Assembly (NCBI RefSeq): GCF_014218355.1
Contig: NZ_AP023368.1
Location: 1,492,001-1,556,000 of the forward strand
Source of the DNA: Anaerocolumna chitinilytica
GTDB taxonomy: Bacteria; Bacillota; Clostridia; Lachnospirales; Lachnospiraceae
Length of the DNA: 64,000 bases
Direction: 5' to 3'
Shown here one piece after another: positions 1-64,000 of the stretch (within the stretch, counting starts at the first letter, position 1; each line of letters starts with the position of its first letter). A program made the translations under genes and the position numbers. The notes under the pieces were generated by a model, which saw only the letters and a program-made list of their open reading frames with translations, searched no databases and had not been told where the DNA came from.

Positions 1-25
1 GTTTATTCTTAAAGGAGGAAAAATT

Positions 26-1648
26 ATGGGAAAAAGATTTCAAAAATTTGTAGCACTTGCAGCTGTATTTGCAATGGTTACATCATTGGGGGCATGCGGA
101 AAGAATGCGGCTGAAAATAAGGAGGCTGCTCAACCGGTTCAGGAGTCAAAGAATATTGAATTCCCGTTAGCTCAGCCAGAAACCTTATCGATTCTAACAA
201 GTGCAGAAGCTACTTCTACCCAGAATCCGGAGGAGAAAGTCATCTATCAGAGAATTAAGAAGGAAACGAACGTAAATGTAGATTGGACGTGTTATGTTAA
301 GGATCAATTTGTTGATAAGAGAAATTTAGTTCTTGCTAAGGGCAGTAATCTGCCGGACATCATATTAAATGCAGACATGGGCACATTAGATCTGCTGAAG
401 TATGGTTCACAAGGATTAATTGTGCCTGTTGAAGATTTAATTGATAAATATATGCCGAATTTGAAAAAGGTGCTGGATGACAATCCAAGCTATCGTAAAT
501 TAATTACCGCACCGGACGGACATATCTATTCTTTCCCGTGGATTGAGCAGTTGGGAACAGGAAAAGAAGCTATTCAGGCAATAGGTGGTATGCCGTTCAT
601 CAACAAAGCCTGGCTGGATCAATTAGGACTTAAAATGCCGACCACAACAGAAGAATTTGTTAATGTACTTACTGAATTCAAAAATAAGATACCGAATTCT
701 ATCCCTATGTCCTTTCGAATCAATGGCGGCAACGAAGATTTGGGATTTATTTTAGGGGCTTTCGGTTACGGAGATAATCCGGACCATATCATGGTAGATC
801 AAAATAATAAAGTTCTTTATTCAGTAGCGGATGAAGGGTATAAGGAAGGTATTACATGGCTTCATACCTTACAGGAAAAAGGATTAATTGACCCTGAAGC
901 CTATACACAAGATTGGGCGACCTTAGTAGCAAAAGGAAAAGAGGACAGATACGGTGTATATTTCGGATGGGATAATCTTGGTGTTCCGGGAACCGCTGCC
1001 TCCTATGTTCCCATGCCGGCCTTGAAAGGACCAAACGGAGAAGCGAATGCACCCAGACAGAGCGGTACTGCCGAAGGCGGTTTTCAGGCCGGAAGAGCTG
1101 TCATTACAAGCGATTGCAAAAACCTGGAGTTAGCTGCAAAATGGATTGACCTTATGTATGAGCCTCTCCAATCCATACAAAACAACTGGGGAACTTATAG
1201 TGAAGATGGAAAAGATAACATCTTTGTTCTAAAAGATGACGGAACATTATCCCATACACCTCTTGACAGTTTGAAAGTATCACCTTGGGAAGCCAGATGT
1301 GCTCAGATGGTTGGCGGACCTTTGGCTGTATTAAACAGTTATTATGGTAAATATACAACCTGCCCGCCGGATGCCTTAGAAAGAATGGATTTTGTAAAGA
1401 GCTATGTGAAAGATATGAAATACGATATGGTTTATCCCAATGTATTTATGTCACAGGAAGATTCTGAAACTTTAGCACAGTGTGAAACCGGAATTAAGCA
1501 ATATGCGGAACAAAAGAAAGCAGAATGGATCTTAAATGGCGGAGTTGAAAAAGAATGGGATAGCTATCTACAAAAATTAGACCAGCTCGGTTTAAAAAAG
1601 TATCTTGAAATAAAACAGAAATATTTAGATGCATACTTAAGCAAATAA
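26..1648 (+). CDS. ABC transporter sugar-binding lipoprotein
   Basis: Extracytoplasmic solute-binding protein of the family 1/LplA type, 540 aa. An AAAGGAGG site lies 7 nt before the ATG. The N-terminus is a signal peptide ending in a lipobox (LGAC, Cys at about residue 24), so the mature protein should be anchored to the outer face of the membrane. The rest is a typical large sugar-binding fold of about 500 aa. It is followed by a strong hairpin and then by two GH32 enzymes and a fructokinase, so sucrose, fructo-oligosaccharides or levan fragments are the likely ligands. That is inferred from neighbours. Its permeases are expected upstream, outside the window. No ATPase is encoded nearby, as is usual where a shared MsmX-type ATPase serves several importers. 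Confidence 0.85.
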   Translation: MGKRFQKFVALAAVFAMVTSLGACGKNAAENKEAAQPVQESKNIEFPLAQPETLSILTSAEATSTQNPEEKVIYQRIKKETNVNVDWTCYVKDQFVDKRNLVLAKGSNLPDIILNADMGTLDLLKYGSQGLIVPVEDLIDKYMPNLKKVLDDNPSYRKLITAPDGHIYSFPWIEQLGTGKEAIQAIGGMPFINKAWLDQLGLKMPTTTEEFVNVLTEFKNKIPNSIPMSFRINGGNEDLGFILGAFGYGDNPDHIMVDQNNKVLYSVADEGYKEGITWLHTLQEKGLIDPEAYTQDWATLVAKGKEDRYGVYFGWDNLGVPGTAASYVPMPALKGPNGEANAPRQSGTAEGGFQAGRAVITSDCKNLELAAKWIDLMYEPLQSIQNNWGTYSEDGKDNIFVLKDDGTLSHTPLDSLKVSPWEARCAQMVGGPLAVLNSYYGKYTTCPPDALERMDFVKSYVKDMKYDMVYPNVFMSQEDSETLAQCETGIKQYAEQKKAEWILNGGVEKEWDSYLQKLDQLGLKKYLEIKQKYLDAYLSK

Positions 1649-1675
1649 AGAGAGATAAAAAATCTGAAATGATTT

Positions 1676-1736
1676 AAATGGGCTGTTGCAAAATAAAGTC
1701 ATACTCCGCAGGGCTTTATTTTGTAACAGCCCATTT
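1676..1736 (+). terminator. Long hairpin after the sugar-binding gene
   Basis: The arms 1676-1698 and 1714-1736 are complementary over about 23 bp (AAATGGGCTGTTGCAAAATA on the 5' side) around a 15-nt loop. There is no clean T-run. It probably ends or attenuates the upstream message. The GGCTGTTGCAAAAT core recurs in the hairpin at 11309-11400. Confidence 0.6.
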
Positions 1737-1781
1737 ATAGAAAGTAAACAGAAGTATCTAACAAATTAAAGGGGAATGTGA

Positions 1782-3218
1782 ATGAGTGATTTATTAAAAA
1801 AAGCACAAATATATCAAGAAGAGAGGGCAGATAAGGTTCAAGACATACATAGGCCGGAGTTTCATGCCAGTTCACCGGTTGGCTGGATGAATGATCCTAA
1901 TGGCTGGTCACTTTATCGGGAAGAGTATCATCTTTTTTTTCAATATCATCCATATAGTACTCAGTGTGGTACTATGCACTGGGGACATATGAAAACGAAG
2001 GATTTTATTAAGTGGGAGAGAATGCCTGTCGCTCTGGCACCGGATATGAGTTATGACAAAAATGGATGCTTCTCCGGCAGCGCCATTGAAAATAAAGGAG
2101 AACATATCCTTATGTACACAGGAGTATATGAGGATTGCCAAGTACAATGTATAGCAATTGGAGACGGCGTAAATTATACAAAATTAGAACAAAACCCTGT
2201 TATCACCGGACAGATGTTGCCGGAAGGCTGCAGCTCACATGATTTCAGAGATCCAAAGCTTTGGATGAAAGACGGTATATATTATGCCGTTATAGGAAGT
2301 AAAAATCAAGAGAATGATGGTCAGGTTGTTATTTTCAAATCAAAGGATCTAAAAAAATGGGAATATGTAAACAGTCTTGATCAATCAAATAAGCGTTACG
2401 GAGCAATGTGGGAATGCCCTGATTTATTTGAATTGGATGGGCAAGATATACTTATTACATCTCCTCAGTTTATGGAAGCAGAAGAGCTGGAATTTCATAA
2501 TGGTAACGGTACTATATGTGTCATCGGAACAGTGGATGCAAATAGCAGATTAATCAGAAAAAGAATTCATACCATAGATTACGGTTTAGATTTTTATGCA
2601 CCTCAAACTCTGAAAGCTGCTGACGGCAGAAGAATTATGATTGGCTGGATGCAGTCCTGGGATAATTATATTACGCCGGAAGGGTTCGAATGGTCAGGTA
2701 TTATGAGTATTCCCCGGGTACTAAGTTTAAGAAATGACAGGTTGTATCAATATCCTGTAAGGGAAGTAGAAGCCTACAGGCAGAATCAATTTACGAAAAC
2801 TCTTACGGTGGAAGCAGGAAATTCTTACATACAGCTGATAAAGGGAAGACAAATTGATTTAATATTAAAGCTTGAAAAAGCAGAGTGCAGTTACTTTGAA
2901 ATGAAACTTGCCTGCGGAGAAGGAAAGTATACAAATGTGACTTATGAACCTATGGAAGATACTATAACCTTTGACAGGACCTATTCAGGGCTTCATAAAG
3001 ATGTGGTATGTATCAGAAAAATGAAAATTGATTCCTTCCACGATGAAATGGAAATAAGGATATTAATGGATAAGTACACCGTTGAAATGTTTATTGACGA
3101 GGGAAAATATACCATGAGTTCTCTGATTTATACCAATTTAGATTTTGATGGTATTGATTTTATAACAGATGGAAAAGTGCAATTGAATATTGAGAAATAT
3201 GATATTATAGTGCAGTAA
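1782..3218 (+). CDS. GH32 beta-fructofuranosidase, cytoplasmic
   Basis: Glycoside hydrolase family 32, 478 aa, with no signal peptide. It should hydrolyse sucrose or short fructo-oligosaccharides inside the cell. All three GH32 signatures are present: WMNDPNG with nucleophile D38, FRDP at about 155-158 (transition-state stabiliser D157), and WECP with acid/base E211. The C-terminal 150 aa form the usual beta-sandwich. An AAAGGGGAATG site precedes the start. It is followed closely by a second GH32 gene and a fructokinase, so it is probably in one operon with them. With no PTS gene in sight and an ABC binding protein upstream, it more likely acts on unphosphorylated sugar than on sucrose-6-phosphate, although the family name sucrose-6-phosphate hydrolase would also fit. 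Confidence 0.92.
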   Translation: MSDLLKKAQIYQEERADKVQDIHRPEFHASSPVGWMNDPNGWSLYREEYHLFFQYHPYSTQCGTMHWGHMKTKDFIKWERMPVALAPDMSYDKNGCFSGSAIENKGEHILMYTGVYEDCQVQCIAIGDGVNYTKLEQNPVITGQMLPEGCSSHDFRDPKLWMKDGIYYAVIGSKNQENDGQVVIFKSKDLKKWEYVNSLDQSNKRYGAMWECPDLFELDGQDILITSPQFMEAEELEFHNGNGTICVIGTVDANSRLIRKRIHTIDYGLDFYAPQTLKAADGRRIMIGWMQSWDNYITPEGFEWSGIMSIPRVLSLRNDRLYQYPVREVEAYRQNQFTKTLTVEAGNSYIQLIKGRQIDLILKLEKAECSYFEMKLACGEGKYTNVTYEPMEDTITFDRTYSGLHKDVVCIRKMKIDSFHDEMEIRILMDKYTVEMFIDEGKYTMSSLIYTNLDFDGIDFITDGKVQLNIEKYDIIVQ

Positions 3219-3243
3219 TTATGCTGTATGAGGGAGAGGGCTG

Positions 3244-4764
3244 ATGAAAAAGGCAGGCATTTTATTGATAATTGGTTTAGCTTTTATAGCAGCAGGGTGC
3301 ACAAAGATGAATGCAGATAGGATTGTGGCTGATAATAAGGTGAATTCTCCTGAAGGTAAGGAAGAACAGATAGAAGAGGTGTCCATATTTCCGTTACCAG
3401 ATAATGGATTTGTGGGGGATCCTATGCCTTATTATGATGGGGAAAAAATGAATATATTTTTCCTCGATGATCAAAGGACCGGAAGCCAGGGATATCATCC
3501 ATGGGCTCGTTATATTACAACTGATTTTTGTAAATATGAGTTTTTGGGTGATGTCATACCCTATGGGGAAGATATTACAAAGCAGGATATTGCTTTGGGA
3601 ACAGGCTCTGTAGTGAAGGATAAACAGGGATTGTATCATGCCTTCTATACGGGGCACAATGATACATACTCCCCGAAGGAAGCAATTATGCATGCTACCA
3701 GCACAGATCTGCAAAACTGGGACAAGCATGAAAAAGATACTTTTTATGCAGATAAAGAGTATTCCTCCGATGACTTTCGGGATCCTTATGTTTTTTTTAA
3801 CAAAGAAGAACAAAAATATTGGATGCTGGTTACAACAAGAAAAAACAATATGGGTGTGATAGTACTTTATAAATCTGTCGATTTAATCCATTGGAGTAAT
3901 GAAAAGGTACTTTTTGAAAATGATATGGGCTCAGATGCTAATATGGAATGTCCTACGTTAATGGAATGGAAGGGTTACTGGTATCTGACATTTTCAGATC
4001 AATGGCCGGACAGAATCGTTCATTACAGAATTGCGAAATCACCTGAGGGTCCCTTTGAGAAACCGGAAAGGGATTCTTTTGACGGCAGCGGATTTTATGC
4101 GGGAAGGCTGGAAAAAGCAGAGGATAAAATGTATTTAATAGGCTGGAATGCCACCAAGGATGGTCATCAAGATCAAAATAATTATAATTGGGCAGGAAAT
4201 CTGGTAACTCACCAGGTAGTGCAGCAGAAAAATGGTTTACTAAATATAATTCCGGTTCAAAGCGTTACGAAGGCAATGAACCATGATAGGAATGTGATAG
4301 CCTCGTACATATCGGATTCTGTTAAAAAAGAAAACAGGGAACTTCACTTTTCAGGTTTAGGTCATGAATACGCCTCCTTTCCTAAAATAGATAAAAGTAC
4401 TAAGATAACAGGAATTTTAAAATTAAATGACAAGACAAACATCTTTGGATTTGCCTTTAACTTAGGTCTAAATAATATTGGTACATTAAATTTCGTATTG
4501 AATAAGCAAGAGGGTTATGTAGGATTTTTTAATAAACCTACAGATATCCTTTCAGGGGAGGAGCCTCAGTCAAAAGTCAGATATGATTTCAAAGATGGCG
4601 ATGAGGTTGGGTTTACAATCTTAATCGATAATACAGTTGCTGCAATATATTTAAATAATGAAATTGCATTAACTGCAAGGATGTATTCTGCTAATAATGA
4701 ACAGTGGGGTTTTTTCAGTGATAATTCAAATGTGACACTTAAGGATATTAAAGTATACAAATAA
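3244..4764 (+). CDS. GH32-type fructan hydrolase, surface lipoprotein
   Basis: 506 aa with a signal peptide and a lipobox ending at AAGC (Cys about residue 19), so it is exported and lipid-anchored. The five-bladed propeller motifs of clan GH-J are visible. The first is GDPMPYYDG, with the presumed nucleophile at D59, in place of the canonical NDPNG. The second is DFRDP (D180) and the third is MECP (acid/base E235). The C-terminal region from about residue 350 resembles the family beta-sandwich. It probably trims levan, inulin or sucrose outside the cell so the ABC importer can take up products, with the cytoplasmic GH32 finishing the job. Substrate cannot be read from sequence. The gap to the previous gene is only 25 bp. 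Confidence 0.82.
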   Translation: MKKAGILLIIGLAFIAAGCTKMNADRIVADNKVNSPEGKEEQIEEVSIFPLPDNGFVGDPMPYYDGEKMNIFFLDDQRTGSQGYHPWARYITTDFCKYEFLGDVIPYGEDITKQDIALGTGSVVKDKQGLYHAFYTGHNDTYSPKEAIMHATSTDLQNWDKHEKDTFYADKEYSSDDFRDPYVFFNKEEQKYWMLVTTRKNNMGVIVLYKSVDLIHWSNEKVLFENDMGSDANMECPTLMEWKGYWYLTFSDQWPDRIVHYRIAKSPEGPFEKPERDSFDGSGFYAGRLEKAEDKMYLIGWNATKDGHQDQNNYNWAGNLVTHQVVQQKNGLLNIIPVQSVTKAMNHDRNVIASYISDSVKKENRELHFSGLGHEYASFPKIDKSTKITGILKLNDKTNIFGFAFNLGLNNIGTLNFVLNKQEGYVGFFNKPTDILSGEEPQSKVRYDFKDGDEVGFTILIDNTVAAIYLNNEIALTARMYSANNEQWGFFSDNSNVTLKDIKVYK

Positions 4765-4792
4765 TTTCAGACAATAGTAAGGATGAAGAAAG

Positions 4793-5791
4793 ATGAGCAA
4801 ATATATTGATATTGCAGCCTTAGGAGAGTTATTAATTGATTTTACGGAATGTGGAGACAGCGCCCAGGGGAATCCCATCTTGGAAGCAAATCCCGGAGGA
4901 GCACCTTGTAATTTATTGGCGCAGCTAACAAAACTAGGAAATAAAACTGCCTTTATAGGAAAAGTGGGAAACGATAGATTCGGTAAAATGTTAATTGACA
5001 GAGTTTCCGGTTTGGGTATAAATACTACTTGGCTTTATGAAGACAAAGAAGTACCAACTACTTTGGCTTTTGTCCACACCTTATCTGATGGTGACAGAGA
5101 TTTCACCTTTTACCGGAATCCAGGTGCGGATATGATGCTGACGGAAGAAGAAATACCGGAAGATACCATAAAAGGCGCAAGAATTTTTCATTTTGGTACG
5201 CTTTCCATGACTCATGAGGAGAACCGGAAAGCCACAAAAAAAGCATTAAGAATAGCAAAAGAAAGTAATTGCCTGATATCTTTTGATCCAAATTTACGGC
5301 CTCCTCTTTGGGAAAACATGGACATTGCAAAAAAGCAGACAGAATACGGTTTAGAGCAATGTGATATCCTAAAAATTTCGGACAATGAGATACAATGGCT
5401 TACAGATGAAAAAGACTATGATAAAGGTATAGAGATATTACGAAGAAAATATGAAATTCCCTTGATACTTCTGACTATGGGAAGGGATGGAAGCAGAGCA
5501 TATTATAAGGAATTCAGGGTTGAAGAAAAGGCAATTATCCAGGATAGAACAATTGAAACAACTGGTGCCGGCGATACTTTTGGCGGATGTATTCTGCATC
5601 ATATATTACAATGGGGACTTAGGGACTTAACAGAAGATAAGCTAAAAAAAATGCTGACCTTTGCCAATGCAGGGGCATCAATTATTACGACCAGAAAGGG
5701 TGCACTGTCTGTAATGCCCTCGGAAGATGAAATTCAAACTCTGATCAGTAAGAGCTCTTCCCATGAATCTAACAGCTCAATAAAGAGATAG
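4793..5791 (+). CDS. scrK: Fructokinase, PfkB family
   Basis: Carbohydrate kinase of the ribokinase/PfkB family, 332 aa, converting fructose to fructose-6-phosphate with ATP. It shows the N-terminal GGAPCN substrate-binding motif (about 35-40) and the C-terminal TTGAGD anion-hole/catalytic motif with the general base at about D261. Length is normal. It lies 28 bp after the surface GH32 gene and completes the pathway from imported fructoside to glycolysis. The last 10 codons are followed by a terminator and a convergent LacI gene. Other PfkB sugars are possible, but the GH32 context makes fructose by far the likeliest. Confidence 0.9.
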   Translation: MSKYIDIAALGELLIDFTECGDSAQGNPILEANPGGAPCNLLAQLTKLGNKTAFIGKVGNDRFGKMLIDRVSGLGINTTWLYEDKEVPTTLAFVHTLSDGDRDFTFYRNPGADMMLTEEEIPEDTIKGARIFHFGTLSMTHEENRKATKKALRIAKESNCLISFDPNLRPPLWENMDIAKKQTEYGLEQCDILKISDNEIQWLTDEKDYDKGIEILRRKYEIPLILLTMGRDGSRAYYKEFRVEEKAIIQDRTIETTGAGDTFGGCILHHILQWGLRDLTEDKLKKMLTFANAGASIITTRKGALSVMPSEDEIQTLISKSSSHESNSSIKR

Positions 5792-5810
5792 ATTAATAAA
5801 AGTATCTCCT

Positions 5811-5872
5811 ATATCTCCTTGAATTTTAATCCCATTTCCGGAAGGATAAAGAATTGAAATTCAAGGATATTT
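5811..5872 (+). terminator. Terminator of the fructan operon
   Basis: ATATCTCCTTGAATTT (from 5811) pairs with AAATTCAAGGATAT (5857-5870) with one bulged base, and T5 follows. It lies between the convergent fructokinase and LacI genes. Confidence 0.65.
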
Positions 5873-5928
5873 TTAGTTATATTAATGTTAATAAATTCAA
5901 GGATATTTTTAGTTATACTAATGTTAAT
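5857..5928. repeat. 36-bp tandem duplication
   Basis: Two head-to-tail copies of a 36-bp unit (5857-5892 and 5893-5928) differ by one base. Each unit contains the 3' arm and T-tract of the preceding terminator. Confidence 0.85.
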
Positions 5929-5951
5929 AAATTTCAGCCTATTGTATCTGC

Positions 5952-6992
5952 TTATTTCTGTGTGGAAAGCCTGTTAATGATCTGTGTCTGAACATAGACT
6001 GTCCTATAGGATAGTTCCGGATGCTGTATTCTTGATAATAGAATTTCTGCCGCAAAATGCCCCATGGAATCACCGGGGATATTAGCTGTGGTAAGAGGAG
6101 GTTCTATAATTCTCGATTCTGTAGAGTTGTCAAAACCGCATATTCTGATATCATCAGGAATGGTAAGATTCATGGATTTTAAGGCTCTTATAACATCTAT
6201 TGCAATGTAGTCATTTGCACAGACAAAGGCTTCCGGCAAGCATGGCAGTGCTTTTATTTTGGATGCTAATAACTCTAGATTGTAATAGGGCAGATTGTCA
6301 TTCTCTAATATGCAATAATTCTTATAGTTGTCTAAGGATGAATCCTGCATGGCACGGCGGTAACCTTGCCAGCGCTCATAAAAGGAATGACAGTGGAGGT
6401 AATCACCTACAAATCCTATTTTTTGAAAGCCATCTGCAACGAGGGAAAGTGTCATCTGATAAGAGCAGTTACAGTTTTCCATATACATGATATCAGATTT
6501 TAATAATTCACCCTTTGTGTTTGCATAGGTATCGATAAATAAAGTAGGAATCTCCAAATTACATAAAAATTCCGTATATTTTTCATTAAACATTTCAATT
6601 ACAATAATGCCCTTTGTAGACTCATAATTAAAATTAGCAGGAAGCTCACATTGAAACATAAAGTCATCCCGGATAGTGTACATGGATAATCGATATCCCA
6701 GTCCGCTTATATGTTCTTGAAATGTGTGCAATAATGGTGAACTAAAATGAGAAGTGCTTAATACGGAATGGCTGAATAAGGCGATTTCATAGTTTGGCCC
6801 GGGTATTATATTATCAGTAAGGTTTTGATTCAACATTGAAAACTGCTTGTAACCAAGTTCAGCTGCCTTATTAAAAATTTTTAGTTTCGTGTCATTGGAA
6901 ACAGTCCCAGTTCCGTTAATAGCTTTTGAGACTGTATTACGGGAAATATTTAAAGCATCTGCTATATCTTGAACGGTCGCTTTATGCTTCAT
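5952..6992 (-). CDS. LacI-family transcriptional regulator
   Basis: DNA-binding sugar-responsive repressor, 346 aa. The N-terminal helix-turn-helix (about residues 5-30, with TVQDIADALNISRNTVSKAI) is a textbook LacI headpiece. The remaining 280 aa form the periplasmic-binding-protein-like effector domain. An AGGAGG site precedes the ATG. It is convergent with the fructan operon and is the obvious candidate for its control, with fructose or a fructoside as effector (inferred). An imperfect dyad, AATGTAAACATT, lies 55 bp upstream of its start and could be an autoregulatory operator. It does not look like part of the divergent carboxypeptidase gene. Confidence 0.9.
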   Translation of the reverse strand: MKHKATVQDIADALNISRNTVSKAINGTGTVSNDTKLKIFNKAAELGYKQFSMLNQNLTDNIIPGPNYEIALFSHSVLSTSHFSSPLLHTFQEHISGLGYRLSMYTIRDDFMFQCELPANFNYESTKGIIVIEMFNEKYTEFLCNLEIPTLFIDTYANTKGELLKSDIMYMENCNCSYQMTLSLVADGFQKIGFVGDYLHCHSFYERWQGYRRAMQDSSLDNYKNYCILENDNLPYYNLELLASKIKALPCLPEAFVCANDYIAIDVIRALKSMNLTIPDDIRICGFDNSTESRIIEPPLTTANIPGDSMGHFAAEILLSRIQHPELSYRTVYVQTQIINRLSTQK

Positions 6993-7046
6993 AAAAACCT
7001 CCTCTTTCTTTTAATATAATCATATAACATTTTATTACATGTGTCA

Positions 7047-7058
7047 AATGTAAACATT
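7047..7058. promoter_or_regulatory. Candidate LacI-family operator
   Basis: AATGTAAACATT is a short dyad (AATGT-AA-ACATT) in the divergent region between the LacI gene and the carboxypeptidase gene. Its TGTAAAC half-site resembles those of LacI-family operators. I found no second copy at the GH32 genes, so the assignment is tentative. Confidence 0.35.
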
Positions 7059-7189
7059 GATTTATGCAAATGACTTCTAAACTTAAATTAAGTCTTCAAA
7101 ATTTTAGATAATTAATAATTTAAGATATTTTGGTTAATATTAATATTGGTCACAAAAAAATGGGCATAAGCTGCTAACAGGAGCTTGTA

Positions 7190-8227
7190 ATGAAAAAAAA
7201 TATTAACCTTATTATATCCTTATTATGTATTACTGTTTTTGTTCATAACCTTTTCTATGCAGTACCGCTGATAAGCCAGAATCTTTACGGTGTCCAAGCT
7301 GTCTATGCAAAAGCGGATGATACACTGCCTTTAATTTCAGACGGCAGTTCTGTAGATTATATGTCTTATATTCCGGAGATGAAATGCAGCAGACAGGTAG
7401 AAAAAGCCCTGTCCGTAAGAAACCCGGAAATTTCCGTTGATGCCAAAGCGGCTCTTCTGATTGATGCAAAGACCGGAAAGGTTTTGTATCATAAGAATGC
7501 ACTGGAGCCTATCTTTCCGGCCAGTACAGCAAAGATTCTTACAGCGCTGGTTGTACTGGACTGGTGTAAGACCAGCGAGGTGGTGAAGATAGGAAACGAG
7601 GTTAATTTAATCCCGTATGATTCTTCCAGGGCAGGGTTAAGAGCAGGGGATAAGTTAAAAGTCTATAATCTTCTCGAAGCTATGCTGTTACCCTCCGGTA
7701 ATGATGCGGCTTACGCACTGGCGGTTCATGTAGGAAGAAAAGAGCTAAAGGATAATAAAGCGGATGCAATGTCAGCTATCAGAGAATTTACCCGTCTGAT
7801 GAATGATAAAGCCAGAGATTTAGGTGCTGAGAACTCCTGTTTTATATCTCCTGACGGCTATGATGCAATCGGGCAGTACTCCACAGCCTATGATATGGGG
7901 CGTATTGGTTTGCAGGCACTAAAGAGCAAAACGATTACTAAGATAGTAAAGGAAAGAACAACTACGATCAAGATGGCTAACGGAAGGACATTGCCTTTAT
8001 GGAATACCAATGCTCTTATCAACAAGGACAGTGTCTGGTATGAATCCCATGTTATCGGTTTAAAGACCGGTACCACCAGTCTTGCCGGAAGGTGCTTGAT
8101 ATCGGCAGCACAGACTGATAAAGGCTTGGTATTGTCTGTTATTATGAATTCTTCCAGCCAGGGTCGTTGGAATGATTCTCTGAGACTGCTTAAATACGGA
8201 AGAAAAGTTATGAGCACAAACAAATAA
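7190..8227 (+). CDS. D-alanyl-D-alanine carboxypeptidase (PBP5 family)
   Basis: Serine peptidase of family S11, 345 aa, which removes the terminal D-Ala from peptidoglycan stem peptides outside the membrane. An N-terminal hydrophobic segment (about 5-30) serves as signal peptide or anchor. Catalytic motifs are complete: STAK with nucleophile S112 and K115, SGN at 169-171, and KTG at 292-294. The protein ends about 50 aa after KTG, so it lacks the C-terminal domain and amphipathic anchor of full-length PBP5, like the shorter DacF-type enzymes. A strong terminator follows directly, so the gene is probably monocistronic. Confidence 0.92.
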   Translation: MKKNINLIISLLCITVFVHNLFYAVPLISQNLYGVQAVYAKADDTLPLISDGSSVDYMSYIPEMKCSRQVEKALSVRNPEISVDAKAALLIDAKTGKVLYHKNALEPIFPASTAKILTALVVLDWCKTSEVVKIGNEVNLIPYDSSRAGLRAGDKLKVYNLLEAMLLPSGNDAAYALAVHVGRKELKDNKADAMSAIREFTRLMNDKARDLGAENSCFISPDGYDAIGQYSTAYDMGRIGLQALKSKTITKIVKERTTTIKMANGRTLPLWNTNALINKDSVWYESHVIGLKTGTTSLAGRCLISAAQTDKGLVLSVIMNSSSQGRWNDSLRLLKYGRKVMSTNK

Positions 8228-8233
8228 AATCAT

Positions 8234-8277
8234 AAAACTGCCTGGGAGGGTACATGGTGCTTCCCAGGCAGTTTTTT
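8234..8277 (+). terminator. Rho-independent terminator
   Basis: AAAACTGCCTGGGA pairs with TCCCAGGCAGTTTT, followed by a T-run, 7 bp after the carboxypeptidase stop codon. Confidence 0.9.
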
Positions 8278-8397
8278 GGACAGGAATACTGTTTATTATG
8301 TATTTGAAATATTAAATGCATCTGCAGCAGTGGACAAGGAGGCAGGTTGCAGGTATACTTATAAAGATTATTTAAGATTTGAAGAAGAGGGATTTTT

Positions 8398-9201
8398 ATG
8401 AAATATTCCATAAGAGAATTTGCTGAATTGTTAGGAGTAACTGTTGACACCTTACGCTTGTATGAAAAGTATGGAATCATAAACCCGGCAAAAGACAAGA
8501 GAAACGGTTACCGGTGCTTTGATGATTTTGATGCCAGAGACATGTTAATGAGCCGATGGTATCGGAGTCTTGAATTTTCAATGCAGGAAGCGGCTTATTT
8601 AACCAGCAGGGCAGAACCCGAAGATATAATTAGTAAGGTTCAAAGGAAAAGAGCAGAGCTTGATGAGGAGATAAGAAGGAAGATGCTGCTCCTTGAGAAA
8701 CTTACTGATATAACAACAGAATATAGTGAGTTGGACAAAAGAGTGAAGCAATGCAGGCTTAGAAATCTTCCTGGTGTATTTCGTATCAGTCAAACGGAAA
8801 AGAACAGCCTTGTAAAAGATGCTTCACTTGCCGTAATTGTAGAGGAATGGATGAAGTTTCTCCCCTTTGTTTTCTTTTCCTTTCAGATTCCCAAAGGAGA
8901 AATAATAAGCGGTAATAGACATTTTAATTATAACTGGGGACTTGCAGTATATGAAGAAGAGGCGAAAGAGTTGAAGTTAAAAAACCTGGAGAGGATGGAA
9001 TACCTTCCGCCTGTCAGCTGTATATCTTCTCTCATTGTAAGCTCCAGTGATTACATAACCAGTGATTCTATCAGCTTTATGTTTGACTATGTGAAAGCTG
9101 CAGGCTATGAAATAAAAGGTGATATATTTGGTAAAATTGTTTTGTCGGAAAACTCTGTGGCAGAACGGAATACTTATCTGGAAGTAAACATACCAGTGTA
9201 A
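8398..9201 (+). CDS. MerR-family transcriptional regulator
   Basis: 267 aa. The N-terminal winged helix (about residues 2-70) begins YSIREFAELLGVTVDTLRLY, the signature of MerR proteins. A coiled-coil dimerisation helix follows (about 75-120), then a C-terminal domain of about 140 aa that may be a GyrI-like ligand-binding fold (inference from length and position). An AAGAAGAGGG site precedes the ATG. The next promoter downstream (9237-9267) has the elongated spacer and internal dyad typical of MerR targets, so the regulator probably activates the flavinylated reductase gene. The inducer is unknown. Confidence 0.88.
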   Translation: MKYSIREFAELLGVTVDTLRLYEKYGIINPAKDKRNGYRCFDDFDARDMLMSRWYRSLEFSMQEAAYLTSRAEPEDIISKVQRKRAELDEEIRRKMLLLEKLTDITTEYSELDKRVKQCRLRNLPGVFRISQTEKNSLVKDASLAVIVEEWMKFLPFVFFSFQIPKGEIISGNRHFNYNWGLAVYEEEAKELKLKNLERMEYLPPVSCISSLIVSSSDYITSDSISFMFDYVKAAGYEIKGDIFGKIVLSENSVAERNTYLEVNIPV

Positions 9202-9211
9202 ATCACATATT

Positions 9212-9239
9212 CAATAGTTTGTTAAATAACAAACTATTG
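9212..9239. promoter_or_regulatory. Perfect 12-bp inverted repeat overlapping the -35
   Basis: CAATAGTTTGTT and AACAAACTATTG flank a 4-nt loop between the MerR gene and the reductase gene. Its right arm shares TTG with the -35 of the next promoter. It could end the merR transcript or bind a second regulator. Confidence 0.55.
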
Positions 9240-9267
9240 ACATTGGTGTTACACCAGAGTTTATGAT
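9237..9267 (+). promoter_or_regulatory. MerR-type promoter of the reductase gene
   Basis: The -35 TTGACA (9237-9242) and -10 TATGAT (9262-9267) are separated by 19 bp. Inside the spacer lies the perfect dyad TGGTGTTACACCA (9244-9256). An over-long spacer with an internal dyad is the hallmark of promoters activated by MerR proteins through DNA distortion. A MerR gene ends 36 bp upstream. Confidence 0.8.
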
Positions 9268-9313
9268 AGGAGTGCATAATAAGGCGCTATATCATAAATG
9301 AAGGAGAGAAAGT

Positions 9314-11290
9314 ATGAAAAAAAGGAAATATGTTATTTTATTCATGGTTTGCATATTGCTATTGCTTTTTAGCGGATGCAATAAAAAAGACCAGAGTGAC
9401 AAGAAGAATGAAGGTAAGGATAAAACAGATAATACAAAAGTAACAGAAGCTGTTAAACCTTCTGAAGGTGTTTCCTATAAAACAGGAACCTATACCGGGA
9501 AAGCGGAAGGGAAAGACGGCCAGATTGAAGTGGAGGTAACCTTTAACGATACAGAAATCACAGACATTAAGGTTATAAATCAAACAGAAACAGAAGGTCT
9601 GGGGGATGAGGCGATTAACAGTATTAAGGATAAGGTGCTGAAGGGACAGAGTCTGGATGTGGATGCTGTCTCCGGTGCTACTGAATCCAGTAATGGAGTG
9701 CTGGCTGCAATTGAAGATGCGGTAAAGCAGGCCGGAGGAAATGTAGAATTGCTAAAGGATAAGGAAATAGCAAAAGAAGGTGAGGGTAAGAAAGAAGAGC
9801 TTACCGCAGATGTTGTGGTAATAGGAGCAGGAGCTTCCGGTGTTTCTGCGGCGGTGTCGGCAGCAGACAAAGGCGCAAAGGTTATTATTATAGAAAAAAC
9901 TGCCGTAATCGGTGGTGCCAGTAATTTATCCTGGGCAGGAAAATTCTATAATTCCTCCGCTGCCCTTGATTCCGGTTTGAAGGTTGAGGTAGAGAAGGAA
10001 ATCGCTGACTGGATTGTTAATAACCACTGGAGAGTGGATGCCGCTGCTATTAGGCAGTATGTGACAAAATCCGGAGAAACCTATGACTGGCTGGCTAAGA
10101 AAGGCTATCAAACCACCTTTATTAATTTTGGCGGTGAACAGCTTCATATGCTGCCTGCTTATGATACACGCCAGAAGATTCTGCGCAGTATGCTGGAGGC
10201 TTCTGTAGTAAAGGGCGGCGGTCAGGTACTTACGGAAACCACAGGCAAAAAACTCTTAACCAATGCTTCAGGGGATGTGATTGGCGTTAGTGCCCAAAAG
10301 GCTGATGGAACTGTGGTAAACATCACTGCAAGAAGCGTTGTTATGGCGACCGGAGGATATGCAGGAAACAAAGAAATGGTAAAAGAACTGTTTGGATTTG
10401 AAGGGATTAACGGCGGTCTTGGGCAGAATGTGGGCGAGGGCCTTAAAATGGCCTGGGCTGTGGGGGCAAAGGTGCCGGACAATATCGGCGGACAGATGCT
10501 CCATCAGACGTTAGCAAAAGCAACAGCGAACTTAAAGAAGGAATACTCTTCTTTTGAAGCAAGTTATCCCCTTATGTTAGCGTATCTGCCGAACTTTATG
10601 AATGTAGGACCTTCAGGAGCCAGATTCAGAGATGAAGCTGCTACTCTGACAGCAGTGGCTGCTGCCAATACCAGTGCCTTCAACGGAGCTTATCATATGG
10701 TAATTGTTTCGAAGTCTCAGCTGGAACTGCTGGCGAAGAAGGGTATGAGTGGAGTCAATGCACCTGCGCTGCCGGGAATGCCACCGGAATTTTATGCGGA
10801 TTTTGCGAAGCAGTTCACACTTGATAATCCCTGGAAAGATGTAGAAAAGGTTATGGACTCCATGGTTGCCAACGGTGACGGATACAAAGGTAACACCATT
10901 GAAGAGCTGGCTAAGAATGCAGGAATGGATGCTGAAACCTTTAAGGAAGCTTTTGAGAATTATACGAAAGCCACCAAGACAGGTGTGGACACGGAATTTG
11001 GCAAAGCAAAAAAATACCTGTTGCCCATGGGCGAAGAAGGACCTTTTTATGCAATTGTAGCCCAGGTCAACAATCTGGGTTCTGTGGGAGGTCTTCTGGT
11101 TAATACTCAATTTAAAGTTTTAAATGACGACAGAGCACCAATCAAAGGCCTTTATGCGGTTGGACTGGAGTCAGAGGGAGTACTCTTTAATGATACTTAT
11201 GTGGGAAATGGTGTGGGTATTGGCTATTCCTTTACTTCGGGCCGTTTAGGAGGAGAAGATGCCGCTGCCTATGCATTAAGTAATAAATAA
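9314..11290 (+). CDS. Flavinylated FAD-dependent reductase, surface lipoprotein
   Basis: 658 aa. A signal peptide ends in a lipobox (FSGC, Cys about 22). A charged linker is followed by an FMN-binding domain (about 60-140) carrying DAVSGAT (117-123), where T123 is the residue that ApbE-type transferases flavinylate. Then comes a flavocytochrome-c/fumarate-reductase-like FAD domain beginning at about 160 (VVVIGAGASG, then GGASN). An Arg-rich substrate segment, ARFRDEAATL, lies near 440, and the C-terminus has the family GRLGGEDAAA tail. No heme motifs are present. Such proteins pass electrons from membrane quinol or flavin carriers to small enoates (fumarate, urocanate, cinnamates) outside the cell. 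The electron acceptor is not predictable here. No ApbE gene is in the window. Confidence 0.87.
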   Translation: MKKRKYVILFMVCILLLLFSGCNKKDQSDKKNEGKDKTDNTKVTEAVKPSEGVSYKTGTYTGKAEGKDGQIEVEVTFNDTEITDIKVINQTETEGLGDEAINSIKDKVLKGQSLDVDAVSGATESSNGVLAAIEDAVKQAGGNVELLKDKEIAKEGEGKKEELTADVVVIGAGASGVSAAVSAADKGAKVIIIEKTAVIGGASNLSWAGKFYNSSAALDSGLKVEVEKEIADWIVNNHWRVDAAAIRQYVTKSGETYDWLAKKGYQTTFINFGGEQLHMLPAYDTRQKILRSMLEASVVKGGGQVLTETTGKKLLTNASGDVIGVSAQKADGTVVNITARSVVMATGGYAGNKEMVKELFGFEGINGGLGQNVGEGLKMAWAVGAKVPDNIGGQMLHQTLAKATANLKKEYSSFEASYPLMLAYLPNFMNVGPSGARFRDEAATLTAVAAANTSAFNGAYHMVIVSKSQLELLAKKGMSGVNAPALPGMPPEFYADFAKQFTLDNPWKDVEKVMDSMVANGDGYKGNTIEELAKNAGMDAETFKEAFENYTKATKTGVDTEFGKAKKYLLPMGEEGPFYAIVAQVNNLGSVGGLLVNTQFKVLNDDRAPIKGLYAVGLESEGVLFNDTYVGNGVGIGYSFTSGRLGGEDAAAYALSNK

Positions 11291-11308
11291 AAGGGTTACC
11301 AGTTAATA

Positions 11309-11400
11309 AAAAGGCTGTTACAAAATGTAGTTTAAGGCTGTCGGTTAATCTGCCGGTAAAGGCCTTAGTTCAACACCTCATTTTGTAGCAGTCTTTTTTT
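11309..11400 (+). terminator. Branched terminator after the reductase gene
   Basis: The outer stem AGGCTGTTACAAAATG pairs with CATTTTGTAGCAGTCT and ends in T7. An inner arm (AAGGC...GCCTT with GTCGG/CCGGT) sits in the loop. The outer stem resembles the hairpin at 1676-1736. Confidence 0.8.
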
Positions 11401-11540
11401 GTTTATATTTATCGGAAGAGCCATTGGTTTACTGCTTACTGTGCAACAAATTCATGGGTTGCAAGACCTTCTTTTCATAAAGTAAAAAATATGCTATGAT
11501 AAGTAGGTGAGTTTGAACCCGATAGAAAGTTGGAATATAC

Positions 11541-13640
11541 ATGTCTAAGAATTTATATATATCAGAAAAGCCCAGTGTTGCCCAGGAATTTGCCAAGGCC
11601 TTGAAGGAAGACTTTAAGAAAAGAGACGGCTACATGGAGTCAGAGAACTCCTATGTTACCTGGTGCGTTGGTCATCTTGTAACGATGAGCTATCCTGAAA
11701 CCTATGATGCAGCCCTCAAACGCTGGAGCCTGGAAACTATCCCCTTTATGCCAAAAGAATACCGTTATGAGGTTATTCCTTCTGTCAGTAAGCAATTTGC
11801 AGTAGTAAAAGGCTTGCTTAATAGGGAGGATGTGGGCTGTATCTATGTCTGCACTGACTCCGGAAGAGAAGGAGAATACATATACCGTTTGGTGGACCAG
11901 ATGGCAAAGGTACCGGGAAATAAAGCAAGAAGAAGGGTCTGGATCGATTCTCAGACCGAGGAAGAGATTCTTCGCGGCATCAGAGAGGCCAAGCCTTTAA
12001 CTGCCTATGATAATCTGGCTTCTGCTGCGTACTTAAGGGCAAAGGAAGATTATCTAATGGGAATTAATTTTTCCAGAGTGCTTACCTTAAAATATGGACA
12101 GAGTGTCACAAATTATCTTAAGGGAGAGAAACGAGCTGCTATCTCCGTGGGCAGGGTTATGACTTGCGTTCTTGGAATGGTAGTACGCAGAGAGAGAGAA
12201 ATCAGGGACTTTGTGAAAACTCCCTTTTATAGAGTATTGAATACCCTGGAAGCCTCCGGCAGAACCTTTGACGGGGAATTCAGGGCGGTGGAAGGTTCTA
12301 AATATTATAATTCTCCCTTATTATATAAGGAGAATGGTTTCAGTGAACGAATTAGTGCTGAGAAGCTGATTGAAGAACTAATCGACAGAGAACCTGTATT
12401 TATCGAAAAGCAGGAAAATGGAAAGAATTCATACAGCGATATGATGAAGGCGGAGGAGAATCTTTTCGCAGAGATTACAAATCTGGAAAAGAAAAAAGAA
12501 AATAAGAATCCCCCCTTATTATTTAATCTCGCAGAGCTCCAGAACGAATGCTCCAGAATCTTTAAGATAAGCCCTGATGAAACCCTTAAGATTACCCAGG
12601 AGCTTTATGAAAAGAAACTGGTCACTTACCCTAGAACCGATGCCAGAGTGTTATCCACGGCAGTAGCCAAGGAAATCCATAAGAATATCGGAGGCTTAAG
12701 GAATTTTGTTACAGTTAGAGACTATGCCTCAGAGGTCATGGACAAAAAGAGTTATCAGAATATTGCAAAAACCAGGTATGTAAATGACAAGCAGATAACG
12801 GATCACTATGCGATTATCCCTACAGGACAAGGGTTTCAAGCTCTTGGTTCACTTTCACCTACCGCCGTTAAGGTTTATGAGATAATTGCCAGAAGGTTCT
12901 TAAGTATTTTTTACCCTCCTGCAGTTTATCAGAAAATCAGCCTGACTACAAAGCAGAAAACAGAAAGCTTCTTTACTTCTTTTAGGGTTCTCTTAGATGA
13001 AGGTTATCTAAAGGTCGTTACCAATTCCTTTGATAAGAGAAAAGAGGCTTCCATTGAAGCAAATAGTCAGAACAAAGAGGGCAAAGAGGAGGAAGAAGAG
13101 AGCGTTGACAGCAGCTTTTTAGAGGTAGTTAAGAACTTAAAGAAAGGTATGCTTCTTCCTGTAAAGGCCATGTCTATTAAGGAAGGTGAAACCGCTCCTC
13201 CAAAGAGGTATAATTCCGGTTCTATGATTCTTGCCATGGAAAATGCAGGTCAGTTGATAGAAGATGAAGAATTAAGAGCACAGATTAAGGGCAGTGGCAT
13301 TGGAACCAGTGCTACCAGGGCGGAAATTCTGAATAAACTTGTAAAGATTGATTACCTGATGTTAAATAAAAAAACGCAGATAATAACGCCAAGCATCTTA
13401 GGGGAAATGATATATGATGTAGTCAATTCATCGATTAAATCCCTGTTGAATGCAGAACTCACTGCCAGCTGGGAAAAAGGACTTACGATGGTTTCGGAAG
13501 GTCAGATTACGGAAGAGGAATATATGGGGAAACTGGAAGGCTTTGTGGGCCGTATGACAAACGGAGTAAAGGGATTGGAGAACCAATATAATCTAAAACA
13601 GTATTTTGACAGCATTTCAGCTTTTTATAAGAAAAAATAG
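11541..13640 (+). CDS. topB: DNA topoisomerase III
   Basis: Type IA topoisomerase, 699 aa, which relaxes or decatenates DNA through single-strand passage. The Toprim domain starts at residue 3 (NLYISEKPSVAQ) and includes the acidic metal site in YVCTDSGREGEY (about 105-116). The catalytic tyrosine is Y363 in VTYPRTDA. The C-terminal part has the SGSMILAMENAG and IGTSATRAEIL segments typical of TopB. No zinc-finger tail is present, as in Bacillus TopB. Only a weak ribosome binding site precedes the ATG. Length and motifs give no sign of damage. The enzyme is also found on conjugative elements, but no transfer genes are nearby. Confidence 0.95.
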   Translation: MSKNLYISEKPSVAQEFAKALKEDFKKRDGYMESENSYVTWCVGHLVTMSYPETYDAALKRWSLETIPFMPKEYRYEVIPSVSKQFAVVKGLLNREDVGCIYVCTDSGREGEYIYRLVDQMAKVPGNKARRRVWIDSQTEEEILRGIREAKPLTAYDNLASAAYLRAKEDYLMGINFSRVLTLKYGQSVTNYLKGEKRAAISVGRVMTCVLGMVVRREREIRDFVKTPFYRVLNTLEASGRTFDGEFRAVEGSKYYNSPLLYKENGFSERISAEKLIEELIDREPVFIEKQENGKNSYSDMMKAEENLFAEITNLEKKKENKNPPLLFNLAELQNECSRIFKISPDETLKITQELYEKKLVTYPRTDARVLSTAVAKEIHKNIGGLRNFVTVRDYASEVMDKKSYQNIAKTRYVNDKQITDHYAIIPTGQGFQALGSLSPTAVKVYEIIARRFLSIFYPPAVYQKISLTTKQKTESFFTSFRVLLDEGYLKVVTNSFDKRKEASIEANSQNKEGKEEEEESVDSSFLEVVKNLKKGMLLPVKAMSIKEGETAPPKRYNSGSMILAMENAGQLIEDEELRAQIKGSGIGTSATRAEILNKLVKIDYLMLNKKTQIITPSILGEMIYDVVNSSIKSLLNAELTASWEKGLTMVSEGQITEEEYMGKLEGFVGRMTNGVKGLENQYNLKQYFDSISAFYKKK

Positions 13641-13683
13641 CTATTAGTTATTATAATGAATAAGGATTGGAAAGGAGAGCAAG

Positions 13684-14352
13684 ATGTACGAGGAACTTGG
13701 AATAAAAGATAACTTTGATTTAAGCCAGACCATAGCTGCTAAACTGTTTGAGGGGGTTAAGTATCCATGGGAAGTGCTTCATAACATCGGAGATTTTATT
13801 CGCTCCTTTGGTGAGCAGCTGGATAAAGAGGAATATGAAAAAAGGGGAGAAGATATCTGGGTTGCCAAATCCGCTAAAGTAGCACCCACCGCTTTCATAG
13901 GAGGGCCGGCTATTATAGGGAAAGATGCGGAAATCAGGCATTGTGCCTTTATCAGAGGAAGCGCCATCGTAGGAGAAGGAGCGGTAGTCGGCAATTCAAC
14001 AGAACTTAAAAATGTCGTTCTGTTTAATAAAGTTCAAGTACCTCACTACAATTATGTGGGCGATTCAGTATTAGGCTACAAAGCACATATGGGGGCAGGT
14101 TCTATAACCTCTAATGTGAAATCCGATAAAACTCTGGTTACAATAGGGTATCAGGGGGGGAAAATTGCAACTGGCTTAAAGAAAATGGGAGCTATGTTAG
14201 GAGATAATGTGGAAGTAGGCTGTAACAGTGTATTAAATCCCGGTACTGTCATCGGGAAAGGAGCCCATGTATATCCTTTGTCCATGGTAAGAGGATTTGT
14301 ACCTGCAGGGTGCATCTATAAGAAACAGGGAGAAATCGTTAAGATAGATTAA
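13684..14352 (+). CDS. Left-handed beta-helix (hexapeptide) acyltransferase-like protein
   Basis: 222 aa. Residues from about 65 to 210 form hexapeptide repeats (for example AFIGGPAIIGKDAEI and SAIVGEGAVVGNS) that fold as a left-handed beta-helix. The layout resembles the C-terminal acetyltransferase half of GlmU-type nucleotidyltransferases without the nucleotidyltransferase half. The sugar-nucleotide substrate is unknown. A GGAAAGGAG site precedes the ATG, 43 bp after topB. It could therefore be cotranscribed with topB, although no functional link is evident. Confidence 0.75.
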   Translation: MYEELGIKDNFDLSQTIAAKLFEGVKYPWEVLHNIGDFIRSFGEQLDKEEYEKRGEDIWVAKSAKVAPTAFIGGPAIIGKDAEIRHCAFIRGSAIVGEGAVVGNSTELKNVVLFNKVQVPHYNYVGDSVLGYKAHMGAGSITSNVKSDKTLVTIGYQGGKIATGLKKMGAMLGDNVEVGCNSVLNPGTVIGKGAHVYPLSMVRGFVPAGCIYKKQGEIVKID

Positions 14353-14398
14353 GAAGTTGATTTATTCAAAGCCTTATTTAAAACAAACTTAAAACAAT

Positions 14399-14447
14399 AT
14401 TTAAATGGAACAAATATATACAACATAAATATTTGTTCCATTTAAAT
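14399..14447. terminator. Bidirectional terminator
   Basis: ATTTAAATGGAACAAATAT and its complement ATATTTGTTCCATTTAAAT form a 19-bp stem between two convergent genes. A/T tracts lie on both sides. Confidence 0.75.
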
Positions 14448-14479
14448 TGAAATGATTTGCTTACTTCATGAATTATATT

Positions 14480-14968
14480 TTACCACTCCAGGTATTCTTC
14501 CAAAATTGTGACAAACTCCGTAAGTCCTTCTTTATCGGTTTCATCAAAGCGATCGGGAAGAGGACTGTCAATATCCAGTACACCGGCAATGTCTTTGCCG
14601 TCATGGATGGGAATTACGATTTCAGAACGAGAGGCACTGTCGCAGGCAATGTGCCCGGGGAATTCATGAACATCAGGAACCAGTTGGACTTCATCCTTTA
14701 AAACAGCTGTTCCGCAGACGCCTCTGCCAACAGCAATATGTACACAGGCCGTCCTGCCCTGGAAAGGGCCCAGTAAGAGTTCACCGTGTTTCATAAGATA
14801 AAAACCGGACCAGTTAATATCCTTTAAGGCACCCATCAAAAGAGCCGAGGCATTGGCAAGACCGGGAATGACATCAGGCTCGTTGTCCAGGAGCGCTTTT
14901 AGTTGTGAATTTAATAAAGTATAGAGTTCTTTTTTATCCTCCGGATATAGGTTTGATACTTCTACCAT
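14480..14968 (-). CDS. msrC: Free methionine-(R)-sulfoxide reductase (GAF domain)
   Basis: 162 aa, a single GAF domain. It reduces free L-methionine-(R)-sulfoxide in the cytoplasm using thioredoxin. The family fingerprint GVCGTAV and the HEFPGHIACDSASRSE segment are present. Three cysteines, C75, C85 and C109, have the same 10- and 24-residue spacing as the catalytic trio of the E. coli enzyme (C84, C94, C118). This argues for an active reductase and not just a signalling GAF protein. An AGGAG site precedes the ATG. The gene is convergent with the beta-helix gene and probably monocistronic. Confidence 0.92.
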   Translation of the reverse strand: MVEVSNLYPEDKKELYTLLNSQLKALLDNEPDVIPGLANASALLMGALKDINWSGFYLMKHGELLLGPFQGRTACVHIAVGRGVCGTAVLKDEVQLVPDVHEFPGHIACDSASRSEIVIPIHDGKDIAGVLDIDSPLPDRFDETDKEGLTEFVTILEEYLEW

Positions 14969-15141
14969 GTTAACTCCTTTCGTAAATAAAAATCATTGGT
15001 TGATATTTAAAAAATACCGTATAATAATCCGCTATGATCAAAAGATATCTTTCAAAAATACAGAAGTCTATATCAGTAAAATTGGGATATCCTTTAAAAG
15101 TATATCCCAATTTACTCTGAGTTTCAACTGATAGAAGTTTC

Positions 15142-15345
15142 TTAGCGAAAACTATTATCCTCTGCCAGATTGGATACATATTGCTTCATTTCCGATTTGG
15201 AACGGACACTGTGGGTACCGTCAATAACCTGTCGTTTGCCGGTATCATCCAGGGCAGCAAAATAATTCATGGCATTAATATTCTGCGCCAGAGCCATACC
15301 AAGCCCTAAAGGAATTTCAGGACCATCAGTATAGTTTTTTTCCAT
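15142..15345 (-). CDS. Small conserved hypothetical protein
   Basis: 67 aa, soluble, with no signal peptide or cysteines. A GAAAGAGG site precedes the ATG. The segment from residue 15 to 60 (LGMALAQN, then FAALDDTGKRQVIDG) looks like a helical domain. It may be distantly related to the tail of YdeI-like proteins, but I cannot assign a function. It is flanked by msrC and a TerC-family gene on the same strand, with gaps over 100 bp on both sides. Confidence 0.65.
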   Translation of the reverse strand: MEKNYTDGPEIPLGLGMALAQNINAMNYFAALDDTGKRQVIDGTHSVRSKSEMKQYVSNLAEDNSFR

Positions 15346-15466
15346 ATCAACCTCTTTCCTGAATATTCAAATTTAGATTGGATATTCGATAATCAGTAGT
15401 TAAAAAACTGTCAGTTGTATTAAATATACAAGTTACAGGTTTAGTATTTGCAGCTTCTCAAACTTT

Positions 15467-16174
15467 TTATACGATATCTTCTACGGCATTATTTTTATTT
15501 TTTTTTAATCGATAAAAGCCAAATATTAATAAAGCTATGGCTGCCAGGGAAGAAATGATGGTATGAAGATGTGCCGGAAGGAGACTTAGAAGCGGCGGAT
15601 AGGAAAATATCATTTCAAGAGAGGTATGAACTAATACAGCACCGCAGAGATAAAGGATAATAAGGTAACGTTTCATTAGTTTCATAAAGAAACGGCAGCT
15701 GATTAATAGAAATGGTAAACTAAGAAGAAGTCCCAATGTAATAACTTTAATATTTCCATCTGCGGCACCGGCAATTGCCAGTATGTTATCAAAGCTTAGG
15801 GAGAGACTGATAACGGTAAGTTTTACAATAGCTCGTGACAGCTTCATGCTATTATTTACATTATATTCTCCTCCTTCCTGCTCCGGTTCACCGGGGTGAG
15901 TCTTTAGCATATCATATGTGATTTTCATTAATAGCAAACCGCCTAAGGGTTGGATCGGAAGCCATTTGATTTCCATAATAATGCTGATAATGGAAGTAAA
16001 GAGAATAGAGAACACAAGGGATAAGGTGAAACCTGACAGATAGGCTTTCTTTCGGTTATGTTCATTAAGGCCGCCGGCAATATAGGCGATTACGCTGATA
16101 TTATCAAAGCTTAAGATAATATTGAGTACTGCGATATGCAGTATACTTAACATAAAAACAATGAATGCGGACAT
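15467..16174 (-). CDS. TerC-family integral membrane protein
   Basis: 235 aa from the ATG at 16174, chosen because AGAAGGAAGG sits 7 nt upstream. A longer frame would start at 16234 without a good site. Seven or so hydrophobic segments are visible. The duplicated signature is clear: SFDNISVIAYIAG near residue 24 and SFDNILAIAGAADG near 126, each with the conserved Asp of TerC/YkoY-type proteins. Members of this family export or co-transport metal ions (manganese for YkoY/Alx) or assist exoenzyme metalation. The substrate here is unknown. No yybP-ykoY riboswitch is recognisable upstream. Confidence 0.85.
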   Translation of the reverse strand: MSAFIVFMLSILHIAVLNIILSFDNISVIAYIAGGLNEHNRKKAYLSGFTLSLVFSILFTSIISIIMEIKWLPIQPLGGLLLMKITYDMLKTHPGEPEQEGGEYNVNNSMKLSRAIVKLTVISLSLSFDNILAIAGAADGNIKVITLGLLLSLPFLLISCRFFMKLMKRYLIILYLCGAVLVHTSLEMIFSYPPLLSLLPAHLHTIISSLAAIALLIFGFYRLKKNKNNAVEDIV

Positions 16175-16329
16175 GTTTAACCTTCCTTCTGCTGAAAATG
16201 TTCGGGTCTTTTTATTGTATGATACAAGGGGCAAAAGGTGCTACCATTAAAAAGGGCGGAATTTATCTGTCCAGTATATGAGTATAGAACACTTTTTTTA
16301 TAACATAGAAGTGAAGGAAAGGATTTATC

Positions 16330-17091
16330 ATGGAGGATAGTAAAAAAGTTCTGGTAGATGTCAAAAACGTATCTTTTGATTATGAGGGAAAGCAGATAAT
16401 TAAAAATCTTAACCTTTTGTTATATAAAGGGGCTTCCTACAGCCTTATCGGAAAATCAGGAACCGGTAAAAGTACGCTTTTGAATCTGATTGCAGGGTTC
16501 ATGAAACCAAGGGAAGGCAGTATCCAGATAAATTCTAAGAAAATAATCGGTACCAGAAAAGAAACATCATTCATGTTTCAGGAACTTGCCCTATTCCCCT
16601 GGCAGACAGTGGGACAGGCAGTTTCCATGGCTCTAAAGCTATCGAACAAAAATGACATTACGAAGAAGCCTAATATACCGGAAAAAGTAGACAGCCTGTT
16701 AGCTGAGCTTGGACTTCTGGAATTGAAAGATAAATATCCGGATCAATTAAGCGGCGGGGAAAGGCAAAGAACAGCACTTGCCAGAGGGTTAATCGGTCAG
16801 CCGGATCTGTTATTAATGGATGAACCTACCTCTTCACTTGATTCTATAACCAAGGAAAGTATCCAGGAGCTTATCCGAAAGCAACAGGAAAAGCTGGGAG
16901 CCACCCTTCTATTTGTTACTCATGACATGGAGGAAGCTCTGCTGTTAGGAGAAAAGATTCTAATATTACAAAATGGAGGCTCCCTGTATGAACTTGATAA
17001 TCCCTGTTACTATCGGAAGGAAGGCCGGAAGAGTCTTGCCTTTTATGAACAGTGTATCCGGTTTAAAGAACTCTTAGAGGAAAAGGGATAG
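16330..17091 (+). CDS. ABC transporter ATP-binding protein (NitT/TauT type)
   Basis: 253 aa nucleotide-binding subunit. Walker A is GKSGTGKST (about 43-51), the signature is LSGGERQR (about 139-146), and Walker B is LLLMDEPTSSLD. The family includes SsuB, TauB and ThiZ. A GAAGGAAAGG site precedes the ATG. It precedes the permease gene at 17255 by 160 bp, and the binding protein is encoded on the opposite strand beyond the permease. Substrate could be a thiamine precursor, sulfonate, riboflavin or another small aromatic. No TPP or FMN riboswitch is visible upstream, which argues mildly against vitamin regulation. Confidence 0.9.
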   Translation: MEDSKKVLVDVKNVSFDYEGKQIIKNLNLLLYKGASYSLIGKSGTGKSTLLNLIAGFMKPREGSIQINSKKIIGTRKETSFMFQELALFPWQTVGQAVSMALKLSNKNDITKKPNIPEKVDSLLAELGLLELKDKYPDQLSGGERQRTALARGLIGQPDLLLMDEPTSSLDSITKESIQELIRKQQEKLGATLLFVTHDMEEALLLGEKILILQNGGSLYELDNPCYYRKEGRKSLAFYEQCIRFKELLEEKG

Positions 17092-17254
17092 ATGAAGCAG
17101 CAGCGTATTTTGATGCCAAGGACAGAAACGAAGTTAGAAGACTAACACTGGATGACAGGAGTAAGAAGATAGAAATTAGAATCTTAAACTATGAGATAGA
17201 TGCCAGAGCTTACGATAAAATAAGTTGGAGATGGTAAGAATTGAGGATACAGTA

Positions 17255-18124
17255 ATGATGAGAGAATCCGCAGACAAAATGTCCGAAAATAAAAATGAGA
17301 ACAGTAATAAACGACGACAAGAAAAGTCAAAACAGCAAAAAGAAAAATCAAAACAGCAAAAAGAAAAGTCAAAACAACGAAAAAGCAGAGTCATGGAATT
17401 ATTATGGGGACTGCTTAGTTTCTTACTGCTCTGGGAAATTTTGTACCTTACCTTAAAGAACCATACAATTCCCTCACCTTATCTGACTTTTTTATACCTG
17501 CCTAAAGTATGGGGAAAACTTGGTTATCATTTGGCCGGAAGTCTGTTAAGGGTAGGTGCTGCAATTCTGATATCTTTATGTTTAGGGATACCGGCAGGCA
17601 TTGCCTTAAGTACTTCTAGCCGGTTAAGAAAGCTATTTTCCCCTTTTGTATATTTTATCTACCCAATCCCAAAGGTAGCATTTTTACCGGTATTTATGCT
17701 GCTGTTCGGTCTTGGGAATTTATCAAAGATTCTGCTTGTTATATGGATTATTGTGTTTCAGATTATACTTTCAATCAGAGACGGTGCTGATCAGATACCA
17801 AAGCTTTATTACAAAGCAATGGCAGGCTATCAGGCAACGCTTTCTGATACCCTGCGTTATCTGATAATGCCTGCCATATTGCCTTATATCTTTTCAAGCC
17901 TTCGTATTAGCCTTGGTATATCCCTAGCTTCCTTATTCTTTGCAGAAAACTATGCTACAAAGTATGGAATAGGTTACTTTATCCTTAGTGCCTGGACGAA
18001 GATGAATTACAAAGAAATGTTCTGTGGAATCTTAGCACTTGGACTTCTTGGAATTCTGCTTTTTATCTTATTGGACTTTCTGGAGAAAACCTTTGTACCC
18101 TGGTCTGATAAACAGAGTTATTGA
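17255..18124 (+). CDS. ABC transporter permease (NitT/TauT type)
   Basis: 289 aa from the ATG at 17255, chosen because GAGG lies 8 nt upstream. A TTG start at 17225 and a late ATG just before the first membrane segment are alternatives. The first 45 residues are hydrophilic and contain three KEKSKQQ heptads. Six membrane segments follow, beginning near ELLWGLLSFLLLW. The cytoplasmic EAA loop with conserved Gly (about YYKAMAGYQATLSDTLRYLIMPAILPYI in two parts) is present. It pairs with the upstream ATPase. Its stop codon overlaps by 7 bp the 3' end of the convergent binding-protein gene. Confidence 0.85.
   Translation: MMRESADKMSENKNENSNKRRQEKSKQQKEKSKQQKEKSKQRKSRVMELLWGLLSFLLLWEILYLTLKNHTIPSPYLTFLYLPKVWGKLGYHLAGSLLRVGAAILISLCLGIPAGIALSTSSRLRKLFSPFVYFIYPIPKVAFLPVFMLLFGLGNLSKILLVIWIIVFQIILSIRDGADQIPKLYYKAMAGYQATLSDTLRYLIMPAILPYIFSSLRISLGISLASLFFAENYATKYGIGYFILSAWTKMNYKEMFCGILALGLLGILLFILLDFLEKTFVPWSDKQSY
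17321..17383. repeat. 21-bp coding tandem repeat, three copies
   Basis: Units start at 17321, 17342 and 17363 and differ by a few bases. They encode the heptad KEKSKQQ in the hydrophilic N-terminus of the permease. Copy number may vary between strains. Confidence 0.85.
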
Positions 18125-19170
18125 GGAAGGAATGAAAAATCAGTTAAATCCTCATAGGTATATTCTTTTGTAATCTGTCCTTTATTTTTTGACCATTTAA
18201 TAATATCATCAAATTGTTCCTGCTTAATGACTCCTGCCGGTTGATAGGCTTTCTTTAAATTATCGAGATAGGTGCCGATTGCCTCCGGAAACTGATAATT
18301 AGTTAGGATGGAAACAAATTCTGAAGATTTTGTAGTATTCATATATTCCACTGCTTTGTTGTAAGCCCTATAGAAAGCTCTGATGCTATCAGGTTTTTCA
18401 GAGATAGCTTCTTCTGTAAATAAGAGAGTACCGCCTTTAATACCGGCTTCCTTGGAACTTCCAAGAAGATGAGCTCCCTGTGCTACCAGCATACTTGCCT
18501 GGGGTTCGGTAAATACCACACCGTCTATCTGATTTGACATAAGTGCTTCGGAACGGCCGGAGAAGGAAGGAATTTCAACGATATCATAAGTAAAATCATT
18601 TTCTTCTGCAAATTTATCCATAATATATTCCAGAATAAAGTTTTTTACAAGGCTGACTTTTTTGCCTTTTAAACCTTTCATATCAGTAATACCGGAACCA
18701 GGTGAGGAAAGAATCTTAAAGTCCTCATTGATATCGGAAGTAATCTTAAGCTTCAGGCCATTCTCATAAAAAGCAGCCTCTGTCATAACATCACCGATAA
18801 CCCCATCTAATTCCTTTGCCTGAACGGCTACGTTACGGTCAGTAGGAGCAGAGAAGGATTGAATTGTCACAGAAAGACCTTCTGCTTCAAAAAACCCTTT
18901 TTCTTTTGCTAAAATTATCGGAATAGCAGATTCTGCCGGCAGGATACCAAAGGTCAGAGAACCCAGAGCTTCAGGGGTTGGAGTCGCAGTGTTCTCTGAA
19001 GGTTTTTCGGTGGCTTTAGTATCGGTGGAATCGGTATTGGTACCGGAAGGAGCTGCGTTTTTGCTTTCATCCCCGTTTTTGGTACTCTGGCAGGCGGTCA
19101 GTAATAGGGATGATGTCAGAAGTATTGACAGGAGCATGGTTAATAGAGCTTGTCTTCTAAATATTTTCAT
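18118..19170 (-). CDS. ABC transporter substrate-binding lipoprotein (NMT1/SsuA-like)
   Basis: 350 aa. A signal peptide ends with a lipobox (LTAC, Cys about 27), followed by a Ser/Thr-rich linker to about residue 65. The NMT1/THI5-like domain runs from about 70 to 330, starting TFGILPAESAIPIILAKEKG. An AGAGG site precedes the ATG. It should deliver substrate to the ATPase/permease pair on the opposite strand, whose 3' end it overlaps. Having the binding protein convergent with its own permease is unusual, because these genes are normally cotranscribed. The ligand is not predictable. Confidence 0.85.
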   Translation of the reverse strand: MKIFRRQALLTMLLSILLTSSLLLTACQSTKNGDESKNAAPSGTNTDSTDTKATEKPSENTATPTPEALGSLTFGILPAESAIPIILAKEKGFFEAEGLSVTIQSFSAPTDRNVAVQAKELDGVIGDVMTEAAFYENGLKLKITSDINEDFKILSSPGSGITDMKGLKGKKVSLVKNFILEYIMDKFAEENDFTYDIVEIPSFSGRSEALMSNQIDGVVFTEPQASMLVAQGAHLLGSSKEAGIKGGTLLFTEEAISEKPDSIRAFYRAYNKAVEYMNTTKSSEFVSILTNYQFPEAIGTYLDNLKKAYQPAGVIKQEQFDDIIKWSKNKGQITKEYTYEDLTDFSFLPQ

Positions 19171-19238
19171 AGGAACCTCTTTCTGTTTCTTATTTTACTT
19201 TTGTTTTGTAGAAGTGTTTATATCGTTTATTACCTTAT

Positions 19239-19991
19239 CTAGTTTACTGCTATAGCTTTAAAGGCCTCCAAATCGGCAGAATAGGGAATGACGTTGCGCT
19301 TTAGCAGAAGGGGAGGAGTAGTTTTATCATTCTTTCCGTTAATGCAGGTAAAGGCTAACTTAAAGTCTTCCCTGTAAAGCAAGCTTACATTCCTTTCTTC
19401 GAATAATCCAAATGGATAAGCAAAAGCATCCTTTGCAGAGATATATGTGTAACTGCTGCAAACTGCCAGGTCAGCGGCAAAAGCCTCGTCTGACTCAGTC
19501 ATGATTCGGCTCGTCTTAAGGTCACTTCTGGTATGGAAATGGTGGGTGTGGTTTGCATACTCAAAGACATCCTCCATTGCAGTCAGTTCCTTTGCCGCAA
19601 GGCAAAGGGACTTGTCAGTCTGAAATACTTCCGGTTCCTTCTTCAACCAGCCCGTTACGGTAAAGACAGCAGCGTGGAAACCATATTCCTTAAGAATAGG
19701 GTAAGCATAATACTTTAAAGCCTGGTAACAGTCGTCAAAGGTGATAAGGATACTTTTTTCGGGAAGAGATTTACCTTCGTAATAATAATCCCTGACTTCC
19801 TTTAAGGATAGGGTATGAAATTCCTGCTCTTTAAGATATTTCATCTGCTCCTTAAAGCTCTCGAAGGTTACAAATAATACAGAGGGAAGGGCATCGTTAT
19901 AGTCCTGTTCCACCTCAATGGGAGAAGGGCGGGAAGGGTCGAAATCTGAAACTTTTCTGATTTCGTGGTAGAGAATGGTAGAAAATGACAT
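19239..19991 (-). CDS. Polysaccharide deacetylase family protein
   Basis: 250 aa NodB-homology protein of carbohydrate esterase family 4. The ILITFDDCYQ motif (about 82-91) supplies the catalytic base and a metal-binding Asp. The segment ANHTHHFH (about 142-149) supplies the metal-binding histidines. No signal peptide is seen, so either the protein acts inside the cell or it is exported by other means. Cytoplasmic members of this family exist. An AAAGGAG site precedes the ATG. It is on the same strand as the binding-protein gene, 69 bp upstream of its start, so the two may be cotranscribed. Confidence 0.8.
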   Translation of the reverse strand: MSFSTILYHEIRKVSDFDPSRPSPIEVEQDYNDALPSVLFVTFESFKEQMKYLKEQEFHTLSLKEVRDYYYEGKSLPEKSILITFDDCYQALKYYAYPILKEYGFHAAVFTVTGWLKKEPEVFQTDKSLCLAAKELTAMEDVFEYANHTHHFHTRSDLKTSRIMTESDEAFAADLAVCSSYTYISAKDAFAYPFGLFEERNVSLLYREDFKLAFTCINGKNDKTTPPLLLKRNVIPYSADLEAFKAIAVN

Positions 19992-20095
19992 TATTTAATC
20001 TCCTTTAAGGTTTTTACACATCTTTGTATTATAAGCTTGTGAAATTTCTCTGTCAATTATAACTGCTTTCGATTTCACTCCATAAAATATATAAT

Positions 20096-20165
20096 CCGCT
20101 TATGGAAGTGAGCGGTATATTAAGATTGTCTTCCCCAATTTATCCGCTTAATTCCATAAAAGCGG
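20096..20165. other. Imperfect dyad in intergenic DNA
   Basis: CCGCTTATGGAA and TTCCATAAAAGCGG are near-complementary arms about 45 bp apart, downstream of secDF and upstream of the deacetylase gene. Additional CCGCTT/AGCGG copies lie inside. It could be an RNA hairpin or binding site; no function is assignable. Confidence 0.35.
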
Positions 20166-20193
20166 CAGAAGCATTGAAAAAATTGTTCTTAAA

Positions 20194-20254
20194 AATGATA
20201 TGCCCCCTCTTAAACAAATGATAAAATTTGTTTATTAAGAGAGAGCATATCATT
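20194..20254 (-). terminator. Terminator of the secDF transcript
   Basis: Arms AATGATATGC and GCATATCATT, with an additional CTCTTAA/TTAAGAG and ACAAAT/ATTTGT inner stem, form a nearly continuous hairpin. On the minus strand it is followed by T5, 16 bp past the secDF stop. Confidence 0.8.
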
Positions 20255-20269
20255 ATGGTTTAATACGAA

Positions 20270-22477
20270 TTATTTCCTGTTTTTGGCTAACGAAGGAGCA
20301 GAGATGTTATCTGTTTCTTTTTCTTTTCGTTTCTCCCACATTGCCCAAAGAGTGCCTGCTACACAGATGGAAGAGTAGCAGCCGGTAACGATACCAAAAA
20401 ACATAGGCAGTGAGAACTCCATGATTGAGTCAATATGGAATACCAATGAGGCAATCAATATGATAAGGACACAAATACCGGTAGTAGAGGAGGTATTGAT
20501 AGACCTGCCAAGGGTCTGTGTCGTGCTTTCATTAACCAATTCCACTACTGATGTTTTAACAGATTTTTTACGGTTCTCACGGATTCTGTCATAAATTACG
20601 ATGGTATCGTTCATGGAATATCCGATTACTGTCAGAACTACTGCCACAAAGGCATCATTTAGTGGAATTCCAAATAGTACAAAGGCAAAAAAGACCACAA
20701 AGGCGTCATGTATTAAAGCAATCAATGCTGTTACTCCGGCAGGCAGACCCGATAGTGCGGAGAATCTTATCCATACATAAACCAAGATAAAGGCAGAGGA
20801 GAGAACAATAGCAAGACCTGCATTCTTAAGTGCTTTTGCTCCTATATAGGGTTCCACAACAAAAGTTTGGGACAGTTTTGCATTAAGCTTATCGGAGGTA
20901 CCATTAATGGCGTTTGTGATAGCTTTCTGGTCATCCGGGGACATTCCGGCGTTTCCTGCAAGAGTTACGGATAACCGCTTAAGGCCGGTGAGATTTTCTT
21001 CCTTAATCTGTACCGTAACCGGTCTGTTGGTTTCTTTTTGAATGGACTCCTGGATTTTACCGGTATCGGCACTTCCTGATACGGAATAGGTCAAAACAGC
21101 ACCTCCGGTAAACTGAGTATCTAATTTTACACCCTTTGCGAAGCAGCCAATGATACCGGAGAGTATAATTACACCTGAAATAATGGCAAATATATATTTT
21201 TTCTGGTAAAAGGGAATTGTCTTTTTCTCTTTTCTGATACGGAACCATTTCCGGTCACGCCACTTGTCATATTCGACCAGGGACAACAGGAGGTGCTTTG
21301 ACAGAGTCACGCCCACTAAGATATTTACAATCATGCCGATCAGGAGGGTATAGCCAAAGCTTAACATGGAACCGGATCCAAAGATCATCAGGATGACGGC
21401 AACAATAGCGGTTGTAACATTTCCATCCAAAACAGAGGAGAAAGCATGTTTATAGCCGTATACAATGGCTCCTCTGACAGGCATTCCTTTTCTTAATTCA
21501 TCCGAAATACGTTCCGAAATGATAATATTGGCATCCACCGCCATACCAAGGGTAAGTATAATTCCGGCAATGCCCGGCAGTGTCAGTGTGTACTGAGGAA
21601 TAGAGATAGCAAGCATCTGCAGTAACATCTGTAATACCAATATAATACAGGCAGCAATACCGGGTAATTTGTACATGATTATCATAAAGGTGCATACAAC
21701 AAAGAATGCAATAATTCCGGCAGCTACCATAATATTCAACGCATTGCTGCCAAGCGTCGGACTTATGGTCAAAAAGTTGGTGGTTTCCAGTGAGAAGGGA
21801 AGTGCTCCCGCATTAATCTTAGCGGCCAGCTCCTTTGCTTCATCATAACTTGCAAGGTTTGTAATAACAGCCTGGCCGCCTGATATCTTTGTTTCTACGG
21901 TGGGGCTGGAGATAAGATTCTTATCCATGTAAATGCTCATCCTCTGTCCGATAAGTTTACCGGTAGCATCCTCGAATTCCTTCGCTCCCTTGGAATTGAA
22001 TTTTAAGGATACTAAGAATTCTCTTGTGACACCTGAAACATTCGTCTCCGGCGTCGCACTTTCCACATCCTTTCCTTGAATCAGTACTTTTCCATTAGGA
22101 TCCTGAAAGGTGAGTTCTGCCATTTCCCCCAGTTCTGCAATGGCATCCTCGGGTTTAAAGCTGGTCTCCCCGGATTTCCAGGGAAACTGTACAATAATAT
22201 AACCTGCAGTTTTATCCACCGTTACTTCACGGTCTGATATATTCTGGTTGTCCAGCCTGGTTTCAATGACCTCTCTGGCAGACTCCAGTTCCTTTGCGGT
22301 AGGCTTCCGGTTAAGTCCCTGAGGTTCAAAAACAGCTTCCACACCTCCGCGGATATCAATACCGTAACGCATGTCAAAAACACCTTTGACAGCGCTTCCG
22401 ATTCCAAAAACTGCAATATAAATAAAAACTGCTATAGTGATAAAGATAGCAGCAAGCATTTTCTTTCCTGGCTTCAT
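20270..22477 (-). CDS. secDF: Protein translocase subunits SecD-SecF, fused
   Basis: 735 aa bifunctional accessory subunit of the Sec translocon that uses the proton-motive force to pull exported proteins through the membrane. The SecD half has the first membrane helix, a large extracytoplasmic P1 domain (about 35-240), and helices with GIILTLGMAVDANIII. The SecF half starts near residue 425, with its own DTQFTGG segment and GYSMNDTIVIYDRIRE. Twelve membrane segments are expected. Fusion of the two is known in Bacillus and in some clostridia. An AAAAGGGGAT site precedes the ATG. It may be cotranscribed with the two small genes upstream. Confidence 0.95.
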   Translation of the reverse strand: MKPGKKMLAAIFITIAVFIYIAVFGIGSAVKGVFDMRYGIDIRGGVEAVFEPQGLNRKPTAKELESAREVIETRLDNQNISDREVTVDKTAGYIIVQFPWKSGETSFKPEDAIAELGEMAELTFQDPNGKVLIQGKDVESATPETNVSGVTREFLVSLKFNSKGAKEFEDATGKLIGQRMSIYMDKNLISSPTVETKISGGQAVITNLASYDEAKELAAKINAGALPFSLETTNFLTISPTLGSNALNIMVAAGIIAFFVVCTFMIIMYKLPGIAACIILVLQMLLQMLAISIPQYTLTLPGIAGIILTLGMAVDANIIISERISDELRKGMPVRGAIVYGYKHAFSSVLDGNVTTAIVAVILMIFGSGSMLSFGYTLLIGMIVNILVGVTLSKHLLLSLVEYDKWRDRKWFRIRKEKKTIPFYQKKYIFAIISGVIILSGIIGCFAKGVKLDTQFTGGAVLTYSVSGSADTGKIQESIQKETNRPVTVQIKEENLTGLKRLSVTLAGNAGMSPDDQKAITNAINGTSDKLNAKLSQTFVVEPYIGAKALKNAGLAIVLSSAFILVYVWIRFSALSGLPAGVTALIALIHDAFVVFFAFVLFGIPLNDAFVAVVLTVIGYSMNDTIVIYDRIRENRKKSVKTSVVELVNESTTQTLGRSINTSSTTGICVLIILIASLVFHIDSIMEFSLPMFFGIVTGCYSSICVAGTLWAMWEKRKEKETDNISAPSLAKNRK

Positions 22478-22517
22478 AGGTTTATCCCCTTTTCTTATTC
22501 AATTTTCAATAGGCCAT

Positions 22518-22943
22518 TTAAATGCTTGCTGGTTCTCCTTTCGCACCATCCGAATTATGTATGAATTCTATCAGATACGTCCTGGCAGTATAGCCCCCTT
22601 GTAACAGGACAGTTAATAAAGTCCATAGTATAAGGGGTATATATAAGAGGACGGTCTTTAAAAAGATATATTTTAAGGGTAATACCCTAAAGTACAAAGA
22701 AGAGGATGTAAGGACATCAGAAACCTGAGCTGAGATTCCTCCCGACGGCTCGGCTGCTTCATTTATTGCATCTGCCTTTTTGCTGCGGGAAAGATTGTTG
22801 GAAAATGAACCTGCAGAAGTTACTGGTCCATAAGCAGAATCGGAGTCGATACCAGGGTTATTCAATTCTATCAATAAAAGGGCTGTACAAAATAAAAATA
22901 CCAGTATACAGCGGACAGACAGCCTGTGTTTCGAAGAGAACAT
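22518..22943 (-). CDS. Hypothetical two-helix membrane protein
   Basis: 141 aa. I do not recognise the family. Residues 8-26 and about 88-114 are hydrophobic. The loop between (about 65 aa, rich in Ser and Ala) should face outside if the N-terminus is inside. The GGGAGGAG site before the ATG is strong, supporting real translation. It lies between the Fur-family regulator and secDF, 32-41 bp from each, on the same strand, so it is probably in the same operon. A role linked to export or to metal stress is possible but unsupported. Confidence 0.6.
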   Translation of the reverse strand: MFSSKHRLSVRCILVFLFCTALLLIELNNPGIDSDSAYGPVTSAGSFSNNLSRSKKADAINEAAEPSGGISAQVSDVLTSSSLYFRVLPLKYIFLKTVLLYIPLILWTLLTVLLQGGYTARTYLIEFIHNSDGAKGEPASI

Positions 22944-22974
22944 TTTGGTACTCCTCCCGTATTAAGTGTTTTTG

Positions 22975-23406
22975 TTACTTTTCATCCTCATCTGAAGGTA
23001 AATGTTTGATACAATCCGGGCATATTCCATAGATCTCTAAGTTATGACCGGTAATGGTATAACCGGTTTTCTCAGCCAGATTCTCTTCAATGGGCTCAAG
23101 AGGGCAGATATCAATATTTACTTTCTTATTGCACATGGAACAGATAAGGGAATGCCTGTGTTTGTGATTGTTGATTTCAAAGTAAGTCTTCCCATCCTGA
23201 TACAAAGTCTTAATAACAATATTCTTATCGACCAGTGCATTTAAAGCGCGGTAGATGGTAGATAAGTTCATCTTTATATCTTTTGACGCTATCTCTGCAA
23301 TCTCCTCCACCGTAAGAGCGGTTGGAGCAGCTTCCAACACAGAAAGAATCAAATTCCTTTTTTTTGTCTGTTTTAAATCGGCAGATTTTAGTATATTGTT
23401 GTTCAC
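22975..23406 (-). CDS. zur: Fur-family metalloregulator, probably Zur
   Basis: 143 aa from a GTG start with AGAGGTG upstream. The N-terminal winged helix (about 10-80) includes TALTVEEIAE and STIYRALNALVDK. The C-terminal dimerisation domain has the structural zinc site CSMC (about 95-98) and CPDC (about 133-136), and a regulatory region with the HKHRH cluster near 87. Fur, Zur and PerR look alike, so sequence alone does not settle the metal. The divergent neighbour is a CobW-type zinc-chaperone gene, then a zinc-lacking L33 and ZnuABC, so Zur is the best call. Candidate operators are at 23604-23622 and 27327-27345. Confidence 0.82.
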   Translation of the reverse strand: MNNNILKSADLKQTKKRNLILSVLEAAPTALTVEEIAEIASKDIKMNLSTIYRALNALVDKNIVIKTLYQDGKTYFEINNHKHRHSLICSMCNKKVNIDICPLEPIEENLAEKTGYTITGHNLEIYGICPDCIKHLPSDEDEK

Positions 23407-23570
23407 AATGCACCTCTCCCTTTTATCAATTCAAGTTTTTACTGATTTACTAAATAAAATCATAGTTTACCTGTCATGAAATGTCAAGCACAATAAAGAA
23501 TAGTACAGGATATGCAGGAATCAATCTAGGGAAATCTACGATAAGCAGAGGATAATCAGGTATTAATTCG

Positions 23571-23622
23571 TTGACAAGGTAATAGAATAGAGGTATATTA
23601 AAAGCAAATGTGTTGCATTTGC
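23571..23622 (+). promoter_or_regulatory. Promoter and candidate Zur box of the cobW operon
   Basis: The -35 TTGACA (23571-23576) and -10 TATATT (23594-23599) are 17 bp apart. The dyad GCAAAT-N7-ATTTGC lies at 23604-23622, over the expected transcription start, where a repressor would block initiation. The same dyad is at 27327-27345 before rpmG. Confidence 0.7.
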
Positions 23623-23717
23623 AATTATGCGTAATTTTAAAAAATATACTGTAAACAAGCTTGCAGCTAAGAAATCCTCTTGCAATCTTGTAGTACAACC
23701 AGGAGGCATTGAAGTTT

Positions 23718-24695
23718 ATGGCTGTTAAGATAGATATATTTTCTGGATTTCTAGGTGCAGGGAAGACAACTCTGATAAAAAAGTTTTTGGAAGAGGCCTT
23801 TAAGGGTGAGAAAATAGCTTTAATTGAGAATGAATTTGGAACGGTCGGTATTGACGGAAAGATTATGAAGAGTTACGATCTGCAGATTACCGAGCTGAAT
23901 GCAGGCTGCATCTGCTGTAGTATAGCAGGAGATTTTACACAGGGACTAAAGGAGGTATTAAAGCAATATAAGCCGGACCGAATCCTGATTGAGCCTTCAG
24001 GTGTCAGTAAACTGTCCGATGTCATAAAAGGCTGTAGCCCTTTTTTTAGAGAGGGGATTGTAGAACTTGATTTATGCATCACCGTGGTAGATGCAGGTAA
24101 GTATAAGATGTATCTTAAGAATTTTCCTGAGTTCTATAAGGACCAGCTGAAATTCGCAAAAACAATCATACTAAGCCGGACAGCAATAGGAAACCGAGAG
24201 AAACTAGATGGTATTCTGGAAGATATCAGGCACTACAATAGGGAAGCTGCTATTATCACGACAGACTGGGAGAGCCTTTCTGGTATGGCAATTCTTAAGA
24301 TTGCAAGGGAAGAACATAGAAGCAGCCTGGAGGAGGACCTTCAGAGGGAAAAGAGGACTATCAGGTTAAATCCTGCCAAGGTAACCGGCACCTGCATTGA
24401 GAAAGTGGGAAGAAGCACCTGTGCGGAAGAGGTATTTTCGGTGTGGGGAGTTGAAACTTCCAGAGTATTCAGCCGAGAGAAACTAAAAGATATTCTTCAT
24501 AAGCTGGAGGCAGAGGACATGCAAATCCTTCGTGGCAAGGGTATCCTGGAAGCCGATAATCATCAATGGCTGCAATTTGACTATGTTCCTGGAGAAATCA
24601 CTATAAGAGAATGGGTGCCGGATTATATCGGAAGAATCTGTATTATTGGCAGTAAGGTTAATGAGGACCGTTTAAAGCAGTTATTTGAAATTTAG
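23718..24695 (+). CDS. CobW/ZNG-family GTPase (putative zinc chaperone)
   Basis: 325 aa from the ATG at 23718 (AGGAGG 11 nt upstream; a TTG at 23709 is too close to that site). G3E-family P-loop GTPase. Walker A is GFLGAGKTT (about 8-16), the metal-binding CxCC motif is CICC (64-67), and the switch segment ILIEPSGVS is intact. A guanine-specificity NKxD motif is not obvious: the expected position reads LSRT. The C-terminal CobW_C domain starts near 235. Relatives such as YciC and ZNG1 insert zinc into target proteins under zinc starvation. It is the first gene downstream of the candidate Zur box and divergent from zur. Confidence 0.85.
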   Translation: MAVKIDIFSGFLGAGKTTLIKKFLEEAFKGEKIALIENEFGTVGIDGKIMKSYDLQITELNAGCICCSIAGDFTQGLKEVLKQYKPDRILIEPSGVSKLSDVIKGCSPFFREGIVELDLCITVVDAGKYKMYLKNFPEFYKDQLKFAKTIILSRTAIGNREKLDGILEDIRHYNREAAIITTDWESLSGMAILKIAREEHRSSLEEDLQREKRTIRLNPAKVTGTCIEKVGRSTCAEEVFSVWGVETSRVFSREKLKDILHKLEAEDMQILRGKGILEADNHQWLQFDYVPGEITIREWVPDYIGRICIIGSKVNEDRLKQLFEI

Positions 24696-24709
24696 GATAA
24701 GGAGTGGTT

Positions 24710-26275
24710 ATGGCAATCGATATTGATGTAGTAACTGGGTTTTTAGAAAGCGGAAAAACTACGTTTATCAAGCAAATGATAAAGAGCGGTGTGACAAAAG
24801 ACTACGAAAGAATGATTCTGCTTCTTTGTGAGGAGGGAGTGGAAGAATACGAGAAAGAAATCCTGGAGAAGTATAATGTTACCCTTATACCGGTGGAAGA
24901 CCGGCAGATACTTACCGGTGAATACCTTGCGAAGATTTGCGAAGGCGGTACTTCGGATTACATATTGATAGAATACAACGGAACATGGGATATGCAGTAT
25001 ATTCTGGGGAATAAATTAAAAGGTGATTGCCGTATAAGAAATATCGTATTTGTCAGTGAAGCAGCTACTTTTCATACTTATTACAGCAATATGGGAGGAC
25101 TTTTAAGGCCACAGATAGAGAATAGTGATTATGTGGTTGTTAACCGCTATGAAAATCAAATAGAAAATGAGAAAAAAGAAATAAAAAATAAGATAAAAGC
25201 GTTAAATAAAAAAATTAAAACAGTATTTTTAAACAGCCCTGCTGAGGATAAAAGGTTTCTGCGAATCTTTACACCCTATGAGGATTTCAAAAAAACAGTA
25301 ACTCCGGGGATGATTATACTGTTGGCGGTATTGGTTGGATTATGTTTTCTGCCAACTAAATATCTTTCTTATGCCTATGATTACACAAATAAGATTTCTG
25401 TTTCTTTTCTCAGTATTTTAATTCAAGCGATACCTTTTCTGCTGCTAGGCGCATTTTTATCCTCCTACTTACAATTGCTTGTACCGGTAGGATTCCTAAG
25501 CAGACAACTTGGTAAAAATAACTGGAAATCCTTTCTGGCAGCAGGATTGGCAGGTTTTTTCTTTCCGGTATGTGACTGCGGCCTGGCACCTTTCGTATCA
25601 GGTTTATTAAAGAAGAATCTGCCGCTGCCTCAGGTAATTGCCTTTTGGCTGGCTTCAGCCTCTGTTAATCCGGTCGTAATCCTATCTGTGTGTTATGCCT
25701 TTCCGGATAATAGGAGGATAGTTCTTGCGAGAATTTTTGCAGGAGTCATTATTGGTATAACCGTGGGAGTTATCCTGCTGCTCTTACGAATACCCACGAA
25801 GGATGTTATACGGCCGGATGCAGGGCTGACTAAAATGAGCGTTGATATGGTTTATGAAAGCAGTAAGAGAGGAAAGTTCTTATCAGTTATAAAGGGAGCG
25901 CGGGAAGAATTCTTCCGTGTGTTTCGTTATGTTATCTTTGGCGCATTTATTTCGTCCCTATGTCTGACCTTTTTGCCCCAGACGATCAAGATGTTTATTA
26001 GTTCCAGTGCACTGCTGCAGTTTTTCATTATGCTTGGGGCAGCTGTCTTTATGTCCACCTGTTCTACCTCCAATGCCTTTATCGGAAGAAGTTTTTACGG
26101 ACAGTTTGCATTACCCGCCGTACTTTCTTTTATGGTACTTGGACCAATGCTGGACTTTAAGAACATCATTATTCTCTCTGAGGTACTTACGAAAAAGTTT
26201 CTGTTTCAGCTGTGCCTGTTAACGGCAGTGGTTGGTTTTTTAACCTATACCCTGCTGATGTTTCTTCTTTTGTAA
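24710..26275 (+). CDS. CobW-like domain fused to a YraQ/DUF318 permease
   Basis: 521 aa from the ATG at 24710 (AAGGAG 6 nt upstream). Residues 1-195 are a G3E-like P-loop domain: Walker A is GFLESGKTT, and a degenerate switch reads ILIEYNGTW where the neighbour has IEPSG. The CxCC metal motif is missing. Residues from about 203 to 521 form a polytopic permease of the YraQ/ArsP-like DUF318 family. It has the paired signatures VCDCGLAPF (C288, C290) and STCSTSNAF (C451), each within membrane helices. I do not know a characterised protein with this fusion. It sits between the CobW GTPase and a TIGR03943 gene, so a zinc or related metal transport role is inferred. Confidence 0.82.
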   Translation: MAIDIDVVTGFLESGKTTFIKQMIKSGVTKDYERMILLLCEEGVEEYEKEILEKYNVTLIPVEDRQILTGEYLAKICEGGTSDYILIEYNGTWDMQYILGNKLKGDCRIRNIVFVSEAATFHTYYSNMGGLLRPQIENSDYVVVNRYENQIENEKKEIKNKIKALNKKIKTVFLNSPAEDKRFLRIFTPYEDFKKTVTPGMIILLAVLVGLCFLPTKYLSYAYDYTNKISVSFLSILIQAIPFLLLGAFLSSYLQLLVPVGFLSRQLGKNNWKSFLAAGLAGFFFPVCDCGLAPFVSGLLKKNLPLPQVIAFWLASASVNPVVILSVCYAFPDNRRIVLARIFAGVIIGITVGVILLLLRIPTKDVIRPDAGLTKMSVDMVYESSKRGKFLSVIKGAREEFFRVFRYVIFGAFISSLCLTFLPQTIKMFISSSALLQFFIMLGAAVFMSTCSTSNAFIGRSFYGQFALPAVLSFMVLGPMLDFKNIIILSEVLTKKFLFQLCLLTAVVGFLTYTLLMFLLL

Positions 26276-26351
26276 AACACCGAAATGAATTATTTAGTGG
26301 AAAAGTATTAGCACAGACAGGAATCGTATTGGAAAGGATATGGTTATTCAT

Positions 26352-27272
26352 ATGAGAGGAAATAAGAATCTGGAAATATATATGAAACTAATAGTATTTA
26401 TTGCCCTGGCTACGCTTTTACTATATGAGCTGCTTTCCGGCAAAGTCTATTATTACGTGCATCCCAGATACCTGTACGGCATTTGGTTTGCAGTAGCAGC
26501 TCTTTTGGTATTTGCACTTACTACAGTAGGAGAACTTCAAAAAGGAAGGCATAATCCCGATATAAAGCCTTATTTTCTTTACTTGCTGCCCGTTGTATTT
26601 GCACTGCTGTTTCCAGCTATGGAAGGAGGGAATGGCAATATTGCAATTGCACAAAGCAGTAAAGCACAAGAAAGTAATTTGAACGAAAATCAGGCAGGCG
26701 GTGCCATAGAAGGAGATGAGCCAGCAGGAAGGAATGAAAAATCCAATAATTCCTGGGATACCTCCGGTAACAGCTCCGAGGATTCTGCAGGGAGCGTTTT
26801 AGATTCTGCCGGTGACCTGACATCTGATGGTAATTCTTCATATGAGGAAGTAGAGGATGCAGCGGAGAAGGACAGGTCTCTCAAATATAAGAAGAAGACA
26901 GAAGACGGTGCAATTCTAATCAGCGATGATGAGTTTGGCTGCTGGTATTTTGAACTTTTTGATTTCCTGAAGGATTTTAAGGGGAAGCGCTATCAATTCA
27001 CCGCACAAGTACTTACCATGGAAGATTTAAAAGACAATCAACTGCTGGCCGGAAGATATATTATGACCTGCTGTGCCCTGGATTTGATAGGATACGGATT
27101 GATTACGGAGACCGGCCTAAGCGGTAAATTAAAAGAAAATCAATGGATTACGGTTACCGGAACAATTGGTGAATATAAATACAAGGGTAATATTGTCCCC
27201 ATGTTAAAGGATGTGGTTATTACCAAAACAAAGGCACCGAAAGAAGAGTATGTTTATTACAGCTATTATTAA
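26352..27272 (+). CDS. TIGR03943 family membrane protein
   Basis: 306 aa from the ATG at 26352; an ATG at 26340 is possible but lies on top of the GGAAAGG site. Three N-terminal membrane segments (about 5-95) are followed by a Ser/Asp/Glu-rich linker (about 100-180) and a soluble C-terminal domain with the family segment CCALDLIGYG. Members (such as YcgQ of Bacillus) occur next to DUF318 permeases and are thought to be partner subunits. It follows the permease fusion by 76 bp and probably belongs to the same operon. The biochemical role is unknown. Confidence 0.82.
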   Translation: MRGNKNLEIYMKLIVFIALATLLLYELLSGKVYYYVHPRYLYGIWFAVAALLVFALTTVGELQKGRHNPDIKPYFLYLLPVVFALLFPAMEGGNGNIAIAQSSKAQESNLNENQAGGAIEGDEPAGRNEKSNNSWDTSGNSSEDSAGSVLDSAGDLTSDGNSSYEEVEDAAEKDRSLKYKKKTEDGAILISDDEFGCWYFELFDFLKDFKGKRYQFTAQVLTMEDLKDNQLLAGRYIMTCCALDLIGYGLITETGLSGKLKENQWITVTGTIGEYKYKGNIVPMLKDVVITKTKAPKEEYVYYSYY

Positions 27273-27285
27273 AAATATTTGGGGA

Positions 27286-27345
27286 TTGACAAATACAATT
27301 ATTGTGGTATGATAGGTTCAGTAAATGCAAATGCAAATGATTTGC
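27286..27345 (+). promoter_or_regulatory. Promoter and candidate Zur box of rpmG-znuA
   Basis: The -35 TTGACA (27286-27291) and -10 TATGAT (27308-27313) are 16 bp apart. GCAAAT-N7-ATTTGC (27327-27345) follows, with an embedded shorter palindrome GCAAATGATTTGC. The spacing and half-sites match the dyad at 23604-23622 exactly. Confidence 0.72.
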
Positions 27346-27364
27346 TTTTGGAAAGGAAACCGAC

Positions 27365-27514
27365 ATGAGAGTGAAAATAGTACTGGAATGCACAGAGTGC
27401 CATGACCGTAATTATGTAACCACGAAGAATAAGCAGAAGCATCCCGAACGTATAGAAGTTATGAAATATTGTCCTCGTTTGAAAAAATATACGCTTCACA
27501 AAGAAACCAAATAA
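27365..27514 (+). CDS. rpmG: 50S ribosomal protein L33, reduced-cysteine form
   Basis: 49 aa, translated from ATG 27365 after a GGAAAGGAAAC site. The sequence is L33 throughout ([12 protein letters not shown], then YCPR and TLHKETK). Zinc-binding L33 has two CxxC pairs. Here the first pair is intact (C9, C12), but the second reads C36-P-R-L39, with the last cysteine replaced. This should weaken or abolish zinc binding. Bacteria often express zinc-free L33/L31/S14 copies under Zur control so that ribosomes can release zinc. The candidate Zur box just upstream and the zinc importer just downstream fit that role. Confidence 0.92.
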
Positions 27515-27627
27515 CGAAATGAATTTACATAATATGGTTAAACTATAAGATAAAGGAACTGGTATTTCACATAGGTGTTTGAACCTGCCAGCTAACAGCG
27601 GGTTATGGAAAGGAAATGGTTATTATT

Positions 27628-28599
27628 ATGAAGAGAATTATCTGCCTGTTTACAGCCATTATGCTTATCGCGGTTTTAACTGCCGGCTGTGGCAATAAGA
27701 ATGAAAATAACAAGGAACCCCAGGTATCTTCCGCTGAAACGGGAGGAGAGGCATCCGGTGATGCTAAGAACTCAGATACAGGAGATAAGCTGAAGGTTGT
27801 CACAAGTTTCTACGCCATGTATGACTTTGCTGAAAAGATTGGCGGCGACAAAGTAAGCGTTATTAATATGGTACCGGCAGGAATTGAGCCTCACGACTGG
27901 GAACCGGCAGCTTCGGATATTACGAATCTGGAGAAAGCACAGGTATTTATTTATAACGGTGCAGGGATGGAACATTGGGTAGATACGGTGTTAGACAGTC
28001 TTAGCAACAAAGAACTGGTGATAACCGAAGCTTCTTCCGGTATTACCTTGCAGAAAGGTCATAGTGAAGAAGAAGGTACTTATGACCCCCATGTATGGCT
28101 GAATCCGGAAAATGCAAAATCAGAGATGAACAATATCAAGGAAGCTTTTATTAAGGCTGATCCGAATAATGAAGCTAATTACAGTGAGAATTATGAGACC
28201 TACGCTGCTAAATTAGACGCCCTTGACAAAAAATATAAGGAAACCTTGACAGCCCTTGAAAATAAAGATATCATAGTAGCACATGAGGCCTTTGGTTATT
28301 TATGCAATGCTTATGGACTGAATCAGGTAGGGATTGAAGGCCTGTCCCCGGATTCGGAACCGGACCCGTCTAAGATGGAAGAAACCATTCAATTTGCAAA
28401 GGACAATAAGGTCAAGGTTATCTTTTTTGAAGAATTGGTCAGCCCGAAGGTAGCTGAGACCATTGCGAAAGAAGTAGGAGTAAAAACAGACGTCTTAAAC
28501 CCTCTGGAAGGATTGTCCGAGGATGATATAAAAGCTGGCGGAGATTATTTCTCAGTGATGGAAACGAATCTTACAAGTCTGGCAGAAGCTTTAAAATAG
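27628..28599 (+). CDS. znuA: Zinc ABC transporter substrate-binding lipoprotein
   Basis: 323 aa from ATG 27628 (GGAAAGG upstream; an ATG at 27616 overlaps that site). A signal peptide ends with the lipobox LTAGC (Cys 21), followed by a polar linker and the ZnuA/AdcA-type cluster A-I fold. The expected metal ligands are present: H89 in EPHDWEP, H155 in YDPHVW, and H219 in AHEAFGY, with an acidic fourth ligand expected in the late FFEEL segment. The usual His-rich loop is reduced to GHSEEEG. Three His favour zinc over manganese. It follows rpmG without a terminator between, so both should be in the Zur-controlled unit. Confidence 0.92.
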   Translation: MKRIICLFTAIMLIAVLTAGCGNKNENNKEPQVSSAETGGEASGDAKNSDTGDKLKVVTSFYAMYDFAEKIGGDKVSVINMVPAGIEPHDWEPAASDITNLEKAQVFIYNGAGMEHWVDTVLDSLSNKELVITEASSGITLQKGHSEEEGTYDPHVWLNPENAKSEMNNIKEAFIKADPNNEANYSENYETYAAKLDALDKKYKETLTALENKDIIVAHEAFGYLCNAYGLNQVGIEGLSPDSEPDPSKMEETIQFAKDNKVKVIFFEELVSPKVAETIAKEVGVKTDVLNPLEGLSEDDIKAGGDYFSVMETNLTSLAEALK

Positions 28600-28608
28600 A
28601 AACCGCAG

Positions 28609-28665
28609 GAAGGGGTTGTTTGCAGAAACGTATTATTTCGTTTCAGTTGCAGCAGCACCTTCTTT
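28609..28665 (+). terminator. Hairpin between znuA and znuC
   Basis: GAAGGGGTTGTTTGCAGAAACG pairs in two blocks with CGTTTC...TTGCAGCAGCACCTTC, followed by T5. It may end the rpmG-znuA message or only reduce read-through into znuCB, giving more binding protein than membrane subunits. Confidence 0.65.
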
Positions 28666-28788
28666 TTGAGGATTTGCAGTATTTTGGGTTTTGAATTATT
28701 GGGATATTTCATTCACATTAAATATAGATTCAGGAATATTTTTCAGACGCTTTAAAAAGCCTGAAAGATACTCACGAAAGAGGTTGGA

Positions 28789-29475
28789 ATGCAGGCAATA
28801 GAAATACAGAATGTGGACTTTGCATACGGAAAAGAACTTATCTTAAAAGAAGCTTCCGCTGTAATAGAAGGTGGGGATTTTATCGCCCTTACCGGTGAAA
28901 ACGGAACGGGTAAGAGCACTCTTTTAAGGCTGCTTTTAGCAGAATTAAAACCGCTTCGCGGCAGAATCAGACTGTTGGGAGAAGATAATGATAAGGTTAT
29001 CCGAAGCGGAAAAGTGGGTTATGTTGCCCAGAACGGTACTTATGCCAATCAGAATTTTCCGGCTACGGTGGAAGAAATCGTGACGGCAAATCTATATAAG
29101 CAGATTGGTTTGTTTCGTTTCCCTTCGAAAAGTCATAAACACCAGGTTTACGAAGCTTTGGAAAAGCTTAAGATGTCGGAATATGCGAAAACCTTGATCG
29201 GAGAGCTTTCAGGAGGTCAGCAGCAGCGGGTTATGCTCGCCAGAGCACTGGTAATAAAACCTGAACTCCTGATATTAGATGAACCAACAACCGGGATTGA
29301 CATGAAGTCCGTCAGGCAGCTCTATGAGATTCTGGGTGAACTGCATAAGAGCGAAAAACTGACGATACTTATGGTTACCCACGGACATTTGGAGGAATGT
29401 GCAGGAATAAACAGAATTCTGCAGCTGGAAGATGGGAAGATAGGTGAAGTCGTTGGAAATGGGGTGAAGCTATGA
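28789..29475 (+). CDS. znuC: Zinc ABC transporter ATP-binding protein
   Basis: 228 aa. Walker A is GENGTGKST (about 37-45), the signature is LSGGQQQR, and Walker B is LLILDEPTTGID. Sequence and partner genes place it in the metal-type (ZnuC/AdcC) ABC family. An AAAGAGG site precedes the ATG. Its stop codon overlaps the start of the permease gene by 4 bp (ATGA), so the two are translationally coupled. It is separated from znuA by a terminator-like hairpin. Confidence 0.92.
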   Translation: MQAIEIQNVDFAYGKELILKEASAVIEGGDFIALTGENGTGKSTLLRLLLAELKPLRGRIRLLGEDNDKVIRSGKVGYVAQNGTYANQNFPATVEEIVTANLYKQIGLFRFPSKSHKHQVYEALEKLKMSEYAKTLIGELSGGQQQRVMLARALVIKPELLILDEPTTGIDMKSVRQLYEILGELHKSEKLTILMVTHGHLEECAGINRILQLEDGKIGEVVGNGVKL

Positions 29476-30287
29476 GTATTTTACAGTATCCTTTTATGCA
29501 AAGGGCATTTCTTGTAGGAATTCTCTTAGCAGTGATAGCACCCTGTATCGGTATGACTATTGTATTGCAGAGAAAATCAATGATAGGGGATGCTCTATCC
29601 CATACTTCTCTGGCAGGTGTAGCAATTGGTATTCTGCTTGGAATCAATCCGATTCTGGGAGCAACCGGTACCTGTATAGCAGCTGCCCTGAGTATAGAAT
29701 TTATTCAAAGGAAAATACCAAGATATTCGGAAATGGCAATTGCGATTATTATGTCAACAGGAATTGGTCTGGCTGGTGTGCTTTCTGGCTTTACCAAAAG
29801 CAGCGGGAATTTTAACAGCTTTTTGTTCGGTAGTATTGTTGCTATAAGCGATATGGAACTGCGGATGGTTGTCATCATAAGTGTGTGTGTCTTAGCTGCT
29901 TTTCTTCTTCTCTATAAAGAACTTTTCTATATTGGATTTGATGAAAGGGCAGCCAGGATAGCAGGAGTACCGGTAAGATTGGTGAACTTTATCTTTACCA
30001 TGCTGACAGCGCTTACCATATCCATTGCCTCCAGAACAGTAGGAGCTTTGGTTGTATCCTCTTTATTGGTAATCCCGGTAGCCTGTGGTATGCAGATAGG
30101 AAGAAGTTATAAGATGACCCTTGCCTCCTCTATGATTTTTGCCGTATTCTTTACGGTTTGCGGACTGACATTATCCTACTATTGGAAACTGAAACCCGGC
30201 GGTACAATTGTATTGACCGGAGTAGTTTGCTTTGTGGTAATTGTAATCCTCAAGGCTTTGTTAAAATCTCTGCGCCGGGCCGGCTAA
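29472..30287 (+). CDS. znuB: Zinc ABC transporter permease
   Basis: 271 aa, eight or so hydrophobic segments. It has the ABC-3 family segments GMTIVLQRKSMIGDALSH near residue 17 and PVRLVNF near 155, and a C-terminal cluster of helices. It overlaps znuC by 4 bp. Together with ZnuA and ZnuC it should form a high-affinity zinc importer. A terminator follows 56 bp downstream. Confidence 0.92.
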   Translation: MSILQYPFMQRAFLVGILLAVIAPCIGMTIVLQRKSMIGDALSHTSLAGVAIGILLGINPILGATGTCIAAALSIEFIQRKIPRYSEMAIAIIMSTGIGLAGVLSGFTKSSGNFNSFLFGSIVAISDMELRMVVIISVCVLAAFLLLYKELFYIGFDERAARIAGVPVRLVNFIFTMLTALTISIASRTVGALVVSSLLVIPVACGMQIGRSYKMTLASSMIFAVFFTVCGLTLSYYWKLKPGGTIVLTGVVCFVVIVILKALLKSLRRAG

Positions 30288-30607
30288 AGAGAGTCTTAAT
30301 CAATAAAAGAACTTCATTGCATTTTCTTAAAAGTATCCTTTGAACTTCACTCTGTTTGAACGATACAGGAAATTGTAGTGAAGTTTTTTTATTTTAACAA
30401 CATGCCAAGAATATACAAGAAATCACAAGAATTACATATTTACAAAATATGTAAAAGAAGAGAAAGTGTAATTGTAGGGGACAGGTTTTGTAGGAAATTT
30501 ACAAAAGAAGGTGAAGGGAGGAATGAAAAAGATTCAAAGTAAACAAAACCCAAAATAGTACAGTTGATGTTGCTAGAAGTTTAAATAATTGACAAGGAGG
30601 GATAGCT
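30288..30607. other. Intergenic region before the GH64 gene
   Basis: No gene seen. It holds the znuCB terminator and, at 30432-30454, a perfect 10-bp inverted repeat with a 3-nt centre (TTACATATTT-ACA-AAATATGTAA). That is about 155 bp before the glucanase start and is a candidate operator. Confidence 0.6.
30343..30390 (+). terminator. Terminator of znuCB
   Basis: AACTTCACT pairs with AGTGAAGTT around a 25-nt loop and ends in T7. Confidence 0.8.
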
Positions 30608-32389
30608 ATGAGTAAGAAATTATTAAGGTGTAGTTTGGTTTTATTATTAATACTGTCAATGCTGCTTCCTGCTAAAGTCTTAGCTGCAGACTATACACAG
30701 GGAGTAAATGTTTCGGGTAATAATGCCGTCATATGGTTCAAATCTACAGTGAGCACTACTTGGGTGGATGTCCATTACAGCGTTAATTCCGGTCCACAGC
30801 AAAACTTAAGAATGACCTATAATTCGGCAAATGCAAGATACGAACAAACAGTTGATTCTGCCGCAAATGCAGTAATTGTATACTCCTTCACTTATAACAA
30901 TGGCACCCCGGCCTATGACACATCTACTTTTACATACACGGGACAGGCTGGCGGTATCAACAGCGGAAGCGTTTATAAGATAACTAGTAAGGTAAGCGGT
31001 AAAGTGCTGGACATTACCGATAAGTCTACAGCAGCCGGAGCCAAATTAGAGCAATGGACGAATTATGATACCACCAACCAACAGTTTAAGGTTGAGAAAC
31101 AGTCGGATGGCTATTATAAGATCACTGCTATGCACAGCGGGCTGGTTCTGGATGTGCCTAACAGTTCCTTAAGTAATAGCGTTCAATTACAGCAGTGGAC
31201 GGATAATGGCAGCAGTGCTCAGAGATGGAGTATCGTTGACGTTGGAGGCGGCTACTATAAGGTAATCTCAAAGGTCAGCGGACTGGCTATGGATGTACGC
31301 AGCTCTCAGACAAACGATGGTGCGGTGGTTCAACAGTATACGGATAACGGAACGGATGCTCAGAAGTGGTCCTTTACAATTGCAAACACCTCCGGCGGAT
31401 CAACCCAGGGTTCTATTTATTCTATAGCAGCCTCATCTATACCGACTCCTGGAAATGGAGGCGTTAGTGTTAAGGTTATGAATGGAACAAATGGTGCTTA
31501 TGCTGACAGTAATATTTACTGGGGCGTTATCGATATTAATCCTGCTAACGGTGCATGGAGCTATTTGGACCTGTCCGGTAATCTTATAGCAATTTCCACA
31601 AGTCTTAACGATGCAGCCGGACATTTGACCAAAAACGGTATTAATTATGCAAACATCTATCATAAAGTAAGCGAAACTTCCTGGGTGAATCTGCCGAAGA
31701 TAACTTCAGGGAGAATGTTCTTAAGTGTAGGTTCACCTTGCTACATCAAGACCTACAATGATGGTTTTGCAGGCCCGGATATAAATAATCCTACAGATCC
31801 CAACAAAGATGTATATTTTGACTTTGTTGAATTCACAGTAGATGCCGCCGGATACCATGGGAATACTACAAGAGTAGATCAGTTTGGTTTCCCGGTTCAG
31901 CACAGACTGGTTAATAAAGCCGGAAACTATGACAGGACAGTAGGAGAGCTGGAATCCGAAACCCGTGCCGGTTTATTTACGAAGTTCCAAAATGAAGTTC
32001 CGACAGAATTTAAGTCCTTGGCTACACTTCAAGCACCTTATCGTATTGTTTGCCCTATCAGCGGCCCGTTTAATACTGGGGGAACTTACGCCAATTATTT
32101 CTCCGGTTATTCCAGCATATCGACCAGAGATATTTTACTGGGTATCGGAGGAGCCAGTGATGCCTCTGTTTGTGCCGCACTTAACAGACATGTGTACGGA
32201 AATACCTCTGATTGGAACAATGTAAGCAAATATTATCAGGCGGCACCTGCCAACTACTATGCAAAATTCTGGCACAATCATAGTATCGATGGTTTAGCTT
32301 ATGGCTTCTGCTATGACGATGTGAACGGGCAGGCGTCTTACCTGGAAGTAGGTGACCCGAAGGGACTTATTATAAGGGTAGGCTGGTAA
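30608..32389 (+). CDS. Secreted GH64 beta-1,3-glucanase with CBM56 and CBM13
   Basis: 593 aa with AAGGAGG before the ATG. Residues 1-27 are a signal peptide ending LAA. Residues about 28-110 (VIWFKSTVSTTWVDVHYS) match a CBM56-type beta-1,3-glucan-binding module. About 116-258 is a ricin-B/CBM13 trefoil with three repeats ending QQF, QRW and QKW. About 265-593 is the GH64 catalytic domain. Its two catalytic acids are E408 (in FDFVEFT) and D424 (in TRVDQF). They are 16 residues apart, as in the laminaripentaose-producing enzyme of Streptomyces (E154, D170). It should release laminari-oligosaccharides from fungal or algal beta-1,3-glucan outside the cell. Confidence 0.9.
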   Translation: MSKKLLRCSLVLLLILSMLLPAKVLAADYTQGVNVSGNNAVIWFKSTVSTTWVDVHYSVNSGPQQNLRMTYNSANARYEQTVDSAANAVIVYSFTYNNGTPAYDTSTFTYTGQAGGINSGSVYKITSKVSGKVLDITDKSTAAGAKLEQWTNYDTTNQQFKVEKQSDGYYKITAMHSGLVLDVPNSSLSNSVQLQQWTDNGSSAQRWSIVDVGGGYYKVISKVSGLAMDVRSSQTNDGAVVQQYTDNGTDAQKWSFTIANTSGGSTQGSIYSIAASSIPTPGNGGVSVKVMNGTNGAYADSNIYWGVIDINPANGAWSYLDLSGNLIAISTSLNDAAGHLTKNGINYANIYHKVSETSWVNLPKITSGRMFLSVGSPCYIKTYNDGFAGPDINNPTDPNKDVYFDFVEFTVDAAGYHGNTTRVDQFGFPVQHRLVNKAGNYDRTVGELESETRAGLFTKFQNEVPTEFKSLATLQAPYRIVCPISGPFNTGGTYANYFSGYSSISTRDILLGIGGASDASVCAALNRHVYGNTSDWNNVSKYYQAAPANYYAKFWHNHSIDGLAYGFCYDDVNGQASYLEVGDPKGLIIRVGW

Positions 32390-32427
32390 CAATAAGCTGT
32401 GCCTCTAAAGGTTCATAAAGGGATGAT

Positions 32428-32460
32428 AGAGACTCGGTGGGAAACCACTGGGTCTCTTTG
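32428..32460 (+). terminator. Terminator of the GH64 gene
   Basis: AGAGAC and GGTGG pair with CCACT and GTCTCT around a GAAA tetraloop, followed by TTTGTTGT. Confidence 0.75.
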
Positions 32461-32658
32461 TTGTACCACATTTTCTGCAATCAGGAAATAGATATTATAG
32501 ATTGAGAGAATTGGAAGGAATTAAACAAATGAACAGAAACAAACAACATTGCAGCCTTTTATATAAAAAGTAAAAGTATATAATGTGGAATATAATACCA
32601 TTCAACGCTGGTTTCAACAGTGGTATTTAATATAGTAGGATTGGAGGTTGGGGTAAAG

Positions 32659-32672
32659 CAGAAGCGCTTTCT
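32659..32672. promoter_or_regulatory. Candidate cre (CcpA) site
   Basis: CAGAAGCGCTTTCT matches the cre consensus (TGAAAGCGCTTTCA) at 10 of 14 positions, including the central AAGCGCTTTC. It lies about 75 bp before the start of the next secreted-protein gene. Confidence 0.4.
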
Positions 32673-32746
32673 AAGGAGAGTATTTCTGTCTGAAAGTTGA
32701 ATTTCCGAGATTCATCGCAAAAAATCAAGTATAATGAAGGGGGTCT

Positions 32747-34681
32747 ATGATGATTACAAAAAAAATAATAGCATTTGTATTAACAGCAACACTAATAGTA
32801 GGAGCTTGCATGATGAATAATTCTGCTAATACCGTTTCAGCCAGTACGACAGGACATACCGCACATACTATAAGCCCGGGAACATCCTTTGATAACAATC
32901 CTCTGAGGGGGTTTTTACCCTTTGATTTCAGCACAACAACATTTCCCCATAGCATGGAGTGGTTCTATATTCCGGTAAGAGATGTTCAGACCGGGATGAA
33001 TACTTTTAACTGGTCGGCGCTGGAGAGCAGACTGAATGCCATTGCAGGACGCGGCCATCAGGCTGTATTCCGTTTCTACTATGACTATCCGGGATTATCT
33101 ACCGGTGTTCCTCAGTTTTTGATTGATGGCGGTCTTACCATGCGCTACTATGATGAGCCTTCGAATTTAGGCGGCGCAGGTTATTGCCCTGATTATGAAA
33201 ATCAGACCTTTAGGACCTCAATGCAGAACTTTATTAAAGCTTTCGGTACAAAATATGACGGAGATTCGCGTATCGGATATATTACATTAGGACTCTTAGG
33301 TTTTTGGGGGGAATGGCATAACTGGCCTTATGATGAGGATACTTCTGACGGTAAGCCCAACTGGAATATTTCCAGCACCGTATATACGGAGGTTCTGACT
33401 ACCTTTGATTCCTACTTTAATAAAACTCAGCTCTGTGTGAGAGAACCAAAGTCAGGCGTGCCCAATGCCAGCGCAAATATTGGATACCATGATGATTCTT
33501 TTGGAAATGCAACGTTATCCGCTGCAAATGGAGGGCAGACCTGGAGTTTTGATCAGAAATTAATTAATTTGAATCAGCAGAATAAATGGATGACGAATTC
33601 TATCGGCGGTGAAATATATCCTCCGGACCAGGGCTCCTTCTTTTCCGGTACTACCTGGCAGGGTTCAACAAATCAAACCTGGGCAGCTTGTATTAGTGAA
33701 GCACATCCTACCTGGCTGATATGTGAACAGATGAAAAATTATACCGGAACAACCTTAACAAACGCGAAAACAGCTGCAAAGCAACTTGGTTATGACTTGC
33801 AGGTAACGACGGCATACTATGATAATTTAGCAGCCTCCGCTCCGCTCTATCTGGGAGTCAACATCAAGAATATCGGAATCGCTCCATTTTATTATGACCA
33901 TACTATGTGGCCGGTGCAGGTTGGCATAAAGCAAAACGGAAGCCTTGTTAAGAGCTGGACAACGACTTGGGATCTGAATACCATACCGGCAGACAAGTCT
34001 GCAAAAACCTTTGAATATACGGTATCAGCCCCCGGTTTATCAAACGGTACCTATAATATGTGTATAAAAGTTGTAAATCCTCTGTCCAATGGGAATAAGC
34101 TTGGCTTTGCCAATGCCGGACAAAATACGGACGGATGGTTGGATCTTGGAAGCTTTACGGTGGGTGGAACATCAACACCTACACCGACGCCGACACCTGT
34201 ACCAGGCTCTATCACAGTTGATGGAAATGCCTCGGACTGGAGTAATATATCAAGTCTTTCAACAGCTACAGGACAGTCAGCAACCAGCCTTAAAGTGACG
34301 AATGATTCAAATTATATCTATATTTGCGCACAAGGAAGCGGTCTTGGCACAAATAGCCAGTTCTATATTAACAGTGACAACAATTCCTCCACCGGTTATC
34401 AGGACAGTGCATGGAGCAGTTCCGGCTGTGATTACCTGTTTGAATTAGGAAAATTATATAGTCATCCCGATAACAGCAGTACCTGGAGTTGGAACGACCT
34501 TGGCACCGCCAATGTAACTATTTCAAGTAATTCTTCTGTATATGAAGTAAGGATTGCCAAGTCTGCCATCAGCAATCTAAGCAATACCTTCAGTATAGGT
34601 TTTAAGGATGTAAACAGCAGTTGGAGTACGGTAAGCAAGCTTCCGGCTTCCGGAGCACTTTCAAGCTATACGTTAAAATAA
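32747..34681 (+). CDS. Exported DUF4874/DUF4832 protein with C-terminal sugar-binding-like domain
   Basis: 644 aa. A GAAGGGGG site precedes the ATG. A signal peptide ends at VGAC or shortly after, so it may be a lipoprotein. The N-terminal part (from about NNPLRGFLPF, residue 48) is a TIM-barrel-like DUF4874 domain with YDYPG and GLLGFWGEWHNWP; the acidic GEWH is a possible catalytic residue. A DUF4832 domain with beta-sandwich follows (to about 475). A Thr-Pro linker (TPTPTPTPVPG, near 480) leads to a C-terminal domain of 160 aa resembling CBM9/DOMON-like sandwiches (ITVDGNASDWSN). A glycosidase role is likely, but no activity is known to me for this family. Confidence 0.8.
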   Translation: MMITKKIIAFVLTATLIVGACMMNNSANTVSASTTGHTAHTISPGTSFDNNPLRGFLPFDFSTTTFPHSMEWFYIPVRDVQTGMNTFNWSALESRLNAIAGRGHQAVFRFYYDYPGLSTGVPQFLIDGGLTMRYYDEPSNLGGAGYCPDYENQTFRTSMQNFIKAFGTKYDGDSRIGYITLGLLGFWGEWHNWPYDEDTSDGKPNWNISSTVYTEVLTTFDSYFNKTQLCVREPKSGVPNASANIGYHDDSFGNATLSAANGGQTWSFDQKLINLNQQNKWMTNSIGGEIYPPDQGSFFSGTTWQGSTNQTWAACISEAHPTWLICEQMKNYTGTTLTNAKTAAKQLGYDLQVTTAYYDNLAASAPLYLGVNIKNIGIAPFYYDHTMWPVQVGIKQNGSLVKSWTTTWDLNTIPADKSAKTFEYTVSAPGLSNGTYNMCIKVVNPLSNGNKLGFANAGQNTDGWLDLGSFTVGGTSTPTPTPTPVPGSITVDGNASDWSNISSLSTATGQSATSLKVTNDSNYIYICAQGSGLGTNSQFYINSDNNSSTGYQDSAWSSSGCDYLFELGKLYSHPDNSSTWSWNDLGTANVTISSNSSVYEVRIAKSAISNLSNTFSIGFKDVNSSWSTVSKLPASGALSSYTLK

Positions 34682-34741
34682 GAGATATCCCTGCAACGCA
34701 AGGGGGGATTTTTGGAAGCTGCCTTAGTAAGGCTGTTAAAT

Positions 34742-34840
34742 AAAGCTCTATGGAATATGAATTACACAATGCACTGTTAGCCATGCATAACATGACAGCC
34801 AATGGGCAAATGTGTTAATTCAAACTCCATAGAGCTTTTC
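34742..34840. terminator. Long (about 99-nt) imperfect hairpin
   Basis: AAAGCTCTATGGA...TGAATT...ACA pairs with TGT...AATTCA...TCCATAGAGCTTT, with A/T tracts on both outer sides. It lies between convergent genes (the DUF4832 gene and an AraC gene) and can serve both strands. A second hairpin beginning AAAGCTCTATG is found at 48829. Confidence 0.65.
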
Positions 34841-34853
34841 TTTGTGCGGTAGT

Positions 34854-35771
34854 TTAAGAGTTTTGCTTTCTATATTTCGAAGGTGAAATTCCGATGGTGT
34901 TTTTAAACGCTTTTTGAAATACCACCGGATCATTATAACCTGACATAACAGCAATTTCTGAAACAGAAAAGGATTCATCTTTTAATAGGTTACAAGCCTT
35001 ATTTATTTTAAACTGAGTCAGATAAGTCTGAGGAGGAATATTTAAGCATTCCTTAAAGATTGTTGTAAAATAACTGCGGTCTAAGCCCACATAACCCGCA
35101 AGGTCGGCTACGGTTATATGATCCATATAATTTGTCTGTATATAATCAATTGCTTTACGAATGTACTGGTTTTTCGTGGTATGTAAGCTTACCGGATTAT
35201 TTTGCTGTGAATTTTCCACTAACTCTGCAAAAAGAGAATATAGCAGAGATTGTATACGCAGTACAGTGCTGTGAGTATATTCGTTGTTAACCTTAACCAT
35301 TTCCAGCAGACAATTTTTAAGCTGGTCACCTCTGGTGAACTTAAAAGTAGGTTTGTCCGAGGAGAGTTCTGCAAGCTGCAGGTAATTATAAGCATTCAAG
35401 CCATGAAATCCAACCCAGACATATTCCCAGGGATTATCATAACTTGCTGAATAGGTGGACACATCATTAGGGCTTATTAAAAAGCCTTCATTCTCCTTTA
35501 AGGTGTAGGTTTTATCCTTCAGCTTTAAGGTACCTTCACCGGATAAAATATAGTGAATAACAAAATGTTCACGTATTGCAGGTCCCCAGGTATGGCCCGG
35601 ATGACAGGAAGAGATACCGCAGTAGTACACATATAACTCAGGGGAGTTGGTATTGTCATAAAAATGATATTCCTTCATGGTGTCATCTGTATATACTGCC
35701 TTTAAATAAGAGTCGTATTTACTAATGATTGTGCCGTCATCCGATAGTATCTGACAATGTTTCGCTTTCAT
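34854..35771 (-). CDS. AraC-family transcriptional regulator
   Basis: 305 aa from ATG 35771, preceded by GAAAGG at suitable spacing; an upstream in-frame ATG at 35843 lacks a site. The N-terminal cupin sugar-sensing domain (about 20-160) includes FVIHYILSGEGTLKL. Two C-terminal helix-turn-helix motifs (about 205-300) include VADLAGYVGLDRSYF and VSEIAVMSGYNDPVVFQKAFKN. It is divergent from the LplB/C/A-type transporter operon and probably activates it. The oligosaccharide it senses is unknown. Confidence 0.9.
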   Translation of the reverse strand: MKAKHCQILSDDGTIISKYDSYLKAVYTDDTMKEYHFYDNTNSPELYVYYCGISSCHPGHTWGPAIREHFVIHYILSGEGTLKLKDKTYTLKENEGFLISPNDVSTYSASYDNPWEYVWVGFHGLNAYNYLQLAELSSDKPTFKFTRGDQLKNCLLEMVKVNNEYTHSTVLRIQSLLYSLFAELVENSQQNNPVSLHTTKNQYIRKAIDYIQTNYMDHITVADLAGYVGLDRSYFTTIFKECLNIPPQTYLTQFKINKACNLLKDESFSVSEIAVMSGYNDPVVFQKAFKNTIGISPSKYRKQNS

Positions 35772-36138
35772 AGACAAGACCTTTCTTTGGTGGTTAATGT
35801 ACAGGTTATTTATTATTATAACTGGACAAAACAAATATTTCAATAATGATATGTCTATTTGTTGTATGAGAATTATGCCATTTCACTGCAGCAATCTGCA
35901 GACAATTATTAAATTGCACATATTTACATTTTTTAATAAAAGATATACTGTGAAATAATACAACAAAATGTCTTATTTGCCTAACAATAATTCGTATGAA
36001 TGATGATTTCACTGTGCTATTATTATTTGGTAAACAGTTAATATGTTGTACAAAAATGGAAAGGAGATATTATTCCGTTTGATGATATAATAATAAAACG
36101 AACCATAACTATACCGACTAAATCAGAAAGGACAAAAA
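35772..36138. other. Divergent promoter region, AraC gene and transporter
   Basis: About 370 bp with very high A+T. I see no clear single dyad or gene. It should contain the promoters of both the AraC gene and the transporter operon. An AAAGGAG motif at 36060-36066 is not followed by a usable ATG. Confidence 0.5.
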
Positions 36139-36275
36139 ATGGGATTAGCAGTAAAGGGATCAAGACAACGGGGGGGGTATCTGCAGAAGATCCATATGTT
36201 GCGGAAGGGATAAAGGTTAAGAAGTACACAGTTATTAACAAGCTAAAAGAGGAAATTAAAAAAGAAGAGTGGTGA
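36139..36275 (+). CDS. Possible small leader ORF interrupted at a G8 tract
   Basis: ATG 36139 has GAAAGGA 6 nt upstream. Its frame runs through a run of eight G (36170-36177) and stops at 36211-36213. A frame offset by one base is open from the tract to TGA at 36273-36275 and encodes a charged segment (VAEGIKVKKYTVINKLKEE). A tract of nine G would join them into about 45 aa ending 5 bp before the permease start. It could be a slippage-controlled leader peptide, a pseudogene, or chance. Confidence 0.3.
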
Positions 36276-36280
36276 TTAGA

Positions 36281-37225
36281 ATGCGAGTAAAAGACAACGA
36301 GGTTAAAAAGAAAAATGGTTTTTTCAGGGAAATGAAAGAGAATAGGATCTTATATTTAATGTGTTTACCTGCATTATTGGTGTTATTGCTCTTTTGTTAT
36401 ATTCCCTTTGCCGGTATTTGGATGGCCTTTACTGATTACAACGTTGTTGACGGTATATTTGGAAGTAAGTTTGTGGGGCTTCATAATTTTAAATATTTCT
36501 TTATTGGAAACAGCATGGCAAGGAGAGTTACCTATAACACATTAATTATTAATATCTTCTGTATCCTGTTTGGGCTGGTCGTACCGATCAGTATTGCTGT
36601 CTTTTTTAATGAAGTAAAGGGAAAGTTATTTAAGAAGGTTACACAGAGTGCTATGTTTTTCCCGTATTTCCTGTCATGGGTAGTGGTTGGTGCAATTGTA
36701 TACGGGTTCTTTGCCAGGGATGTCGGAATGGTAAACAAAGTGCGCGAGGCCCTGGGGTTCGATGCAATAAGCTGGTATGCGACTCCAAAATATTGGAAAC
36801 CAATTATTATCTTTGCAAACGTATGGAAATGGAGCGGATATAATTCTATTATCTATATGGCAGCTATGGCAGGCTTTGATGCATCTTTATTTGAAGCAGC
36901 TGAAATTGATGGGGCAAATAAATTCCAAAGAATTCTCTACCTTACGCTGCCAATGTTGAAACCAACTGCAGTTGTACTGATTTTATTGAGTGTCGGACGT
37001 ATTTTTTACGGTGACTTTGGAATGATCTACGGTATCGTAGGTAATAATGCAAGCTTGGCGGATGCGGTTACGGTTATTGATACCTATGTATATTCCTCCA
37101 TGAAGACCTTAGGTTTCTCCTATTCTACAGCGATTGGTCTGTACCAGTCAGTTATGGGATTAATACTTGTTACTTTAGCAAATAAATTCGCCAAAAAAAT
37201 AAATGATGGAGAGGGATTGTTCTGA
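36281..37225 (+). CDS. Sugar ABC transporter permease, LplB type
   Basis: 314 aa from ATG 36281 (GGTGAT just upstream); GTG codons at 36269 and 36272 are alternatives. Six membrane segments begin at about residue 27 (ILYLMCLPALLVLLLFCYIPF). The cytoplasmic EAA loop reads EAAEIDGANKFQRILYLTLPML, split across about 205-226. It matches the MalF-like LplB/YtcP-type permeases that import oligosaccharides. It is the first confident gene of a three-gene unit with a second permease and a binding protein. The ATPase is missing and must come from elsewhere. Confidence 0.9.
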   Translation: MRVKDNEVKKKNGFFREMKENRILYLMCLPALLVLLLFCYIPFAGIWMAFTDYNVVDGIFGSKFVGLHNFKYFFIGNSMARRVTYNTLIINIFCILFGLVVPISIAVFFNEVKGKLFKKVTQSAMFFPYFLSWVVVGAIVYGFFARDVGMVNKVREALGFDAISWYATPKYWKPIIIFANVWKWSGYNSIIYMAAMAGFDASLFEAAEIDGANKFQRILYLTLPMLKPTAVVLILLSVGRIFYGDFGMIYGIVGNNASLADAVTVIDTYVYSSMKTLGFSYSTAIGLYQSVMGLILVTLANKFAKKINDGEGLF

Positions 37226-37226
37226 C

Positions 37227-38120
37227 ATGAAGATACAAAAATCATTTAGCGACAGATTATTAACAATTTCAGCTTATCTTTTTATGGGTCTATTTGCAGT
37301 AATCTGCCTTTATCCATTAATCCTTACTTTAAGTGTTTCATTTTCCTCGGAAAATGATGTGGCAATACATGGGTATTCGATTTTTCCCCAGGGCTTTACT
37401 TTCAATACATATCTTTATATCTTTGCTCACAGCGGCAGTAAAATTCTGAAATCCTATGGGATTACGATTTTTGTAACGGCTGTTGGTACTATAGGAGCTT
37501 TGTTGATAACCACGATGATATCCTTTGCCATCTCCATAAAGAAGCTGAAATACAGGAATATCATAGCTTTTCTCTGTAATTTTACGATTATTTTTTCCGC
37601 AGGGCTAATTCCATGGTACATTGTATGCGTTAATTACTATCATCTAAGAAACAGTATTCTGGCATTGATTCTGCCTTCTATCTTTAGTGTTTGGAATATG
37701 TTTTTACTGCGAACTTACTTTTCTTACATCCCGCCGTCTCTCTATGAGGCAGCCAAAATAGACGGAGCCAATTATTTTAAGATTTATTACAAGATTGCAC
37801 TGCCTTTAAGTAAGACGGGAATATTAACAGTGGGCTTAATGTATGCTCTGCAGTATTGGAATGACTGGTGGAATTCCCTGATGTTTATCAATGATAAGAA
37901 ACTCTTTCCTTTACAATATTATTTATACAATATTTTATCCAATGTAAATGCAATCAGTTCAGGAGTTGTTCCTTCCGGCGCAGCCGCCAATATCACGCTG
38001 CCGGCAGAAACCGTTAAAATGGCGGTTACTATCATCACTATCGGACCTATTATATTTTTATACCCGTTTGTACAGAAGTTCTTCATTAACGGTATTATGA
38101 CAGGAGCGGTGAAAGAATAG
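37227..38120 (+). CDS. Sugar ABC transporter permease, LplC type
   Basis: 297 aa from ATG 37227, one base after the previous stop codon, with GGAGAGGG upstream. Six membrane segments. The EAA loop is EAAKIDGANYFKIYYKIALP (about 177-196). It is the MalG-like partner of the preceding permease. The C-terminal GAVKE ending is typical of the family. A tight junction with the previous gene supports coupled translation. Confidence 0.9.
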   Translation: MKIQKSFSDRLLTISAYLFMGLFAVICLYPLILTLSVSFSSENDVAIHGYSIFPQGFTFNTYLYIFAHSGSKILKSYGITIFVTAVGTIGALLITTMISFAISIKKLKYRNIIAFLCNFTIIFSAGLIPWYIVCVNYYHLRNSILALILPSIFSVWNMFLLRTYFSYIPPSLYEAAKIDGANYFKIYYKIALPLSKTGILTVGLMYALQYWNDWWNSLMFINDKKLFPLQYYLYNILSNVNAISSGVVPSGAAANITLPAETVKMAVTIITIGPIIFLYPFVQKFFINGIMTGAVKE

Positions 38121-38183
38121 GCAATGCATGTTTAGATGGGAAGCATTTTCGCTTAACATAAAAATTATTTTAAGGAGGATTTT

Positions 38184-39704
38184 ATGAGGAAACAAAAATT
38201 ATTAGCGATTGTTTTAGTGCTCACTCTGATTATGGGGGTATTGGGAGCATGCGGCAAAAACAGCGCACAAACAAGCAATGGGGCAAACAAGACAAGCAGT
38301 GAAGATAAAGGTTCAAAAGATAGTTCCTCGGGAAAACCGAGTACTTTAACAATTCTATATCCTGGAGATGAAGCTGACCGTATGACTTCATTTTTGGAAA
38401 ATGAATTTGCTGATAAAATGTTAGCCGATCTGAATTTGAAGGTTAAGATGATATATGTTCCCTGGGATTCCTACTGGGAACAAAAGGATATCATGCTTGC
38501 TGCCAATGAACCGATTGACTTATATTGGGATGGACTTCCCAATCTCTCACAGATAGTTAATGAAAAGCAGGCAATGCCTCTTGACGATTTGATTACGAAA
38601 TATGGTCAGGATATTCAGAAAGTAATTCCGGAAACCCATATTCAGGGAGCAAAAGTAAACGGACAGATATATGGTATTCCCTCCTCTTATGCATCCTCCT
38701 CCGGTATGTATCAATTTGTAACTGTTCGCCAGGATTTAATGGACGAAGTAGGAATGACAGATCTGAATACCCCCGATGATTTAGTTAGCTATGCAACGAA
38801 AGTGAAGGAAAAGCATCCGGAATTAAAAGGACCTGGAGACATCATCTTTAAGCCTCTTACAAGATATTTCCAGCCTGAACAGTATACCTTTGTGGCAAAA
38901 GAAGAAACTGCTGTGTATGGTGAGGATACCGGAAAAGTCTACAGCTATTATGAAACAGATGCCTTTAAGGATGTTGCTAAATTCAACAGAAGTATGTATA
39001 ACGCAGGACTCTATTCAGATGAATTATCAACCAATTACAATGAAAGAACAAATCGTATGCAGACAGGTTTATACATCTGGACCGAAGGTTCTTTCGGAAA
39101 AGACACTGAAATCTCCAGCGCTGTAAAAGCAAATGCACCGGATGCAAAATTAAAGAATTACTTGTTAGCAGATGATAAGCCACGTTACATCACAGCAACC
39201 GGCGGAGAAGTTCTTTGCATTCCCAATACAGCTCCTAACCCGGAAGGTGCTATGAAGTTTATTAATTGGATCTATTCCTCTCAGGCTAATTACTTATTTG
39301 CATTATACGGAGTTGAAGGAAAAGATTATGAAATGGTAGACGGAAGAATTAACAGATTGGTAACCAATGACTTCTTCTATGAGTGGATGTTCCGTAATAA
39401 GAATTATACGGTTTTCACACCGGATGCTGACCAGGAGTACATTGACCAATATCAGCATTGGGATGATGACGCTAAGTTATCCAATGCCATTGGCTTTGTA
39501 TTTAATAATGAAAATGTAAAAGAGATTGAAACTGCCGTATATGAAGTATGCCAGAAGGACCTGGCTCCTATCAGAAACGGATTTGTGGACTTTGATTCAA
39601 ATTATGATGCCGCCATTAAGAAATTAAAGGCTGCAGGAATTGATAAATATATTGCAGAGGTTCAAAAGCAATTTGATGAGTTCATTGCAAATAAAAATAA
39701 ATAA
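38184..39704 (+). CDS. Sugar-binding lipoprotein, LplA type
   Basis: 506 aa. AAGGAGG precedes the ATG. The signal peptide ends in the lipobox LGAC (Cys 24), followed by a Ser/Lys-rich linker (about 25-55) and a large solute-binding domain. It lies 63 bp after the LplC-type permease and supplies its substrate specificity. With the AraC regulator upstream and a GH31 alpha-glycosidase downstream, an alpha-galactoside or alpha-xyloside-containing oligosaccharide is a reasonable but unproven ligand. Confidence 0.88.
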   Translation: MRKQKLLAIVLVLTLIMGVLGACGKNSAQTSNGANKTSSEDKGSKDSSSGKPSTLTILYPGDEADRMTSFLENEFADKMLADLNLKVKMIYVPWDSYWEQKDIMLAANEPIDLYWDGLPNLSQIVNEKQAMPLDDLITKYGQDIQKVIPETHIQGAKVNGQIYGIPSSYASSSGMYQFVTVRQDLMDEVGMTDLNTPDDLVSYATKVKEKHPELKGPGDIIFKPLTRYFQPEQYTFVAKEETAVYGEDTGKVYSYYETDAFKDVAKFNRSMYNAGLYSDELSTNYNERTNRMQTGLYIWTEGSFGKDTEISSAVKANAPDAKLKNYLLADDKPRYITATGGEVLCIPNTAPNPEGAMKFINWIYSSQANYLFALYGVEGKDYEMVDGRINRLVTNDFFYEWMFRNKNYTVFTPDADQEYIDQYQHWDDDAKLSNAIGFVFNNENVKEIETAVYEVCQKDLAPIRNGFVDFDSNYDAAIKKLKAAGIDKYIAEVQKQFDEFIANKNK

Positions 39705-39755
39705 CCCGGCTTAATGAAAGAGCTGCAGAATATGTCAGTTTTGATTGATTAATAA

Positions 39756-39880
39756 GTATAAGATGAGTAAGCAATGATTTATTGATATGAGCTGAGTAAA
39801 TTATAATTAATAGGTATAAGCTGAGTAAGTTATAATTAAAAGGTATGAGCTGAGTATTAATAGGTATAGGATGAGTAAGT
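39756..39880. repeat. Five imperfect direct repeats, about 29-bp period
   Basis: Copies of GTATRAGCTGAGTAAG-like sequence start near 39756, 39785, 39814, 39843 and 39864. Intervening parts read TTATAATTAATAG-like. The first four are 29 bp apart. The array is AT-rich, noncoding, and lacks the uniform repeats and unique spacers of CRISPR. Confidence 0.75.
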
Positions 39881-39902
39881 AATAGTTGATATGTTTATAA
39901 CT

Positions 39903-39960
39903 GACCACCTAAATGTAAAACAAAATCAGATTTACTGTTTTATATTAGGTGGTCTTCTTA
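39903..39960 (+). terminator. Terminator of the sugar transporter operon
   Basis: GACCACCTAA pairs with TTAGGTGGTC, with additional TAAAACA/TGTTTTA pairing inside, then TTCTT. Confidence 0.8.
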
Positions 39961-40020
39961 TAGCATGGTTTATTTACTGTGCCGGTAATTAACCATAGGA
40001 TAAGAGGGTAAAGGGGTGAT

Positions 40021-42147
40021 ATGTTGATTGGAAAACCGGCTAAGGGTTTCACAATAAAAAAGGGAGGCAAAGAACTGATACAGGGCGGGATGAAACACAA
40101 AGAAAAGAATAAAACCGGCAGTATCTTTAATAAAATCCGATATAAACTAATCGTAGCATTTATGCTTCCAATATCATTTGTCATAATCCTTGGAGTAATA
40201 TCGTATAAAGTTGCATCGAATAACATGATTAATAACTATAAAACAAATGTAAGCCAGATGTTGGGAATGACAAGTGATTACATCGATTTTGGACTGCAAT
40301 CATCAAGAGACCTATCTGTTCAGTATTTGTCTGATAATGAACTGGCGAAGTATTTAAGAGGCAGGTATAAAAAGAACTCCCCGGATTATTTAGAGGTATA
40401 TAAGAATTTTAAAACAGAATTATTATCAAAGAGGATGGCAGACAGTTTTATAGAGAATATCCACTTAATAACGCCTAATGCGCAAAGTATCAGCACAGCT
40501 GAAAAAACGAATGGGAGAGAACAGGGTGATTTATACGAGAAATTAATGGACACCAGGGAAGGTTCTCTAATCAAAGCTAACCCCAAAACTGAAATTTGGT
40601 TAAGCAGTCTGAAAGAGCTGGATGATTCATTGGCTCTTAAATCATCTGAGTATTCTCTGCGCTATATGAGAGCCTTTGTGGATTTTGACGGATTGATTGT
40701 AATAGATATAAGCTCCAGTGCTATGGAGGATACCTTAGGTAAGTTAAAGTTTGGGAAAGACAGCTTTTATGGCTTTATAACAGCAGATGGAAAAAATCAG
40801 ATATATCCGACTTCCGGCGACAAGGACAATGCAATCAATAATTTCATGAAAGCCGAAGTGGATAAAAATCTTGAAGGCTGCTATTTTACAGCTTTTAAAG
40901 GAAATGAGTATTTGTTTTGCAGTGCAAGAATCGGAACAACGGGAGCTATTGTGACGGCACTCATACCAAAAAGTGAAATATTAAAGCAAGTTATGAGCAT
41001 CAGACTTATTACTTTTCTCGTTGTAGTAATCGCATCTGTCATTGCAGTGTTTATTACCATTATTATTTCTAAGGGGATTGGCGGTACCATTTCCGCAATC
41101 ATAAATAAGTTGGGCAAAGCGGCAAAAGGTGATCTGACAGTAACAATTACGACTGACAGGCGTGATGAATTTCAGGATTTGGTGCACAGTATGTCAGATA
41201 TGATAGAAAATAATAGAAAGCTCATCGAAAATATAAGAAATATCGGCAGAAAAGTAGAAAATACTTCAAATAGAGTCGAAGATACCACCAAGCATTTTAT
41301 GAAAGAAACCGACAGTATAGCAAAATCAATTTCGGAGATTAAACAGGCGATGCAGCAACAGGCCGGAGAATCCTCCGAATGTTTAAAGCAGATGGATGAC
41401 CTGTCGGATGAGATTGGACAGATATATATTATAACAAAAGAAGTCAATGGACTGATAATAGATACAAATAATAATATAGACCAAAATATTCTAAAGTTCG
41501 GTGAACTAAAAGATAAAGCAAGGGATACAAATCAAATTACTAACAAAGTAATTGGTGAGGTAGAAGAACTTGATAAGACAACAGCAGCCATAAGAAAAGT
41601 TCTGGAAGTTTTAAATTACATAGCAGAACAGACGAATCTCCTCTCCTTCAATGCGTCTATTGAGGCCGCAAGGGCAGGAGTGGCAGGCAGAGGTTTTACA
41701 GTTGTAGCGGATGAGATACACAATCTTTCTAATCAATCCATGGAAGCTTCAAAGGAGATTGAAAAGATGATCGGTGATGTACAATACCGCATAAATAAAG
41801 TCGTAGAGAGTTCATTTACTGCAAAGGAGATAGTAGAGCATCAGGAAGCAGCTGTAAACAATGCATTAGATTGCTTACAGAGAATGAACAAAGACTTATA
41901 TGCGTTCATCAATAAAGTCAATACGATACAAAATAAGATTAGTATTATTGAATCCAGCAAGCAGATTGTTTTAAACGCTCTGGAGAGTATGTCTGCAATT
42001 ATGCAGGAAATTGCCGCATCCTCGGAGGTGGTGAACCGTGTAACGGAAAAACAATTGGTCCATGCCGAGGATATGCATTCGGCATTTGATGAACTAAATA
42101 GTCATGCTTTGAGTTTAAATGCTTCCATAGAAGTATTTAACATATAA
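40021..42147 (+). CDS. Methyl-accepting chemotaxis protein
   Basis: 708 aa transmembrane chemoreceptor. The first membrane helix is at about 40-65, an extracytoplasmic sensor domain of about 260 aa follows, and the second helix is at about 327-350. A HAMP domain comes next and then the signalling coiled coil. The hairpin tip reads [18 protein letters not shown] (about 535), a slight variant of the usual NLLALNAS. AGGGGTGAT lies directly before the ATG at 40021; an internal ATG at 40090 is possible. It sits between a sugar transporter and a GH31 gene, so it may sense the same sugar or the loaded binding protein. Confidence 0.9.
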
Positions 42148-42206
42148 AAGACCCAATATTGTAGAACCATATAGCATTAGTGCCGACTTATGCTAAGGAG
42201 GAATGT

Positions 42207-43715
42207 ATGAAAGAAAGAATATTAGAGAATGAATACTGGTATGGAACTTGTGTAAAATATGGCTTAAAAATGCCATTTGATGCGGAAAGTGAATGTGTCT
42301 TAGATTTCAGAAGCAATGAAACACCTAATCAGGCCATGCCATTTTTGGTATCCAGCAAAGGGCGGTTTCTTTGGAGAAAGTCCGGATTTCAAATTACTTT
42401 TCAGAAAGGTGAGATGGAATTTCCAGACGATGTAATTTTAAAAGCTGGTTTTGGTAACTTGAAATCTGCATACCTTTCTGCTATGAAAGAGTATTTTCCG
42501 TTTCATCAGATAACGCCATCAAAAGCCCTTTTTAACAAGGTTATTTATAACACCTGGATAGAGTTTACCTTCTATCAAAATCAAAAAGATATTTTGGAGT
42601 ATGCAAAAAGTATTCTGGATTCCGGCATGCCGGCAGGGGTGCTGATGATTGACGACGGCTGGGCAGAGTATTATGGGGACTGGAAATTTCATAGTGGTAA
42701 ATTTCCGGATGCCAAAGAAATGATAGATAGCCTGCATGAAATGGGGTTTGAAGTTATGGTTTGGATGTGCCCGTACATAACCCCGGACACCGTTGCATAC
42801 CGTGAAGCGGTGAAAAGGGATATTCTGATAAAGAGACCGGACGGAGAAGCTTACATAGCAAAATGGTGGAATGGATATTCGGCAGTTCTTGATATGTCAA
42901 ATCCGATGGCACAGGATTGGTTAAGTGAGCAGTTACACGAATTACAGGAAATTGGAGTGAATGGTTTCAAATTTGACGGAGGGGACAGCCTTTATTATAG
43001 AGAAGATAACGTGACATATGAAAAGCTGAGTCCGGATGAACATTCTAATCTGTGGGCAAGATATGGCGAACAGTTTGAATTCAACGAATTTCGTGTTTCT
43101 TTTGGTGCAGGAGGTTACGGATTATTGCAGAGACTTTGTGATAAGGACCATTCCTGGGGGGATAATGGAATTGCTTCCTTGATTCCGGATATATTATTGC
43201 AGGGGCTTACAGGACATCCCTTTGGCTGCCCTGATATGATCGGCGGAGGAGAATATGTGAATTTCCAGGAGGCTGCAAAAAATAATCTGGACCAGGAACT
43301 ATTCATCAGACATTGTGAGATAGCATGTCTCATGCCGGCGATACAGTTCTCAGCGGCTCCTTTTAGAGTTCTAAGCGAAGAGAATTTTAAACGAATCTTA
43401 AAGAGTCTTGAATATAGAAAGCAGTACCTTGATATAATATGTCACTTTACTGATTTGGCTGCAGTGACAGGAGAACCTGTAATAAGATATATGAGCTATG
43501 AATATCCGGAGGAATCGGTTGAAAAAGTAATAGATCAATTTATGATTGGAGACAGACTTTTAGTAGCTCCGATTTATCAAAAAGGTTGTGCTGGAAGAGA
43601 AGTTTATATACCAAGAGGTAAATGGAAGAATGGGAACGAAACCATAGTAAGTAAGGGTGAAAAATTATATTACGAATCCCTTCCCGGCTGCCCGCTGGTA
43701 TTTGAGAAAATATAA
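42207..43715 (+). CDS. GH31 glycosidase, MYORG-like
   Basis: 502 aa from ATG 42207, with AAGGAGG upstream. Cytoplasmic (no signal peptide). The catalytic barrel resembles the small GH31 branch that includes human MYORG: MIDDGWAEYYGDWKF (about 149), then WWNGYSAVLDMSNP, then GFKFDGGD. The nucleophile is D257 in the last motif, and D319 in SWGDNG is the likely acid/base. MYORG itself is an alpha-galactosidase, so hydrolysis of an alpha-linked galactoside or xyloside is plausible. It lies 59 bp after the chemoreceptor gene and probably acts on the sugar imported by the upstream transporter. Confidence 0.85.
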   Translation: MKERILENEYWYGTCVKYGLKMPFDAESECVLDFRSNETPNQAMPFLVSSKGRFLWRKSGFQITFQKGEMEFPDDVILKAGFGNLKSAYLSAMKEYFPFHQITPSKALFNKVIYNTWIEFTFYQNQKDILEYAKSILDSGMPAGVLMIDDGWAEYYGDWKFHSGKFPDAKEMIDSLHEMGFEVMVWMCPYITPDTVAYREAVKRDILIKRPDGEAYIAKWWNGYSAVLDMSNPMAQDWLSEQLHELQEIGVNGFKFDGGDSLYYREDNVTYEKLSPDEHSNLWARYGEQFEFNEFRVSFGAGGYGLLQRLCDKDHSWGDNGIASLIPDILLQGLTGHPFGCPDMIGGGEYVNFQEAAKNNLDQELFIRHCEIACLMPAIQFSAAPFRVLSEENFKRILKSLEYRKQYLDIICHFTDLAAVTGEPVIRYMSYEYPEESVEKVIDQFMIGDRLLVAPIYQKGCAGREVYIPRGKWKNGNETIVSKGEKLYYESLPGCPLVFEKI

Positions 43716-43757
43716 ATTACAGAAGTTAAGGACATAAGTGTAATTATAGTATGAAAA

Positions 43758-43795
43758 CAAAAGGGACTGCTGCTCATCGGCAACAGTCCCTTTTG
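43758..43795. terminator. Bidirectional terminator
   Basis: CAAAAGGGACTG pairs with CAGTCCCTTTTG, flanked by A and T tracts, between the convergent GH31 and GH51 genes. Confidence 0.85.
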
Positions 43796-43815
43796 TTTAA
43801 ATAGGGAGAAATGTA

Positions 43816-45315
<1,500 letters not shown>

Positions 45316-45486
45316 TTATTACGTTCCTCCTGATAATGAATTTTTTCATTAAGATGCTTAAAGTATAACATTTTCAAAAAGAATTCATATTAATTATCTT
45401 CTTATAGTATTGACTTTTCTTCCGGTTATGAATAAGCTTAAGTTATATTAATTTATTATGTGAACAAATTGAGTGAGGTAAACAAA

Positions 45487-46266
45487 ATGATAACAGTGGA
45501 GTACTGCGGATATCATACCCATAATCCTGACCGGGATACAATTTTGCGTCCCTACGGCTCAGAAAGCTACCTGTTTCTGCTTATTCTGTCACCTATGACA
45601 TTTTATTTTCAAAATCATAATCCGGTAAAAGTAAAGCCCGGAGCCTGTATCTTGTATTCACCGGGAAAATACCAGCATTATCAAGCAGAGAATGAGTTTT
45701 TTAACAGTTATGTGCATTTCTATTGTAAGCCGGAAGATATCAGGGGATATGAAATCAAAAAGAATCATATTTTCTATCCGGATAATACGGAGGATCTTAA
45801 CTGGCTGTTAAAGAAGATATATCAGGAATTTATTAATGGCTTGTCAAAATCAGAAGATATGCTGGATTTGTATGTGCGGGAACTTTTTGTACTGCTGCAT
45901 AGAGGTCGGCTAAGGGAAGTAATACCTGATGAGCAAAGAAAAGGTATCTACCCCGAACTTCTAAGCCTTAGGCAGCAGGTACTGGGAAACTGCGAGCAGC
46001 CCTGGAGTGTGGAGCAGATGTGCCGTATACTTAATATTGGGAAAAGCCAGCTATATAAATATTATGAGGACTTTTTTCACAGCACGCCTAAGAAGGAGCT
46101 GGTTCAGGCAAGACTGCAGAAAGCAAAGTATTTACTGAAAAATGATGCCGTGACTGTGAATCAAGCAGCCTATGAGTCCGGTTTTAATAATATCTGCTAT
46201 TTTAATCGAATGTTTAAGCTGCAATGCGGTTGTACACCCGGAGAGTACCGGGGACAGAAACGGTAG
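45487..46266 (+). CDS. AraC-family transcriptional regulator
   Basis: 259 aa from ATG 45487 with GAGGT upstream. The N-terminal half is a cupin sensor (CILYSPGKYQHYQ). The C-terminal helix-turn-helix pair is at about 165-255 (VEQMCRILNIGKSQLYKYYE and VNQAAYESGFNNICYFNRMF, in two motifs). It is divergent from abfA and likely responds to arabinose or arabino-oligosaccharides. The two genes share about 175 bp of promoter DNA. Confidence 0.9.
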   Translation: MITVEYCGYHTHNPDRDTILRPYGSESYLFLLILSPMTFYFQNHNPVKVKPGACILYSPGKYQHYQAENEFFNSYVHFYCKPEDIRGYEIKKNHIFYPDNTEDLNWLLKKIYQEFINGLSKSEDMLDLYVRELFVLLHRGRLREVIPDEQRKGIYPELLSLRQQVLGNCEQPWSVEQMCRILNIGKSQLYKYYEDFFHSTPKKELVQARLQKAKYLLKNDAVTVNQAAYESGFNNICYFNRMFKLQCGCTPGEYRGQKR

Positions 46267-46381
46267 GTAAGTGTACCAGTTATAACAAAAAATACCAAGA
46301 TGGAAGCTTTACAAATACACTCAAAACATGGAAAGTAGAAAGGGTATTTGATTGAAAATTATAATATTTTAGCTGCATGGA

Positions 46382-46415
46382 GGGGAAGAGTGAAAGATAA
46401 ATCTTTCACTCCCCC
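46382..46415. terminator. Strong hairpin upstream of the GH18 gene
   Basis: GGGG-A-AGAGTGAAAGA pairs with TCTTTCACT-CCCC around a TAAA loop. It could end the AraC transcript (118 bp downstream of its stop) or act in the GH18 leader. Confidence 0.6.
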
Positions 46416-46426
46416 TGATTTTGTAC

Positions 46427-46442
46427 GCGTGCTAAAGCACGC
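46427..46442 (+). promoter_or_regulatory. Short hairpin abutting the GH18 ribosome site
   Basis: GCGTGCT-AA-AGCACGC is a perfect 7-bp stem ending 4 nt before the GGGAG site. It could limit ribosome access. It may also be a second arm of the upstream hairpin structure. Confidence 0.45.
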
Positions 46443-46457
46443 AGATGGGAGCCAAAA

Positions 46458-47396
46458 ATGAATATAAAAGCAGAAAAGTCGGGAACAAACTTTAAGGTAG
46501 CAGGATATTATCCAAGCTGGGAACCGGAGAAAACAGACAGGATACAGTATGATAATCTTACCCATATTAACTATTCCTTTGCTATACCGACGGTTAACGG
46601 ATCGCTGTTACCGCTTAACAATCCTGATACGGCTGAGAAGATTATTAAACAGGCACATAAAGAAGGAGTAAAGGTGTTATTGGTGGTCGGAGGCTGGTCC
46701 TATCAGGATATCCCCCTTGAAGCCACTTTTATGGAAGCCACCGATACCCATGAAAAAGTTACGAAGCTTGGAAACGCTATCATTGATATGGCAAAACAGT
46801 ACGGTTTTGACGGAGTTGACATTGATTGGGAGCATCCAAGGATGGAAGGCAGCAGTAGAAAACAGTATGAGGAACTGATGCTGTATCTAAAAGGTGAGGT
46901 TGATAAGAATCAGCTGCTCTTAACAGCAGCCGTATTAAGCGGTGTTACAGCAGAAGGGGAAGCTATACCAGATACTTTTGCACAGACGGATACCGTATTA
47001 GGTATTCTGGATTGGGTTCATGTTATGGCATATGACGGGGGAGACGGAATTCGTCATTCTTCCTATGAATTTGCAGTGAACAGTGCGAAGTACTGGATAG
47101 ACACCAGAAAGATGCCAAAGGAGAAAGTAGTGCTTGGCGTACCCTTCTATGCAAGGCCTTCCTGGTCTGCGTACAGTGACATACTAAGCCGGGACTCTGA
47201 CGGCTATAATAAAGATGTTTTCCGGAATGGTGAGGTTGAAGATTATTATAATGGCATACCTACTATAAGGGAAAAGACGAAATGGGCATTGGAGCATGCA
47301 GGAGGTATTATGATCTGGGAATTATCTCAGGACACAAAAGAAGATGACAAGAGCCTTCTTAGGGCTATAGGGGATACTGTCAAAAAACAATTATAA
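46458..47396 (+). CDS. GH18-family glycosidase (chitinase-like), cytoplasmic
   Basis: 312 aa. GH18 barrel beginning VAGYYPSW (about 14) and carrying the full DxxDxDxE signature in DGVDIDWE (118-125), with E125 the proton donor. Another family motif is VMAYDGGD near 193. No signal peptide, so it acts inside the cell or is released otherwise. The compact single-domain form resembles enzymes cutting chito-oligosaccharides or endo-beta-N-acetylglucosaminidase-like enzymes. GGGAG lies 7 nt before the ATG. Confidence 0.85.
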   Translation: MNIKAEKSGTNFKVAGYYPSWEPEKTDRIQYDNLTHINYSFAIPTVNGSLLPLNNPDTAEKIIKQAHKEGVKVLLVVGGWSYQDIPLEATFMEATDTHEKVTKLGNAIIDMAKQYGFDGVDIDWEHPRMEGSSRKQYEELMLYLKGEVDKNQLLLTAAVLSGVTAEGEAIPDTFAQTDTVLGILDWVHVMAYDGGDGIRHSSYEFAVNSAKYWIDTRKMPKEKVVLGVPFYARPSWSAYSDILSRDSDGYNKDVFRNGEVEDYYNGIPTIREKTKWALEHAGGIMIWELSQDTKEDDKSLLRAIGDTVKKQL

Positions 47397-47477
47397 ATAT
47401 ACTTGCTATTTTTAGAGTGAAGCTATTCTGTTATAATATTGGAAAATATAACTGGATTAAAGAGAGGTAGTATCCAT

Positions 47478-48290
47478 ATGACAGAGGCAGATTTTTTAAG
47501 AATAAAGGATAAGGTAGCAGGATTTACATACAATTCTTTGGAATATACAGATTATGAGGATATTGCGGGGTATGAAATTAAGAAAGAATCGGACAATATA
47601 ATCTTAATTAGCGGCTTTCACCGGGAAGCTGATTGTATCCATTACCATTGGGCAGCCAATGAAGCAAAGCAGGTACTTGATACTTTAGGGAAAGACAGCC
47701 GGGGCTTAATTGAATTCATACCGGATGAGTGGGTGAATTCTTTTGAGGAAGAAGGTTTTATAGTACGAGATGTCTGGAAGGATTACTTTCTGGATTCACT
47801 GATAGATATTCCTGTTATAGAGGCTTGTGAGCTTGAAGAAGAATTCTTAAAGGAAAATGAAAGTAAGGAAGCTTCCGATACCACACTTGCCTGCAAAGGA
47901 CAAAGCCGTGGTTTTACCGGACAGACAGAGGAATGGATAAAGGAATGGCTTAATAATACCTCAAATGAGGAACCGGTAAATAAAGCGGTGCTGGTAGAGC
48001 GGAGGGGAAAGAACAAGATTGCAGGCCTTGTGTGTACCGGTATATATGGCCTTCAGAGTAAGAAAGGACCAATTGCCTGGATAAGAGAAGTGACGGTTAT
48101 ACCGGAATATCAGAATCAGGGAATTGCTAGAAGACTTATCGGAAAAGCCTTGGGATATTGTAAAGCCTTTGGTGCCACCAGAGCTTTTCTTACAGCAGAT
48201 GAATGCAATACTTATGCCATTCATCTTTATGAAAGTATAGGCTTTCGTCCGGGTCCTGAGAAAGGACAGATTGACATGATCCGGGAATAA
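47478..48290 (+). CDS. GNAT-family N-acetyltransferase
   Basis: 270 aa from ATG 47478 (AGAGAGG upstream). The first 120 aa are not recognisable. The C-terminal GNAT domain (about 160-270) has the acetyl-CoA loop in PEYQNQGIARRLIGKAL and the terminal YESIGF strand. Substrate is unknown. A TATAAT box lies at about 47432. The downstream glutaredoxin-like gene follows by 42 bp, so the two may be cotranscribed. Confidence 0.85.
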   Translation: MTEADFLRIKDKVAGFTYNSLEYTDYEDIAGYEIKKESDNIILISGFHREADCIHYHWAANEAKQVLDTLGKDSRGLIEFIPDEWVNSFEEEGFIVRDVWKDYFLDSLIDIPVIEACELEEEFLKENESKEASDTTLACKGQSRGFTGQTEEWIKEWLNNTSNEEPVNKAVLVERRGKNKIAGLVCTGIYGLQSKKGPIAWIREVTVIPEYQNQGIARRLIGKALGYCKAFGATRAFLTADECNTYAIHLYESIGFRPGPEKGQIDMIRE

Positions 48291-48332
48291 GGTTTACAAT
48301 AGGGATATCTAGATTGACAAGGAGGAATGGAT

Positions 48333-48656
48333 ATGAAGATAACGATGTATGGAACGGAAATCTGCTCGGACTGTGTTCAGGCAAAGAAGGATCTGGCAGA
48401 TTGTAAGGATATTGAACTTGTATATAAGAATATAACCGCAGATACGGCTACCTTAAAAGAATTTCTCAGCTTTCGTGATAAGGAAGAAATGTTCTTGGAA
48501 GTGAAAGAAAGAGGCGGTATCGGAATTCCTTTCTTTGTGTTAGAGAATGGCAAAAAGACCTTTGATATCAGCGATTTTGCAGAACTACCCCAGAAAAAAG
48601 GTGACTTTGTTCATGCAGCCAATTATTGTTCCATAGACAATCCCGGCCAGTGCTGA
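48333..48656 (+). CDS. Glutaredoxin-like protein
   Basis: 107 aa from ATG 48333 (AGGAGG 7 nt upstream; the ATG at 48327 is too close). Thioredoxin fold with redox-active C11-S-D-C14 near the N-terminus and a cis-Pro segment GIGIPFF. Resembles the small NrdH/YruB-like glutaredoxins of clostridia. A further Cys lies in DCKDIE and two in the C-terminal tail. It should reduce disulfides or act in thiol-based redox buffering; the electron donor is not identifiable here. Confidence 0.85.
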   Translation: MKITMYGTEICSDCVQAKKDLADCKDIELVYKNITADTATLKEFLSFRDKEEMFLEVKERGGIGIPFFVLENGKKTFDISDFAELPQKKGDFVHAANYCSIDNPGQC

Positions 48657-48828
48657 TGTGAATTATTAAAAGACAATAATTCACAGACATGTTTGTGCCT
48701 GCGAAATCCTCAGCCCAAACATGAGGGCGAGTTGGGAGAATATAAGCTGATATTTACATTTGTTTTAGAAACGAGGCAGATATGTTAAACTTTTTGTTAC
48801 TGATTAAGAAATCCAATCAATCACCCAA

Positions 48829-48910
48829 AAAGCTCTATGCAGCGCAGAACATGTAGTTGCGATTCCTTGCATAGAGCGATTATTGAATCGCATCAATATG
48901 AAATGTGCTG
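48829..48910 (+). promoter_or_regulatory. Overlapping dyads in the leader of the CD3324 gene
   Basis: Stem A pairs GCTCTATGCA (48832-48841) with TGCATAGAGC (48868-48877). Stem B pairs TGCGATTC (48858-48865) with GAATCGCA (48885-48892). The arms interleave, so A and B are mutually exclusive or form a pseudoknot. A further GCAGC/GCTGC pair lies just outside. Confidence 0.5.
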
Positions 48911-48945
48911 CACTCTGGTGGAATTTATCAGAAGGAGTGAAAGGC

Positions 48946-49212
48946 ATGTCATATGTAAATGGGAAAGAGATATTACCGGAGAATATTCTGGAAGAGATAC
49001 AAAAATACTTTGGCGGCGGTTTGATCTATATTCCCCAGCCAAAGGAAGAACGCTGTAAATGGGGCAGCAGAACTGCCACAAAAGAAGAATTAGAGCAGCG
49101 GAATGCAAAAATCAGGCAGCGAAAAATGGAAGGTACCCCTATCAGTGAGCTGATGGAAGAATTTCATCTTTCTTATGACAGTATTAAAAGAATTATATAT
49201 CGAAAGAATTAA
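48946..49212 (+). CDS. CD3324-family small protein
   Basis: 88 aa from ATG 48946 with GAAGGAG/GAAAGG upstream. It matches clostridial CD3324-type proteins: VNGKEILPENILEEIQKY at the N-terminus, IYIPQPKEE in the middle, and a C-terminal helix-turn-helix-like end (ISELMEEFHLSYDSIKRII). Mor-type DNA-binding activity is suspected for the family, but no function is established to my knowledge. It has its own structured leader and a terminator right after the stop. Confidence 0.8.
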   Translation: MSYVNGKEILPENILEEIQKYFGGGLIYIPQPKEERCKWGSRTATKEELEQRNAKIRQRKMEGTPISELMEEFHLSYDSIKRIIYRKN

Positions 49213-49213
49213 C

Positions 49214-49267
49214 GAAAGCTGCCAGGGACCGGGTAAAATATCAGTGTCCTTATGGCGGCTTCTTTTT
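49214..49267 (+). terminator. Terminator of the CD3324 gene
   Basis: AAGCTGCCA and GGGAC pair with GTCC and TGGCGGCTT, followed by CTTTTTATT. Confidence 0.75.
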
Positions 49268-49390
49268 ATTAGATTATAGTACTCTCAGTATGAGATATGT
49301 ATAATAAAAAGTAATTGATAGAATGATATCATAACAGGAAAAGCAGATAATTCATATACGGCAGCCACAGTAAAGGAAGGAGAAAAGACG

Positions 49391-50251
49391 ATGAACGTTA
49401 AAAAGTACAAATTTACAGGTGAAAAGAATTTTGATATTAGAAGCTTTGACACTTCCGATAAGGGAGATTTCTCAGGGAAAGAGGATGCACTTGAAGTAAT
49501 CGAAAAAAACCTGGAATTAATGGAAGAATATCAGGATAAGTTATATGCTGAAGGGAAAAACGGTATATTAATTATATTTCAGGCAATGGATGCTGCCGGT
49601 AAAGATGGAGCAGTCAAACATATATTTTCTGGTTTAAATCCCCAAGGAGTTGATGTGTATAACTTTAAACAGCCCTCGACAGAAGAGCTGATGCACGATT
49701 ATCTCTGGAGGGCTCATAAGGTTGTGCCGCAGAAAGGGAAAATAGCTATCTTTAACCGTTCATATTATGAAGATGTTTTAATAGCCAAAGTGCATAAATT
49801 GTATCAGGTTCAGAGCCTGCCGGACAGATGTAAATATGAGGATATTATAGAAAGGAGATACCGGCAGATTGCAGATTTTGAAGAATATCTGTGGGAAAAC
49901 GGTATTACAGTTATCAAATTCTTTTTGCATATCTCTGGTGAGGAACAAAAAAAGCGGTTTATGGATCGAATAGAAGACAAATCAAAGAATTGGAAATTCT
50001 CAAAAGGTGACATACTGGAACGTGGATACTGGGAGGAGTATCAGGAGGCTTATGAAAAAGCAATAAATGCAACAGCAACAGAGAATTGCCCATGGTATGT
50101 GATTCCTTCTGATAAGAAGTGGTTTGCCAGAACTCTCATTTCAGAGGTTTTAGTAAAGATTCTGAAAGAAATTGATCCGCAATATCCGGAACTCTCAAGA
50201 GAGGCAGAGAAAGAGTTGCAGGAATGCAAGAAGATGCTAATGGAAGAATAG
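49391..50251 (+). CDS. ppk2: Polyphosphate kinase 2 family protein
   Basis: 286 aa. Transfers phosphate between polyphosphate and nucleotides in the cytoplasm. The PPK2 signature set is complete: FQAMDAAGKDGAVKHIF with the Walker A loop (about 64-80), PSTEELMHDYLWR (about 97-109), and the lid/base segment FNRSYYEDVLIAKVH. The domain starts near residue 25 with no N-terminal fusion, as in class III enzymes that phosphorylate AMP and ADP (the class is my inference). AAGGAG precedes the ATG. Monocistronic by spacing. Confidence 0.9.
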   Translation: MNVKKYKFTGEKNFDIRSFDTSDKGDFSGKEDALEVIEKNLELMEEYQDKLYAEGKNGILIIFQAMDAAGKDGAVKHIFSGLNPQGVDVYNFKQPSTEELMHDYLWRAHKVVPQKGKIAIFNRSYYEDVLIAKVHKLYQVQSLPDRCKYEDIIERRYRQIADFEEYLWENGITVIKFFLHISGEEQKKRFMDRIEDKSKNWKFSKGDILERGYWEEYQEAYEKAINATATENCPWYVIPSDKKWFARTLISEVLVKILKEIDPQYPELSREAEKELQECKKMLMEE

Positions 50252-50257
50252 AAAATT

Positions 50258-50291
50258 CAATAACAATAATAATTATTATTTTTGTTATTGA
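50258..50291 (+). terminator. AT-rich hairpin after ppk2
   Basis: TCAATAACAA and TTGTTATTGA flank the inner pairing AATAATTATT. It lies 6 bp past the ppk2 stop, and promoter elements of the next gene follow. Confidence 0.6.
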
Positions 50292-50359
50292 TAATTTATT
50301 TCATTTATAGTATTATACTCCTAAGTTTAAAAATTTGATAATTAACGGGAGATAACTAT

Positions 50360-51217
50360 ATGACTTATGACAGTACAACAGAAAAAGTAGTTTTAAGTGA
50401 CGAGCAGTATATTAACTTATTTGGGGAATTTGCCTCTCTTTTTCATCAGGCTTTATTCGTTCAAAACAGTGTAGCATTAACAGACAGGGAAAAATTTACT
50501 CACTATTCCATTGGCATTAGCGATATGGTAACAGGTCTGGAAGGAAAACCATTTTCAGATAAGGGGAATATCCCTTTGGTATTAAGGACGGGAGAACAGA
50601 GTATCGGAAGAATACCAAAGGAAATATATGGAGTTGAATTCAAATCATCCAGTGTTCCAATTAGAAATACAACAGGAAATATTATCGGAACACTCACAGT
50701 TGCCCTAAGTATGGATTCCCAAAATGCTCTTAAGGAAGTAATGGAAGAACTTTCCTCATCCACAGAGGAATTATCTGCCACCTCAGAAGAGATTGCTGCT
50801 TCATCCAGTGTATTGTCGGAGAATATTTCAGATATCGTTAAACAGACAACAGATATAACAGAGCTGATTGAGAAGACGAATACGATTTTAGGATTTATTA
50901 ACCAGACCGCTAATACCTCCCGAATTCTTGGATTAAATGCTTCCATAGAAGCAGCAAGGGCAGGAGAAAATGGCAAAGGCTTCGCCGTGGTTGCCAATGA
51001 AATCAGAAAAATGGCAGAGAATAGTGCCAAGGCAGTGGTTGACACAAAACAGATTCTGTCTTCTATACAAGAAAAGATAAAGGTGCTGTTAAATAAGACC
51101 CAGGAGATATCAAATATATCTTTAGCCCAGGCTTCTGCTACCCAGGAGATTTCAGCTACAGTCCAGTCACTTGCAGGTGACACTGAGGTTATCAAAACGA
51201 TTGCAGAAATTATCTAA
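50360..51217 (+). CDS. Soluble chemoreceptor-like transducer
   Basis: 285 aa with no membrane segment. The N-terminal 120 aa resemble a small sensor region seen in YfmS-type soluble receptors. The C-terminal MCP signalling domain is short and includes the tip [18 protein letters not shown] (about 193-210). Such proteins join the receptor arrays and report cytoplasmic signals to CheA. It is convergent with the membrane receptor gene at 51311, and they share a bidirectional terminator. Confidence 0.85.
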   Translation: MTYDSTTEKVVLSDEQYINLFGEFASLFHQALFVQNSVALTDREKFTHYSIGISDMVTGLEGKPFSDKGNIPLVLRTGEQSIGRIPKEIYGVEFKSSSVPIRNTTGNIIGTLTVALSMDSQNALKEVMEELSSSTEELSATSEEIAASSSVLSENISDIVKQTTDITELIEKTNTILGFINQTANTSRILGLNASIEAARAGENGKGFAVVANEIRKMAENSAKAVVDTKQILSSIQEKIKVLLNKTQEISNISLAQASATQEISATVQSLAGDTEVIKTIAEII

Positions 51218-51230
51218 GAAATAATTAATA

Positions 51231-51304
51231 AAGCTCCTATTTTACTTACACCGCTATTTGGACTTTTGCCACAGAGAATGTATGAAGTGAAAATAGGAGC
51301 TTTT
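51231..51304. terminator. Bidirectional terminator
   Basis: AAGCTCCTATTTTACTT pairs with AAGTGAAAATAGGAGCTT, between convergent chemoreceptor genes, with T tracts on both outer sides. Confidence 0.8.
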
Positions 51305-51310
51305 CAAAGA

Positions 51311-53056
51311 TTACATATTTTCAATTAAAGTAAATTTATCAATGTTTTCAAATAGTAAAACTGCCTGGGTATTAAGATCTTCGCTGAAGGCAGAACACTC
51401 TTCCGCAGCAGCTACATTGTTTTGAATTATACCGGATATCTGGCCGATACCCTGGGTAATCTCTTTTAACTCATTATTTTGCTGCCTGCTCTCGGAGTCT
51501 ATCTCCCTCATAATATCCTTGAATTCGTTGATCATATCGGTTATTTTCACTAATTGTTCTGCGGTATCAGCAGTATTTTGCGAGCCATTGGCAACTGCAG
51601 CAAGAGCAGTCTCAATGAGAGTCTCGGTATCATTTACAGCAGCTGCAGACTGTCCGGCCAATTGGCGCATTTCTTCAGCCACTACTGCGAAACCTTTACC
51701 TTCGTTTCCTAAACGTGCGGACTCAATGGAGGCATTTAAAGCCAATAGATTGGTTCTTGCTGCAATTGCTCCTATGGTTCTGTTAATACTTCCTATTTCC
51801 TTGGAGGTACGTTCGATATTCTCCATGGCAGCTAATAAGCTTTGCATTTTCTCATTGCCTTCTCTGGATTTATCGTTAATCTGTCGAATATAATCAGAGG
51901 CTTTATCTACACTTACCGTGTTTTTCTCAACATGATAGGAGACTTCATCAAGAGAGGCTGACAGTTCCTCTATAACACCTGCCTGCTCTGTGGCACCGTC
52001 TGCCAATGTTCGAGACATATCGGATACCTGACTGGCGCCTCCCCTTACTTGATTAGAAGCCTGATTGATGGACAGAAGGACTTCATTTAAGTAGCTGGTA
52101 ATATCTTTTATGGATTTTTGGATGGGGATGAAATCACCGGTGTAAGCTTTGTCTGTACTGATTCTTAAATCTCCGGAGGAGATTTTGCTGAGGTTTACTG
52201 TAATATCTTCCACAATTATCTGAAGCTGTTTAATAAGATTATTTTCAGCATTTGCAAGAATACCAGTTTCATCGGTTTCTGTGATATTTTCGGAACCAGG
52301 AGAATAGACATCACCCTGTGAGAGCATATGTAAGCGCTTTGTTACGGTTGTAAGGGGTTCAGTGATTTTTGAAATAACTTTATTAAGTTGCTTGGTGCCT
52401 ATCAACACGCTTAATATGCTGACCAGTATCAGGATAATATCGGAGATAGACTGCTTGAAACGTAAGGTAAGGATGGCTTTATTAATATCATCGTAGTAAT
52501 TTCCGGTACTGATATACCAGCCGTAAGGCTCAAACTTGGCGGTATAAGCCCTTTTCTTAAATATTCCGTTGACATTTGGCTTCGTAAAGTAGAACTCCGA
52601 AAAATTCGTACCATTGTCGGCGGCTTTAATTACATTTCTTATATAGTAGGTACCTTTTTTATCTACAGCATCCAGACGATTGGTGCCTTCATAATCCGGA
52701 TTCATATGTACAACACATAAACCATCAGCCGTATCTGCCCAAAAGTATCCGTTACCATTGTTGTAGCGAGTGTTTCGGACAATTTCTTCTGAAGAGGCCA
52801 GTGCTTCTTCCTTTGTAATCTCTCCGTTCTCATACCGTTGGTAATTAACAGTAAGAGCACTGATGAGACTGTCCACCGCGGTTTTTATTTCGGTGTCAAA
52901 GTTTTGCCTTTTTTCAAAAGCGCTGCTATCATAAGATATCTGCAAAGCAATTCCTGCAAGCAAAGATAAGGCTATTATAGTGCAAATTAATATCCCCCGT
53001 ACATTTTTAAGAAGTTTATCTTTTAGCATCAGTTTCTGGGTCTTATTTTTTTTCAT
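51311..53056 (-). CDS. Methyl-accepting chemotaxis protein with single Cache domain
   Basis: 581 aa. The first membrane helix is at about 15-35. An extracytoplasmic sCache_2-type domain follows (about 40-195), with NGYFWADTADGLCVVHMNP and the GWYISTGNYYDDI end typical of the fold. The second helix is at about 205-225, then HAMP and the signalling domain with tip RTNLLALNASIESARLG (about 441-457). Cache domains of this kind often bind small organic acids. A GGAGG site precedes the ATG. The ligand is unknown. Confidence 0.92.
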   Translation of the reverse strand: MKKNKTQKLMLKDKLLKNVRGILICTIIALSLLAGIALQISYDSSAFEKRQNFDTEIKTAVDSLISALTVNYQRYENGEITKEEALASSEEIVRNTRYNNGNGYFWADTADGLCVVHMNPDYEGTNRLDAVDKKGTYYIRNVIKAADNGTNFSEFYFTKPNVNGIFKKRAYTAKFEPYGWYISTGNYYDDINKAILTLRFKQSISDIILILVSILSVLIGTKQLNKVISKITEPLTTVTKRLHMLSQGDVYSPGSENITETDETGILANAENNLIKQLQIIVEDITVNLSKISSGDLRISTDKAYTGDFIPIQKSIKDITSYLNEVLLSINQASNQVRGGASQVSDMSRTLADGATEQAGVIEELSASLDEVSYHVEKNTVSVDKASDYIRQINDKSREGNEKMQSLLAAMENIERTSKEIGSINRTIGAIAARTNLLALNASIESARLGNEGKGFAVVAEEMRQLAGQSAAAVNDTETLIETALAAVANGSQNTADTAEQLVKITDMINEFKDIMREIDSESRQQNNELKEITQGIGQISGIIQNNVAAAEECSAFSEDLNTQAVLLFENIDKFTLIENM

Positions 53057-53412
53057 TTGTAAACCTCCATTTTTCTTTCGTAGTAGTATAGTATAAACTG
53101 TTGAGAGGCATAAGTCATAGGTGTTGCAGATTAGACCCGTATATTATAATTTGAATAAACGGAAAACTCAAGTGAAAGATATGAAAATTAAGGAAAACGT
53201 AAAAGGCTTGCTGTTTTGTTTATAGATTGGTGTAAATTTAATGCTAAATGGTGGTCTTAATAGCATTAATAAAGATTGTACAGTAGACGCACCTGACGCT
53301 GGTGCTAAGCAAGCGTTAATCAAATTCTACACACAAAAAGATATATTCTTGAGATTATTGTGCTAAATGGTATAATATGTGAAAAGTATTTCTATCAAGT
53401 GAGGTGAGTAAC
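53057..53412. other. Intergenic region before the hydrolase gene
   Basis: No gene seen. It contains a 9-bp stem TTAATGCTA/TAGCATTAA (53238-53269), the direct repeat TGCTAAATGGT at 53243 and 53361, and the promoter at 53349-53376. Confidence 0.6.
53349..53376 (+). promoter_or_regulatory. Promoter of the alpha/beta hydrolase gene
   Basis: TTGAGA (53349-53354) and TATAAT (53371-53376) are 16 bp apart, 37 bp before the ATG. Confidence 0.6.
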
Positions 53413-54360
53413 ATGGAAAATTTAGTAAATTTAAGAAATGAGATAGCTGAAGCAATTGGAATTATAAATCCTAAGACCATATCTCATAGTGAGTATAGAC
53501 TACTGGATTCTACGAAGGAGGAGGGATATACAAGACAATTAATTGAGTATGATTCTTACGGAGACAAAGTTATTGCTTTTCTATTGCTTCCGAATACACT
53601 TGATAATAATCCTGCTATTCTCATCAATCACCAGCACAACAGGGAATATCATTTGGGAAAGAGTGAGGTTTGCGGGTTAACTGGAAATCCTTTTCAAGCT
53701 TTTGGACCTGAGTTGGCAAAAAGAGGATTTGTGGTGTTGGCTCCTGACTCAATATGCTTTGAAGAAAGACGTAAAAATACTCATGGAATAGAACCTCTTT
53801 CAGATGATGGTGATTTTTGGCAGTATTATAATGAAATGTGCTATCGAATAATAAAAGGCGATTATTTGATGAAAAAAGTACTAGATGATGCTATGAATGG
53901 GATAACATTACTTACTAATCTTACTTATGTTGACAACAAAAGGATTGGCACACTTGGACATTCATATGGTGGGAATACGGTTTTATTTCTTTCTGCTTTA
54001 GATGAACGTATAGCTTTTAGTTGTGCGAGCGGCAGTGCCTGTACTTATAAAAAACGTATGATGAACGATGTGGGGATTGAAATGGCGAGTGTAATACCAA
54101 ACTTTTATAGCAAATATGATATATTTGATTTGGTGTCTTGTATTGCACCTAGACGACTGCTTATAGTTTCCGCAGATGATGATAAATATTCTTTAGATGC
54201 CTCCTATATAGTTGAAAAAGCAAGCTCAGCTTATTCAGAGCTTAATGCCTTACATAATCTGTACCACAAGAGATATCAGGGCGGTCATGGACTGACGAAA
54301 GAAAGATTCAATTTTATTATTGAGTGGATTGATTCAAATTCGAAACCTTATGAGGGCTAA
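53413..54360 (+). CDS. Alpha/beta hydrolase (dienelactone hydrolase/acetyl-esterase type)
   Basis: 315 aa from ATG 53413, with GAGGTGA 6 nt upstream. The nucleophile elbow is GHSYGG with S184. A late HG pair (GGHGL) probably holds the catalytic His, and an Asp in VSADDDKYS is the likely acid. The NHQHNREYHLGKSE segment near residue 75 is typical of the DLH-like esterases fused or adjacent to carbohydrate genes. No signal peptide. Substrate is unknown. The codon use is more AT-rich than in flanking housekeeping genes. Confidence 0.8.
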   Translation: MENLVNLRNEIAEAIGIINPKTISHSEYRLLDSTKEEGYTRQLIEYDSYGDKVIAFLLLPNTLDNNPAILINHQHNREYHLGKSEVCGLTGNPFQAFGPELAKRGFVVLAPDSICFEERRKNTHGIEPLSDDGDFWQYYNEMCYRIIKGDYLMKKVLDDAMNGITLLTNLTYVDNKRIGTLGHSYGGNTVLFLSALDERIAFSCASGSACTYKKRMMNDVGIEMASVIPNFYSKYDIFDLVSCIAPRRLLIVSADDDKYSLDASYIVEKASSAYSELNALHNLYHKRYQGGHGLTKERFNFIIEWIDSNSKPYEG

Positions 54361-54393
54361 TTATACCTTGAAAATAATAAGTTCTGAATTCTG

Positions 54394-54424
54394 AACCTCA
54401 CTTTGTTTTGTGAGGTTTCTTTTA
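54394..54424 (+). terminator. Terminator of the hydrolase gene
   Basis: AACCTCAC pairs with GTGAGGTT around TTTGTTTT, followed by TCTTTTATTT. Confidence 0.85.
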
Positions 54425-54442
54425 TTTAAAATCTGGGTATAA

Positions 54443-54556
54443 CAAATTAGTAAAAAAGGTTATTGTACTATGGGAGTTATGAGCCTTGAAAAGTATGACC
54501 AGTTGAAGGATGATATCGAACTTAAATTAGATGAGGCAGACAAAACAGTGCACTAG
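54443..54556 (+). pseudogene. Remnant of a Phd/YefM-type antitoxin gene
   Basis: An in-frame fragment reads ISKKGYCTMGVMSLEKYDQL and then KDDIELKLDEADKTVH before TAG 54554-54556. It closely resembles the middle of YefM/Phd antitoxins (the SKNGYG-MVVMSLEKY and IELKLDEAD segments). The N-terminal DNA-binding part and the C-terminal toxin-binding tail are missing, and no toxin gene follows. The usable ATG (54470) falls inside the conserved motif and lacks a ribosome site. I read it as a decayed antitoxin. Confidence 0.7.
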
Positions 54557-54569
54557 ATAATACAAGAAG

Positions 54570-54610
54570 CTCTCCCCTGTATACTGCCAATAAAGCAATT
54601 TACAGGAGAG
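54570..54610 (-). terminator. Terminator of the TipA-like regulator gene
   Basis: On the minus strand CTCTCCTGTA pairs with TACAGGGGAGAG and CTTCTTGT follows, 57 bp past the stop of the MerR gene. Confidence 0.55.
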
Positions 54611-54666
54611 ATATGAGAGGCTATTACATGTTTCTCTTCATAAACATTATGACAGAAATACTTCAT

Positions 54667-55509
54667 TTAGAGTTTACCATAATACCGGTAGATTGCTTGG
54701 GCTGTATATTCGGCACATCCTTCTCCAAACTGATTATCAGTTGCTTCTGCAAGTTTATCATATTCGGTATATTCTTTTGCCAAATCCAATAGTATAGCTC
54801 TTGCGTTATCCAAATTAAACATATTCTTGTAAAGTTCTGATAAATTTGCAATGGCTTCTTTTTCTAAAGCAACATTTCCTGTTTCTTTAGCCTGCATAAG
54901 TTGCTTGTAGTTTTCTACATTTTTTGCCTGTTGTTGTGTTTGTTCTTCTTTATTTGGAATTGATTGAAGGACAGCTTCTACAGCTTTTTCTTTACTCCCA
55001 TACCATTTTAATACATCTGCTACTGCATGTTCATTTTGAAAACCAAGAGTCAGATATTCACGGTACTTTTCTAAACTTCCATATTTTTTTACTTGTTCTG
55101 CAAGGATTTCTTCTGACATATTTTCCAGTGTATGGTCTAACATTTTCTGTACATCATTATCGCTAAAGGCTTCAAAACTCATTGTATTTACTCCTTTCAT
55201 TACATCTGTTATCAGCTCAATAATTCCGTTTAAGCGATTTCTTTTACTTTCTAGAAGAGACTTTTGTGTTAATAAGGCTTGTTCTTTATCATAATCAGGA
55301 TTATCCATAATTTTACTAATATCGGTTAATGGTATCTCTAATTCTCTAAAGAACATGATTTGCTGCAGTTTCTCTAAGGATTTGTTATCATAGAGTCGAT
55401 AACCAGCTTCTGTTAATTGTGTTGGTTTTAATAATCCGATTTCATCATAATACCGCAATGTTCTTATACTAACTCCTGTGATTTCAGACATTTCTTTAAC
55501 CGTTTTCAT
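54667..55509 (-). CDS. TipA-like MerR-family regulator
   Basis: 280 aa. N-terminal MerR winged helix (TVKEMSEITGVSIRTLRYYD, residues 3-22), coiled coil (about 75-110), then a C-terminal TipAS-type domain (about 150-280) that binds antibiotics or other ligands in relatives. A GGAGG-like site precedes the ATG. Regulators of this type usually control their own gene and a nearby exporter or modifying enzyme. No exporter is present, so the target is unknown; the divergent Ntn hydrolase gene starts 260 bp away. Confidence 0.9.
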   Translation of the reverse strand: MKTVKEMSEITGVSIRTLRYYDEIGLLKPTQLTEAGYRLYDNKSLEKLQQIMFFRELEIPLTDISKIMDNPDYDKEQALLTQKSLLESKRNRLNGIIELITDVMKGVNTMSFEAFSDNDVQKMLDHTLENMSEEILAEQVKKYGSLEKYREYLTLGFQNEHAVADVLKWYGSKEKAVEAVLQSIPNKEEQTQQQAKNVENYKQLMQAKETGNVALEKEAIANLSELYKNMFNLDNARAILLDLAKEYTEYDKLAEATDNQFGEGCAEYTAQAIYRYYGKL

Positions 55510-55768
55510 TTTTCCTCCTTTTTATTCAAGCCTAAACCATTACGTAACGAGAGAGTCAATACTTAAGTTAATTTAAATTTAAAATTTTGTAAAACGAGTG
55601 GCGCATTTTTGATTATGAAAAATGTTGAGGTTGAACCATCGATATGTCTGGTGATATCATATGGATGGAAGTTTAAGAAAGTGGTGAAGCCAATGGTAAA
55701 TGAGTTAATGATCTCAAAAATTCTCTAACATATTATAGCGAAATTATATATTAAAAGGAGGTTTCAAA

Positions 55769-56590
55769 ATGTGTACTAGTTTTGCAGTATACAGTCAAGA
55801 AAAGGCTATTTATGGTATGAATTTCGATGCTGAAGATATTGATTTAAAACTGAAAATCAATAGTTATAATGATAAAAATATTTTTCATTTTTCAGGCTTA
55901 ATGGAAAATAAATACATTGATATCGCTGGTGTTAATAGTGACGGTCTTTTTATCTGTACTCAAGCAGTAGAATATAGTTCAGGTTTTAAATCAAGTTGTA
56001 ACGAAAATGATTGGTTTGCTTTTGATATTTTTGATGAGGTGCTAAAGAAAACAAGAAAAACATCTGAATTTTTTGAAATAAGTAAAAGAGTAATTTCGTA
56101 TCCTAGAAATCCATTGTTCCCAGACTTAGGGCTACATACTATTATCGCTGATAAAAGTGGTGATGCATTTATACTGGAAGAAGGAAATGATACAAATATA
56201 GTAAGTCCTATTCATAATGATTTTATTATTATGACTAATTTTCCGAATGGGGATTTTAAGGAAGCAGATTATAATAAAGTAAATGGTATAGGTGCTGATA
56301 GATATATTTGTGCTCATGAATATATTCATAATAATATTCATAGCTTTGGAATAAATGAAGCCTTTGAAGTTTTAAGTAAAACGAGTCGGGAGGATACTCG
56401 GTGTACAATCGTATATGAACCATTAAAAAATGAAATTTATATTAGTTTTAAAAAAGATTTAAGCAGAAAATGGAAAATTTCTATTATGGAAAAAACAATT
56501 CAATCATTGGATGGATTTTTAAGTAATAATAAAATTCAATTTACAAATGAAGAAATACTTGTGAAGGATCTTATTAGCTTATATAAGTGA
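55769..56590 (+). CDS. Linear amide C-N hydrolase (choloylglycine hydrolase/PVA family)
   Basis: 273 aa with AAAAGGAGG before the ATG. The N-terminus is MCTSF: after Met removal Cys2 becomes the catalytic nucleophile of this Ntn-hydrolase fold. GMNFDAED supplies the conserved Asp, and TNFPNGD is in the expected later position. Family members hydrolyse bile-salt conjugates, penicillin V, N-acyl homoserine lactones or acylated peptides; the specificity is unknown. No signal peptide. The gene is distinctly AT-rich compared with its neighbours, suggesting acquisition. Confidence 0.82.
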   Translation: MCTSFAVYSQEKAIYGMNFDAEDIDLKLKINSYNDKNIFHFSGLMENKYIDIAGVNSDGLFICTQAVEYSSGFKSSCNENDWFAFDIFDEVLKKTRKTSEFFEISKRVISYPRNPLFPDLGLHTIIADKSGDAFILEEGNDTNIVSPIHNDFIIMTNFPNGDFKEADYNKVNGIGADRYICAHEYIHNNIHSFGINEAFEVLSKTSREDTRCTIVYEPLKNEIYISFKKDLSRKWKISIMEKTIQSLDGFLSNNKIQFTNEEILVKDLISLYK

Positions 56591-56768
56591 AAACCATTTA
56601 AATAAAGAAGATCAATTGGTAAAACAGAAATTTTTAGGGTAGTCTATTACATTTTACAATTTCAACGTTATTGTATATCACATCTTATAAATTCCACTCT
56701 TTATTGGCATAATAATTAAATAAGTTTATCTTGTTATAACGAACGAATATGCAATAAGGAGCGTCCAT

Positions 56769-58835
56769 ATGAATACAACCGAACATGTAACGAATAAAGG
56801 TCAAGGTACTACCAGAATTCCAAATAAATTAATTGATGAAAAATCCCCCTATCTGTTACAACACGTCTATAATCCTGTCAAATGGTATCCATGGGGTGAT
56901 GAGGCATTTACGAAAGCGAAAGCGGAAAATAAGCCGATTTTCTTAAGTATCGGCTACTCTACTTGTCACTGGTGCCATGTAATGGCACATGAGTCCTTTG
57001 AGGATAATGAGGTCGCGGAATATTTAAATGCGAACTTTGTTTCTATCAAAGTGGACAGAGAAGAACGTCCGGATATTGACAGCGTGTATATGTCTGTGTG
57101 CGTAAATATGACAGGTGACGGAGGCTGGCCACTTAGTATTTTCATGTCACCGGATCAGAAACCCTTTTATGCCGGAACCTATTTTCCAAAGCATTCCCTC
57201 TATCAGAGGCCGGGATTATTGGATTTGCTTCACGCCATAAAAGCAGCGTGGGAAGGTTCCAGGGACGAACTGATAAAATCTTCTGAGGATATTACAAGGG
57301 CATTAAAGGAAAATGAGAATCGGAAAGGAGCAATCGGCTTGCAGGAGCTGGTGCAAACAGGAGGTTCTTATTTAAAAAGATATTTTGATAAGGAAAATGC
57401 CGGTTTTGGCAGAGCACCTAAGTTTCCGACACCCCATAATCTGACTTTTTTATTAAAATACTCTTACTATTTTAAGGATAAGGAAACCCTCGAGATAGCA
57501 GAGAAGACGCTTCTGGCACTTTACCGGGGAGGAATATTTGATCACATCGGGTTTGGTTTTTCAAGATATTCCACAGATGCTATTTATCTGGTACCACATT
57601 TTGAGAAGATGCTCTATGACAATGCCCTGTTGACCAGTGCCTATCTGGAATGCTATCAATATACAAGGATAGAGCCTTACAGGGATATTGCTGAGCGGAT
57701 AATGGAATATGTGAAGAGGGAGCTTACTGACAGAGAAGGAGGCTTCTACTGTGCACAGGATGCAGACAGTGAAGGAGAAGAGGGTAAATACTATGTGTTC
57801 GAACACCACGAAGCAATCAAAGTACTTGGTGAAGAGGATGGAAAGTATTTTAATGAATATTTTGACATTACTTCAAAAGGAAACTTTGAAGGTGCCAATA
57901 TTCCAAATCGCATAAAAGCAATAAACTTTGATGAGTTTCAAAGTATCAAGGATGAACGAATTGACAGATTGGGACAGCAAATGTATGAGTATCGTTTATC
58001 AAGAATGAAACTTCATAAGGATGATAAAATACTGACTTCCTGGAGCAGCCTAATGATTGCTGCTTATGCTAATGCCTATAGGGTAATAGGAAAAGAGGAG
58101 TATTTGGAGGAGGCAGTAAAGGGAGTAGAATTTATACAGAAATATTTGACGGAGAAGGGAAGGCTCAAAGTATTATACAGGGATGGTTCCAGTAAGGGAG
58201 AAGGGCACTTGGAGGATTATGCATTTTACTGCATGGCTTTGATTTCGCTTTACGAAGGAAGTTTTAGAGCTGAGTATCTAAAGGAGGCTGTATGCTATAC
58301 AAACGTGCTGCTGGAGTTGTTTTTTGACTGGGTGGAAGGAGGCTTTTACCTGTATGCAAAGGATGCCGAGAGTCTGTTGTTTCGTCCAAAGACGGCAGAA
58401 GATAATGCCATGCCCTCCGGTAATTCAATAGCAGCATGGGTATTACAAAAACTTGCACTGCTTACCGGAGATGCATCTTTAATGAAAGCCTATCAACTGC
58501 AGTTAAATTACCTTTCAGGAGTTATCCAGTATCCTCTTTCTCACTGTGCTGCTTTGTCCGTGATGCTTTCAGAAATTAATCCCTCTAAAGAGCTTGTATA
58601 TGTTTCTGCTGGTAAGGATACAAAAGAACTTCAGTGTTTTCTTCGGGAAATTTACACACCTGATTTGACAGTAATTGTAAAGAATAAGGACAATGCGAAG
58701 ATGTTAGCTGAATTGATACCTTTTATAGAGGATTATCCGCTGGAAGAAAGTGATGCATATTATCTCTGCGAGAATAAAAAATGCCAAAAACCTGTTCGAC
58801 AGATTGAAGAATTAAGGGAACTTCTATTATCCTAG
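56769..58835 (+). CDS. yyaL: Thioredoxin-domain protein, YyaL/SPATA20 family (DUF255)
   Basis: 688 aa. The N-terminal thioredoxin-like domain (about 15-170) begins [19 protein letters not shown] and has the redox pair C66-H-W-C69. The rest is an alpha/alpha-barrel resembling N-acylglucosamine-2-epimerases and cellobiose epimerases. The family is conserved from bacteria to humans with no firmly established activity. An AAGGAG site precedes the ATG. Length is typical. It is followed by a long hairpin. Confidence 0.92.
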
Positions 58836-58867
58836 TAATAATAAAAACGTTTTCGGTTATGCTAAAC

Positions 58868-58938
58868 TTAGCTGCAGTTCCATAAGCTGCCTCTTCATCC
58901 TAATTGTTGTGAAGAGAGCTTATGGAGGTGCAGCTTAT
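58868..58938 (+). terminator. Long hairpin after yyaL
   Basis: TTAGCTGCA, CCATAAGCT and CTCTTCA pair in register with TGAAGAG, AGCTTATGG and TGCAGCTTA around a 12-nt loop. The T-run is weak. Confidence 0.7.
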
Positions 58939-59059
58939 TATGTATATTGAAAATTATCCTAGCATCTCCTATACTTAATAACAATAACTTATTTGTAGGT
59001 TTATTATAAAACTAATATTTTAGCAGTATCAGATATTGACATATACATGGAGGTTTAAG

Positions 59060-59662
59060 ATGAAATTACCAAGAGAATTTTACCGGCAGGATGGTTTATC
59101 CCTGGCAAAGGCTCTTCTGGGTAAGGTACTGGTTCACCAGACACCGGAGGGTGTTACCAAGGGGATTATTGTAGAGACAGAAAGCTATATGGGAGTAGTT
59201 GATGCAGCGGCCCATTCCTATAAGGGAAAGAAAGACGGCAGATGTAATATTCAGTATAAGGAAGGCGGCTATGCTTATATCTATATGATTTATGGCATGT
59301 ATTACTGTATGAATATTGTAGCAAATGAAGAAAACGTACCGGAGGTGGTTCTTCTTCGTGCCCTGGAACCTCTGGACGGAATTTCCCTTATGGAACGAAG
59401 AAGAAATACGGATAAACGGAAGGCTCTTCTTAGCGGGCCCGGTAAGCTCTGTCAGGCAATGGCAATCGGAAAAGACAGCTATGGAACAGACTTGTGTGAG
59501 GATATTTTATATGTGGAAGAACCGGAGCAAAAGACAGATATTGTAATAGAAGCTTCAAAACGGATTAATATAGATTATGCCGGTGAAGCAAAGGAGTATC
59601 TCTGGCGTTTTACAATAAAAGACAATCCCTATGTATCAGTAAAAGTGAAGAACCCAAGTTAA
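59060..59662 (+). CDS. 3-methyladenine DNA glycosylase (AAG/MPG family)
   Basis: 200 aa from ATG 59060, preceded by GGAGG. Removes alkylated purines from DNA in base-excision repair. The family blocks are all present: AKALLGKVLVH (about 15), GIIVETESYMG (about 37; the Glu is catalytic), GGYAYIYMIYGMYYCMNIV (about 74-92), LLSGPGKLCQAM (about 120) and the C-terminal RINIDYAGEA. Length is normal for bacteria. It appears monocistronic. Confidence 0.94.
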   Translation: MKLPREFYRQDGLSLAKALLGKVLVHQTPEGVTKGIIVETESYMGVVDAAAHSYKGKKDGRCNIQYKEGGYAYIYMIYGMYYCMNIVANEENVPEVVLLRALEPLDGISLMERRRNTDKRKALLSGPGKLCQAMAIGKDSYGTDLCEDILYVEEPEQKTDIVIEASKRINIDYAGEAKEYLWRFTIKDNPYVSVKVKNPS

Positions 59663-59778
59663 TAATTTTTTATCAAAAACTATGGACTAATTTGACTTTT
59701 TATGAGAAAATAAGTGCGGTGTTAAAATAATAACGATTTATAATGCAATTATTGATGTACATTGAAAGGAGTCTTGAC

Positions 59779-60471
59779 ATGATTTATTCACATGAAGTAG
59801 AAATGATGTGTCCGGTTGCGCAAGGCGTTAACCACGGGGCAGCACCTATCCCGGAAGAAGCAAAATGGGTACAAGCCAAGGAAGTAAAAGATATTTCCGG
59901 CTTAACACACGGTGTTGGCTGGTGTGCACCTCAGCAGGGAGCCTGTAAGTTAACCTTAAACGTAAAGGACGGTATTATCCAGGAGGCATTAGTTGAGACA
60001 ATCGGATGTTCCGGTATGACTCACTCCGCAGCTATGGCAGCAGAAATCCTTCCCGGAAGAACTGTTCTGGAAGCACTGAACACAGACCTTGTATGTGATG
60101 CTATCAATACTGCTATGAGAGAGCTTTTCTTACAGATCGCTTACGGTAGAACCCAGAGTGCTTTCTCTGAAGAGGGACTTCCTATCGGAGCAGGACTTGA
60201 AGACTTAGGTAAAGGCTTAAGAAGCCAGGTTGGTACAATGTACGGAACCTTAAAGAAAGGTCCCCGTTACCTTGAAATGGCAGAAGGTTATGTTACCGGA
60301 ATTGCTCTTGATGAAGAAGACCAGATTATCGGTTATCAGTTCGTAAACCTGGGCAAAATGACTGACTTCATTAAAAAGGGTGAAGACCCGACTACCGCTT
60401 ATGAGAAGTCCAAAGGACAGTATGGACGTGTTGCGGATGCAGTGAAGATCATCGATCCCAGAAAAGAATAA
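59779..60471 (+). CDS. Iron-sulfur cluster scaffold-like protein paired with GGGtGRT
   Basis: 230 aa from ATG 59779, preceded by AAAGGAG. The protein has an IscU/NifU-N-like core with conserved cysteines in GWCAPQQGACK (about 49-59) and IGCSGMTHSA (about 75-84), plus a Cys in MCPVAQG near the N-terminus. Annotated in clostridia as an Fe-S cluster assembly scaffold. It is followed by the GGGtGRT gene after 22 bp, and the two nearly always occur together. The biochemical role of the pair is unknown to me. Confidence 0.85.
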   Translation: MIYSHEVEMMCPVAQGVNHGAAPIPEEAKWVQAKEVKDISGLTHGVGWCAPQQGACKLTLNVKDGIIQEALVETIGCSGMTHSAAMAAEILPGRTVLEALNTDLVCDAINTAMRELFLQIAYGRTQSAFSEEGLPIGAGLEDLGKGLRSQVGTMYGTLKKGPRYLEMAEGYVTGIALDEEDQIIGYQFVNLGKMTDFIKKGEDPTTAYEKSKGQYGRVADAVKIIDPRKE

Positions 60472-60493
60472 TAACCGAAGGAGGATACATAAA

Positions 60494-61504
60494 ATGGCTT
60501 TATTTGAATCATATGAAAGAAGAATAGATAAAATAAACGCTGTATTAAACAGCTATGGAATAGCTTCTATCGAAGAAGCAGAGCAGATTACAAAAGCAGC
60601 CGGTCTTGATGTATACAGCCAGGTAAAAGGTATTCAGAATATTTGTTTTGAAAATGCCTGCTGGGCTTATATTGTAGGCGCTGCAATTGCTATTAAAAAA
60701 GACTGCAGAAAAGCAGCAGATGCTGCCGCTGCAATCGGTGAAGGACTTCAGGCTTTCTGTATCCCTGGTTCTGTTGCTGACCAGAGAAAAGTTGGTTTAG
60801 GACATGGTAATTTAGGAAAGATGTTATTAGAAGAAGGCACAGAATGTTTCGCCTTCCTTGCAGGTCATGAGTCTTTCGCAGCAGCTGAAGGTGCTATCGG
60901 AATCGCACTCTCCGCTAACAAAGTAAGAAAACAGCCTTTAAGAGTTATCTTAAACGGTCTTGGAAAAGATGCAGCACAGATCATCTCCAGAATTAACGGA
61001 TTTACATTCGTTGAGACACAGATGGATTACTATACCGGAGAAGTAAAGGAAGTATACCGCAAATCCTACTCTAACGGAGACAGAGCAAAGGTTAACTGCT
61101 ATGGAGCTAACGACGTAACAGAAGGTGTTGCTATTATGCACAAAGAAGGCGTAGACGTTTCCATCACAGGTAACTCCACCAATCCTACCAGATTCCAGCA
61201 TCCTGTAGCAGGTACTTACAAGAAGGAATGTGTTGAACAGGGCAAGAAGTACTTCTCCGTAGCTTCCGGCGGCGGTACAGGAAGAACTCTTCATCCTGAT
61301 AACATGGCAGCAGGTCCTGCTTCCTACGGTATGACAGATACTATGGGAAGAATGCACTCTGACGCTCAGTTCGCAGGTTCATCTTCCGTTCCTGCTCACG
61401 TAGAAATGATGGGCTTAATCGGAATGGGTAACAACCCTATGGTTGGAGCCACAGTAGCAGTAGCAGTTGCCATCCAGGAAGCTGCTGATGCAGGTAAATT
61501 CTAA
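60494..61504 (+). CDS. GGGtGRT protein
   Basis: 336 aa, named for the SGGGTGRTLHPDNMAAG motif (about 257-273). It also has glycine-rich nucleotide-binding-like stretches and conserved His residues (PAHVEMMGLIGMGNNP). Soluble and highly conserved in anaerobic Firmicutes. AAGGAGG precedes the ATG. Codon use is strongly biased, suggesting high expression, as for its partner. Genome context with an Fe-S scaffold-like protein suggests cluster assembly or handling, but this is not demonstrated to my knowledge. Confidence 0.9.
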   Translation: MALFESYERRIDKINAVLNSYGIASIEEAEQITKAAGLDVYSQVKGIQNICFENACWAYIVGAAIAIKKDCRKAADAAAAIGEGLQAFCIPGSVADQRKVGLGHGNLGKMLLEEGTECFAFLAGHESFAAAEGAIGIALSANKVRKQPLRVILNGLGKDAAQIISRINGFTFVETQMDYYTGEVKEVYRKSYSNGDRAKVNCYGANDVTEGVAIMHKEGVDVSITGNSTNPTRFQHPVAGTYKKECVEQGKKYFSVASGGGTGRTLHPDNMAAGPASYGMTDTMGRMHSDAQFAGSSSVPAHVEMMGLIGMGNNPMVGATVAVAVAIQEAADAGKF

Positions 61505-61519
61505 TAAAATGCTTAATTT

Positions 61520-61568
61520 TAGAGGGCTTCTCAAGTCGTAGTACGGTTTGGGAAGTCCTCTTTTTTTT
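61520..61568 (+). terminator. Terminator of the GGGtGRT operon
   Basis: AGAGGGCTTCTCAA pairs with TTGGGAAGTCCTCT, followed by T8. Confidence 0.9.
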
Positions 61569-61678
61569 GTCTGCAAGACTTGTACAAGCCACAAGCCATC
61601 CTTCGGGATGCCTTTTCTTTATGGGAACAATGGGATTTTTCAAATTGGCACTTAACACAAATCTGAAAGATCTAAAGT

Positions 61679-61794
61679 TTGATTTTTGGAACAAATGTTA
61701 TATAATGGTGCTATATTTATGAGATAAGTATGGGTATAAAGATTGATAAGTTTAAGTGATTGATAGAGAAGAGGACGAGAGTCCTCTTATTTTC
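61679..61794 (+). ncRNA. Candidate short transcript or leader
   Basis: TTGATT (61679-61684) and TATAAT (61701-61706) are 16 bp apart. About 65 nt downstream, AAGAGGAC-N4-GTCCTCTT with TATTTTC after it looks like a terminator. The predicted RNA is about 80 nt with no open frame of note. It could also be an attenuated leader of the gene at 61998. Confidence 0.35.
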
Positions 61795-61871
61795 TGATTT
61801 GTTCAAAGGATAAAATCTTACAACAAAAGTCAAAATTCTATAAGCTATAACAGATATATTTAATGCGGAGA

Positions 61872-61895
61872 CATGTAAGGTCAATATTTTACATG
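61872..61895. promoter_or_regulatory. Spaced dyad upstream of the DUF4432 gene
   Basis: CATGTAA and TTACATG are perfect inverted 7-mers 10 bp apart, centred about 115 bp before the start codon. A candidate operator. Confidence 0.4.
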
Positions 61896-61997
61896 ACAAA
61901 GGAAATGCCACCTATTTCATGCATATTGCGTTTCAGATATCCTATCTATGAGTAGGAGGATAAAAGAGATAGCAGGGCGAAATTATGGAGGTAAAAT

Positions 61998-63023
61998 ATG
62001 AATGAATTAACAGATAAGTATGGCAGAAAGCTTCACGTATTGACCATTGATAATGGTTGTATGTCTTTTACAGTACTCCCGGAGAGAGGCATGGATATTG
62101 GTGATATTTACATAAATGGAGAGAAGGTATCCTGGGAGACTCCGGAGGGGGAACTGCTTCATCCCGATAGCGTTGATTTAAAAGAACAGGGAGCCTGGGA
62201 TAAAGGATTTGTGGCCAGTGTTGCTACCATTGGACCAGAGCTATTTGGAACACCGGATGAGGTTAGAACCGTCCATGGAACCGGGGCTTACTCTGCGGCA
62301 GATCCAAGCACTATTTATGTGAATGAATCGATAGAAGAAATAGAGGTTTTGGGTAATGTGACAATTCGGGGATATGAAAAAAAACCAGTGTATAGAAAGG
62401 AAATCCGTATCGTAACAAAGCGGAATTCCACTTTTTTGACTCGTTATGAAAGAACGATCAACCTTACAGATGACAGGCAGCACATTGATGATGGTTTTCA
62501 TATACAACCGGCAGGAGCTTTTGTATCAAAAGGCGGTAGATATGTGCTTCCTGTAAAAACAGAACATATGCTTCTGCGTGATTCGGCTCCGTTCGAGGAA
62601 GATCCAAAGAAAATAAACGACTACAGCATGTCACTGGATCCAATCAGATGTTATCAATATGTACCGGAAGAAGTAAGCGGCCTTGCGATGCTTCCTCTAC
62701 CAAATACCCATCATATAACAGCAGAGATGCTGGTGGATGATGGATACACTATGGCAGCTGTTCTTGTAAGACCTTTGGATGTATTTCCAAGAACCTTGAT
62801 AGCCAAAAGAGCCATAGGAAAGCCGATGTATGCCATTGAACCATGTAAGACCAGACCAAATTCAATCAAACAGAAGGCTATTGATGGAGAACTGATGTAT
62901 CTGAAGCCTCACGAATATATGGATTCCTGGATTACGTTGGGATATCTTATGGATCAAAAAGAAATAAAGGATGTTGCGTCTAGAATCGAAGAGGCGAAAG
63001 GGATAAAGGATGAAAGAAAATAG
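61998..63023 (+). CDS. DUF4432 aldose-1-epimerase-like protein
   Basis: 341 aa, cytoplasmic. The galactose-mutarotase-like beta-sandwich is recognisable from FTVLPERGMDIGDIYING (about 23-40), the HGTGAYSAADP segment (about 94) and the repeated DDGFHIQPAG block (about 163). Family DUF4432 members sit in sugar catabolic operons and probably interconvert anomers of an unusual sugar. GGAGG precedes the ATG. The following sensor gene starts inside its last codons (ATG 63010), so they are cotranscribed and coupled. Confidence 0.85.
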   Translation: MNELTDKYGRKLHVLTIDNGCMSFTVLPERGMDIGDIYINGEKVSWETPEGELLHPDSVDLKEQGAWDKGFVASVATIGPELFGTPDEVRTVHGTGAYSAADPSTIYVNESIEEIEVLGNVTIRGYEKKPVYRKEIRIVTKRNSTFLTRYERTINLTDDRQHIDDGFHIQPAGAFVSKGGRYVLPVKTEHMLLRDSAPFEEDPKKINDYSMSLDPIRCYQYVPEEVSGLAMLPLPNTHHITAEMLVDDGYTMAAVLVRPLDVFPRTLIAKRAIGKPMYAIEPCKTRPNSIKQKAIDGELMYLKPHEYMDSWITLGYLMDQKEIKDVASRIEEAKGIKDERK

Positions 63024-64000
63024 TCTGATTATTAAGTTCAGCATGATATTGATGGTAGCGTTTCTGCTATATGGAATGTATGTGAGTTACGGGACCTATA
63101 GAAATATTTTAAAGGATAACAATGAATATATCGATATTATGGTTGACGTGAACATTGACAGTCTTAAACAGACCCATGAGCTGATCAGAGGAACGACTTT
63201 TTCACTGTCAGGCAGTAATTCAATAGAAGGCTGGCGAAATGATGAGACTTTTTTCTCAAGGGGAGGCAAGAAGGGTTACCTGAATATAGAGAACCTGAAC
63301 CAGGAAATGCAGAAGATTCTTACAGACAATAATGTATGGAACTTTGATCTCTTTGATTACTTTGTTATTTATGAAAATGATAAATTGATTGCTTTTACTT
63401 ATACAAAGCCTTTTAGCACCAAGCAGATTATTACCTCTTCCGGGAAGATATACAAGCAGATTAGGGATAAAGAGGATTATACGGTAGAGATTCCTCCCAC
63501 GAAAGAAGATAATACAATCTATACCACACTTCGTATCAAATCAGATTTTAAAAGTGAGAATGAGCTATACATTATAGGGGCTACCAATGAAAGGTGTTTT
63601 GGTGACAGATTGAGTAGCCTGGCCACCTATGATGGTTCATTGGTATTTATGACAGACAAAAAGGGTATGATTTATTCTGCGAATGATAGAGAATGGATGG
63701 GCAAAAAAGTGCCAAAGGAGTTACTCGGTTTGTCTAATTCCAAAGAAAAAAGAGAGCTTGTGATGAATAGAACCAGCTATATTGTAACAAAACGAGCAAT
63801 AAACAAAGAATACAACTTTATCTATCTTTATCCAAAGCAGGAGTTAGTAATGCATACATTTTTGGGAATGAAATCCTTCCTTGCAATATCTGTACTTTTT
63901 GCAGCCTTTATCGTGGTAATTTTTGTTCTTTTAACCAATGGGGTTAAACGTTTGGTCAAGAGTTCCTATGAGTCCAAAATATTGCTGGATGAGATGGAAA
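63010..64000 (+). CDS. Two-helix membrane sensor protein, 3' end outside the window
   Basis: The frame is open from ATG 63010 to the window end (330 codons). AAAGG lies just upstream, and it overlaps the DUF4432 gene by 14 bp. One membrane helix is at about 7-25, an extracytoplasmic domain of about 255 aa follows (Cache-like by layout), and a second helix is at about 285-310. A cytoplasmic linker (KRLVKSSYESKILLDEME) begins what should be a signalling domain. It may be a sensor histidine kinase of the YesM kind or an AraC regulator with membrane sensor; the deciding domain is missing. Confidence 0.75.
   Translation, partial: MKENSLIIKFSMILMVAFLLYGMYVSYGTYRNILKDNNEYIDIMVDVNIDSLKQTHELIRGTTFSLSGSNSIEGWRNDETFFSRGGKKGYLNIENLNQEMQKILTDNNVWNFDLFDYFVIYENDKLIAFTYTKPFSTKQIITSSGKIYKQIRDKEDYTVEIPPTKEDNTIYTTLRIKSDFKSENELYIIGATNERCFGDRLSSLATYDGSLVFMTDKKGMIYSANDREWMGKKVPKELLGLSNSKEKRELVMNRTSYIVTKRAINKEYNFIYLYPKQELVMHTFLGMKSFLAISVLFAAFIVVIFVLLTNGVKRLVKSSYESKILLDEME

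Follow-up and report, generated by a model that had tools for sequence, protein, structure and literature searches.

The region analysed here, called the window, is a stretch of 64,000 nucleotides of the Anaerocolumna chitinilytica genome (contig NZ_AP023368.1, positions 1,492,001 to 1,556,000). Around a gene that fuses a CobW-like domain to a permease, the following features are found (window positions):

22975-23406, minus strand: FUR-family regulator, Zur candidate, divergent (PF01475, 83.3 bits; cut-off 23.1)
23571-23599, plus strand: promoter-like TTGACA-17-TATATT, followed at 23604-23622 by the putative operator GCAAATGTGTTGCATTTGC (promoter scan, inverted repeat)
23718-24695, plus strand: stand-alone CobW, a metal-carrying type of G3E protein with CxCC, IEPSGVSKLSDV and LSRT (PF02492, 139 bits; CobW_C, 40.6 bits)
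24710-25228, plus strand: CxCC-less G3E-type domain with an E-x-N-G signature, residues 1-173 of the fused protein (PF02492 at 7-172; conservation)
25310-26275, plus strand: PF03773 (ArsP_1 / UPF0718) permease part, same frame, from residue 201 (155.4 bits; CDC 288-290, Cys 451)
26340-27272, plus strand: TIGR03943 / DUF1980 protein, three TM-like stretches, C-terminal domain with TCCALD (TIGR03943, 117.5 bits; PF21537, 94.6 bits)
27286-27313, plus strand: second promoter-like site, TTGACA-16-TATGAT, followed at 27327-27345 by the putative operator GCAAATGCAAATGATTTGC (promoter scan, inverted repeat)
27333-27345, plus strand: GCAAATGATTTGC, inside the putative operator GCAAATGCAAATGATTTGC
27365-27514, plus strand: ribosomal protein L33 paralog without the second CxxC (CTEC...CPRL; translation; PF00471, 78.8 bits)
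27616-28599, plus strand: ZnuA-type zinc-binding lipoprotein (PF01297, 308.1 bits)
28789-29475, plus strand: ZnuC-type ABC ATPase (profile matches)
29472-30287, plus strand: ZnuB-type ABC-3 permease (PF00950, 206.6 bits)

The fused gene (24710-26275, plus strand) is a single intact open frame of 521 residues, starting 14 bases behind the stop of the stand-alone CobW gene. Its product matches cobW (PF02492) at residues 7-172 (47.9 bits; cut-off 20.7) and ArsP_1 (PF03773) at residues 232-512 (155.4 bits; cut-off 32.3). Its length and the motifs attributed to it by the initial annotation of this DNA, GFLESGKTT (10-18), CDCG (288-291) and a CSTSN stretch including Cys 451, are as described there. 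That annotation proposed looking for the same domain order across genomes, and named a frameshift or an assembly join of two genes as what would undo the fusion. A homologue search with the fused protein gave 315 proteins at E<=1e-3; both domains are present in 114 of the best 120, and of the 121 proteins P0001-P0121, which include that of the window, 116 exceed 490 residues. The cobW-permease order is kept in at least 115 further full-length proteins, at 98 to 33% identity, and the match in the window genome contains no internal stop. Thus the fusion is real, being found intact in many genomes, and an artefact, for which no supporting point was found, is so improbable that it can be set aside.

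The G domain of the fused protein occurs in three architectures. In the first, examined at 32 loci, it is fused to the PF03773 permease. In the second, named split, a G-domain gene of 209-218 codons lies directly before a separate permease gene (L060-L064); L109, included among the five permease-only loci in the counts below, actually has a further split order, with permease, TIGR03943 gene, CobW and then a 214-residue G-domain gene reading ELNG. In the third, named class 3 (19 loci: L010-L012, L071-L083, L111, L112 and L120), proteins of ~315 residues carry the same G domain joined to the C-terminal domain of DUF1980, with no permease. A search for class 3 homologues yielded 4825 proteins at E<=1e-3, some of which may be plain CobW proteins; all of the best 120, which are those listed, have both Pfam domains and a CC..D motif, and none has a TM-like stretch. 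Database names of class 3 proteins include ‘GTPase’, ‘GTP-binding protein’, ‘TIGR03943 putative permease subunit’ and ‘membrane protein’, the last two being in use although TM-like stretches are found in 0/120 of the listed proteins.

Both halves of the permease fusion are matched in 17 of 391 genomes of the class sample, and a partial match to a fused frame is seen in two more (G243 and G024); in the phylum sample (n = 398), fused frames are found in G745, G725, G688 and G770. In the family sample the fusion is present in 7 of 200 genomes, one of them matched at 80-520. The fused-protein profile is matched at E<=1e-28 in 179 of these 200 genomes, the seven permease fusions among them, and the matches listed are mostly frames of 310-360 residues. 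Twelve such family loci (L094-L105) were fetched: all twelve have E-x-N-G with a CC motif 462-468 bases on, and ten have CxCC upstream within the short flank. Judged by profile match and frame length, most genera sampled in the window's family appear to have class 3. The fused profile finds nothing at E<=1e-28 in G796, a genome from the genus of the window genome, and so the locus does not seem to be fixed in this genus. Among the 20 genomes with class 3 frames, of which 13 were read at the locus and seven are known by frame length only, 13 lack a PF03773 match, as do 9 of the 15 that are near-complete (>=90% complete, <=5% contaminated). Since class 3 has no permease and most of these genomes have no PF03773, permease gating cannot be the sole job of the domain. 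Neighbours shared by class 3 loci, looked for by eye in six loci listed by ORF, comprise no common gene beyond the CxCC CobW. The close relatives L010 and L011 both contain an ABC transporter set, and at L072:4588-6774 the class 3 pair lies behind CobH- and CobQ-like, apparent cobalamin genes (by eye), unlike the other listed loci.

Conservation of the G domain was read in an alignment of 118 rows, two of which are short at the N-terminus, hence 116 rows over the N-terminal part. Nine nucleotide-site positions (G10, G15, K16, T17, E41, G43, E88, N90 and G91) are invariant in 116/116 rows. N145 is found in 118/118 and R146 in 115/118 rows, C40 in 113/116 and W93 in 115/116, and this conservation holds over fused proteins down to 33% identity. 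A profile search of the PDB finds YjiA as a solved homologue, aligned over positions 4-173 at E 4.7e-08 (entries 1nij and 4ixm; 4ixn reads Ala at the Glu of IENEFG and at two Cys of CICC); the single-sequence PDB search with the fused protein gave E-values of 1 or worse. In the profile alignment, residue 39 of the fused domain stands opposite the Glu of the YjiA IENEFG motif and is most often V, Q, L, I or C (its five most frequent letters); nothing in the fused domain corresponds to the CICC stretch. CxCC occurs in 0/116 fused proteins, in keeping with the initial description of the window's copy, and in 0/120 of the listed class 3 proteins. CobW_C (PF07683), usual in COG0523 proteins, gives no Pfam match in the fused protein. 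With its metal ligands lost and its nucleotide-site residues kept, the domain has given up its metal site and not its nucleotide site; it is a candidate for nucleotide binding, with the residues for GTP hydrolysis apparently kept.

The motif EYNGTW, exact in 97/116 fused proteins, had been taken for a degenerate switch, and the domain for a pseudo-GTPase. Neither description holds, for E88, N90 and G91 are found in 116/116 rows, N145 in 118/118, and the part that was lost is the metal site. At the place where CxCC partners read E-P-S-G, E-x-N-G is found in the window, at 30 of 31 other fused loci, at 5/5 split and at 19/19 class 3 loci; the exception is the L110 fused protein with EFNS. By its sequence conservation, EYNGTW is the E-x-N-G signature of a separate G3E-type group, not decay. 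It could still be argued that the domain is an inert remnant, left when a duplicated CobW domain became part of a gene fusion and began to drift, as it has neither CxCC nor CobW_C and scores lower with PF02492 than the neighbouring CobW (47.9 versus 139 bits). This is contradicted by the nine invariant nucleotide-site positions and by C40 and W93, and is very improbable.

In the permease part, CDC and C451 are present in 118/118 rows. The membrane motif around Cys 451 reads CSTSNAF in 101 of 116 fused proteins and CSE(A/V/T)DAF in 7 of 10 split or permease-only rows (L060-L068, L109); two acidic residues are thus missing from the fused form, and their loss perhaps means a changed coupling. Distant fused rows are intermediate, with CSTSDAF in L049 and L058 and CSSSDAV in L069. 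The fused protein stays below the equivalog cut-offs of the SO_0444 Cu/Zn efflux model NF033936 (57.2 of 300 bits) and of the SaoE model NF040736 (56.7 of 325 bits). The downstream gene (26340-27272) exceeds the TIGR03943 equivalog cut-off (117.5 versus 88.8 bits), and such a gene is present at 31 of 32 fused loci, the contig of the remaining one (L115) ending just behind the permease; the association of the permease with TIGR03943 proteins, proposed earlier, was borne out. The class 3 protein of L010 scores 77.4 bits with this model, below the cut-off.

Simple hydropathy gives three TM-like stretches in 53/56 TIGR03943 proteins, with mean charges of +1.5 at the N-terminus, +1.3 in loop 1, +3.1 in loop 2 and -2.5 after the third stretch. 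Topology of membrane proteins follows the positive-inside rule and, because of this charge pattern, the Cys-Cys domain is predicted to lie outside the membrane. In class 3 it should be inside the cell. The domain would thus work on both membrane sides, which the mechanism proposed below explains poorly. Two TM helices are given for ScfB, a TIGR03943 relative, in the accessible part of PMC5584981; with two helices and the N-terminus inside, the Cys-Cys domain would be inside and the topological puzzle removed.

The stand-alone CobW gene, for which the start ATG 23718 is preferred over TTG 23709, has the three marks of COG0523 (PF02492, CXCC and CobW_C), its GCICCS preserving the CICC motif reported initially. 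ZagA and ZNG1 are COG0523 / G3E metallochaperone GTPases. CxCC CobW genes are found in the fetched stretch at 27/32 fused, 5/5 split and 19/19 class 3 loci. Among the fused exceptions, L110 is cut by the contig end; for the other four, L053, L058, L113 and L114, the genome encodes a CxCC CobW at another place (L127, L060, L120 and L128). In an alignment read by eye, the partners display the signature EP[ST]GV[GAS][KQL]L, together with [ST][RH] replacing NKxD, in 36 of 37 rows, the exception being the ZigA-like CobW beside the class 3 gene of L082. By this signature, the partner CxCC CobW is a type of its own. That the fused domain serves as receptor for it, as suggested in the initial annotation, is plausible and, among the possible readings, agrees best with the linkage.

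The genes surrounding the fusion support the earlier designation as a probable zinc operon, with a FUR-type regulator, ZnuABC genes, an L33 paralog and a repeated operator. The regulator, one of four FUR-family genes in the window genome, reaches no NCBIfam cut-off, and its 33.1 of 167 bits with the PRK11639 Zur model is weak evidence, as few Zur models were compared and other FUR models fail too. The genome's only other L33 copy reads CTEC...CKFC, and its contrast with CTEC...CPRL is what we take to be the pattern of a zinc-sparing paralog. A FUR-family gene and an operator common to co-located zinc genes, as in Zur regulons, are both found, and the operon is very probably zinc-responsive. 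Checked across genomes, as had been proposed for zur, FUR or ZnuA is present in the fetched stretch at 23/32 fused, 0/5 split, 0/19 class 3 and 2/5 permease-only loci. Hence the zinc setting is that of the permease fusions, not of the domain; with neither gene at 9/32 fused loci and at all five split loci, a tie to zinc is no general property of the domain. The idea that class 3 forms another zinc operon was rejected for now, with FUR, ZnuA and operator in 0/19 loci. Control by a riboswitch was also considered and rejected: there is no Rfam match in window 22000-31500, and eight class 3 loci gave only tRNAs, T-box and sRNA, none before the gene pair.

The putative operator is an inverted repeat found at most 20 bases behind each of two promoter-like sites, both among the four that score 11 of 12 (24 sites for the whole scan versus 19.4 in shuffles). 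It takes the form GCAAATG-N5-CATTTGC or GCAAAT-N-ATTTGC. In the 5.6-Mb genome, GCAAAT-N1-9-ATTTGC occurs at 11 places versus three for the reversed control, and the 6-1-6 form has just two places, window 27333 and G000:C1:3295482, the second of which precedes a locus with a His-rich CobW. At that locus (L001:934-3224, G000:C1 ~3293204-3295494), GCAAATCATTTGC lies just before a 47-residue CobW-like P-loop ORF, followed by a 268-residue ORF and a His-rich, ZigA-like CobW; it is likely a second zinc operon of the window genome with a truncated CobW copy. Counted as GC[AG]AATG-N5-CATT[TC]GC or GCAAAT-N-ATTTGC, operators are found at 13 sites in 10 of 32 fused loci (9 of 31 besides the window), versus five sites in total over 20 Markov-resampled copies of these loci, and none in the class 3 (19), split (5) or permease-only (5) loci. 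They lie behind a similar TTGACA...TATAGT promoter and before the CobW gene in L008 (4708) and L009 (4746), upstream of CobW in L049, and at or near Znu gene starts in L059, L110, L113, L114, L115 and L116. Because of its position and neighbours, the repeat is regarded as a putative zinc-responsive FUR-type operator.

In a tree of 71 rows, a branch (98/91) separates the CxCC-less domains, without exception, from the CxCC partners and from three other CobW proteins. Class 3 forms a group (100/98) that, as drawn, also takes in the fused row L070, which has a long branch; placing L070 outside class 3 gives a tree that is not rejected. A single clade for all permease-fused G domains is disfavoured (p-AU 0.016), long branches being in play, so that fusion or fission may have occurred more than once. 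Going outward from the CxCC partners, the tree first reaches permease-linked forms, and class 3 lies beyond window-type fusions. In the DUF1980_C tree, class 3 is grouped (98/95), weakly next to window-type loci (71/51). Given the operon order G domain, permease, TM part and DUF1980_C, class 3 would arise by a single deletion removing the membrane part, and such an origin is suggested.

Collectively, it is tempting to propose for the fused protein the role of a zinc-starvation permease that carries its own docking GTPase, a mechanism to which, as a whole, we give a probability of about 0.45. The N-terminal G3E-type domain would be one half of a two-GTPase set, the other half being the upstream CxCC CobW. 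At low zinc, the FUR/Zur-type repressor would release both operons. The CxCC CobW would then dock as a heterodimer, in a nucleotide-dependent manner, on the G domain tethered to the permease, and metal passing through the Cys/Asp motifs of the permease would be handed straight to the chaperone rather than released. The permease would be fed by TIGR03943, whose Cys-Cys domain would lie outside the membrane. In class 3, with the docking domain joined directly to the Cys-Cys domain, as though by excision of the membrane part, the protein would form a cytosolic relay with the CxCC CobW. What we infer here is the docking as a heterodimer (from linkage and signatures), the gating by nucleotide, the transport direction and the identity of the cargo as zinc. 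Extended to all architectures, the proposal becomes a two-GTPase relay, in which a CxCC chaperone and a metal-free E-x-N-G sister, mounted on a permease or on DUF1980_C, form an obligate heterodimer. This extension is offered tentatively, the odds being rather against it. If true, its permease form would be a GTPase-docked zinc importer, neither ABC, ZIP nor P-type, and its DUF1980_C form a cytosolic relay, apparently in the common gene set of the window's family.

Import has a counterpoint in SO_0444, the one relative found with a tested role, which is an exporter according to the accessible part of PMC3219624. The permease might thus export metal or a chelate, with the extracytoplasmic Cys-Cys domain of TIGR03943 supplying envelope enzymes and the G domain acting, in the cytosol, as a loading dock for the CxCC CobW. 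The Shewanella SO_0444 is needed under Zn or Cu stress (PMC3219624, accessible part), ScfA/ScfB (YcgR/YcgQ) matter for infection fitness in a streptococcus, and B. subtilis ycgR/ycgQ are under envelope ECF sigma factors (both PMC5584981, accessible part); the predicted outside location of the TIGR03943 C-domain would fit as well. However, FUR/ZnuA genes at the window and 23/32 fused loci, with operators of low-zinc type, describe a setting where zinc export is futile, and the SO_0444 model gives just 57.2 of 300 bits, leaving export unlikely. Less likely still is a nucleotide sensor acting without partner, whereby the domain would bind GTP/GDP and gate the permease by energy status, CobW being merely co-regulated. 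Such a sensor would account for the kept nucleotide-site residues and for a GTPase-type domain in one chain with a permease, but not for the same domain without a permease in its chain, PF03773 being absent in 13/20 class 3 genomes (9/15 near-complete), nor for the linkage to CxCC CobW in all three arrangements.

In a full-text search, with subscription papers mostly outside its scope, no mention of a CobW-PF03773 or CobW-DUF1980 fusion was found. No paper was found that co-mentions CobW, permease and DUF318, or COG0523 and COG0701, or any two of CobW, UPF0718, YraQ, PF03773, COG0701 and YcgQ. In the accessible text of PMC2770081, ‘permease’ and ‘fusion’ each occur 0 times, and the fusion is unmentioned in the accessible parts of PMC6103462, PMC3219624, PMC10092412, PMC5584981, PMC5020093 and PMC10957091. 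As far as these texts go, SO_0444 is treated in PMC3219624 and PMC10092412, ScfAB corresponds to YcgR/YcgQ with unknown function (PMC5584981), and a review describes the contribution of COG0523 GTPases to zinc homeostasis as unclear (PMC6103462). The novelty here lies in a CxCC-less G3E-type partner domain that recurs in three mountings and for which this search found no published function. That a CxCC GTPase is encoded next to a permease with a built-in metal-free sister suggests that hand-over takes place directly at the membrane, and the permease-free pair appears to be present in about nine of ten sampled genomes of the window's family (profile match and frame length).

Four known systems invite comparison. 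The downstream gene of the window is a member of the TIGR03943 / DUF1980 family (YcgQ, ScfB); class 3 differs in that the C-terminal domain of this family follows directly on the G3E-type domain in one protein, with no TM helices. The permease part resembles the PF03773 permeases (YraQ, YcgR/ScfA, ArsP, SO_0444, SaoE) in its 155.4-bit match and its CDC and Cys motifs, and the fused protein differs from them by its N-terminal G3E-type domain, by CSTSNAF and by its zinc-starvation setting. Like Zur regulons, whose gene lists in the accessible part of PMC6103462 include such genes, the window operon contains ZnuABC, a CobW-type GTPase, an alternative L33 and putative operators behind promoters; it differs by the G3E-permease fusion, unmentioned in the accessible parts of the literature found. 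With the COG0523 / G3E GTPases (YjiA, CobW, YciC), the fused domain shares PF02492, the YjiA profile match and the zinc-limitation setting. CXCC is given for all COG0523 members in the accessible text of Haas et al. 2009 (PMC2770081); the fused domain departs from them in having neither CXCC nor CobW_C, in reading E-x-N-G for E-P-S-G, and in being joined to a permease or to DUF1980_C.
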